29,083 nt of DNA from a virus. The translations under genes were made by a program, and so were the position numbers. The notes below the pieces were generated by a model. The model did no database searches. It had not been told where the DNA came from and worked only from the letters and a program-made list of their open reading frames with translations. The stretch covers positions 1-29,083 of IMG/VR virus record IMGVR_UViG_3300013104_000713, one strand, 5' to 3'. Shown piece after piece: positions 1-29,083 of the stretch (within the stretch, counting starts at the first letter, position 1; each line of letters starts with the position of its first letter).

Positions 1-96
1 ATGAGCCTGATCTGGGAAATCCCACGCGTCCTATGGCATCTCGCCAAAGGCTTCATCAACTACGCCCGCGGTCGGGGATTCACGGACGAAGGCTAA
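1..96 (+). CDS. Small hypothetical phage protein, 31 aa (possibly the end of a longer gene)
   Basis: A short frame opens with ATG at the first base of the window and ends in TAA. The protein starts MSLIWEIPRV and has an aromatic, basic, amphipathic middle and an acidic end. The TAA overlaps the ATG of the next gene (TAATG), the same coupling used throughout this region, which supports real translation. Because the window begins exactly here, upstream sequence cannot be checked: this could be the whole gene or only the 3' end of a longer one. I recognise no family. Confidence 0.4.
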   Translation: MSLIWEIPRVLWHLAKGFINYARGRGFTDEG

Positions 97-266
97 TGTC
101 CGTCATCGCCCTCAAGCCTCCAACCGAGCGTAAGCCCGGGCCATATGCGGCAAAGCGCCGCTGCGCCAATCCTTCCTGCCGCTGCTTCCTGAGGACCTGC
201 AACCCGGGCCCTCTCTGCGACCCGTGCTGGTCTAAAAGCCTCCCAGTAGAGGAGAGGGCAGCGTGA
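96..266 (+). CDS. Cys-rich zinc-ribbon-like microprotein, 56 aa
   Basis: I chose the ATG that overlaps the preceding TAA; an upstream in-frame ATG at 33 would overlap the first gene. The 56-residue protein has five cysteines in a pattern CANPSCRC...TC...LCDPCW, suggesting a compact zinc-binding knuckle or ribbon. The region before it is basic and Pro-rich. Such tiny zinc proteins are common in phage accessory regions and may bind nucleic acid or protein, but nothing in the sequence fixes the role. A GGAGAGGG run near its 3' end could serve the next short frame. The Cys pattern is seen; metal binding is inferred. Confidence 0.6.
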   Translation: MSVIALKPPTERKPGPYAAKRRCANPSCRCFLRTCNPGPLCDPCWSKSLPVEERAA

Positions 267-270
267 CCTC

Positions 271-363
271 GTGACCTTCTGGAGAAGACGACACAAGCTC
301 CACCTCAAGACCTGGCCCCTCTCTCAGCCCTTCGGGTTGTTCTTGGAGGGGAGGAACACGTGA
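271..363 (+). CDS. Possible small basic protein, 30 aa
   Basis: A GTG-started frame fills the otherwise empty gap between two better-supported genes. Its TGA overlaps the GTG of the next gene (GTGA), as with neighbouring pairs, and a GGAGAGGG stretch lies about 12 bases upstream. The product begins VTFWRRRHKL and is strongly basic and aromatic. The only support is position and stop/start overlap, and the last part also holds the ribosome-binding site of the next gene, so it may be just an untranslated leader. Confidence 0.25.
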   Translation: MTFWRRRHKLHLKTWPLSQPFGLFLEGRNT

Positions 364-674
364 ACCGGGAGGACTTCGTGATGACCCTGCGAGCATCGGC
401 TGGCGGTGTCTCACTGAGGCTCGATCACCCTCGCCAGGTGTGGCCCATCGTGGGCGTCGCCCGGAGGAATGGCCGCCGTCTATTCCTCGCCCTCCCCGGC
501 GGATACGGCGTCACGCTCCACCGCAACGGCGGCGTCAGCTTCCCCGGCCTCCCACGCTCCGGTGGGACGTCGATCCTTTGGGGCGCGGCTAACGAGCGCG
601 TCAGGACTCTGGGTCGCAAGCATCGCGCCTTCCATCTCGGCCCGGTCGGGGTCTATGTCGGGAGGGACTTCTGA
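360..674 (+). CDS. Hypothetical phage protein, 104 aa
   Basis: The GTG start at 360 is preceded by a strong purine-rich ribosome-binding site (GGAGGGGAGG), which favours it over the internal ATG eight codons in. The protein is rich in Gly, Arg and Val with alternating hydrophobic residues, suggesting a small all-beta fold; it has no cysteines or membrane segment. Its TGA overlaps the ATG of the next gene (TGATG), so the two are probably translationally coupled. No family is recognised. It belongs to the small-gene run upstream of the terminase, where phages carry variable, often host-modulating genes. Confidence 0.6.
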   Translation: MNREDFVMTLRASAGGVSLRLDHPRQVWPIVGVARRNGRRLFLALPGGYGVTLHRNGGVSFPGLPRSGGTSILWGAANERVRTLGRKHRAFHLGPVGVYVGRDF

Positions 675-988
675 TGAAGCTCCCGAGGCTCGTCTCAATC
701 GAGGGAAGGATCTTCAAGATCGCGTGGGAGCGAGGGATCCTTTTTACCCGCTGGCGTCTCAAGGAACGCCTGAGCGGAGCCGTTGTAATGAAGGAGCCTG
801 CCCCGGGTCGCACCAACCGGGAGCGCCTGGTTGCCACGGGGCTCTCGCTCAGCGTCGGTAACGCGCGTGTTGCGGCGCAGACCTGGCTTGCCATCCACCG
901 GCCGGCGGAGATCGATGAAGCGGCAAGCTGCTCCGGGGCCGAATCCGTCGCCGATCTCCTGCGCCACCCAGACTGTCTCGCTCTCTGA
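674..988 (+). CDS. Hypothetical phage protein, 104 aa
   Basis: The start ATG overlaps the previous stop and the TGA abuts the next ATG with no spacer, so this gene sits in a tightly coupled run. The first 60 residues are basic and hydrophobic (MKLPRLVSIEGRIFKIAWER); the C-terminal third is more acidic, ending in SVADLLRHPDCLAL, a probable helix. There is no signal peptide, membrane segment or catalytic motif I can name. A long frame on the opposite strand overlaps it but has no upstream signals and runs against all neighbours. Confidence 0.55.
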   Translation: MKLPRLVSIEGRIFKIAWERGILFTRWRLKERLSGAVVMKEPAPGRTNRERLVATGLSLSVGNARVAAQTWLAIHRPAEIDEAASCSGAESVADLLRHPDCLAL

Positions 989-1378
989 ATGCGCGCCTGC
1001 CTCGGAATCCCCGGCAAGCCTTGCGGTCGCATCACCAGCGCAGGCTCCCGCTGCCCTACTTGCAAGAGGGAGTTCCAGCGCCACCGCAAGGCAAGCGGCA
1101 GGACCGGAGAACGCGGCTCGACTCACACTTCTCGTCAGCGCCGACAGCGAGTCCTCGAGCGAGCCAACCACCGCTGCTTCTACTGCTCGGCCCCAGCCAC
1201 GATCGAGGACCACTACATCCCGAAGGCATGCGGGGGCTCAGACGAGGACTCAAACATGGTCGCCGCCTGTCAGCCCTGCAACTCAGCGAAGAGCGACAAG
1301 ATGCCAGCGGAGTTCATGGAGAGCGAGTGGCTGGCGGACCGGTGCCGGGAAGTGGCCGAGCGCCGAGACGCGGCGTAG
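989..1378 (+). CDS. HNH endonuclease, 129 aa
   Basis: This small nuclease has a clear HNH/treble-clef core: a first Cys pair (RCFYC, Cys63/Cys66), the DH dyad in the EDHYIPK motif (Asp74/His75), then a second Cys pair in CQPCN (Cys94/Cys97) followed by NSAKSDK. An extra Cys pair near residues 31-34 (CPTC) may form a second zinc site. HNH proteins next to the terminase genes are known in many HK97-type phages, where they assist terminase in cutting DNA at genome ends. Here the terminase lies about 1.1 kb downstream, which fits that role, although a free-standing homing nuclease cannot be excluded. Confidence 0.88.
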   Translation: MRACLGIPGKPCGRITSAGSRCPTCKREFQRHRKASGRTGERGSTHTSRQRRQRVLERANHRCFYCSAPATIEDHYIPKACGGSDEDSNMVAACQPCNSAKSDKMPAEFMESEWLADRCREVAERRDAA

Positions 1379-1387
1379 AATGCAGGC

Positions 1388-1669
1388 ATGATTCCGGTCA
1401 TCGAGTTCGTCGACTGCACCCCGGAGCAAGTCGCCAGTCGTATTGAGGAGCTGATGCGCGGGGACACGATGGCCCGAAAGGTCGTCATCGTGTCCGTGAC
1501 GGGGCAGACCGTCATCGGCACGTACGAACAAGTTGCTGACGAGGCGGTCGAGGTTGAGGTAGATCCCGTGTCGCAGCACTGCACTCGGGTGCCCTGCTCC
1601 GAGATAGCCAAATTCGGGGAATATGTACCGCCGCTCGACCGCACCGATGAGATAGGTGACCGATGGTGA
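1388..1669 (+). CDS. Hypothetical phage protein, 93 aa
   Basis: A 93-residue acidic protein. The N-terminus (MIPVIEFVDC) and the middle segment VIVSVTGQTVIGTYEQV look like beta strands of a small barrel, possibly SH3- or OB-like, followed by a charged tail ending DEIGDRW. No family is recognised. The start is the only plausible ATG, with only a weak purine stretch upstream. Its stop overlaps the next gene's ATG by seven bases. It is part of the small-gene block between the HNH nuclease and terminase. Confidence 0.55.
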   Translation: MIPVIEFVDCTPEQVASRIEELMRGDTMARKVVIVSVTGQTVIGTYEQVADEAVEVEVDPVSQHCTRVPCSEIAKFGEYVPPLDRTDEIGDRW

Positions 1670-1896
1670 GTAAGAAGCAGGGCATGGAGCAGCCTCAGCC
1701 TCTCATCATCATTCACCAGCGGGTTTCGTCGCTCGGCTTCCGTACGGGTGACTATGGCTACTTCCGCTGGAGCGGATTCACGGCTCCATGTTCCCTGCGC
1801 GCTTGGCTCTCATATCGGTTCGGGACTGCTGAGACTCGCCATCTACTGATCGATGAAGCGGCCGCTGCTCGCCGTGGAGACAATGGCGATGCCTGA
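1663..1896 (+). CDS. Hypothetical phage protein, 77 aa
   Basis: This 77-residue protein begins inside the end of the previous gene, an arrangement typical of coupled phage genes. It has an aromatic centre (DYGYFRWSGFTAP) and a C-terminal helix rich in Ala and Arg. No Cys pairs, membrane segment or known motif is visible. The stop at 1894-1896 lies a few bases after the start I prefer for the next gene. Antisense frames over this segment are judged to be shadows. Confidence 0.5.
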   Translation: MVSKKQGMEQPQPLIIIHQRVSSLGFRTGDYGYFRWSGFTAPCSLRAWLSYRFGTAETRHLLIDEAAAARRGDNGDA

Positions 1897-2065
1897 TGAG
1901 ACCGAGCACAGCATCGAGTACATCGAAGTAGGCGCGTGGCAGTTGGACAGGCCGATCATCCAGGCGCGTTGCCAGTGCGGATGGGAGACTGACCGCAAGC
2001 CAGGCGACAGGTCGGTAGTCGAAGCAGCGGCTGATCGGCATCTCAGGCAGTCAGTCGCCCCATGA
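1889..2065 (+). CDS. Hypothetical phage protein, 58 aa
   Basis: Several in-frame starts exist. I chose ATG 1889 because GGAGA at 1876-1880 lies 8 bases upstream; from ATG 1883 the spacing would be only 2 bases, and ATG 1853 has no ribosome-binding site and would overlap the previous gene widely. The product is acidic at the N-terminus (MPDETEHSIE) and contains CQCGWET, a CxC pair followed by Gly-Trp that often marks a small metal-binding or beta-hairpin element. A C-terminal helix follows. Its TGA overlaps the next ATG (ATGA). Function unknown. Confidence 0.5.
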   Translation: MPDETEHSIEYIEVGAWQLDRPIIQARCQCGWETDRKPGDRSVVEAAADRHLRQSVAP

Positions 2066-2355
2066 AGGTCTTCGTGCTGATGGCAGATGGCGGCTACGAC
2101 GGGGACGCGCTTCTCGGCGTGTACGCAACCGCCGAGAAGGCGCGCGAAGCAAGCGAAAGCGATGCTTTGACTGGCGAGGGTGTGCCAATCATCTACCCAG
2201 ATGGCAGGACCGAATTGCAAAAAGAGCGTATCGAGACCTACGTTGAGCCTGTCGAGGTTGATGCCCCCCCGGATGAACGGCAGACGGGAATCGGGCGATC
2301 CCGCGAAGAGGAACACCGACGCCAGATGATCCAGCGCTTCGCTGACCGACGCTGA
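2062..2355 (+). CDS. Small conserved-type phage protein with alpha/beta start, 97 aa
   Basis: The protein starts MKVFVLMADGGYDGD and continues GVYATAEKAREA, a pattern of beta strand, acidic turn, beta strand and helix that I have seen in small phage and bacterial proteins whose job is not known. The second half is charged, with helical stretches and an Arg-rich end. It is the last gene of the upstream block: after its TGA comes the longest non-coding stretch before the terminase genes. The ATGA overlap with the previous gene supports its start. Confidence 0.6.
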   Translation: MKVFVLMADGGYDGDALLGVYATAEKAREASESDALTGEGVPIIYPDGRTELQKERIETYVEPVEVDAPPDERQTGIGRSREEEHRRQMIQRFADRR

Positions 2356-2513
2356 CGCTCCTGAGCATAGGGCGGCACGCCGAGCGGTGACGACACTCGC
2401 CGCCCGGCTCCCAAGAGGGGGGGCGGGGGGTCGATCTCGGATCGCGTGCTCATCCGACACCGGCTCCCCCCTTGTCGCGAAAAAGAATCGATCGAGCTAG
2501 GGGGCATGTCCCG
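2356..2513. other. Non-coding gap upstream of terminase; candidate packaging (cos/pac) region
   Basis: This 158-base interval has no credible gene. It contains a run of seven G, one C, then six G (2417-2430), and a matching run of six C at 2466-2471 that could pair with it. Nearer the terminase gene there is an A-rich stretch (about 2480-2488). Phage genome ends are often cut just upstream of the small terminase gene, so this is the natural place for a packaging site, but that is inference from position; no known cos consensus was identified. Confidence 0.3.
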
Positions 2514-2924
2514 ATGGCTGCTTCCAAGTTCACGCCCGAAATCTGCGAGGGCCTCGTCGAGCTGGTCATCGATGGCTTGACCATCAAGGACGCAGCACGC
2601 GCGATGGAGGTGCGAGAGAAGACGGTCCGGAATTGGCTCGCCAAAGGCCGGAGCGAAGAAGGCGGCCCGTATGCCGCCTTCGCCGAGGCGATCGATGAAG
2701 CCCAGCAAGAGGCCGAGGTCCGCGAAGAGCCGATGGACCGAGACGAGCTGCTGTTGGTTGTCTCGAAAGCCGCACGCAAGGGGTCGGTCCAGGCGATGAA
2801 GCTGATGGAGGAAATGCTCCGTGCCAACAAAGACCCCGGCGACGCGAAGCCCAAAGACGCCTTCGAGGAGCTCGACGCCGAGGACGAGCTCGCAAAGGCG
2901 AGGGAAAAGAGGGGGACCGCTTAA
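2514..2924 (+). CDS. Terminase small subunit-like DNA-binding protein, 136 aa
   Basis: I chose ATG 2514 because AGGGGG at 2499-2504 lies 9 bases upstream; a TTG start at 2472 has no such site. Residues about 5-50 form a helix-turn-helix: TIKDAARAMEVREKTVRNWL is a typical recognition unit of small terminase or transposase-like HTH proteins. The remainder is helical and acidic (VRKKARKGSVQAM-type helices), ending in a charged tail, as in small terminase subunits, which bind the packaging site and load the large subunit. Position directly upstream of, and overlapping, the large subunit supports this. Confidence 0.72.
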   Translation: MAASKFTPEICEGLVELVIDGLTIKDAARAMEVREKTVRNWLAKGRSEEGGPYAAFAEAIDEAQQEAEVREEPMDRDELLLVVSKAARKGSVQAMKLMEEMLRANKDPGDAKPKDAFEELDAEDELAKAREKRGTA

Positions 2925-4365
2925 ACCGCTGACGGTCGACCACTTTCGGGCATATGCCAGCAACCTTGTGCTTGACACCGATGCGCTCTGGCCCGTCCAG
3001 GATTTTCAACTTGAAGTTGCTGCAGACATCCTCGCCGGTGAGCCCGAGGTCTGGATGGTGGTCCCTGAGGGAAACGCCAAGACCACGCTCCTCGCCGGGA
3101 TAGCCCTTTACCACGCTGACTACACCCCATCAGCAGAGGTTGTTCTTGGCGCGTCGTCTCGTGATCAATGCGAGTGGTTGCATCGGCAGGCGGCCGGGTT
3201 CGTGGAAAGAACGCCGGGGCTGAAGAAGCGGTTTCGCGTTTTCGACGGATATCGACGAATCAAAGCGCTCCGGACCGGCGGCCGGATCCAGGTCTTCGCT
3301 GCTGATGAGCGCACGGGCGACGGAGTGATCTTTACGCTTGCCCTCCTTGATGAGCTCCACCGTCATCGCGATCTGCGTCTTTACCGGACGTGGCGAGGCA
3401 AGACGAGAAAGCGCGGTGGGCAGCTAGCTGCCATCTCGACGGCCGGAGAGCCGGACTCCGAGTTCGAGCAGATCCGTGAGCGGCTGCGGACAGAGGCCGC
3501 CGAGATCCATCGTGACGGCGCATACACCAGGGCAGCCAGCGCGGGGATGGTGCTCCACGACTATTCAGTCCCGGCTGACGCCGATGTCGAAGACATGGAG
3601 CAGGTCAAGGCGGCGAATCCGCTATCGACCGTTACCGCTCAAACGCTAGCTGAGGACTTCGCATCGTTCACGATGTCGATGCCACACTGGCGCCGGTTCA
3701 AGTGCAACCAGGCTGTTAGGGGCGTAGAGCGCGCCATAGATGAGGGCGAGTGGGATGGCGCAGGGACCGATGAAGAGATTCCGGTCGGTAAGCCAATCTG
3801 GGTTGGGCTCGATATCGGCTGGAAGTGGGATACGACCGCCTGGGTGCCCTTTTGGTGGCGCGATCACGAGTACCGACTGTTCGACAAGCCGGCGATCCTC
3901 ACCCCGCCTCAGGACGGTACGAGTCTCGACCCGAAAGAGGTGAAGCAGGCGTTCCGCGACATCAACGCCCGGAACCCCGTCGAGGTCGTGGTGATGGACG
4001 AAAGTCGCGCCGAGGACATCGCGGGTTGGCTTCGCGATGAGTTCCCGAACTTGAAGGTGGTCCCCTACGGGCAGGGGAACCCGATGAAGGCCACCGCGGC
4101 GGAGCGCTTCTTGGAGGGGTTGCGCGAGGGCTTCATCAAGCAGCCCCGTGACCCGGAGTTCACCCGGCATGTCCTGAACGCGGTGTCTCGGACTCTCCCG
4201 GACGGACGGGTCCGGTTCGACCGCCCATCGACCTCCCGTAACAAAAGCCAGCAGGGGCGCCGGGTTTGGGATGCGCTGGATGCCGCCTCAATGGTGCATG
4301 CCACGGCTGTGGGCGAGCACCTCGAGGACGAGGACTCCGGCGAGCCCCTGTTCGCCTTCCGCTGA
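2821..4365 (+). CDS. terL: Terminase large subunit (ATPase/nuclease), up to 514 aa
   Basis: This is the DNA-packaging motor. The ATPase domain shows a variant Walker A at residues 80-89 (VVPEGNAKTT, Lys87), Walker B LALLDELH with Asp177/Glu178, and a downstream ISTAG coupling motif. The nuclease domain has three acidic positions typical of RNase H-like terminase nucleases: GLDIGWKWD (Asp331), VVMDES (Asp393) and DALDAASM (Asp484/Asp487). Length fits the family. The GTG at 2821 makes a 104-base overlap with the small subunit; the first 35 residues are Ser/Thr/Arg-rich and may not be translated. A later non-ATG start is possible, since GAGGGGGA lies at about 2909-2916. Function is secure; the start is not. 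Confidence 0.93.
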   Translation: MPTKTPATRSPKTPSRSSTPRTSSQRRGKRGGPLKPLTVDHFRAYASNLVLDTDALWPVQDFQLEVAADILAGEPEVWMVVPEGNAKTTLLAGIALYHADYTPSAEVVLGASSRDQCEWLHRQAAGFVERTPGLKKRFRVFDGYRRIKALRTGGRIQVFAADERTGDGVIFTLALLDELHRHRDLRLYRTWRGKTRKRGGQLAAISTAGEPDSEFEQIRERLRTEAAEIHRDGAYTRAASAGMVLHDYSVPADADVEDMEQVKAANPLSTVTAQTLAEDFASFTMSMPHWRRFKCNQAVRGVERAIDEGEWDGAGTDEEIPVGKPIWVGLDIGWKWDTTAWVPFWWRDHEYRLFDKPAILTPPQDGTSLDPKEVKQAFRDINARNPVEVVVMDESRAEDIAGWLRDEFPNLKVVPYGQGNPMKATAAERFLEGLREGFIKQPRDPEFTRHVLNAVSRTLPDGRVRFDRPSTSRNKSQQGRRVWDALDAASMVHATAVGEHLEDEDSGEPLFAFR

Positions 4366-4414
4366 GCCTCTCCGCCCGACCGTCACCGACCTTTCTCGAA
4401 GGAGCCGTATCCCG

Positions 4415-4564
4415 ATGAAGCTTCCGCTGCCCGTTGCCCTCCTTCTCTTCGTAGCCGGTATTGGGCTTGCCTTGGCTGGGCTGGTGCTGCTCTCCGTGCC
4501 GGTGGCGATGGTGGTTGGTGGTGGGGGGTTGGCGTTCGGGATCTGGAAAGGGGTGGAGGTCTGA
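4415..4564 (+). CDS. Small membrane protein with two hydrophobic segments, 49 aa
   Basis: The ATG at 4415 follows AAGGAG at 4399-4404 with 10-base spacing, which selects it over upstream in-frame starts inside the terminase gene. After MKLPLP almost the whole protein is hydrophobic, forming two likely membrane helices (about residues 5-26 and 27-44) linked by a short turn, with a charged end GIWKGVEV. Short two-helix proteins in phages can be holins or membrane modulators, but the location between terminase and portal, far from the lysin, makes holin unlikely. Its TGA overlaps the ATG of the next frame. Confidence 0.6.
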   Translation: MKLPLPVALLLFVAGIGLALAGLVLLSVPVAMVVGGGGLAFGIWKGVEV

Positions 4565-4629
4565 TGCGTCTGGCGCGGCTGCTGAGCGACTTCACTCCCA
4601 CGATCCCGTCTTTTGGCGGTGAGAAATAG
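4564..4629 (+). CDS. Possible leader-type small protein, 21 aa
   Basis: A 21-codon frame is bracketed by a TGATG overlap with the membrane-protein gene and a TAG directly abutting the ATG of the next gene. This chain of stop/start contacts suggests continuous reinitiation through the block. The peptide begins MRLARLLSDF, a short amphipathic basic helix. It is too short to judge by coding bias; real existence rests on the spacing only. It bridges what would otherwise be a 65-base gap in the coupled operon. Confidence 0.35.
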   Translation: MRLARLLSDFTPTIPSFGGEK

Positions 4630-4818
4630 ATGTTCGGCTGCGGCCGCAGACGATGCCAGCGCTACGTTGAAAGGGGCCAAACCGACGAGCTGCGGAAGCA
4701 GCGGGACGACTTGCTGCGCCAGGCGGGGCATCAGCCAGGCGATGACACCGAAGCAGTCGATCTGTCGCCTGACGAGCGCGCGGCATATCTCGCCGGTAGA
4801 CAGTTGGGGAGGGCCTGA
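4630..4818 (+). CDS. Small hypothetical protein, 62 aa
   Basis: The protein begins MFGCGRRRCQRYVERG, with a CxxxxC pair and strong positive charge, followed by a probable helix (ELRKQRDDLLRQAG) and a C-terminal helix DERAAYLAGRQLGRA. The start MFG and the end pattern AY(L)AG(R)Q/R resemble the start of the next gene (MFGRR...YWAGFRDAL), suggesting distant relation or a shared interaction motif. TGATG overlap couples it to that gene. Function unknown; it lies between terminase and portal, where head-assembly accessory genes are common. Confidence 0.5.
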   Translation: MFGCGRRRCQRYVERGQTDELRKQRDDLLRQAGHQPGDDTEAVDLSPDERAAYLAGRQLGRA

Positions 4819-5177
4819 TGTTCGGTCGCCGTCACCGCGAAGAGCGCCTGTATTGGGCGGGATTCCGGGATGCACTTGTGCGTGGAGTGCGTGACCCCGG
4901 TAAGCCGACGAGCGGCCCGGCGATAGCCGAACAGCCCCGCTACCCCCAAGGCTTCGAGGACGGCAAGCGGGCGGCGGAGCGTATCCACCGCGACGCTTTG
5001 GTATCCGAGGTCTCCCGTCTCTTCCTGGAGCCCGGGGACACACTGGTGGTCAAGTCGAGGAAGAGGCTGACTCGGGACTCCGTGGAAGAGATCACGGCAC
5101 TGCTCAAACCTCGCTTCCCGGACAACGAGACCCTAGTCTGCGACATTGACATCGACCTTTCGGTAGTTCGGGCGTGA
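4818..5177 (+). CDS. Hypothetical protein upstream of portal, 119 aa
   Basis: A 119-residue protein with a basic N-terminus, a central helix (GFEDGKRAAERIHRDAL) and a C-terminal alpha/beta part: DTLVVKSRKRLTRDSVEEI then a strand VCDIDIDLSVV. It overlaps the portal start by four bases (GTGA), so it is probably made together with the portal. No known family is recognised. It carries no membrane segment or signal peptide. A head-related accessory role is inferred only from location. Confidence 0.6.
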   Translation: MFGRRHREERLYWAGFRDALVRGVRDPGKPTSGPAIAEQPRYPQGFEDGKRAAERIHRDALVSEVSRLFLEPGDTLVVKSRKRLTRDSVEEITALLKPRFPDNETLVCDIDIDLSVVRA

Positions 5178-6538
5178 AGCTCGGCGAAGCGCTCTCGAGG
5201 CGCTCCACTGAAGGCAACATCTCCCTTCAGGAATACCTGAATCAGATTCTGCGCTTGAACGGCGGCCTGTCCCCGTTCATGAATGCCCCGACTACGACCC
5301 TGGGGGCCAAGCAGGAGGAAATCCGGGGGAACTTCGAGGGCTACGCCTATCAGGCGATGAAGGCGAACCCGATCATCTTCTCGTGCATGGAGGCGAGGCG
5401 ATCGGTGTTCTCGGAAGTGGTCTTCAACTTCCAGCGGATGCCCAATGGGAGGCCGGGCCAGCCGTTTACGACAGCAGCCCTGGCGCCGCTCCAGAGCCCG
5501 TGGCCAGGTGTGACGACCAGCAACATGGCCTCGCGGATGATCCAGGACGTCGACCTGGCAGGGAATTGGTTCGGCGCCCGGCGCGCGGGCGGGAAGATCA
5601 AGCGCCTGCGCCCCGACTGGATGACGGTGGTGCTCGGGAGCTACAAGGACCTGGACATCGGGTTCGGCGATGTGGATGCCGAGGTACTGGGTTACATCTA
5701 CGAGCCGGGTGGGAAAGGTGGCAGTGGCCGGCCGATGACCTTCCTGGCCAACGAAGTCGCGCACTTCAAGCCGATCCCCGATCCGACGGCCGAATTCCGC
5801 GGCATGTCCTGGATCACCCCGCTAATCCGAGAGATCATGGGCGACCAAGCCATGACGACCCACAAGCTCCAGTTCTTCGAGAACGGGGCGGTGCCGGGGA
5901 TGGTCGTGAACATGGGGCCGAAAGTTGCTCCCGAGAGCTTCCAGCAGTGGGTGGATCTCTTCGAGGAGGGCCACACCGGGAGCATCAACGCCTTCAAAAC
6001 CATCTACCTCGCCGCAGGCGCCGAGGCGGAAGTGGTCGGCACTGATCTAAAGGCGATCGAATTCCAGGCCGTCCAGGGTCAGGGAGAGACGCGGATCTCC
6101 TCGGCGGCTGGCGTGCCGCCGATCATCGCCAGCCTGTCCGAAGGCCTCAAAGCCGCGACCCTAGCCAACTACGGCAACGCCCGTCGCCACTTCGGCGATG
6201 CGACCATACGGCCGCTGTGGCGTGACGCTTGCGGATCGCTCGAAACGATCATCGAAGTGCCCGTGGCGAGCAGGCTTTGGTACGACGCCTCCGACATCTC
6301 GTACCTGCAAGAGGACGAGAAAGACGCCGCTGAAATCCAGTTCAAACAGTCCGAAGCTCTGAAGCGATTGGTCGAAGCTGGCTACACGCCAGAGAGCGCG
6401 ATGGTCGCGATCGACTCCAACGACCTGAGCCGGCTCGAGCACTCCGGTCTCGTCTCTGTCCAGTTGCACCCGCCGGGTTCTGAACCCGGCTCGGCCAGCG
6501 GCTCACAAGCGCCGCCGGCTCCCCCAAGCAGCGAGTAA
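5174..6538 (+). CDS. Portal protein, HK97 family, 454 aa
   Basis: The portal dodecamer forms the DNA entry channel and docks terminase and the connector. The protein shows features of HK97-type portals: YQAMKANPIIFSCMEARRSVFSE near residue 60-80 (the helix where portals begin their conserved core), GNWFGARR, an RLRPDWM strand, FLANEVAHFKP, a GMSWITPLI helix and a GAVPGMVV segment in the wing/stem region, then SLSEGLKAATLANYGNARRHFGD. The C-terminal tail carries AGYTPESAMVAI and a low-complexity Pro/Ser end, as in many actinophage portals. Length is normal. The GTG start overlaps the preceding stop. It is followed by protease and capsid genes in standard order. Confidence 0.92.
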   Translation: MKLGEALSRRSTEGNISLQEYLNQILRLNGGLSPFMNAPTTTLGAKQEEIRGNFEGYAYQAMKANPIIFSCMEARRSVFSEVVFNFQRMPNGRPGQPFTTAALAPLQSPWPGVTTSNMASRMIQDVDLAGNWFGARRAGGKIKRLRPDWMTVVLGSYKDLDIGFGDVDAEVLGYIYEPGGKGGSGRPMTFLANEVAHFKPIPDPTAEFRGMSWITPLIREIMGDQAMTTHKLQFFENGAVPGMVVNMGPKVAPESFQQWVDLFEEGHTGSINAFKTIYLAAGAEAEVVGTDLKAIEFQAVQGQGETRISSAAGVPPIIASLSEGLKAATLANYGNARRHFGDATIRPLWRDACGSLETIIEVPVASRLWYDASDISYLQEDEKDAAEIQFKQSEALKRLVEAGYTPESAMVAIDSNDLSRLEHSGLVSVQLHPPGSEPGSASGSQAPPAPPSSE

Positions 6539-6586
6539 GCGCGCCCCGCCCGCCGGGACGCATCACCCACCTCTATAGGAGGACGA

Positions 6587-7948
6587 ATGTCTGCGACGAA
6601 AGTCGAGCATCCCCGTCGGGATGGTCTTTACCGAGCCGTGTTTCCCGGGGCCGAGCTTCGTGCCGCCCAGGGCGACGGGATGCCAACTCTCGTCGGTCAT
6701 TTTGCGGTCTTCGACAAACCGACCGAGATCTGCTCATTCATGGAGGGGAACTTCATTGAGAGCATCGCACCGGGCGCATTCAAGAAGACCTTCCAAGAGA
6801 GCAGGTCCATCAAATGCCTGTTCCAGCATGGCTGCGATCCTGATATCGGGGATAAGCCGCTCGGCGCGCCAGAGACCTTACGAGAGGACGATGTTGGCGC
6901 CTACTACGAGGTGCCGCTGCTGGATGCGAGCTATGTGCGTGACGACGTGCTCCCCGGCCTCAAAGCGGGCGTCTATGGCTCCTCCTTCTGCTTCGAAGTC
7001 ATCAAGGAAGAATTCGATGAGGAACCGGGTATCTCAGCCGACAACCCGAAGGGGCTGCCCAAGCGCAGGCTTCTAGAGCTGAGAGTCCCGGAGTTCGGCC
7101 CGGTCACTTTCCCCGCATACGAAGAGGCGACTGCCGGCGTTCGTTCGATCACGACCCGTATCGCGATCGAGGAGCGCGGTGCCGATGTCATGGACCAGAT
7201 GTTTGGGTCTTGGGCCGGCCGTAATCCTGAGCGGGCCCGTTCAGTCACGCTGAGCACTGAGCATCGCTCCGTCGTCGCATACAAAGAGACCCCGACCACG
7301 GAAGAGGCGTGGGACGGTCCGGCGAATAGGGCAAACCTACCTTCGCCACTGCCTATCGAGACTGCACGCGAAGCGTTCGCATGGATCGATGAGACGCGAA
7401 TCGACGAAGGGAACATTCCCAAGGACGCCTGTCGATTCGTGCATCACCTCGTGGCGGAGGACGGAACGGTCGGTGATGCCGACACGCAAGCATGCAGCAC
7501 CGGGATCGGCGTCCTGAATGGTGAGATGCAGGGGACCACGATCCCCGACGAAGATCGCCAGGGCGTCTACGACCACCTGGCCCATCACCTACGTGATGCC
7601 GGCAAGGAACCGGCCGAGCTGAAGGATCGAAGCGCCGAGCCTGTCGAGGCAGAGGCGCGAGATGGCGAAGAAGCGAGCTCAGCCCTCATCGCTGCCGGTT
7701 TCAGCCCTGAATCAGTAGCAGCGGCGCTTGATGTCGACGCTCTGCGCAAAGAGTCTTCGGAGCCGCCCGCAGAGGGCACTCCCGAGCCTGCCGAGGAGGC
7801 AGGAAATGCAGCGGACGACGCACTCCCTGGAGCCGAGGTTCCTCACTCCGGCCGGAGCCGCCTGGACGCGACCAGAAAGGACAAGCCGACGCCCCCGTGG
7901 CGTCAATCGGACAAGCCGACGCCCCCGTGGCGCTCGGGCAAGGAGTGA
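6587..7948 (+). CDS. HK97-type prohead protease with long C-terminal extension, 453 aa
   Basis: Residues about 20-190 form an HK97 (U35/S78-type) capsid maturation protease: GHFAVFDK, ESIAPGAF, catalytic-type His81 in FQHG, and Ser132/Ser133 in YGSSFCF, then FGPVTFPAYEEA at the domain end. Typical proteases stop near 200 residues. This one continues with a folded domain at about 241-345 (starting AWDGPANRANLP, containing CRFVHH and DHLAHHLRDAG), similar to the DUF6582-type domain I know from phage proteases. An Ala/Glu-rich linker with AAGFSPESVAAAL and two exact tandem copies of DKPTPPWR follow. A very strong ribosome-binding site (TAGGAGGA) precedes ATG 6587. The extension may act as scaffold or anchoring tail. 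Confidence 0.88.
   Translation: MSATKVEHPRRDGLYRAVFPGAELRAAQGDGMPTLVGHFAVFDKPTEICSFMEGNFIESIAPGAFKKTFQESRSIKCLFQHGCDPDIGDKPLGAPETLREDDVGAYYEVPLLDASYVRDDVLPGLKAGVYGSSFCFEVIKEEFDEEPGISADNPKGLPKRRLLELRVPEFGPVTFPAYEEATAGVRSITTRIAIEERGADVMDQMFGSWAGRNPERARSVTLSTEHRSVVAYKETPTTEEAWDGPANRANLPSPLPIETAREAFAWIDETRIDEGNIPKDACRFVHHLVAEDGTVGDADTQACSTGIGVLNGEMQGTTIPDEDRQGVYDHLAHHLRDAGKEPAELKDRSAEPVEAEARDGEEASSALIAAGFSPESVAAALDVDALRKESSEPPAEGTPEPAEEAGNAADDALPGAEVPHSGRSRLDATRKDKPTPPWRQSDKPTPPWRSGKE
7879..7932 (+). repeat. Tandem 24-base repeat at the 3' end of the protease gene
   Basis: Two identical 24-base copies (7879-7902 and 7909-7932) start 30 bases apart, encoding DKPTPPWR twice in frame with six-base spacers. 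Being a multiple of three, the unit can expand or contract without disrupting the frame. Exact identity at the DNA level suggests a recent duplication. Confidence 0.9.
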
Positions 7949-7954
7949 GGAAAT

Positions 7955-9403
7955 ATGCCTAGGAACATCGAGGAACTTGAGACTCACATCGGTGAGCTGC
8001 GTTCCCGCATCACCGGCCTGGATGAGCAGTACAAAGACCAGGCTCTGCCGGAGGAGGCCCAGAACGAATGGGACAACCTCGAAGAGGAACGGGAGGAGTC
8101 CGAGCGCCTGCTCGGCGAGCTGCGATTCCGCAAAGAGCGGGTCGAGGCCCTTGCCGGCAATGAGGAGAACCGCGAGGAGGTCCGGAGTGCCTTCCAGACC
8201 CGCCGTCCCGGTGCGGTGACTGGTGAGGACATCTACGACCTCTCGACGATTCGCGGCAGCGCTGCGAACCCGCAGGAGATGGTCCGTGAGCTGCGTGATC
8301 GCGGCAAACGGGAGATCGAGCGGATGACTCCGGCCCATTCAGAGGCCAACCGCGAGGCTACCCAGACCCACCTGGAGCAGCTCCAGGAGAAGCTGGACGG
8401 CAACGACGGTACTTTCTCGCGCCACATGTTGGTGACGGGTAAACCCTCGTACCGGCAGGCTTTCCTGCGGGGTATCACGGGTCAGCAGATGAATGATGCC
8501 GAGCAGGTGGCAATGCGGTCGCTGAACCTCGGCGAAGGCGCGACGGGTGGCTTGTTGCTTCCGTACACGCTCGACCCGACCATCATCCCGACGTCCAGTG
8601 GGGTTGTGAATCCGCTGCGCGCGATCGCTCGCGTGGAGCAGACCAGCACGAACACCTGGAAGGGTGCGACGTCTGGTGGCATGACGGCGAAATTCCGTGA
8701 AGCCGAAGGCGAAGAAACCACGGATGACTCGCCGAAATTCGCCCAGCCGGAAGTTAGCTGCCACGCTGCGGATGCGTTCGCGGAGTGGAGCTACGAGTTC
8801 GGGCAGGATTACGGCTCGATCGCTCCAGAACTGGCGTCGCTCGTCACGGATGCCAAGGACGAACTCGAGGCGACGAAGTACCTGTCGGGCTCGGGCGAAA
8901 AAGAGCCGTTCGGTCTGGCCACTGGTGCTACCGAACTCATCGAAACTGCGGCGTCGGTTACGTTCGCGGTGGGTGACGTGTATGGGACGGAACAGGCTCT
9001 CCCGCCACGATTCCGGACTCGCGCGGCATGGGTCGGCAATCGGGCCATCTACAACAAGATCCGCCAGTTCGACACGGCCGGCGGCGCTTCGATGTGGGTG
9101 CGGCTCCCCGATGGGCTCTCCAATGTGCCCAACGGGAACCTGAACCAGCGGCTGCTCGACTACCCGACCAACGAGCTGTCGACGATGGAATCGGCGGTGA
9201 CGAAACTGAAAACGATCCTGTTCTTCGGTGACTTCCGCTACTTCCTGATCGCTGACCGCATCGGGATGGTCGCTAAACCGATCCCGGATGTCCCTGGGCC
9301 GGAAGGCAAACCGTCGGGTCAGTCAGGGCTGTACTTCTTCTGGCGGACGGGCTCGAAGGTGCTCTCGAAAGCTGCCTTCAGGGGCCTCAAGGTCAAAGAA
9401 TAG
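7955..9403 (+). CDS. Major capsid protein, HK97 fold, 482 aa
   Basis: The main shell protein. Residues 1 to about 70 are a charged coiled coil (IEELETHIGELRSRI...), the delta/scaffold domain normally removed by the prohead protease encoded just upstream. The fold proper starts around GITGQQMNDAEQVAMRSLN and GATGGLLLPYTLDPTII, followed by NPLRAIARVEQTSTNTW, EWSYEFGQDYGSIAPELAS (spine helix region), KYLSGSGEKEPFGLAT (loop around the fold), and C-terminal FGDFRYFLIADRIGMVAKPI and LSKAAFRGLKV, all hallmark segments of HK97-like capsids. A GGAGTGAGG site precedes the ATG. A strong terminator follows, consistent with a highly expressed gene. Confidence 0.95.
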   Translation: MPRNIEELETHIGELRSRITGLDEQYKDQALPEEAQNEWDNLEEEREESERLLGELRFRKERVEALAGNEENREEVRSAFQTRRPGAVTGEDIYDLSTIRGSAANPQEMVRELRDRGKREIERMTPAHSEANREATQTHLEQLQEKLDGNDGTFSRHMLVTGKPSYRQAFLRGITGQQMNDAEQVAMRSLNLGEGATGGLLLPYTLDPTIIPTSSGVVNPLRAIARVEQTSTNTWKGATSGGMTAKFREAEGEETTDDSPKFAQPEVSCHAADAFAEWSYEFGQDYGSIAPELASLVTDAKDELEATKYLSGSGEKEPFGLATGATELIETAASVTFAVGDVYGTEQALPPRFRTRAAWVGNRAIYNKIRQFDTAGGASMWVRLPDGLSNVPNGNLNQRLLDYPTNELSTMESAVTKLKTILFFGDFRYFLIADRIGMVAKPIPDVPGPEGKPSGQSGLYFFWRTGSKVLSKAAFRGLKVKE

Positions 9404-9417
9404 AGCGCGACGTAAAT

Positions 9418-9450
9418 GGGGCTGGCCGCCAGTAGCGGCCAGCCCCTTCG
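9418..9450 (+). terminator. Strong hairpin terminator after the major capsid gene
   Basis: A perfect 12-base stem (GGGGCTGGCCGC paired with GCGGCCAGCCCC, 9418-9429 and 9435-9446) encloses a 5-base loop CAGTA, beginning 14 bases after the capsid stop. Only a short TT follows rather than a U tract, common for terminators in high-GC bacteria. It probably limits read-through from head genes to tail genes, or protects the 3' end of the capsid mRNA. Confidence 0.8.
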
Positions 9451-9481
9451 CGTTCTCACCGCTTCCAGAAAGGAGCGAACT

Positions 9482-9829
9482 ATGAGCGACGAGATTCTGG
9501 TCGCGAAGGAGTCCTTCAGCACCGAGATCAACGGTACGCCCCGGGTTGTGACCAAGGGCGAAACGTTCCGAGAGGGACACCCCGTGATCGAGGGCCGCGA
9601 GGAGATGTTCGAGAGCTTCAAGGTCGACAACGAGCTGGAGACCGCCACCGCAGAGCCGGGCAAGCGTCGGCGCGGCCGTGGCAAGTCATCCGCTGAGGTA
9701 CAGAAGACCGCAGAGGCCGAGCAGGATCAGACGGCCGAGGACGAGGCCAAACAGGCCCGTACCTCGCAGGAGACTGACGCTGAGAAGGCGGTCACCGAGA
9801 AGAAGGCCACCGCAGAGCCGGGCAAGTAG
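9482..9829 (+). CDS. Small virion-region protein with charged repeat tail, 115 aa
   Basis: The ATG at 9482 has a good AAGGAG site upstream. The first 55 residues form a compact beta-type domain (ILVAKESFSTEINGTPRVVTKGE...), similar in style to small proteins found between capsid and connector genes in actinophages. The rest is Glu/Ala/Lys/Gln-rich and disordered. The heptapeptide ATAEPGK occurs twice, ending the folded domain (about residue 55) and ending the protein, encoded by an identical 21-base sequence. A role in head completion or decoration is inferred from place only. Confidence 0.6.
   Translation: MSDEILVAKESFSTEINGTPRVVTKGETFREGHPVIEGREEMFESFKVDNELETATAEPGKRRRGRGKSSAEVQKTAEAEQDQTAEDEAKQARTSQETDAEKAVTEKKATAEPGK
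9644..9826 (+). repeat. 21-base direct repeat bordering the charged tail
   Basis: The same 21 bases occur at 9644-9664 and at 9806-9826, both in frame and both encoding ATAEPGK; the second copy is followed immediately by the stop codon. The copies flank exactly the low-complexity tail of the protein, as if that tail arose by duplication or can be lost by recombination between the copies. Confidence 0.85.
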
Positions 9830-9835
9830 TCGGCA

Positions 9836-10552
9836 ATGACTCGCGTCCTTGGCCTGGCCGACTTCAGGCCCTCCAAGAGGTTCGATGGCCAGGTGTGGAC
9901 GAGTGCCCGGGTCGAGCAGGCTGACGATCCTCACGGGGATTGGGAGACGGTCACCACCGTTGACCTAGACCCGGTTGACGAAGACGCGGCCAAGCCCTCG
10001 CTAAGGAGCATCAGCGCGTCTGTCTCCAAAGCCTGGGCTCGGCTCGTCTTTACCCAAGAAGAAGAGGAGGACGCACCATGTCCGTTCGTCTTCGTGGAAG
10101 GGCCGAGCTTTCTCCCGACCGTGGCCGAGGTTTCCTCGATCCTGAGGGCGCGGACCTACTCGGGGAAGGAGACGGATCCCGAAGACCCGATGGCCGTCTT
10201 GGCGGGCGGGGTACAGCTCGGCGAATTCACTGAAAACACCACCCCGACGGCCAAAGAGGTGCAAGACACGCTCATCCCGAACTCGGCTAACGATGTTCTA
10301 CTCGAACTCGGGGATGTTCCTGGTGAGTTGGTCGGGGAAACGCGCCGGGTGGCGGCCTTGCGAGCGGCCGCCGAGTGTGAGCGCTCCTATATCCCCGAAC
10401 AGGCCGATGAAACGAGGACCCTCTACCAGACCCTTCGTCTGACCTACCAAGACGAGGTTACGAAGCTGGCATCAAACCTTCAGTGGTGGCTACTCACGAA
10501 CAAGCCACCCAGCCGGCGTCGGCCTCTCTGGGTGTATCTGGCGGGGCGATAG
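9836..10552 (+). CDS. Head-tail connector (adaptor) protein, 238 aa
   Basis: The C-terminal half (about residues 135-225) is helical with the pattern PTAKEVQDTLIPNSANDVL...RRVAALRAAAECERSYIPEQ...YQTLRLTYQDEVTKLASNL, which fits gp6-like head-tail adaptor proteins that sit under the portal: initial Thr/Pro helix, aromatic Y-x-P-E-Q turn and terminal helix. The N-terminal half is beta-rich and acidic and not recognised. The gene begins seven bases after the previous stop. It is followed by tail-completion and terminator genes, the expected order. Family assignment is inference from pattern and place. Confidence 0.65.
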   Translation: MTRVLGLADFRPSKRFDGQVWTSARVEQADDPHGDWETVTTVDLDPVDEDAAKPSLRSISASVSKAWARLVFTQEEEEDAPCPFVFVEGPSFLPTVAEVSSILRARTYSGKETDPEDPMAVLAGGVQLGEFTENTTPTAKEVQDTLIPNSANDVLLELGDVPGELVGETRRVAALRAAAECERSYIPEQADETRTLYQTLRLTYQDEVTKLASNLQWWLLTNKPPSRRRPLWVYLAGR

Positions 10553-10554
10553 TC

Positions 10555-11055
10555 ATGGCAATAGTCAATGGCTTTCGCTCCGGTCCTCGGATGAGCCTTG
10601 AGATGGAGGGGCTCGGGGCCACGAACCAGATGCTGCTCGATGCGGCGGCGCGTGGCGAGGATATGCGGCCGGGGATGGAGCGGGTGAAAGTCCTCTTCAT
10701 CGAGGGACACAAGGAGAACTTTGCCTCCAGAGGTGGATTCTTGGGCCACCCCTGGGCTCCGGACTCCCCCGAAACCTTGCTGCGCAAGGCCAGAGAGGGT
10801 GTTCCATCGCTGATGGATGTGATGGTTGCCAGCGGAGATCTCCAGGAGGCGTTGTCAGGTGGGAAGGGCAGTCGAACCAGGGTGAGCAGGGGAAGCGTCC
10901 GGGTTGGTGTCAAGCAGATCTCAGCCTTGTTCTCCCAAGGCGGTGCTTCGGGCGCGCGACGCGGTGAGCAACCGGCGCGGCCAGTGGTGGGGATTAACGA
11001 GGCTGAGCGCCGGGAGTCCCTGTCAATCCTGACTGACTTCCTGGTCGGCCGATGA
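10555..11055 (+). CDS. Phage virion morphogenesis / tail completion protein (gpS/gpG-like), 166 aa
   Basis: I use ATG 10555, just after the connector stop; a GTG-type start 72 bases upstream would overlap the connector. Recognisable pieces are a helical N-terminus, the phrase VLFIEGHKENFASRGGFLGHPWAPDSPETLLRK (the FxxxGxPxW-type segment of virion morphogenesis proteins), LMDVMVASGDLQEAL, and the C-terminal PARPVVGINEAERRESLSIL. The last is the hallmark end of P2 gpS-like tail completion proteins. These proteins act at the head-proximal end of contractile tails. The stop overlaps the next ATG by four bases. Confidence 0.72.
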   Translation: MAIVNGFRSGPRMSLEMEGLGATNQMLLDAAARGEDMRPGMERVKVLFIEGHKENFASRGGFLGHPWAPDSPETLLRKAREGVPSLMDVMVASGDLQEALSGGKGSRTRVSRGSVRVGVKQISALFSQGGASGARRGEQPARPVVGINEAERRESLSILTDFLVGR

Positions 11056-11639
11056 GCGAAATCGGCCCCCTCTTCAGTCCTCACTTGATTGAGGAAGGGA
11101 TCCTCTCGGTCCTACAGCGGTGGTTGCCGCTGTATCGGCTGGAGATCAAGGACCAGTACTCGGTCGAGCTCCCCGAGATTGAGTCCTGGGGACTGGTCGA
11201 CGAAGACGACGAGCGCTGGCCAGAGCAGGCCCTCCCGGCGCTGATCGTCATAGCAGAGCAGGGGCAGCAGGTCGAGAAGTATTGCGGCGGCAATTACCGC
11301 GCCAAGTGGCCCTTCCAGGTCGTCGTCGTTGTGGAGCACCCGCAGCGTGTCTGGGCACGGAAGATCGCTCAGCTCTACGGGGCCGCGATTCGAGGCGCAA
11401 TTCTCCAGCGGCGCGATCTCGGGGTCGCGGGCAGGGTGGCCGATTGGGATGGCGAGCGCCTGCCGTATGAGGCGAAGAAGTCACGTACCGAGGCCGCCTC
11501 ACAGAACTTCTTTCTCGTCTCCCAGGACGAGGTTGTCAACTGGCAGTTGGGCCCGAAGGGCGATACGCCGCCCGACTCACCGCCGGGAGAAGACCCAGAA
11601 GTAACCGAAGTCGACGTCGATGTGGAGGTCAACGAATGA
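11052..11639 (+). CDS. Probable tail terminator protein, 195 aa
   Basis: A protein with alpha/beta start (HLIEEGILSVLQRWLP), a strand-rich core (ALPALIVIAEQ, WPFQVVVVVEH) and a helix WARKIAQLYGAAIRGAIL, then a strand near QNFFLVSQDEVVNW. This layout matches tail terminator proteins, which form a ring capping the growing tail tube, and the gene sits between the tail completion and sheath genes where the terminator is normally found. The last 30 residues are acidic and disordered (Pro/Asp/Val/Glu), ending in alternating Asp-Val. Coupled on both sides by ATGA overlaps. Confidence 0.6.
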   Translation: MSEIGPLFSPHLIEEGILSVLQRWLPLYRLEIKDQYSVELPEIESWGLVDEDDERWPEQALPALIVIAEQGQQVEKYCGGNYRAKWPFQVVVVVEHPQRVWARKIAQLYGAAIRGAILQRRDLGVAGRVADWDGERLPYEAKKSRTEAASQNFFLVSQDEVVNWQLGPKGDTPPDSPPGEDPEVTEVDVDVEVNE

Positions 11640-11866
11640 GCTACCGAGTGACGAGCGGCCACGTGGAGACTCTCCACGATGGCGGCATGGTTGGCCCTGG
11701 AGACACGCTCTCCGACGCCGACGCGAAGAAGAACCCCAGGCTTCTCGAGCGCGGGGTGCTAGTGAAGGAGGCCGACAAGCGCAAGCCCAAGGCCGAGAAA
11801 TCAGAGCACGGCTCCGATGCCGCGCCCGAGCCTGCTGAGCAGGAGAAGACGGAGGAGTCCAAGTGA
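11636..11866 (+). CDS. Small protein with charged tail, upstream of sheath, 76 aa
   Basis: A short beta domain (YRVTSGHVETLHDGGMVGPGDTLSDADAKK) precedes LLERGVLVKEADKRKPKAE and a Glu/Lys/Ser tail. The pattern of small domain plus charged tail is the same architecture as the protein encoded just after the capsid gene. Proteins like this commonly sit directly before sheath genes in actinobacterial prophages, but their job is unknown to me. ATGA and GTGA overlaps bind it to both neighbours in a single operon. Confidence 0.6.
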   Translation: MSYRVTSGHVETLHDGGMVGPGDTLSDADAKKNPRLLERGVLVKEADKRKPKAEKSEHGSDAAPEPAEQEKTEESK

Positions 11867-13296
11867 CGCTGCCCGGAATATTTCCGACGATCGGTGAAAG
11901 CCTGCCGACCCAGTCGCTGCCAAGTAGCACCGGGACCGCCTTCGTGGTGGGAACGGCTGAAAGGGGCCCGGTTGGCATACCGATCCCGCTCCTCTCGATG
12001 GCTCAGTACTTGAGCAAGTGCGGCGGTCGCGTCTCCTACAGCCCGCTCTACGACACGCTTGATGTGGCGTTCGACCGCGGCCTGAATCAGGCGTATTTTG
12101 TTCGGCGCGTGGGGCCTGCGGCGGTCACCGCTAATAAAGACCTGGTGGACGGGACGTCGGCCAACACGCTCGAAGTCAACGCCACCTCCCCCGGTGAATG
12201 GGGCAACAGCGTCGTGGTGGAAGTCGTTGCCGGTGCCATCGAAGGCACCTTCAAGCTCCGGGTCTTCGATGGGGAAGTCCTCAAGGAGTCCTCTACCGAC
12301 CTTGCGGACAACGCGGCAGCGGTCGCATGGGCCGCCGCCTATTCCTCGCTGATCACCCTCAAAGACCTCGGCAAAGCGGATCCCAAAGTCCAAAAAGTGA
12401 CGCTGGCCAGCGGGGCTGATGACCGGGCGAATGTGGATGCGGAAGTCATCGCGGAAGGACTCGCCCTGCTCCCACCGGATCTCGGCCCAGGTCAAGTCGC
12501 GGTCCCGGGTAACACCGCTGAAGACGTGCAGCTCGCGGTCATTGCTCACTGCGATGAGACCGAGCGGACCCCCTTCCTTGATGCCGAAGACACGGGCGAA
12601 TTCTCCGACATCGTCGCCGCGGCGATCGCGCTTCGCTCTGCGGAGGGCGCCCGCCAAGGGGCGATCTTCGACCCTTGGGACATCGCAAAGAATCCGCTTG
12701 TGCCGGGGACGACTCGGACGGTGCCGCCTGTCGGGCGCCAGCTCGGTGCGGTCGCAGCTGTCGATGCTCAGACGGGTAATGCGAGCGAACCGGCAGCCGG
12801 CGACAACGGGAAGGCCCGGTCCGGTGGGCTTGTCATCGGCCTCGCCCGTACTCGCTCCAACGAAGAACGGGAGGCGCTCAACGATGCTGGGGTCAACGTC
12901 TCGATCATGGACGAAGGAGTCCCGACCACATATGGCTGGCGGACCCTTGCGGACCCGGTTGCTGATCGTCGCTGGCTGCCACTGAACGTGGCTCGTGTGA
13001 TGACGTCGATCGCCTACGAAGCCAAGGCGGTGCTCAAGCGCTACATGTTCAAGCGCACCGACGCACAGGGCAAACGGCGAGGAGAAGCAGAGGGCGCGAT
13101 CCGCAATGGCGTGCTGAAGCCCCTCTACACCGGCGAAGCCCTGTTCGGCGCTACCGAGCCCGAAGCATTCAGCGTTGCGGTTACTCAGGAGACGAATCCG
13201 ACCGATGGCTCGATCGCGAAGCTCGAAGCCAGCATCGGCGCAGCTCCGGTCGAGTTCGCCGAGCAAATCCCACTCACGGTCATAGCGACCAACTAA
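11863..13296 (+). CDS. Contractile tail sheath protein, 477 aa
   Basis: The presence of this gene defines the tail as contractile. The N-terminus (LPGIFPTIGESLPTQSLPSSTGTAFVVGTAERGPVG) is the classic sheath start: a strand followed by a VVGTAERGP turn. It continues YLSKCGGRVSYSPLYDTLDVAF and ANTLEVNATSPGEWGNSVVVEV. The C-terminal half has ARQGAIFDPW, NDAGVNVSIMDEGVPTTYGWRTLADP, WLPLNVARVMTSIAYEAKAVLKRYMF and a final beta domain ending FAEQIPLTVIA, all conserved sheath segments. GTG start with a GGAGGAG site and GTGA overlap. A long antisense frame here is a shadow. Confidence 0.95.
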   Translation: MTLPGIFPTIGESLPTQSLPSSTGTAFVVGTAERGPVGIPIPLLSMAQYLSKCGGRVSYSPLYDTLDVAFDRGLNQAYFVRRVGPAAVTANKDLVDGTSANTLEVNATSPGEWGNSVVVEVVAGAIEGTFKLRVFDGEVLKESSTDLADNAAAVAWAAAYSSLITLKDLGKADPKVQKVTLASGADDRANVDAEVIAEGLALLPPDLGPGQVAVPGNTAEDVQLAVIAHCDETERTPFLDAEDTGEFSDIVAAAIALRSAEGARQGAIFDPWDIAKNPLVPGTTRTVPPVGRQLGAVAAVDAQTGNASEPAAGDNGKARSGGLVIGLARTRSNEEREALNDAGVNVSIMDEGVPTTYGWRTLADPVADRRWLPLNVARVMTSIAYEAKAVLKRYMFKRTDAQGKRRGEAEGAIRNGVLKPLYTGEALFGATEPEAFSVAVTQETNPTDGSIAKLEASIGAAPVEFAEQIPLTVIATN

Positions 13297-13306
13297 GGAG
13301 AACGAG

Positions 13307-13732
13307 ATGACGCAGGAAACGCAGCGACAGGACCAGGCGAATGTCTCGCTCACGGTGGGCGATCGGCCACTTCCGTTTCTCTTCCAAAAGAAATCTGGCG
13401 GCAAAATCGGCTCAGAGGGGTCGAAGACCGCACCAGGGGCGATGCAGCCAAAGGTCGCCCACGGTGGCATCGTCGACATCGAAAACGGGACGTTCGAATT
13501 CGAGTTCGTGCCCGCTCGCGATAACGAGACCCTTCAGTGGTTGAAGCAGCAGGTCGGCAAGAGACGGACCAACGGCACTGAGCACATCCTCGATGTCGAT
13601 GGCAATGTCTGGGGAACGCTGAACAACTTCACCGGCGTTCTCTCCAGCCTTGACACTGGCCAGTACGACGCGACGTCAAGTGATCCGCGCATGGGTGCGT
13701 TGGAGCTTGAACTCGATGGGAATCCGAGCTGA
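13307..13732 (+). CDS. Tail tube protein, 141 aa
   Basis: The gene follows the sheath with a good AAGGAGA site. The protein is all-beta: ANVSLTVGDRPLPFLFQKKSGGK, HGGIVDIENGTFEFEFVPARD, a helix TLQWLKQQVGKR, then HILDVDGNVWGTLNNFTGVLSSLDTG and a closing strand GALELELDGNP. Size and strand pattern fit tube proteins of contractile tails, and order sheath-tube-chaperone-tape measure is conserved. The stop overlaps the chaperone start (TGATG). Confidence 0.82.
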   Translation: MTQETQRQDQANVSLTVGDRPLPFLFQKKSGGKIGSEGSKTAPGAMQPKVAHGGIVDIENGTFEFEFVPARDNETLQWLKQQVGKRRTNGTEHILDVDGNVWGTLNNFTGVLSSLDTGQYDATSSDPRMGALELELDGNPS

Positions 13733-14298
13733 TGGCCGAGGCTGAGCAGGTGACAAGTCCAGGAAAAGCCGAGATCTCCCCGCTCGATGGTGGCCTTGCC
13801 GCTGTTGCAAAGCGGCATGAGGAATTGGAGAAGCAGAACACGCTGACGCTCTTCATTCCAGGCTATGAGGGTCTGATGAAGGTGCGCTATCACCTACTCC
13901 CTGCGGCGCAGATGGATCGCATTGCCGAGCAGCGCCGAGACATGAAAGGCACCGGGATTTCGGGTGAGTGGGAACTGGAGGCGCAGACGCTCGTCGACCT
14001 GTGTGACGCAGTGCTGCTCCGCGACCCGGAGACCGATGAGTACATCGAGCTCTGCGATGACAATGGGCCAATCCGCTTTGAAACGCGGTTTGCTGATGTC
14101 CTCGGCCGAGCCGGAGTCAAGGTGAGCGGTGCACGAGCTCGAGAGATCGTGCTCGACTTCTTTTCTCCGCGCACCAAGGTTGACGATCCATCGAGTCCGC
14201 GTCGCTTCCCCAATGCAATGGATCGCCATGTAACGGCAATCCTCGCCTGGTATCGAGGTGAGCGCGACAGGATTGATCGCACCCTACTGGGGGAATAG
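13732..14298 (+). CDS. Tail assembly chaperone, short form (G-like), 188 aa
   Basis: Located directly between tube and tape measure, the standard place of the chaperone that coats the tape measure during tail assembly. The protein has an acidic N-terminus, a beta-containing core (TLTLFIPGYEGLMKVRYHLLPAAQ), helices with VDLCDAVLLRDPETDEY, and an RDFF/VLDFFSPRTK-type segment, then a C-terminal helix AILAWYRGERDRIDR. It ends at TAG after CTG GGG GAA. Five consecutive G at 14289-14293 lie at the only place where the next reading frame can be entered, implying a second, frameshifted product. Confidence 0.8.
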   Translation: MAEAEQVTSPGKAEISPLDGGLAAVAKRHEELEKQNTLTLFIPGYEGLMKVRYHLLPAAQMDRIAEQRRDMKGTGISGEWELEAQTLVDLCDAVLLRDPETDEYIELCDDNGPIRFETRFADVLGRAGVKVSGARAREIVLDFFSPRTKVDDPSSPRRFPNAMDRHVTAILAWYRGERDRIDRTLLGE

Positions 14299-14495
14299 AA
14301 CGGGCGCCGGCGATCCAGGAAGCCGGACGCCTAGACGCCCTCGGCATCGACGGGGGTCGATTCCTGGTCTGTGGCCCAGCGGAGCGGATCGCCATGCAGG
14401 CGCGCTCCAAGGTGGTTGAGGAGTGGCGTGAGACCGAACGCCACAACCTCGCCATAGAAATCATCCAAGAGTTCGGCCAGGCCCTTGAAGGCTAG
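14277..14495 (+). CDS. Frameshift extension of tail assembly chaperone (T-like part)
   Basis: In the -1 frame relative to the chaperone, the sequence is open from 14277 to TAG 14493-14495 and has no good start codon; its only ATG (14394) would give 33 residues without a ribosome-binding site. It overlaps the upstream frame for only 22 bases, which contain the G5 run. Slippage of one base back on GGG yields GIERAPAIQEAGRLDALGID... joined to the chaperone, a product of about 254 residues. The C-terminus (VVEEWRETERHNLAIEI) is a helix, as in GT proteins. This matches the conserved tail-gene frameshift described for many dsDNA phages. Confidence 0.78.
   Translation, partial: SHPTGGIERAPAIQEAGRLDALGIDGGRFLVCGPAERIAMQARSKVVEEWRETERHNLAIEIIQEFGQALEG
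14287..14295 (+). other. Probable -1 ribosomal frameshift (slippery) site
   Basis: The codons CTG GGG GAA contain five G (14289-14293). The P-site tRNA on GGG (14290-14292) can re-pair perfectly on GGG one base back (14289-14291); the A-site codon then becomes GGA instead of GAA, so the site is not a perfect X XXY YYZ heptamer. The in-frame TAG directly after the A-site codon may help by slowing the ribosome. Confidence 0.65.
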
Positions 14496-14510
14496 CTGGA
14501 GGTGGTGTAG

Positions 14511-17138
14511 ATGGCTGGTCCTTCCAGCAGCATCGACGTGTTCCTGCGCCTCCACGGGCAGCGCAAGTTTGCCAAGGAAGTAGCCGCATCTGGGGCGGAG
14601 CTTGAGGCAATGGGGCTGAAGGGCGCCAAAGCGGTGGCCAGCTTTGCCAATTCTGGCGAGAAGCTGAAGAGGTTCGGCAAATCCTGGACCCACAACGTCT
14701 CGATGCCCATCGCAGCGCTCGGCGTCGTCAGCGGCAAGATGGCGATGGACTTCGATCGGTCGATGTCGCTCATTGCCACGCAGGCCGGTGGCTCGGCGCG
14801 CGAAGTGAAAGGCCTAGAAAAGGCTGTGCTGGGGATGCACAACCAGTTCACTCCGAACGAACGAGCCCAGGGCCTCTTCTACATCGAGTCCGCCGGTCTC
14901 CGCGGCGCCAAAGCAATGGAAATGCTCCAGGCGAACGTAAAGCTCGCCACGACCGGCAACTCCAACCTCGAACACACCGTCTTTGGGACCGTCGGCGCCA
15001 TGAATGCCCTCGGAAAAGAAGGCAAAAATTTCACCAAGATCGCGGCCATTATGAACTCCACGGTCGGACACGGCCATATGCGGATGGAAGAATTGGTTGG
15101 GGCGATCTCTACCGGCTTGGTGGGGGCCGCGAAATCCTTCGGGGTCAGTTGGGGCGGGATGAGCTCGGCGGTCGCCTTCTTCACTCGCATGGGCGAACCG
15201 GCCCAGCAGGTAGCCACGCGTCTGCGGCAGACCATCACGCACCTGGCCACCAATGCCAGCACCAAAGGTGCCGAAGCCCTCGATTCGATCGGCATGTCGA
15301 CGGAGAAGATGGGCCAAAGGATCCGGAAAAGCGGGCGCATCGGGCCGGTCATCAAAGAACTTGCTGAACATCTCAAAGCGGTCTCGAAAACCAAGGCCGA
15401 TCAGGTACTCACCGATGCTTTCGGGGGCGGGCGATTCGGAACTCAGATTCGAGAGGCCACGCAGCGCTGGCAGCTTCTGCTTCGTACCGAAAAAGAAGTC
15501 GCGAAGTTCGGGACGGCGAAAGAACTCAACCGGGCTAATGCGATCGCCGAGAAGCAGTCCGCAGTGAAATTGAAAGAAACGTGGGGCGATCTGAGCGCCG
15601 TTCTCATCAATCTCGGCAACGTGGTATTGCCCGTTGCGGTACCGGCCCTTGAAAAACTCACTGGGGTCGTCAGTGGAGCAGGACATGCCTTCGGTGCGAT
15701 GTCACCTGAGGTGCAAGCCGGGATAGGCGGGTTCTTGCTGCTCACCGGACCAATCGCTCATGGACTTGGCTATTTCGCTGGCGGTGTTGGGCGAGCATTG
15801 ATTCTGACCAAAAAACTGATGGTCGCTGGCCAAGATTTCGGGGCGTTCGCGTGGGCGCTGAAAAGCGGCGGCCAGAGCATGAAAGGGGCGGCTTCCTATG
15901 CCTTCCGAGGTTCGGGTATAGCCGGGGCACTCCAGACCGCCAAAGGCTTCGCACTCTCCCTGGGGCCGGCAGTAGCTGCCTATGGCGTTGGAAACATCGT
16001 CACCTCTGCCTTGAGCGGAGACTGGGGCGATGCAGGGCTTGAGGCCGGAGGAGCCTTCGTCGGCGGCCTCGCGGGCTATCTGGGCGGCGGACCACTAGTC
16101 GGGATGCTTGGAATGGGTGCCGGCTCGTTGGCGGGCGAATTGCTCTCGGGGCTGTTCGGATCGGAAACCAAGGTTCTCTCAGCCCAAGAAAGGGCAGCGC
16201 AAAGCGCAAAGCGAGTGAAAGCGGCGCTTGAGGGGGAGCACCACGCATCGAGCGCACTCGCGAAATCAGGTGCGGCCCTTGTCTCGGCACATCACCGCCA
16301 GAAGGCCGCATCCCAAGAAGTGCGCCATGCCGAAAGGGCCCTGAGCACGATTCGGGCGGAATTCGGTCCCAACTCCGAGCAGGCGATCCGGGCGGAAGTC
16401 CACCTGGCGAAAGCCGGCGAACGCCGTTTTGCCATCACCCGCAAACTGCACCGCCAGGAAAAACTGCATGGAGAAGCCCAAGGTATCTTCAAGCAGGAGA
16501 ACGCCAACGCTGTCCTGCAAGAGCGTTCGCGGATCAAGCTGCTGAAAGGCCAGGTCGAAGAATCACGTGAGCGTCGTCGAAAGCTCATGTCTGAAGGTGT
16601 CACCGGCAGGCGTCTGATTCAGGCCGATGAAGCCCTCACGCAGCGAACTTCTGCCCTTCGCAAAGAACGTAGCGCCCTCTATAAATCGTGGGCCGAAGCC
16701 AACAAGAAGATCGGCCCTGAATGGGCGAACTTCGTCCGGCATGCAAATGCCAAGGCACTCGAACTAGGAAAGGGCCTCAAAGCGGTTCGTGAAGAAGCGG
16801 AAGGTCTTCGCAAAACCCTCCACAAGCTCCGTGAAAGCTCGAGCACCGACCTTGGGCCGTTCAAGCGTGGGGTAATAGAAGAAGCCACTGAATCAGCACT
16901 TGGCCGGAACCGGCGAGAAGAACGCGAATTGCGTCCGCATCACCACGGGCGCCATGCCGCGCCGCCCCGCCGATCGCCTAGACGGCGCGATCTGGTACTC
17001 ACCACACCCCTGGGATCCTCCCTTTCGGCCGCGAGCGCTGGCGGCGACATCGTGATCCCACTCACCGCGATCCTCGATGGAGATGTGGTTGCACAGAAGG
17101 TAACGCGCCGGGCGCAGAAGGCAGCTAACCGACAATAG
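14511..17138 (+). CDS. Tail tape measure protein, TP901-like, 875 aa
   Basis: The tape measure sets tail length and is injected with the DNA. The N-terminal quarter matches TP901-type tape measures: a helical start, MAMDFDRSMSLIATQAGGSAREV, then MHNQFTPNERAQGLFYIESAGLRG, NALGKEGKNFTKIAAIMNSTVGHGHMRMEELVGAI, and MGEPAQQVATRLRQTITHLA. Two hydrophobic Gly/Ala-rich regions lie near residues 400-440 and 505-550, as expected for membrane insertion. Residues 556-780 are charged coiled coil. The final 90 residues include HHHGRHAAPPRRSPRRR, a basic low-complexity segment. Using 0.15 nm per residue (known ruler rule), tail length would be about 130 nm. GGAGGTGG precedes the ATG. Confidence 0.92.
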   Translation: MAGPSSSIDVFLRLHGQRKFAKEVAASGAELEAMGLKGAKAVASFANSGEKLKRFGKSWTHNVSMPIAALGVVSGKMAMDFDRSMSLIATQAGGSAREVKGLEKAVLGMHNQFTPNERAQGLFYIESAGLRGAKAMEMLQANVKLATTGNSNLEHTVFGTVGAMNALGKEGKNFTKIAAIMNSTVGHGHMRMEELVGAISTGLVGAAKSFGVSWGGMSSAVAFFTRMGEPAQQVATRLRQTITHLATNASTKGAEALDSIGMSTEKMGQRIRKSGRIGPVIKELAEHLKAVSKTKADQVLTDAFGGGRFGTQIREATQRWQLLLRTEKEVAKFGTAKELNRANAIAEKQSAVKLKETWGDLSAVLINLGNVVLPVAVPALEKLTGVVSGAGHAFGAMSPEVQAGIGGFLLLTGPIAHGLGYFAGGVGRALILTKKLMVAGQDFGAFAWALKSGGQSMKGAASYAFRGSGIAGALQTAKGFALSLGPAVAAYGVGNIVTSALSGDWGDAGLEAGGAFVGGLAGYLGGGPLVGMLGMGAGSLAGELLSGLFGSETKVLSAQERAAQSAKRVKAALEGEHHASSALAKSGAALVSAHHRQKAASQEVRHAERALSTIRAEFGPNSEQAIRAEVHLAKAGERRFAITRKLHRQEKLHGEAQGIFKQENANAVLQERSRIKLLKGQVEESRERRRKLMSEGVTGRRLIQADEALTQRTSALRKERSALYKSWAEANKKIGPEWANFVRHANAKALELGKGLKAVREEAEGLRKTLHKLRESSSTDLGPFKRGVIEEATESALGRNRREERELRPHHHGRHAAPPRRSPRRRDLVLTTPLGSSLSAASAGGDIVIPLTAILDGDVVAQKVTRRAQKAANRQ

Positions 17139-17142
17139 AGAG

Positions 17143-17811
17143 TCAGGCACCTTCGTTGAAGGCATAAATAATGCCGTCACCAAAGCGATTGCTACATCGA
17201 GCCGTCTCATGTCCGACCTCCGGCTGCTCGCTTCCTGGAGGCGTTTGTACTACGACGATGGTTGATGTACACCGGAATGCACTGACAACGAAGCCGAGAG
17301 CCTCAAACGAAAAGGTGCTAACCGAGAAGCGGTGGGGCAACCGAAGGTTTGATCCCACGCGCTGTCGAACATGTTTAGCTAGTCCACGAGCATCTTCGCA
17401 GGAGACCCGAGTAGCGACCAGCCGGAGAGAAGGGTCGCGATTCTCTGGCAGTCCGTGGCGCCCGCAGGAACGCGGCTGCGGGGGAAGCGCCGGTCCAAAA
17501 TAGAAGCCAGTCGCGTTCCAGGTCGCCGTTCGCCAAGTGTCGCTGCTGGGTTCAGCAGCTGCAACCCCATCCCTGATCATTCCGGCGCTGGCTAGACGGA
17601 ACTCGCAACCCAGGCCTTCGGAACCGAGGGGAATCCGGTTGTTGCCGGGACAGTTGACGAATAAGCCTTCAGCCTTGGGGAACCGGCCTTCGATGTATCC
17701 CCTGACTGAGTTACTTGCCGCGTTGAGGCCCTGAGCCTCCGAGCAAGAGGGCGTGACCACCATGAAGGTTGCGATGGCCAGAAACAGCGAGGCCTTGGCC
17801 AACTGGGACAT
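17143..17811 (-). CDS. Minus-strand secreted cargo protein (moron), 222 aa
   Basis: The only recognised minus-strand gene inside the tail block. I start it at the ATG at 17811 because it begins a signal peptide (MSQLAKASLFLAIATFMVV...SCSEAQG, probable cut after SEA); longer N-terminal versions overlap the LysM gene. The mature protein has six Cys, probably disulfides. The first half (VNCPGNNRIPLGSEGLGCEF) resembles small cell-surface beta domains. The second half (TRVSCEDARGLAKHV ... FRCTST ... ARCSN...IIYAF) follows a pattern I associate with exported proteins of high-GC Actinobacteria. It ends 4 bases from the tape-measure stop and starts 29 bases from the LysM gene. A surface role such as superinfection exclusion is inference. 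Confidence 0.75.
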   Translation of the reverse strand: MSQLAKASLFLAIATFMVVTPSCSEAQGLNAASNSVRGYIEGRFPKAEGLFVNCPGNNRIPLGSEGLGCEFRLASAGMIRDGVAAAEPSSDTWRTATWNATGFYFGPALPPQPRSCGRHGLPENRDPSLRLVATRVSCEDARGLAKHVRQRVGSNLRLPHRFSVSTFSFEALGFVVSAFRCTSTIVVVQTPPGSEQPEVGHETARCSNRFGDGIIYAFNEGA

Positions 17812-17840
17812 CCGCGCGACCGTACCAGAAAGGCGCTCAA
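17812..17840 (-). promoter_or_regulatory. Candidate leaderless promoter of the secreted moron
   Basis: Reading on the minus strand: TTGAGC (17840-17835), 10 bases, TACGGT (17824-17819), then CGCGCGG and ATG. TACGGT fits an actinobacterial -10 element (TAnnnT) at the distance that would place the transcript start on or next to the A of ATG; no ribosome-binding site is present. The 10-base spacing is too short for a standard -35, so TTGAGC may be an operator part or chance. The same arrangement precedes the other minus-strand cassette. Confidence 0.45.
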
Positions 17841-18452
17841 GTGGCCCATCCCCAGCTCCACCTGATCTGCGACGACCTGGAAGTCGACCTCCATGTCGAC
17901 ATGGGAGATGGGCCGGCGACTCCCACCGCAGGGCATTCGGGCTGGGAAACGGTCGCCCGGGTCCGCCGCAAGGCGATGACTGCCTACGTAGGCGTGCAGC
18001 CATTCCAGCAGGACGTTCCGGTGCTGCTGGACGGGTTCCGCGAGAACCGCAGCATCCAGCGCCAGCTCGACCAGATCTTGAGCCTGGGCGAAGGGAAAGT
18101 CCTTTTCCACGCCTATGGGCCAATCCATAACGAGGGTGGCCCCTACGTCTTCGGAGATGAGCCCGAACTGGGAGATGCGATCAGGGCCGAGGACGGGACG
18201 CTGGTCCGCCAGGCCTTGACCCTGAAGCTGATGGAGTACGTGCCCGCAGATCAGGCTGGAAAGCGCGAGGGACCGAAGGTCGCGATCGGAGACGCCAAGG
18301 CGCTGACCTACACGACTGTCCAACGGGACACGCTCGCCAAGATCGCCTTCAAGCTCTATCACGACTGGAGACGCTGGGAGGAAATCGGGCGGAAGAACGG
18401 CATCTCCGATCCCCACCGGGTTCTTCCGGCCGGACGTGAACTGAAGCTGTGA
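17841..18452 (+). CDS. Baseplate/tail protein with C-terminal LysM domain, 203 aa
   Basis: GTG 17841 is chosen because AGAAAGG lies 7 bases upstream; the longer version from 17769 would overlap the moron. The N-terminal part is beta-rich (LHLICDDLEVDLHVDMGDGP, GWETVARVRRKAMTAYVG), continuing PVLLDGFRENRSIQRQLDQI. Residues about 158-203 are a LysM-like module: TYTTVQRDTLAKIAFKLYHDWRRWEEIGRKNGISDP...LPAGRELKL. Phage proteins of this build (P2 gpX or PBSX XkdP/gp53-like) sit between tape measure and hub, and help attach the tube to the baseplate. The stop overlaps the hub start (GTGA). Confidence 0.82.
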   Translation: MAHPQLHLICDDLEVDLHVDMGDGPATPTAGHSGWETVARVRRKAMTAYVGVQPFQQDVPVLLDGFRENRSIQRQLDQILSLGEGKVLFHAYGPIHNEGGPYVFGDEPELGDAIRAEDGTLVRQALTLKLMEYVPADQAGKREGPKVAIGDAKALTYTTVQRDTLAKIAFKLYHDWRRWEEIGRKNGISDPHRVLPAGRELKL

Positions 18453-20380
18453 GCACTCCGCAGAAGGGCACCAAGAACCGGATCCAGGGCGTCGAATCGA
18501 CCATCGAGGATCTGGTGCTCCGCAACGGCCAACGTCTCCCGCTGAATGTCGGTGTCGCCGAGGTGCCGAGTCCCACGTTGAAGCGGACCATCGTCGGGGC
18601 GAGCTCGATCGAAGTCCCGGTCTTTGACCCCGAGCGCCGACTGCTGCGCAACTCCCTGATTTCACAGAAATGGGATGCCGAGGTCGACGGACTCCACTTT
18701 CGGTATCCGGGCGGTCTGAGCAAGAGCGGCGACACGCTGACCGTTACGCTCGAAGACCGCTGGATCGCGCTTCTGCGTGAAAAGGAAGGGCCGAAGCGCG
18801 CCCTGCGCAGCAAGAGCACGCGAGCGGAGTTCATCAAGTCCCTGGTGGAAGAAGCATGTCCGGGCCTTGAGTTCGTCTGCCCGCAGCTCCACGTCAAACA
18901 GCCGATCAAGACCGAAGCACAGGGCAAAAAGGCCACCGAAGACGCTAAGGCAAAACTCGGGAAGGGGATCGGAGACACCAAGGGCCTGACGGTCGAGGGG
19001 CAACCTGCGACCGCGGCCCAGAAGCAGATCGCCCAGGAAGCGCTTCAGGTCGCCGAGTCCCTTCAGCAGCCCCCTGTGGTCCTTGAGGCGGTGATGGTGG
19101 CCCTGATGGATGAGTCCCACATCGGCGAGCTGACTGGCGGCAAGAACGTATTGCAGGCCGAGGGGAGTTCCAAGGGTGCCGACACTGGCTCAACCGTTCA
19201 GGAGGTGACGAACTTCCTGACGGGCAAGGGCGGGTATGGCGAAGGCGGCGTCATCGGGATCTTGAAGAAGCACCCGACCTACACCCCGCCCGAGCTCGCA
19301 ACGACCGCACAGCGCAATGCGGCCTTTCTCAACGGAGGGCTGGCGGCGGGGGCAGCACCCTATGCGCGCTTCTCGTCCGAGGCCAAGAAGTGGGTCGAAG
19401 CCTTCAAGGGTGGCGAATTCAGCGACACCTCGATCACCGTCACTGAGCCGTTCAAGTTCGTCGTCAAGAAAAAGGAAGACTTCTGGGCCGCGATCAAACG
19501 CCTGGCCAAGGACGTCAACTGGCGGGCTTTCATCGTTGGCAACCGCTTCTACTTCATGCCCGAGACCGAACTGTTTCAGGGCATGGTGCGGCTGGCAATC
19601 GATGGCGACACGCCCGGCATCGAAAACATCGACTTCGACTACGACGGCAACCATCCGGTGAGCGAAGTAACCGTAGAAGTGCGCATCAGTCAGTGGAAGC
19701 CACCGCCAGGATCTGTCGTCACGTTGGCCGACTACGGCCCCGCAAGCATCGGCTTCGGCGATGCGCCGGTCAAACCCGACAAAAAGGGTCAGAAGGCAGG
19801 GCTCAGCGGCAATCGCAAAGCGAAGACCGGCGAAGGTCGCGCTCGCTACATCGTCTCCTCGATCGAGGTGCCTGTGGATGATGAGCCTGCGCAACGGCTT
19901 GCCACGATCACGCTGAAAAAGCCCACGGCCCCCCTGCCCGAACCGGCCGCGGAAAAGAAGACCATCGGCGGAATCTCGGGGAGCGCCATCGGCAACAAGA
20001 CCGTCGAACGAGTGTTGGCCTTCCTCGAAAAGGAAGCCGAAGCCAACCCGCCATATGTATGGGGCGGCTTCAGCCCCAAAGGCTACGATTGCTCAGGCCT
20101 CGTCTCTAAAGCCTTGGATGTAGGTGGGTGGCTGACCGGGCGCCTTGATACTCAAGGTTTGGCCGGATGGGGCGAGGCGGGGCCGGGTGAACTCATCACC
20201 GTCTACATCAAGACCTCCGGTAGCGCCCAAGAAGAACACACAATTATCGAAGTCGCAGGGAAGTTCTTCGAGAGCGGCGGCGGGTCCAACGAAAGCGCGA
20301 GCGGGGGAGCGACGGAGTTCTCTCCAGATAAGAGCTACCTGGCCGAGTTCGATACCAAGCGCCACCCCAAAGGTTTCTGA
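18449..20380 (+). CDS. Baseplate hub protein with C-terminal NlpC/P60 peptidase, 643 aa
   Basis: The first ~130 residues (IEDLVLRNGQRLPL..., VPVFDPERRLL, DGLHFRYPGGLSKSGDTLTVTLEDRW) and residues ~330-500 (a helix-rich segment then AFIVGNRFYFMPETE, ENIDFDYDGNHPVSEVTVEV) fit phage hub proteins (gpD/gp27-type). Between them, residues ~205-320 form an inserted part beginning AVMVALMDESHIGEL (Glu222) and ending AQRNAAFLNGGLAAG...SSEAKKWVEAF, reminiscent of a transglycosylase-like insert. Residues ~525-625 are NlpC/P60: PPYVWGGFSPKGYDCSGLV with nucleophile Cys548, and His597 in EEHTIIEV. The hub would cut peptidoglycan stem peptides during DNA entry. Hub and NlpC/P60 calls are firm; the insert is tentative. 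Confidence 0.88.
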   Translation: MSTPQKGTKNRIQGVESTIEDLVLRNGQRLPLNVGVAEVPSPTLKRTIVGASSIEVPVFDPERRLLRNSLISQKWDAEVDGLHFRYPGGLSKSGDTLTVTLEDRWIALLREKEGPKRALRSKSTRAEFIKSLVEEACPGLEFVCPQLHVKQPIKTEAQGKKATEDAKAKLGKGIGDTKGLTVEGQPATAAQKQIAQEALQVAESLQQPPVVLEAVMVALMDESHIGELTGGKNVLQAEGSSKGADTGSTVQEVTNFLTGKGGYGEGGVIGILKKHPTYTPPELATTAQRNAAFLNGGLAAGAAPYARFSSEAKKWVEAFKGGEFSDTSITVTEPFKFVVKKKEDFWAAIKRLAKDVNWRAFIVGNRFYFMPETELFQGMVRLAIDGDTPGIENIDFDYDGNHPVSEVTVEVRISQWKPPPGSVVTLADYGPASIGFGDAPVKPDKKGQKAGLSGNRKAKTGEGRARYIVSSIEVPVDDEPAQRLATITLKKPTAPLPEPAAEKKTIGGISGSAIGNKTVERVLAFLEKEAEANPPYVWGGFSPKGYDCSGLVSKALDVGGWLTGRLDTQGLAGWGEAGPGELITVYIKTSGSAQEEHTIIEVAGKFFESGGGSNESASGGATEFSPDKSYLAEFDTKRHPKGF

Positions 20381-20389
20381 GGGGAAGCT

Positions 20390-20683
20390 ATGCCCGACCC
20401 CGCGGAACTCGACCCGCGCTCCGTCCCGCCCGCGGAGCAGGTACTGCACGAGGCGGTCGTCCTCGACGACGCCTCGCTTCCCGGCGAGCAGATCCGCTGC
20501 GTCATCCCGAGCGAAGGCGAACATCTGGCGACCGATCCACTGCAATGGATGCCCTATGTGACGCCGGTTGGATTCTTCTACCCCAAGCGTGGCGACAGGG
20601 CAATCCTCGGAGACCCCGTTCAGGGACCCGAAGCGATCTTGGCCTGGTGGCCTAAAGCCACCGAACCCGATTCACCCCTTTAG
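20390..20683 (+). CDS. Small baseplate-region protein, 97 aa
   Basis: The gene lies between hub and gp25-like wedge, where contractile-tail phages normally encode the spike or its small partner (gpV/gp45-type). The protein has a Pro-rich, acidic start and a beta-rich end: QWMPYVTPVGFFYPKRGDRAILGDPVQGPEAILAWWP, where PKRGDRAILGD resembles the OB-fold loop of baseplate V proteins. It is too short to hold a full beta-helix spike, so it may be a small OB-fold plug. A GGGGAAGC site precedes the ATG. Confidence 0.55.
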   Translation: MPDPAELDPRSVPPAEQVLHEAVVLDDASLPGEQIRCVIPSEGEHLATDPLQWMPYVTPVGFFYPKRGDRAILGDPVQGPEAILAWWPKATEPDSPL

Positions 20684-20701
20684 CCCCGAGAGGAGCACTG
20701 C

Positions 20702-21019
20702 GTGGCTGTCAAGACCCCTCATCTCGCTGCGCCGTTTTCCTTCACGGGAACCGCCCTTGCCGTGGTGGAACAGGACTCTGTTGCCGAGATCCGCCAGTGC
20801 GTCATCTCCTGTCTCAGCACTCGCCGCGGCTCCCGGATGGACGCACCGGACTTCGGAATTCCAAACCACCTCTTCAATCGCCTCACCGGGCGCTCGAGCC
20901 TTGACGACTACCTGACTGCAATCGAAGAATCGGAGCCCCGGGCGCATGTTCTCGGCAAGGCCGAGATCGAAGGCATGATCGAGCGGATCGTCTTCAAGTT
21001 GGAGCCCGCCGGTGTCTGA
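20702..21019 (+). CDS. Baseplate wedge protein, gp25/gpW-like, 105 aa
   Basis: A 105-residue protein with the gp25-like pattern: VVEQDSVAEIRQCVISCLSTRRGSRMDAPDFGIPNHLF, where the R-G-S-R-x-x-P-x-F-G-I run is the family hallmark (usually GER...PxFG), followed by helix DDYLTAIEESEPRA and strands. gp25 proteins join wedges to the hub and trigger sheath contraction. Cys and Ser replace residues of the usual motif only in minor ways. GTG start with GAGAGGAG upstream; it overlaps the baseplate J start by eight bases, the normal gp25-J order. Confidence 0.85.
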   Translation: MAVKTPHLAAPFSFTGTALAVVEQDSVAEIRQCVISCLSTRRGSRMDAPDFGIPNHLFNRLTGRSSLDDYLTAIEESEPRAHVLGKAEIEGMIERIVFKLEPAGV

Positions 21020-22406
21020 AATCGCCACGATCGAACCCGGGGGAGACGCCGCGCTCTTCGAGCAGGAAATGAAGGAACAGCTCGAAGCCAGATTCGAAGG
21101 CATCAAATTTGCCGAAGGCGCTCCGATCACCTGGCTGATCAAAGCCCAGGCGAGGATCGATGCGACTATCGCCACCCAGGCGGTGGGCACCACCACCGAA
21201 TACCTGCGGAAGTTCGGCGAAACCATCATCAGCGTTCCGCCGGTAGCGGCGGCTCCGGCGATCATCACAAGCACCTGGACGATGATCGACTCGGCGGGCT
21301 ACACCATCCCGAGCGGCGCTCAGGTTGCGGTTGCGGCCACCGGTGATCAATCTGTCGGCTTCATCGTCATCGGCGACGTCACCGTTGCGCCCGGTGACAC
21401 TGAAACGGCTGGGGGAGAGGTCCTGCTCCAGGCGATCAAACCCGGGGAGGAAGGCAACGGCCTCAGTGGCGATGCAAGCCTGGTTGACGCGCTTGCCTTC
21501 GTTCAATCGATAGCTCTCGAAGGGGTTACGTCGGGCGGGGTGGATGAAGAGGAAGAAGAGGCCTATCTCGTTCGCCTCAAGGAAGAGCTACAGCTTCTAT
21601 CTCACTCACTGATCGTTTCTCGCGACTTTGAGATCGACGCTCGAGCCACGCCCGGGGTCGCACGAGTTCTCTGCATACCCGCATATAACGGCGAAGCCGA
21701 AAAAGAAGAAGCGCTGGCGGTTACTGAGATAGGGGTGGATGAGGCCGGCGCGTCGCTTGCGGCTCCGGTCAAAGAAGATCTGGGGACCCGGCAGGAAGAA
21801 AAGCTCCCCAGCGGGGTCAATCTCTATCTCGCCGACCCAACACACACGAAGGTCGATGTCTTCTCTGTCGTCACTGCGTCCACCGGCTTTGACCCTGCTG
21901 CGGTCAAATCTTCCGCAGGCGAGCGCCTTGCCGAATACCTGGACCCGAGCAAATGGGGCGTTCCCGGTTTCGGTGACGCCGGAAATTCGACGGGTTGGGT
22001 GAACACGACCAAGGTCTACTTCAACGAGCTGATCTCCGAGGTGGACCGCGTCCCTGGGGTGGACCGGGTCGTCTCCCTTCTACTCGGCAGCGGATCGGGC
22101 AAAGCCTTCACGGTCACGGCCTCTACGGACAAATTCTCCTCGGTCGCACATGGCTTCTCCAACGGGGATGTGGTGGTCTTGCGGACGGGCCTGACGCCAG
22201 GCGCCCCGCTCGCCGCCGGCACCGTCTATTACGTCCGCGACGTCGAAGCCGACGCCTTCAAGTTGACGGCGACGGTTGGAGGCGCCGCGATCGACATCAC
22301 CTCCGACGGCTCAGGAACGGCGGTGAAGCTGGGAACGGCCGATGTGACCCTGCCTGGCCTCGCTCCGCTTGCCGAACCGGGGGAGATCGGGGTGGAGGTC
22401 GAATGA
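21012..22406 (+). CDS. Baseplate J-like protein with C-terminal inserted domain, 464 aa
   Basis: The wedge component gpJ/gp6-like. Recognisable features: helical N-terminus, QVAVAATGDQSVGFIV and VTVAPGDTETAGGEVLLQAIKPGEEGNGL (J core), GGVDEEEEEAYLVRLKEELQ (the ExxxxYRxRL motif), and a terminal ADVTLPGLAPLAEPGEIGVEV. Between a normal VDRVVSLLLG and that end, residues about 360-440 form an extra beta domain (FTVTAST...HGFSNGDVVVLRTGL...YYVRDVEADAFKLTAT...) of the type scattered through phage and bacterial surface proteins. Typical J proteins lack it. The GTG start is chosen by overlap with the gp25-like gene. Confidence 0.9.
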   Translation: MSEIATIEPGGDAALFEQEMKEQLEARFEGIKFAEGAPITWLIKAQARIDATIATQAVGTTTEYLRKFGETIISVPPVAAAPAIITSTWTMIDSAGYTIPSGAQVAVAATGDQSVGFIVIGDVTVAPGDTETAGGEVLLQAIKPGEEGNGLSGDASLVDALAFVQSIALEGVTSGGVDEEEEEAYLVRLKEELQLLSHSLIVSRDFEIDARATPGVARVLCIPAYNGEAEKEEALAVTEIGVDEAGASLAAPVKEDLGTRQEEKLPSGVNLYLADPTHTKVDVFSVVTASTGFDPAAVKSSAGERLAEYLDPSKWGVPGFGDAGNSTGWVNTTKVYFNELISEVDRVPGVDRVVSLLLGSGSGKAFTVTASTDKFSSVAHGFSNGDVVVLRTGLTPGAPLAAGTVYYVRDVEADAFKLTATVGGAAIDITSDGSGTAVKLGTADVTLPGLAPLAEPGEIGVEVE

Positions 22407-24997
22407 GTATCGGCGCGCCGCTCATAGACGGCTATCTGGAGTCGACCAATCCAGCGTCTTTCGCGCGACGCAAGGAGGTGTTCGTCTACGAACGAGGGAC
22501 CGAAGTCGAGGCCCAGCTCTACGCAGACGAAGCCCTCACCGAACCGATCACCCAGCCGCTCATCACCGACAAAGGTGGCCGACCCCGAGACAAAAGTGGG
22601 CGAGTTGTTTGGGTCGATCCAACTAGCACCTATGACGTCGAAATCGACGGAGAGACCGTGCCCTGGAATCCCCCTTCGACTGGCCCAGTAGATCTCTCTG
22701 GCTATCAGCAGATCTCCGCGAAGGGGGCAGCCAACGGTTACGCATCCCTGGAAGCCGCCGGCAAGGTCCCTGCCGCCCAACTCCCCAGCGCGATCATGGA
22801 ATATCAGGGGACCTGGAACGCCTCGACCAACACTCCGAAACTTGAAGATGGCAAAGGCTCCAACGGCGATGTCTACCGAGTCAGCATAGCTGCGGAACGC
22901 AACCTTGGATCGGGGACGATCGATTTCAAAGTCGGTGACTATGCGATCTACAACGGCTCGACCTGGGAGAAGTCCGATACCACCGATGCCGTCGCAAGCG
23001 TGGCCGGGAAGACGGGAGCGGTCACCCTCGGGCAGGCTGATATCGAAGGGCTGGTTGCGGGGCTCGAAGGTAAGCAACCGCTCGACGCCGACCTGACCGC
23101 GATCTCTGGCCTGAGCTCCGAAGACCAGGCAATCCTCGTGCGCTCAGGCGGCTCGTGGGCGGCTCTCGCGAAAGGGGCCGCCGGGGAACAGCTCATCGTG
23201 CGCTCGGACGGGACGCTTGCTTGGGTCAAGCCGACCGCCATCAAGGCTGCCGCGTGGGGGGTCAAAGCCGACGGTGTGACCAATGACTCGGCGGCGTTAG
23301 ACGCCACGATCTCAACCATGATCGAAAAGGGGCTGCCGGGCGAGCTGCCTGAGGGGGAAATCAAGACGACGAAAGAACACAAGGCCGTCACGGACTACTT
23401 CGCCATGTACGGGGCGGGGGCGACGCGCACCAAGATCGTCCCTGAAAAATCGACCTATAACGCTCTGGTTGTCGGGCCAGGCGCAGAAGGCTCGGGCAAC
23501 CGGCCGAGCCTGCACCTCCGCGATTTCGGTATCGCGGGAGGCAATGCGGCAATCACGACCGCCGGCGTCGAAAAGACCACCGGGAAGGCGGCTCTGGTGC
23601 TCGATGGGATGCGTCTCGGCACGGTCGAGCGGGTCAGCATCACCGGCGCCCACGACATCGGCTTCGACCTGACCCACAATTGCTTTGGGGTCGAATTCAA
23701 GCTCTGTCGCACCGATCTCAACTGCTGCCGTGTCGGGGTGAACCTCCGCAAAGGCGAAGAAAACGGCGAAGACATCCTCTTCACGAACTGCTGGTTCGCG
23801 GGCGAAGTGGCTGCAATGCACGTGGCTTCCTCGGGCAAGAACTACCGCGTGATCGGCGGCCAACTGAGCGCGGCTCGCCAGAACACGGTCGAAGAGGATC
23901 TCCGCGGCGTGGTGATCCTCTGCAAGGACTACCTGACCGGCGCTACGGTCGAAGGCGGCGAAGTCCACATGCAGCTCCAGACTTCCTTCGAGTTCTTCCC
24001 GAAGGTCTGGGCGATCCGGAGCTTCGGCCGGATCCACCTCGAGCTCCGCTCGTCCTTCAACCCCAATGGTGCCGGCGGTCCGGCGATCGGCTTCTTCAAA
24101 GGGTCGAGCCTGGTCGAAAGCGTCGTCCGGATGGATGGCTGCAACATCCACGGCAAGTGGATCAAATACGGGGAAGGGATCGTCAAACTGGAAGGCGCTA
24201 ACTCCGATTTCCAGTGGAAGGAGATCGGCTCCTGGGGGATCTATGAAAACTCCAGCGGCAGCGAATCCACTCATGCGGAATGGGCGCCGATCTGGCTGCA
24301 GGGGAAAATCACGAACTCCGGCGGCAGCACTCGCTCGGAAAACATCGTCCACCACGGCAACGGCGTCCTGGCCAAGGCCGAAGGGGAAGCGCTCAAATGG
24401 AGCCGCGACTGGGGCTCGACCTGGAAGTACCTGACTCCCGAAGGCAAGACCTACGCCTCAGCCAACACGATGACTCTCGACGCCGGTATCGCCCTCGCAA
24501 AGATCACCGGCACGACGGAAATCAAAAAAATCAATGCCACCTTTGAAGGGCATAGCGTCACCTTGAAGTTCGCTGGAGCCTTGACGGTTAAGAAAGGTGA
24601 AAACCTAGAACTTCGCGAAGACATGGTGATGGCCGCTGGGAGCGTCCTAACCCTGATTTGCGACGGCACTAATTGGTATCAGACACCGCGGGACTATCAA
24701 AAGGCAGTCGCTCCAACCGCTCTCGCAGAAAAAGCCGAAAAAACGGAAGTCGAACCATCGGCGACGCGCACCGCCATCGTCACCGGCCGGGTGGAAACCG
24801 CCTCGGCGACCCGGACGGTCATCAGAATCCTCGTCGGCGCGACGATAGTGGCAGAACTAGAGGCGTCGGTGACTGTCACCGGCAAATCACTCTTGCCCTT
24901 CTGCTTCACGGTCCCTGCCGGCTCCAAATGGAAGTGGGAAAAGGTCGAAGGAACGGTGGAAACCAACGGCTTCAAGTTCTCGACCACGGTGATCTGA
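22403..24997 (+). CDS. Long tail fibre / tailspike with pectate-lyase-type beta-helix, 864 aa
   Basis: ATG 22403 overlaps the J stop (ATGA); the open frame upstream lies inside J and is not used. The N-terminus (SIGAPLIDGYLESTNPASFARR...) is a baseplate-attachment module. Residues ~195-260 hold the spacer VAGKTGAVTLGQADIEGLV...GKQPLDADLTAI known from fibre proteins. Residue ~283 begins AAWGVKADGVTNDSAALDATI, the start motif of pectate-lyase-3 type beta-helices, which continue to about residue 620. The C-terminal part has further beta domains (SVTLKFAGALTVKKGENLELRED; VTGRVETASATRTVI). Such spikes bind and often cleave surface polysaccharide; active-site residues cannot be picked out from sequence alone. 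Confidence 0.82.
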   Translation: MSIGAPLIDGYLESTNPASFARRKEVFVYERGTEVEAQLYADEALTEPITQPLITDKGGRPRDKSGRVVWVDPTSTYDVEIDGETVPWNPPSTGPVDLSGYQQISAKGAANGYASLEAAGKVPAAQLPSAIMEYQGTWNASTNTPKLEDGKGSNGDVYRVSIAAERNLGSGTIDFKVGDYAIYNGSTWEKSDTTDAVASVAGKTGAVTLGQADIEGLVAGLEGKQPLDADLTAISGLSSEDQAILVRSGGSWAALAKGAAGEQLIVRSDGTLAWVKPTAIKAAAWGVKADGVTNDSAALDATISTMIEKGLPGELPEGEIKTTKEHKAVTDYFAMYGAGATRTKIVPEKSTYNALVVGPGAEGSGNRPSLHLRDFGIAGGNAAITTAGVEKTTGKAALVLDGMRLGTVERVSITGAHDIGFDLTHNCFGVEFKLCRTDLNCCRVGVNLRKGEENGEDILFTNCWFAGEVAAMHVASSGKNYRVIGGQLSAARQNTVEEDLRGVVILCKDYLTGATVEGGEVHMQLQTSFEFFPKVWAIRSFGRIHLELRSSFNPNGAGGPAIGFFKGSSLVESVVRMDGCNIHGKWIKYGEGIVKLEGANSDFQWKEIGSWGIYENSSGSESTHAEWAPIWLQGKITNSGGSTRSENIVHHGNGVLAKAEGEALKWSRDWGSTWKYLTPEGKTYASANTMTLDAGIALAKITGTTEIKKINATFEGHSVTLKFAGALTVKKGENLELREDMVMAAGSVLTLICDGTNWYQTPRDYQKAVAPTALAEKAEKTEVEPSATRTAIVTGRVETASATRTVIRILVGATIVAELEASVTVTGKSLLPFCFTVPAGSKWKWEKVEGTVETNGFKFSTTVI

Positions 24998-24998
24998 G

Positions 24999-25676
24999 AT
25001 GCCGATCGTCATCGATCCGCCAGAAGCACGGCCGCTCCCGCCGCCGGCAGATGACGGCTCCAACCTCTGGGAGCTGCTCTATGAATCGATGGGATTTCAT
25101 AGGGATGCCGACGAAGCCAATGACTTCGCCCTGCGGAAGTTCTGCGAAGCCTGGTGCGCTCCCCTGCAGCCGATCTATGACCTGGTGCGGGAACGGGCCG
25201 ACGGAACGCCTCCCTGGGGGATCCTCTTCGACGTAGACAACTGCCCTGCGGAGTGCCTGCCATACCTGGCTCAGTATGTGGGGGTCGTCTTGACGCCCGA
25301 GATGAGCGAGGAGCAGATCCGCGCCGAGCTCAAAGAGCCGACTGGCTGGAAACGTGGGCAGCCGGAAGCGATTCGGATCGCACTTCGGCGGACGCTGACG
25401 GGGGACGAACCGCTGGTGATCATCCGGCCGCGCACTCCCGAAGTCGGACACCACTACATCCGGACGCTCCTCAGCCAAACTCCGGAACCGGAAAGAACCG
25501 AGCGGGTGCTGCGGGAAAAGTTACTACCGGCGTGGGAGTTGTTGGACTACGCGGCGATCGACGGCGTGACCGTGCTTGACGTTGCCTCGTCGGCGAAATG
25601 GACCACCGTCGCCGATCTGGCCGCCGCTTGTCCGAGCGTCAAAGACCTCGCCGAAATCCTGCCCACCGATCTGTAA
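24999..25676 (+). CDS. Tail protein I-like baseplate protein, 225 aa
   Basis: The gene lies in the standard J-fibre/I neighbourhood. The protein has LWELLYESMGFHRDADEANDFALRKFCEAWCAPLQPIYDLV, then DVDNCPAECLPYLAQYVGVVLTPEMSEEQIRAEL and GWKRGQPEAIRIALRRTLTGDE, closely following the P2 gpI-type pattern (C-P-x-x-x-L-P-x-L-A...; R-G-T-x-x-A-I...). gpI joins fibres to the baseplate wedge. The C-terminal 60 residues (WELLDYAAIDGVTVLDV...) form a strand and helices. One base separates it from the fibre stop. Confidence 0.8.
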   Translation: MPIVIDPPEARPLPPPADDGSNLWELLYESMGFHRDADEANDFALRKFCEAWCAPLQPIYDLVRERADGTPPWGILFDVDNCPAECLPYLAQYVGVVLTPEMSEEQIRAELKEPTGWKRGQPEAIRIALRRTLTGDEPLVIIRPRTPEVGHHYIRTLLSQTPEPERTERVLREKLLPAWELLDYAAIDGVTVLDVASSAKWTTVADLAAACPSVKDLAEILPTDL

Positions 25677-25685
25677 GGAGAAGAG

Positions 25686-26405
25686 ATGGCCGTCTCTGGC
25701 AAAACCGCGGCGCCAATCGAAGCGCCGTACTTCCTGGACTCCGACGCACCGCCGAACATGGCGACCGTGACCAAGGCGATGTCGGATCGCCTCCATGCTC
25801 TCATCGGAGCGTTTGGTTTGGACGAGGTTCTCGATGGGTCGGCGACCAAAGGCCAGATCCTCATCGCACAATCGGGAGACGTTGCCCGCTTCAAGGAGAT
25901 TTCGGGAGACGGAACTATTGACGAGGAAGGCGTCTTCCTGCTTGCCGCAAGCATCAAGCAGGCGCTGATCCCAGTGGGTACGCTTCTGCCAACGACGCTT
26001 GAAGAAGCACCTTCCGGCTTTCTCATCCCCATCGGCGCGGACATCGCAAGGTCCACCTACAGCGCCCTGTTCGCAGCATGGGGCACGCGCTATGGAACAG
26101 GCAACGGCTCCACTACATTCGGCACTCCGGACCTGCGTGGCCGTGTCGTCGTCGGCAAGGGTACGCACTCCGATGTCAACAGCCTCATCGACACGGACGG
26201 ACTATCGGTCGGCTCGCGGACCCCGAAAACCTCGGGCACGTTCTCCGGCACGACGGGCGTCGATAGCAAAAACGTCAATATCGAGGGCGGCACCAGCGGC
26301 AACTTCTCCGAACCGGCCGATAGGGACCACACGCATCAATTCTCAGGCACCACCAGTGCCCACGGCCCCGCCTACGCGGTCGCGAACTGGATGGTCAAGT
26401 ACTAG
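25686..26405 (+). CDS. Tail-collar fibre (receptor-binding candidate), 239 aa
   Basis: An AAGGAGAAG site precedes the ATG. Residues ~100-165 form a tail-collar domain: PVGTLLPTTLEEAPSGFLIPIGADIARSTYSALFAAWGTRYGTGNGSTTFGTPDLRGRVVVGKG, with the signature G-x-G-x-x-T-F-x-x-P-D-L-R-G-R. The end includes DRDHTHQFSGTTSAHGPAYAVANWMVKY, the HxH and final aromatic strand usual in such fibre tips. The N-terminal ~95 residues are helical and beta, likely for trimer formation and binding to the baseplate. This would be the second receptor-binding protein besides the beta-helix fibre. Confidence 0.85.
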   Translation: MAVSGKTAAPIEAPYFLDSDAPPNMATVTKAMSDRLHALIGAFGLDEVLDGSATKGQILIAQSGDVARFKEISGDGTIDEEGVFLLAASIKQALIPVGTLLPTTLEEAPSGFLIPIGADIARSTYSALFAAWGTRYGTGNGSTTFGTPDLRGRVVVGKGTHSDVNSLIDTDGLSVGSRTPKTSGTFSGTTGVDSKNVNIEGGTSGNFSEPADRDHTHQFSGTTSAHGPAYAVANWMVKY

Positions 26406-26784
26406 AACGCCGAGTCAAGCGCAGGCCGGTTCGTCATATTCGTTCGTCGTGATCATCCTCAACGTCGCGTGGCGCAGGAAGCCATGGATGATGTGGCCTC
26501 GAAGGCGATAGGTGAGGCGGGCATAGACTGGCCGCCCTCCGCACCTCACGAGCTTGTGTAGCCGGAGGATAACTGGTAGCAAGCGAACTTCGCCATTGGC
26601 ACATGAGGGGGTGCAGCCTTGGGTTCGGGCCGTTCCCTTCCCAACTGCAACTCTTCCTCCATAGGTCCCCCACCTGATACCGCGAATGGAGAACGTGCGG
26701 TCGCAGGAGATCCCGATGCGGTGTGGTCGATAGACGAATTCGGTCGGGAAGCATGCGCCCCGGGCGACCACTGCGCGTTCATGG
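26406..26784 (+). other. No + strand gene between tail fibre and lysis genes
   Basis: On the + strand I see no frame with a start, ribosome-binding site or recognisable family here. The interval is taken up by the minus-strand cargo gene at 26415-26771. I see no good terminator hairpin with a T tract after the fibre stop. Confidence 0.6.
26415..26771 (-). CDS. Secreted-family cargo protein lacking a visible signal peptide, 118 aa (possibly 5'-truncated)
   Basis: The minus frame encodes GISCDRTFSIRGIRWGTYGGRVAVGKGTA...GCTPSCANGEVRLLPVILRL...RCGGRPVYARLTYRLRG, a pattern I know from exported proteins of high-GC Actinobacteria (core GxxW...CxPSCAxG...V...C...Y..L.Y). It is therefore likely real, although the antisense position alone would be unconvincing. 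The best start I see is GTG at 26771, without a ribosome-binding site; no signal peptide precedes the conserved part. It starts 14 bases after the DUF2510 gene ends. Either it is a truncated gene, or the partner supplies its export. Alternative: a decaying remnant. Confidence 0.55.
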   Translation of the reverse strand: MVARGACFPTEFVYRPHRIGISCDRTFSIRGIRWGTYGGRVAVGKGTARTQGCTPSCANGEVRLLPVILRLHKLVRCGGRPVYARLTYRLRGHIIHGFLRHATLRMITTNEYDEPACA

Positions 26785-27150
26785 CTAGCTAGAAGCCGAA
26801 GCGGTCCCTGATCCCAGCGCTGCTTGAGCTCCCCTGCTGCTCGAACCGGTGGCGATGGCAAGCAGGAACCCGATGAGCAGCTCGGCGACGATCACGGCCA
26901 GCGCGAGCCGAATGATGTTCCCGGCGTTCCGATGCCCGATGACGCCCATCACGAAGCCGATGAAAAGCGCCGGGATCGGGAAGAGGACGGTCAGAACCTT
27001 GGCGGTGAGGCTCGTGTCGGTCGGGGCCGAATCCGGCGTCGGGAGGGCTGCAAGTCGCTGCTCGCTCCAGCCGGTCCCATCCCACCAACGCTGCTGCCCT
27101 GAGCCGTCGTCATAGAAGCCGGGCGGTGGCGCAGTTCCCTGTCCCTCCAT
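26785..27150 (-). CDS. DUF2510 membrane protein (moron), 121 aa
   Basis: I start at ATG 27150, since it opens directly onto the DUF2510 domain; a longer form from 27216 would overlap the divergent gene. Residues ~8-30 are the domain: PPPGFYDDGSGQQRWWDGTGWSEQ. Two membrane helices follow (about 49-72 and 80-100), then a Ser/Ala tail. DUF2510 is characteristic of Actinobacteria, usually N-terminal to membrane segments. No ribosome-binding site is seen; a TACGAT element lies 9 bases upstream. It is divergent from the lysis genes. Likely function: membrane cargo in the lysogen, such as superinfection exclusion; this is inferred. Confidence 0.75.
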   Translation of the reverse strand: MEGQGTAPPPGFYDDGSGQQRWWDGTGWSEQRLAALPTPDSAPTDTSLTAKVLTVLFPIPALFIGFVMGVIGHRNAGNIIRLALAVIVAELLIGFLLAIATGSSSRGAQAALGSGTASASS

Positions 27151-27181
27151 AGCGCGCGCATCGTACCTGACCCCGACCCAA
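27151..27181 (-). promoter_or_regulatory. Candidate leaderless promoter of the DUF2510 cassette
   Basis: On the minus strand: TTGGGT (27181-27176), 10 bases, TACGAT (27165-27160), then GCGCGCGCT and ATG. It repeats the layout in front of the other minus-strand cassette, including GG directly before TACG and an alternating GC stretch before ATG. TACGAT matches TAnnnT and would start transcription within a base or two of ATG. Confidence 0.45.
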
Positions 27182-27197
27182 CGGAGACCGATGACCC

Positions 27198-27434
27198 TTG
27201 AGCGAGCCATCGCCACTCAGCCTCGTCGTGGAACGCCAAGACCGGCTCGAGGCAGACCAAGACGAGACCCGGAGGAAGGTCGACAGGGTGCCCGTGCTTG
27301 AAGCTCAGGTCGAGCTGCTGACCAGGGCCTTCGATCGGAACACCAACGCCCTCTACACGGCGGCCGGCTCTCTGATCATCACCGGGGTGCTCGGGGTCCT
27401 CACCGCTCTCCTTCTGAAAGGAGTCATCGGATGA
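27198..27434 (+). CDS. XhlA-like coiled-coil membrane protein (holin-associated), 78 aa
   Basis: TTG 27198 is the most plausible start, with GGAG 11 bases upstream. The first 48 residues are a heptad-type coiled coil (LVVERQDRLEADQDETRRKVDRVPVLEAQVELL), followed by one membrane helix (residues ~54-75, AAGSLIITGVLGVLTALLL). This layout equals XhlA/hemolysin-type phage proteins that work with holin and lysin. The position just before the lysin gene supports a lysis role. It overlaps the next gene by four bases (ATGA). Confidence 0.7.
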   Translation: MSEPSPLSLVVERQDRLEADQDETRRKVDRVPVLEAQVELLTRAFDRNTNALYTAAGSLIITGVLGVLTALLLKGVIG

Positions 27435-28069
27435 CCGAGGTCGAGCGCATCGTCTCCCGCGCCAAACGGGGCCGGCTTCTCTTCATCGCCGTGATCATAA
27501 TTCTCTGCGTCCTGCTCATCGGCGGGGTCATCTACTCGATCGTCGTCAACGTCCAGCAGGACACGAAGATCACCCAGGTCCAGCACTCGGCATGCGAAGT
27601 CGACGCCGCCGGCAGGGAGTGCCAGCAGACCCGGCGAGAATCATCCCGGGCCGCGAATCTTGCGACGACCTGCATCGTCTTCTGGAAGGCGGGTTATCCC
27701 TGCCCCAAACCTGGAAGCGAAGCAGCACGCAAGGGGGTGGTCGCCGACAGCGGGAACTCCCCGTCTGGTCAACCCTCGCCGGGCAAGCAGCCCGGCGGCA
27801 GTGAAGAGGAGAAGCCACCGAAGGGTGGCGGCGGCGGACACGCAGCGCCGCGGCACCCCGGCAGCCACAGGCCTCCAGCGCCGCAGCACCCCGGCGGCGA
27901 AGTGGCCCCAGCGCCAGCACCCCCGTCTTCGCCCGCCCCAGCTCCCACTTTTCCGCCAGCCAAGGCCAACCCGGCACCCCCGCCTGCCGCTGAACACTCC
28001 GAAGGCACCAAGGCCTGCGTGGACGTCGTTGTGAGCGCCTGCGCCGAAGTCCCAAAGCTTCTGCCCTGA
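27431..28069 (+). CDS. Membrane-anchored Cys- and Pro-rich protein in the lysis block, 212 aa
   Basis: An N-terminal basic stretch leads into a single membrane helix (residues ~17-40, LLFIAVIIILCVLLIGGVIYSIVV), so most of the protein would lie outside the cell membrane. Six Cys follow: SACEV, RECQQ, TTCIV, YPCPK before the linker, and KACVD, SACAEV at the end, flanking a long Pro/Gly/Ala/His linker (about residues 110-195). This could span the thick wall, with disulfide-closed ends. No known family is recognised. Between holin-like and lysin genes it may be a lysis accessory or spanin-like protein, though classic spanins belong to Gram-negative phages. Confidence 0.65.
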   Translation: MTEVERIVSRAKRGRLLFIAVIIILCVLLIGGVIYSIVVNVQQDTKITQVQHSACEVDAAGRECQQTRRESSRAANLATTCIVFWKAGYPCPKPGSEAARKGVVADSGNSPSGQPSPGKQPGGSEEEKPPKGGGGGHAAPRHPGSHRPPAPQHPGGEVAPAPAPPSSPAPAPTFPPAKANPAPPPAAEHSEGTKACVDVVVSACAEVPKLLP

Positions 28070-28115
28070 TTCCCCTTGCCGCCCTGAGCGGCTCCCATAC
28101 CGGAAGGAGGGCCAC

Positions 28116-28733
28116 ATGGCCCACGACCCGATCATGCATCGGCTGCGCCCGAAGCTGCGCCGCCGCAAGCGCGAAGTCGTCGACGAGCGCGGCCACCACC
28201 GCAAGGTCCACAAGGCCAGGCGGGCGGTTGCATTCCTTGAGCACGCCATCGCCAAGCACCAGGCCCAGCGTCATGGCCTCGACCACGAGGCGGTCCTTGA
28301 CGGGACGCCGATGCCGGTCGGCCAGAAGCTTGTCCTGCTCGACGGTCGCAAGCATGGCTGGAATGGCGTCGCCACCTCCGGTGACCGCCGCGACAAGCCG
28401 CCGTGGGTGGAGCGGCTGCTGCACCGGCTGGGCAAGTCGACGCAGAAGGAACTGTACGAAGGCTTCATCCACGGTCTTCCCGGCTTCCTCCCGGCGAACC
28501 CGCCGACCATGGGGACCCACATGCGGATCGGCGACGGCACCGTGGGCGCGGTCGGCGAAGCGCTCCCCTGGTTCGAGGAGGGCATCGACTCCTCTCTCGC
28601 CACCGAACTGCGCGGCATCCTCTTCGACCTCGGCTACACGGCCTACCGGCCCTACTCGACCGACAGCGAGGAGCACCACACCAATCTGCGGACCAACCCG
28701 CACCACCGCCTGATCGAAAGGGGCCTCATATGA
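28116..28733 (+). CDS. M15-like peptidase endolysin, 205 aa
   Basis: A strong AAGGAGG site precedes ATG 28116. After a basic helical start, residues ~65-200 follow a pattern I recall from actinobacterial phage peptidases related to M15 D-Ala-D-Ala peptidases: GQKLVLLDGRKHGWNG, SGDRRD, GKSTQKELYEGF, GFLPANPPTMGTHMRIGDG with His135 and Asp140, LPWFEEGID, GYTAYRPYS, and EEHH (Glu185/186, His187/188), where H, D, E and H would be the zinc and catalytic residues. It probably cuts peptidoglycan cross-links during lysis. The spacing HxxxxD differs from the canonical motif, so activity is not certain. ATGA links it to the next gene. Confidence 0.62.
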   Translation: MAHDPIMHRLRPKLRRRKREVVDERGHHRKVHKARRAVAFLEHAIAKHQAQRHGLDHEAVLDGTPMPVGQKLVLLDGRKHGWNGVATSGDRRDKPPWVERLLHRLGKSTQKELYEGFIHGLPGFLPANPPTMGTHMRIGDGTVGAVGEALPWFEEGIDSSLATELRGILFDLGYTAYRPYSTDSEEHHTNLRTNPHHRLIERGLI

Positions 28734-29083
28734 GCAAGCGCGTCCACCGGACCATCCACTTCGGCAAGCCCACCGGCGCCGATGTCAGCGCCTTCAAGGA
28801 GGCGGTCCGGCACCAGATGGGCCACCGCAAGCTCGGGTTCCTCGTCAGCTTCAAGGGCGTGAACCTGGCGCGGCACTCGATTGCGCGGGCGGTCTTCGCC
28901 TTGGGCCTACCGAACGCCGCCCGGGCCGCCGCGCTCCGCGGCGAGGTGGGCCGCTGGACCCAGCGCAAGCTCCGCAACCCCGCGCTGCGCTCACCCGCCG
29001 ACCGGCTAAGGGAGCGCCGCCGGCGAGCGACCCTGCGCGAGTGGCGGAAGGATCACCGCCGGTCGAAGGTGACGACGATGTAT
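28730..29083 (+). CDS. Lysin-associated basic protein, partial (runs off the window), 118 aa seen
   Basis: ATG 28730 overlaps the lysin stop. The protein begins VHRTIHFGKPTGADVSAFKEAV, like the first helix of peptidoglycan-binding domains (GxDVxxLQxAL), and continues through a helical part ARHSIARAVFALGLPNAARAAAL then a very basic stretch RWTQRKLRNPALRSPADRLRERRRRATL. Such a mix is known from lysins of actinobacterial phages, where a wall-binding part lies next to the enzyme. Since the gene is not complete, a catalytic domain may follow beyond the window. Confidence 0.6.
   Translation, partial: MSKRVHRTIHFGKPTGADVSAFKEAVRHQMGHRKLGFLVSFKGVNLARHSIARAVFALGLPNAARAAALRGEVGRWTQRKLRNPALRSPADRLRERRRRATLREWRKDHRRSKVTTMY

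Follow-up and report, generated by a model that had tools for sequence, protein, structure and literature searches.

Does the gene that separates the tail tube gene from the tape measure gene in this uncultured soil phage encode one protein or two and, if two, how is the second reading frame reached? The preliminary description had proposed a programmed −1 frameshift in a tail assembly chaperone at an unusual run of five G. We analysed the window (the whole 29,083-nucleotide stretch of viral DNA) together with related viral contigs. Comparison of the sequences indicates that the gene very probably encodes the tail chaperone of a sheathed phage, in which a −1 slip on G_GGG_GAA would yield forms of 188 and 254 amino acids. 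The case is real, well supported and ordinary.

Reading frames and gene neighbourhood

The gene order on the plus strand is sheath, tube, chaperone, tape measure. The tail sheath gene (11863–13296) matches PHROG 23 tail sheath (E 5.8e-30), the tail tube gene (13307–13732) matches PHROG 5102 tail tube protein (E 9.3e-07) and the tape measure gene (14511–17138) matches both PHROG 1533 (E 4e-32) and PF10145 (E 5.2e-20). The chaperone gene lies directly between the tube and tape measure genes, which is the position expected of a G/GT-type chaperone pair in tailed phages. An open reading frame of 612 codons (11641–13479, minus strand) runs antisense to the tail sheath gene and probably just reflects the G+C-rich codon usage.

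Frame 0 of the chaperone spans 13732–14298 (188 codons) and ends in CTA CTG GGG GAA TAG. The G run (14289–14293) is part of the heptamer GGGGGAA at 14289–14295, which lies in the G_GGG_GAA phase within the overlap of the two frames, and the frame-0 stop codon TAG (14296–14298) follows directly on its 3′ side. The −1 frame has a stop at 14274–14276, is open from 14277 and terminates at 14493–14495; it overlaps frame 0 by 22 nt. The extension that it would add (T-like, mostly helical) is placed at 14292–14495. The frames and coordinates of the preliminary description (−1 frame open from 14277, 22-base overlap) were reproduced on recomputation. Its gain of 67 residues is correct for a slip in the P site, in which 67 residues are read in the new frame; the predicted fusion has 254 residues whether the slip is tandem or confined to the P site.

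That the −1 frame is open carries little weight in itself, since at least 66 open codons follow 1261 of 5091 (25%) −1-frame positions in 15 open reading frames of the window, the chaperone included. The heptamer GGGGGAA occurs four times in the window against 6.8 expected, and is therefore not over-represented; two of the four lie in the G_GGG_GAA phase of their assigned reading frame. The heptamer alone is thus not rare here; the real evidence for the frameshift is conservation.

The assignment as a chaperone was made from position, frames and slip site, and the short (G-like) form of 188 residues is further annotated on its conservation and predicted fold. The protein matched no Pfam, PHROG or NCBIfam model and, by tblastn, none of 50,697 phage records. 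The searches thus linked it by sequence to no described family of chaperones; because such chaperones diverge widely, this similarity is a usual feature and not a strictly defining one. An AlphaFold model of the short form has a mean pLDDT of 84.4. When 400 PDB chains were aligned to this model, the only one with a VIA-align Z of at least 2 was 2ob9, the HK97 tail assembly chaperone (modest Z of 4.5, 101 residues, rmsd 4.4), for which the Foldseek E value of 2.3 is not significant. The best viral Foldseek match of the short form is an uncharacterised phage protein (1.3e-5). The extension is modelled as helices (pLDDT 86.5), and a fold search with the extension alone returned nothing significant.

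Conservation of the slip site and the extension

Scans of viral contigs with the chaperone, sheath, tape measure and extension as queries gave three close relatives, L002, L003 and L004, with sheath identities to the window of 79, 79 and 67%, respectively. Three more contigs (L005–L007) were matched in these scans by the tape measure gene only. The chaperone is conserved in all three close relatives and is 55% identical to that of the window in L002 and L003. The contig of L004 ends upstream of the slip site, so that the site comparison comprises the window, L002 and L003.

Across these three sequences CTGGGGGAATAG is identical at 12 of 12 bases, and the heptamer with its adjacent TAG is unchanged in all of them; the G run, which the preliminary description had proposed to follow in relatives, is thus kept in both relatives that reach the site. 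The three chaperones use the same codon at 19 of the 66 columns with a common residue other than Met or Trp. With the last three columns excluded, codon identity in all three is 1/9 for Leu, 0/6 for Gly and 5/6 for Glu, and yet the closing Leu, Gly and Glu codons do not differ between the sequences. The slip site thus stays constant where synonymous codons otherwise vary.

The protein encoded by the extension is likewise conserved, with 60% identity to L002 (tblastn E 4.8e-24) and 42% to L003 (E 5.9e-11). Beyond the chaperone stop all three sequences retain an open, conserved −1 frame, whereas frame 0 is interrupted by stops in each of them and the +1 frame in two, the window and L002. The third-codon-position excess of the extension is supportive but uneven, with p values of 0.008, 0.17 and 0.015 in the three pairwise comparisons.

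More distant searches were also made. The chaperone had no match in the genome contigs scanned, where the sheath found 44 distant loci. Neither chaperone nor tube matched in 396 genomes of G001's phylum, a weak negative result because the control genomes gave no match either. A DNA-pattern scan for CTNCTGGGGGAATAG reported at least 119 stretches; 121 sites were parsed (window and relatives included, known duplicate loci removed), and no further tail chaperone was recognized by eye in the best 30 by open −1 length. Four of these 30 sites (L089, L103, L149 and L155) lie on G+C-rich contigs (68–74%) and are similar to one another; in each, an upstream frame of 124–147 codons ends in LLGE and a stop at CTNCTGGGGGAATAG and is followed by a long open −1 frame.

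A separate observation concerns the tape measure gene of L002. This gene starts with ATG at 9101 and its frame 0 is over after 23 codons, with the conserved protein going on in the −1 frame. The break carries GTT TTT TTA, a canonical U_UUU_UUA at codons 10–12, and its T run (L002:9129–9135) is the sole run of at least six T in the 13.4 kb locus. A tandem slip would restore SIDVFL-RLHGQRKF, which matches SIDVFLRLHG of the window tape measure across the junction. To make the L002 product, either ribosomes would have to shift by −1 or the transcript would have to gain a U through polymerase slippage; a homopolymer sequencing error is the plain alternative. That two neighbouring tail genes are recoded in this lineage, the chaperone at G_GGG_GAA_UAG (3/3) and the L002 tape measure at U_UUU_UUA, is a doubtful proposition. 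The lead is more interesting than the chaperone site, but may be a homopolymer error. The gap between extension and tape measure is about 450 bases in L002, compared with 15 in the window and 7 in L003. This segment (L002:8621–9058) contains an open reading frame with helix–turn–helix domains (Pfam HTH_38 and HTH_28, just below cut-offs) and looks like an insertion.

Mode of the shift and rival explanations

The frames, their conservation and the absence of a common start were computed here; the occurrence and rate of the shift, the tRNAs that slip and the role in tail assembly are inferred. The majority of ribosomes would end at TAG and release a 188-residue G-like protein, and a fraction would move one base back on G_GGG_GAA to make a 254-residue G-T-like protein, in which the −1 frame would contribute a C-terminal domain modelled as helical. 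The heptamer does not conform to the canonical X_XXY_YYZ pattern with Watson–Crick re-pairing at the first two bases of the second codon. Most likely, the slip is tandem with a G:U middle pair: tRNA-Gly would re-pair fully on GGG and tRNA-Glu on GGA, giving the junction LLGEIER. Slip of the P-site tRNA-Gly alone would give LLGGIER. No significant structure was found downstream of the site (z −0.5, −0.8 and −1.5) and no Shine–Dalgarno-like upstream site at a fixed distance; there is no consistent helper signal.

The preliminary description had counted the step from GAA to GGA as an A-site mismatch and had called the site unusual. Neither point holds. What was taken for a mismatch is G:U pairing at the middle position of the codon, and the PRFect paper states G:U re-pairing for the GGGGGAA motif (PMC10885494). 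Among the slip motifs annotated in the tail chaperones of actinophages, G_GGG_GAA is one of the common ones; the same paper, where it treats annotated actinophage (SEA-PHAGES) tail chaperones, gives about a thousand GGGGGAA sites (PMC10885494). With the false label removed, the site is an instance of a motif that is common in actinophages and explained by G:U re-pairing.

The same product might instead come from a P-site slip of tRNA-Gly or tRNA-Glu that is aided by slow termination at TAG, which we consider rather unlikely but far from negligible. TAG adjoins the heptamer in three of three sequences, and tRNA-Glu could re-pair on GGA through a G:U middle pair during the wait at TAG. However, Bxb1, phi16 and CL31 use the heptamer with the stop further off, so an adjacent stop is not required for this type of site. 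The pause at termination that the preliminary description had suggested may still play a part, but a special pause is not needed, because in phi16, CL31 and four sheathed Gordonia phages a single sense codon separates slip site and stop. Stops near the slip site are common in general; in Burkholderia phage KL1 the slip site is described as lying immediately 5′ of the stop (PMC3483164).

It is very improbable that the second frame is an independent gene that is expressed by termination and re-initiation. The chaperone stop does overlap a −1-frame ATA in the window, L002 and L003, and L002 has a single upstream −1-frame ATG, at a distance of 51 nt from the frame-0 end, for which no ribosome-binding site was seen by eye in the printed sequence; nothing else speaks for a separate gene. 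Against this, the −1 frame of the window and of L003 contains no ATG, GTG or TTG upstream of the stop, and the first such codons past it are about 96 and 147 nt away, respectively, beyond the most conserved block, RLDALG-DGG. Strict conservation of the G run would also be unneeded. With the exception of the L002 ATG, the second frame therefore has no start of its own, overlaps the end of the first and has a conserved slip site in the overlap. An independent second gene with its own start, which the preliminary description had named as grounds for abandoning the frameshift, was not found, as no start codon is common to the relatives. Since CTGGGGGAATAG and the extension are both kept while no start is shared, the evidence supports the −1 frameshift at the G run that had been proposed.

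A fusion could also be read from the same conserved G run if RNA polymerase were to add one G there, so that some mRNA encoded both parts in one frame, but we judge such transcriptional slippage to be extremely improbable: five G form a short run for polymerase slippage, and the conservation of GAA would be unexplained, although Glu codons seldom vary here (5/6 identical). Assembly error, by which a base lost or gained would split one ordinary gene, might be suspected of a single metagenomic contig with a break at a homopolymer, but deserves almost no credence as it is contradicted by exactly the same break in two independent contigs (L002 and L003).

Comparison with known tail chaperones

The tandem slip on G_GGG_GAA can be set beside several described systems. 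GGGGGAA, a 'fivetwo' site, was confirmed in the same codon phase in the tail chaperone sequences of Bxb1, phi16 and CL31; the Bxb1 gene is recorded with 'ribosomal slippage', and the phi16 paper proposes GGGGGAA as the slip site of the tail assembly genes (PMC5506516). The motif was absent from the scanned stretches of Che8 and TM4, and is thus common and not universal. Bxb1, phi16 and CL31 share with the window the heptamer, its phase and the placing of the gene, with the major tail or tube gene on one side and the tape measure gene on the other. They differ in being siphophages, whereas the window phage has a sheath gene, and in having the stop further from the heptamer, with zero codons between in the window.

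Sheath matches were at about 27–32% identity among the best 30 of 91 records, and 90 of the 91 bear the names of Arthrobacter, Gordonia, Brevibacterium or Streptomyces phages; the label 'actinophage' is used here provisionally, because of these sheath matches. For 12 of the 91 records the last ten chaperone codons were read, and GGGGGAA was found in none of these 12 sheathed actinophages. In this stretch four Gordonia phages have CCT TTG, Cantare has CCT TTA and seven Arthrobacter phages have CCT with other codons. The finding applies to these 12 phages, a set outside cluster C of the mycobacteriophages, to which the sheathed phage Bxz1 belongs. ErnieJ, a sheathed cluster C mycobacteriophage, is described with a frameshifted chaperone (PMC5122674).

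Joined chaperones are annotated at the same gene position in the sheathed Gordonia phages GMA6, Schomber, DalanDe and UBSmoodge. These are like the window in their sheath, gene order, length of the −1 extension (frames of 66–77 aa) and a stop near the slip, but unlike it in their site, C_CCT_TTG, and have a weak protein profile similarity to it. Profile comparison with the 12 sheathed-actinophage chaperones gave a weak, collinear match (E 0.0005, probability 32%), and that of the extensions an E value of 0.005 (probability 7%). The seven sheathed Arthrobacter phages (L188, L189, L190, L192, L193, L012 and L016) keep a −1 extension of the chaperone. The entry to it is GAC CCT NNN, which allows at most a C_CCT slip of one tRNA. 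No joined chaperone is given in these records, and several annotate a short hypothetical gene there.

The predicted fold of the short form may resemble that of the HK97 chaperone (2ob9), but the family searches detected no sequence similarity to the HK97 or lambda G/GT chaperones. The lambda slip heptamer is GGGAAAG and differs from the GGGGGAA found here. By analogy with lambda, the G part would act by binding the tape measure protein, and recruitment of the tube protein would fall to the T part. Lambda makes two products from one start through a −1 shift (PMC5009743).

The novelty is minor: a known site occurs in a sheathed lineage where the 12 inspected phages lack it, which is a small extension of what has been described. 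An uncultured sheathed lineage thereby joins those with a probable frameshifted tail chaperone, and the GGGGGAA site is seen in a phage that carries a sheath gene.

Follow-up and report, generated by a model that had tools for sequence, protein, structure and literature searches.

Morons are defined as DNA that one phage carries between two genes and a relative lacks at the corresponding position, typically an open reading frame together with a flanking promoter and terminator (PMC3029335). In Mycobacterium tuberculosis, TANNNT functions as a -10 element without a -35, with a leaderless share of 26% (PMC3898074), and leaderless genes are predicted to be common across Actinobacteria (PMC3160421). 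Among Gordonia and Mycobacterium phages, prophage-expressed genes have been described in CarolAnn and Sbash, in Sbash from their own promoter (PMC6426606), and P90 of Adephagia is predicted to be leaderless (PMC11373665).

The two minus-strand genes considered here share several features with these systems. Like morons (PMC3029335), they are insertions between genes that abut in relatives, have the opposite orientation and carry a promoter-like element; unlike them, no clear terminator was found at the cassette ends, and at one of the two sites the promoter appears to stay with the phage core while the open reading frame changes, instead of both travelling together. The putative promoters match those of actinobacterial leaderless genes (TANNNT, no -35, start codon 7–9 bases past the hexamer, no Shine-Dalgarno sequence; PMC3898074, PMC3160421), but are located in phage cargo cassettes and are predicted from sequence. 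With CarolAnn, Sbash and Adephagia they have in common presumed expression in the lysogen, a putative promoter of their own (Sbash) and a predicted leaderless case (Adephagia), whereas the genes described here lie among tail and lysis genes and belong to different protein families. The cargo hotspots of P2-like phages (PMC9122126) likewise occupy a fixed place between core genes and hold exchangeable cargo, but they belong to another phage group, and no convincing match to a defence family was obtained for the present cargo.

The window, that is, the whole stretch of DNA analysed, is the entire IMG/VR record IMGVR_UViG_3300013104_000713, a fragment of 29,083 bases. Genes for terminase, portal, prohead protease, capsid, tape measure, baseplate J and collar all lie on its plus strand, and the phage is contractile-tailed. 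The capsid relatives among named phages are mainly those of Rhodococcus, Gordonia and Mycobacterium phages (about 31–37% identity). Together with DUF2510, an actinobacterial domain found in one of the cargo proteins, they point to Actinobacteria as the host group; a look-up with the LysM gene across genome contigs gave one weak Planctomycetota match, to the LysM part only, and was uninformative. Since no integrase or repressor was recognised within the 29-kb fragment, the lifestyle, probably temperate, is judged from the relatives. The genes that define the two cassettes and their borders are as follows.

14511–17138, plus strand: tape measure gene, bounding cassette 1 on the left
17143–17811, minus strand: cassette 1 cargo gene (P0001), 222 aa, with an N-terminal signal-peptide/lipoprotein-like segment
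17841–18452, plus strand: conserved tail gene with a C-terminal LysM-like part and a GTG start; in relatives this start adjoins the tape measure gene or lies within its end
25686–26405, plus strand: tail collar/fibre gene, bounding the cassette 2 cargo site on the left
26785–27150, minus strand: cassette 2 cargo gene, 121 aa, with an N-terminal DUF2510 (PF10708) above the Pfam cut-off and hydrophobic segments
27198–27434, plus strand: gene for a holin-like small membrane protein (TTG start, GGAG at 27183–27186), divergent from cassette 2 and right border of the cargo site

Comparison with related records shows an extra gene between neighbouring genes at both places. The gap between the tape measure and LysM genes is 702 bp in the window versus -4 to +44 bp in 8/8 relatives. 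The distance from the collar gene to the holin-like gene is 70 bp and free of cargo in relative L072, and about 0.4–1.3 kb, with differing minus-strand genes, in the window and in relatives L070, L048 and L050. A relative of the DUF2510 gene (37% identity) occurs in L051 (16278–16586, minus strand) at a comparable place beside a different small membrane protein, where it is preceded by TAAGTT-N6-GTG. That the minus-strand reading frames or their starts might not be genuine is hardly credible: P0001 is indeed atypical in codon use, with weak codon bias, and has no relatives in Pfam, PHROGs, NCBIfam, PADLOC, PDB, phages, plasmids or viral contigs, but a 222-aa reading frame in a random 702-bp gap has a probability of about 0.0005, the DUF2510 match exceeds the family threshold and its relative sits at a corresponding position. 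A structure predicted for P0001 from its single sequence had a mean pLDDT of 33 and was left unused. Both genes are most likely acquired, passenger-type insertions, and the insertion comparison supports the proposal of the preliminary description that they are cassettes with a transcription start, as predicted, of their own. No convincing minus-strand terminator was found at the cassette ends, and the overall terminator count fell below that of shuffled sequences. As the T-run pattern is ill-suited to high-GC phages, this absence is weak evidence, and the cassettes are accordingly called moron-like.

Two side observations concern the cargo region. Between the collar and DUF2510 genes, some 380 bp (26406–26784) hold no convincing gene on either strand and are perhaps the remains of earlier cargo. 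The minus strand of the corresponding region in L050 (16585–16962 and 17087–17425) and L047 (17296–17895) carries genes for a small protein resembling a zinc ribbon, homologues of which occur in two relatives, and for a secreted protein; the zinc-ribbon-like gene of L050 has a Shine-Dalgarno sequence and an upstream TAAGAT, not a leaderless start.

The letters ahead of the two cargo genes were described previously as TTGRGY, a 10-base gap, TACGRT, 7–9 bases and ATG. Read on the minus strand, site 1 comprises TTGAGC (17840–17835), the gap GCCTTTCTGG (17834–17825), TACGGT (17824–17819), CGCGCGG (17818–17812) and ATG (17811–17809), and site 2 comprises TTGGGT (27181–27176), the gap CGGGGTCAGG (27175–27166), TACGAT (27165–27160), GCGCGCGCT (27159–27151) and ATG (27150–27148). 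These elements and the 10-base spacing are present at both sites; the description of the gap as GG-free is wrong for site 2, which contains GGGG. The parts that resemble promoters are the following.

17812–17826, minus strand: leaderless-type promoter 1, GG followed by TACGGT and CGCGCGG, abutting the ATG at 17811; TGG ahead of the hexamer forms an extended -10
27151–27167, minus strand: leaderless-type promoter 2, GG followed by TACGAT and GCGCGCGCT, abutting the ATG at 27150; GGTACG is aligned in L070, L048 and L072

The first T of TANNNT lies 13 bp ahead of the ATG at site 1 and 15 bp ahead of it at site 2, in keeping with leaderless starts, for which this T is expected about 12 bp from the start codon, and neither CGCGCGG nor GCGCGCGCT contains a Shine-Dalgarno sequence. 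TACGRT alone is not enriched in the window (5 occurrences versus 6.9 expected), and TACGRT-N6-9-ATG occurs exactly twice, at the two cargo genes; 11 of 300 random windows had two or more such matches. TANNNT stands 5–9 bases ahead of 0.6% of all ATG and GTG triplets in the window. When the relatives are included, TANNNT-N5-9-start precedes 10 of 21 minus-strand genes versus 7 of 309 plus-strand genes (Fisher 1.5e-9), a contrast that partly reflects position, as minus-strand genes come first in their transcript and most plus-strand genes lie within a long operon, and that draws on few minus-strand gene calls, some possibly wrong, from a caller trained on structural genes that missed atypical ones such as cassette 1. 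Control patterns preceded 2–3 of the 21. Because HTH repressors and a serine recombinase (integrase) are among these minus-strand genes, TANNNT leaderless starts appear to be the way in which this phage group begins its lysogeny-side transcripts.

Taken as a prediction from sequence and comparison, a leaderless start from TACGRT is supported, and TANNNT at leaderless distance, conserved among relatives, would represent the cassettes' own promoter. The preferred reading, to which we assign a probability of roughly 0.75, is that both genes have leaderless cargo promoters consisting of a -10 only and form self-contained moron-like cassettes. These promoters might instead be read by a SigB/SigF-type alternative sigma factor in place of the housekeeping one, in which case expression of the cargo would be linked to stress or to stationary phase. 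The -10 consensus of such factors is GGGTAC-like (GGGTAY), and at both sites, as in L070 and L048, TAC does follow GG; however, GG is common in a GC-rich genome, a consistent -35 is missing at the spacing typical of SigB/SigF-type promoters, and the other leaderless genes of the group (TAGGCT, TAGGGT, TAAGTT) fit TANNNT and not GGGTAY, so this assignment is improbable.

Similar elements were noticed elsewhere in the group. On the plus strand, just after the HNH gene, TAGAAT-N6/8-ATG occurs in the window (1376–1390), L002 (about 1699–1715) and L004 (about 2340–2355), where it precedes differing small proteins and is possibly a leaderless promoter conserved where the late region has its left end. 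In L062 (2447–3221; G005 36746–37520), two divergent genes share one short region with the -10-like sequences TATAGT and TACTAT, possibly an early switch with two leaderless transcripts.

The upstream box was proposed earlier as a possible operator, and the shared layout as a sign of common regulation of the two cassettes; the box has to be considered together with the neighbouring start signals.

17827–17833, plus strand: Shine-Dalgarno AGAAAGG of the LysM gene, within the 10-base gap of site 1
17835–17840, minus strand: TTGAGC, on the plus strand GCTCAA, the six bases directly before GTG 17841; judged coincidental
27176–27181, minus strand: TTGGGT, kept in L070 only and not in L048, L050 or L072

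Site 1 reads on the plus strand as CCAGAAAGGCGCTCAA-GTG, that is, AGAAAGG, seven bases and the GTG of the LysM gene, the N-terminus of which agrees with its relatives from GTG 17841 onward; the site 1 gap, when reverse-complemented, is CCAGAAAGGC, the stretch that contains this Shine-Dalgarno sequence. As the box at site 1 falls within the translation start signal of the LysM gene, TTGRGY is probably a coincidence. A phage repressor or activator that binds TTGRGY and controls both cassettes jointly would account for the identical spacing of 10 and for the retention of TTGGGT in L070. The latter is no separate signal, because the whole intergenic segment of L070 is 91% identical to the window, and in the five-member alignment of site 2 TTGGGT is restricted to the window and L070 while GGTACG is found in 4/5; an operator would be expected to be conserved at the same place, and L048, L050 and L072 lack it there. 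The full motif has two exact matches in the window and no others, and a scan allowing two mismatches or fewer gave 9 versus 6.5 expected, which is no excess. The motif had been defined after both sites were seen. In nine related records there is no exact match, and one-mismatch matches number 4 versus 10 for a reversed control pattern. A hexamer shared at equal spacing and as good as TTGAGC/TTGGGT arises in 10–14% of random stretch pairs, and in 27–36% if the spacing may vary by one, which brings the chance of such a coincidence to 10–36% of pairs and leaves the operator quite improbable. As a -35, TTGRGY was rejected: the 10-base spacing is too short, and no conserved -35 occurs at the usual spacing. 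What remains of the proposed common regulation, thus weakened, is that both cassettes use the same type of promoter.

The segment ahead of cassette 2 is conserved independently of the cargo. Between the window and L070, the intergenic segment is identical at 43/47 positions and the holin-like gene at 72%, whereas the cargo is at the level of shuffled sequence; the identity breaks at the start codon, and the downstream gene of L070 is an unrelated secreted-protein gene. At the same place L048 has CGGGTTCTGGTACGGTCGCG ahead of yet another secreted protein, and L072 keeps GGTACG with a broken -10 (TACGTA). Across all viral contigs, the site 2 promoter pattern was found, besides the window, in the L070 contig only. 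Promoter 1 contains 16 bases, TTCTGGTACGGTCGCG, identical in L048, and TTCTGGTACGGTCGCG-NNN-RTG occurs across all viral contigs, besides the window, only in this related L048 contig; the cargo proteins of L048 and of cassette 1 are unrelated. On these alignments, the similarity of the -10 region across sites is real and may stem from copying or from selection.

The segment might instead be kept for the plus strand, as the mRNA leader of the holin-like gene, with the minus-strand -10 incidental. It does hold the GGAG of that gene, and cargo-free L072 retains GGTACG; but no role on the plus strand is evident for the distal GGTACGRT part, the -10 is broken in L072, and the cargo of the window, L070 and L048 starts at leaderless distance. 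The same element also occurs at site 1, where the plus-strand context differs, and this explanation is unlikely. The best reading is that the collar/holin-like junction is a standing cargo site where the promoter persists and genes are swapped. A more far-reaching proposal, which is tentative and rather doubtful, is that the junction is a promoter-anchored exchange site: a core-fixed leaderless promoter would express any reading frame joined at its start codon without a ribosome-binding site, the promoter/holin-leader segment would provide the homology for swapping, and the near-identical promoter of cassette 1 would have arisen as a copy transferred to another location.

In the favoured model, that of leaderless cargo promoters, the cassettes, which run counter to the structural operon, belong to an actinophage that has a contractile tail and is probably temperate, and each promoter would be essentially one -10 element (GGTACGGT, GGTACGAT; TANNNT type, without a -35). 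RNA polymerase, presumably with the housekeeping sigma factor, would recognise the -10 and begin the RNA at the first base of the start codon (A or G) or beside it; on the resulting leaderless message, the ribosome would initiate at the 5' end. Such a unit would need about 20 bases, and since no ribosome-binding site is required, the control region could fit into the roughly 30–50 bp between divergent start codons. The cargo would probably be transcribed in the lysogen while the late operon is silent; at site 2, relatives retain the putative promoter and carry unrelated, mostly secreted or membrane proteins downstream, and TTGRGY would have no role. Because several cargo proteins look secreted or membrane-bound, they may function at the envelope, for example in superinfection exclusion.

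The component parts are of known kinds; promoter-anchored swapping is mildly new, and the promoter-anchored cargo site is the part that deserves further attention. Leaderless translation may ease cargo exchange, as promoter and start codon would form one small unit. For uncultured actinophages, a minus-strand gene within the late operon with TANNNT 5–9 bases ahead of its start would provide a rule to recognise passenger genes, and the cargo site adjoining the lysis genes would be a place to seek new envelope or exclusion proteins.
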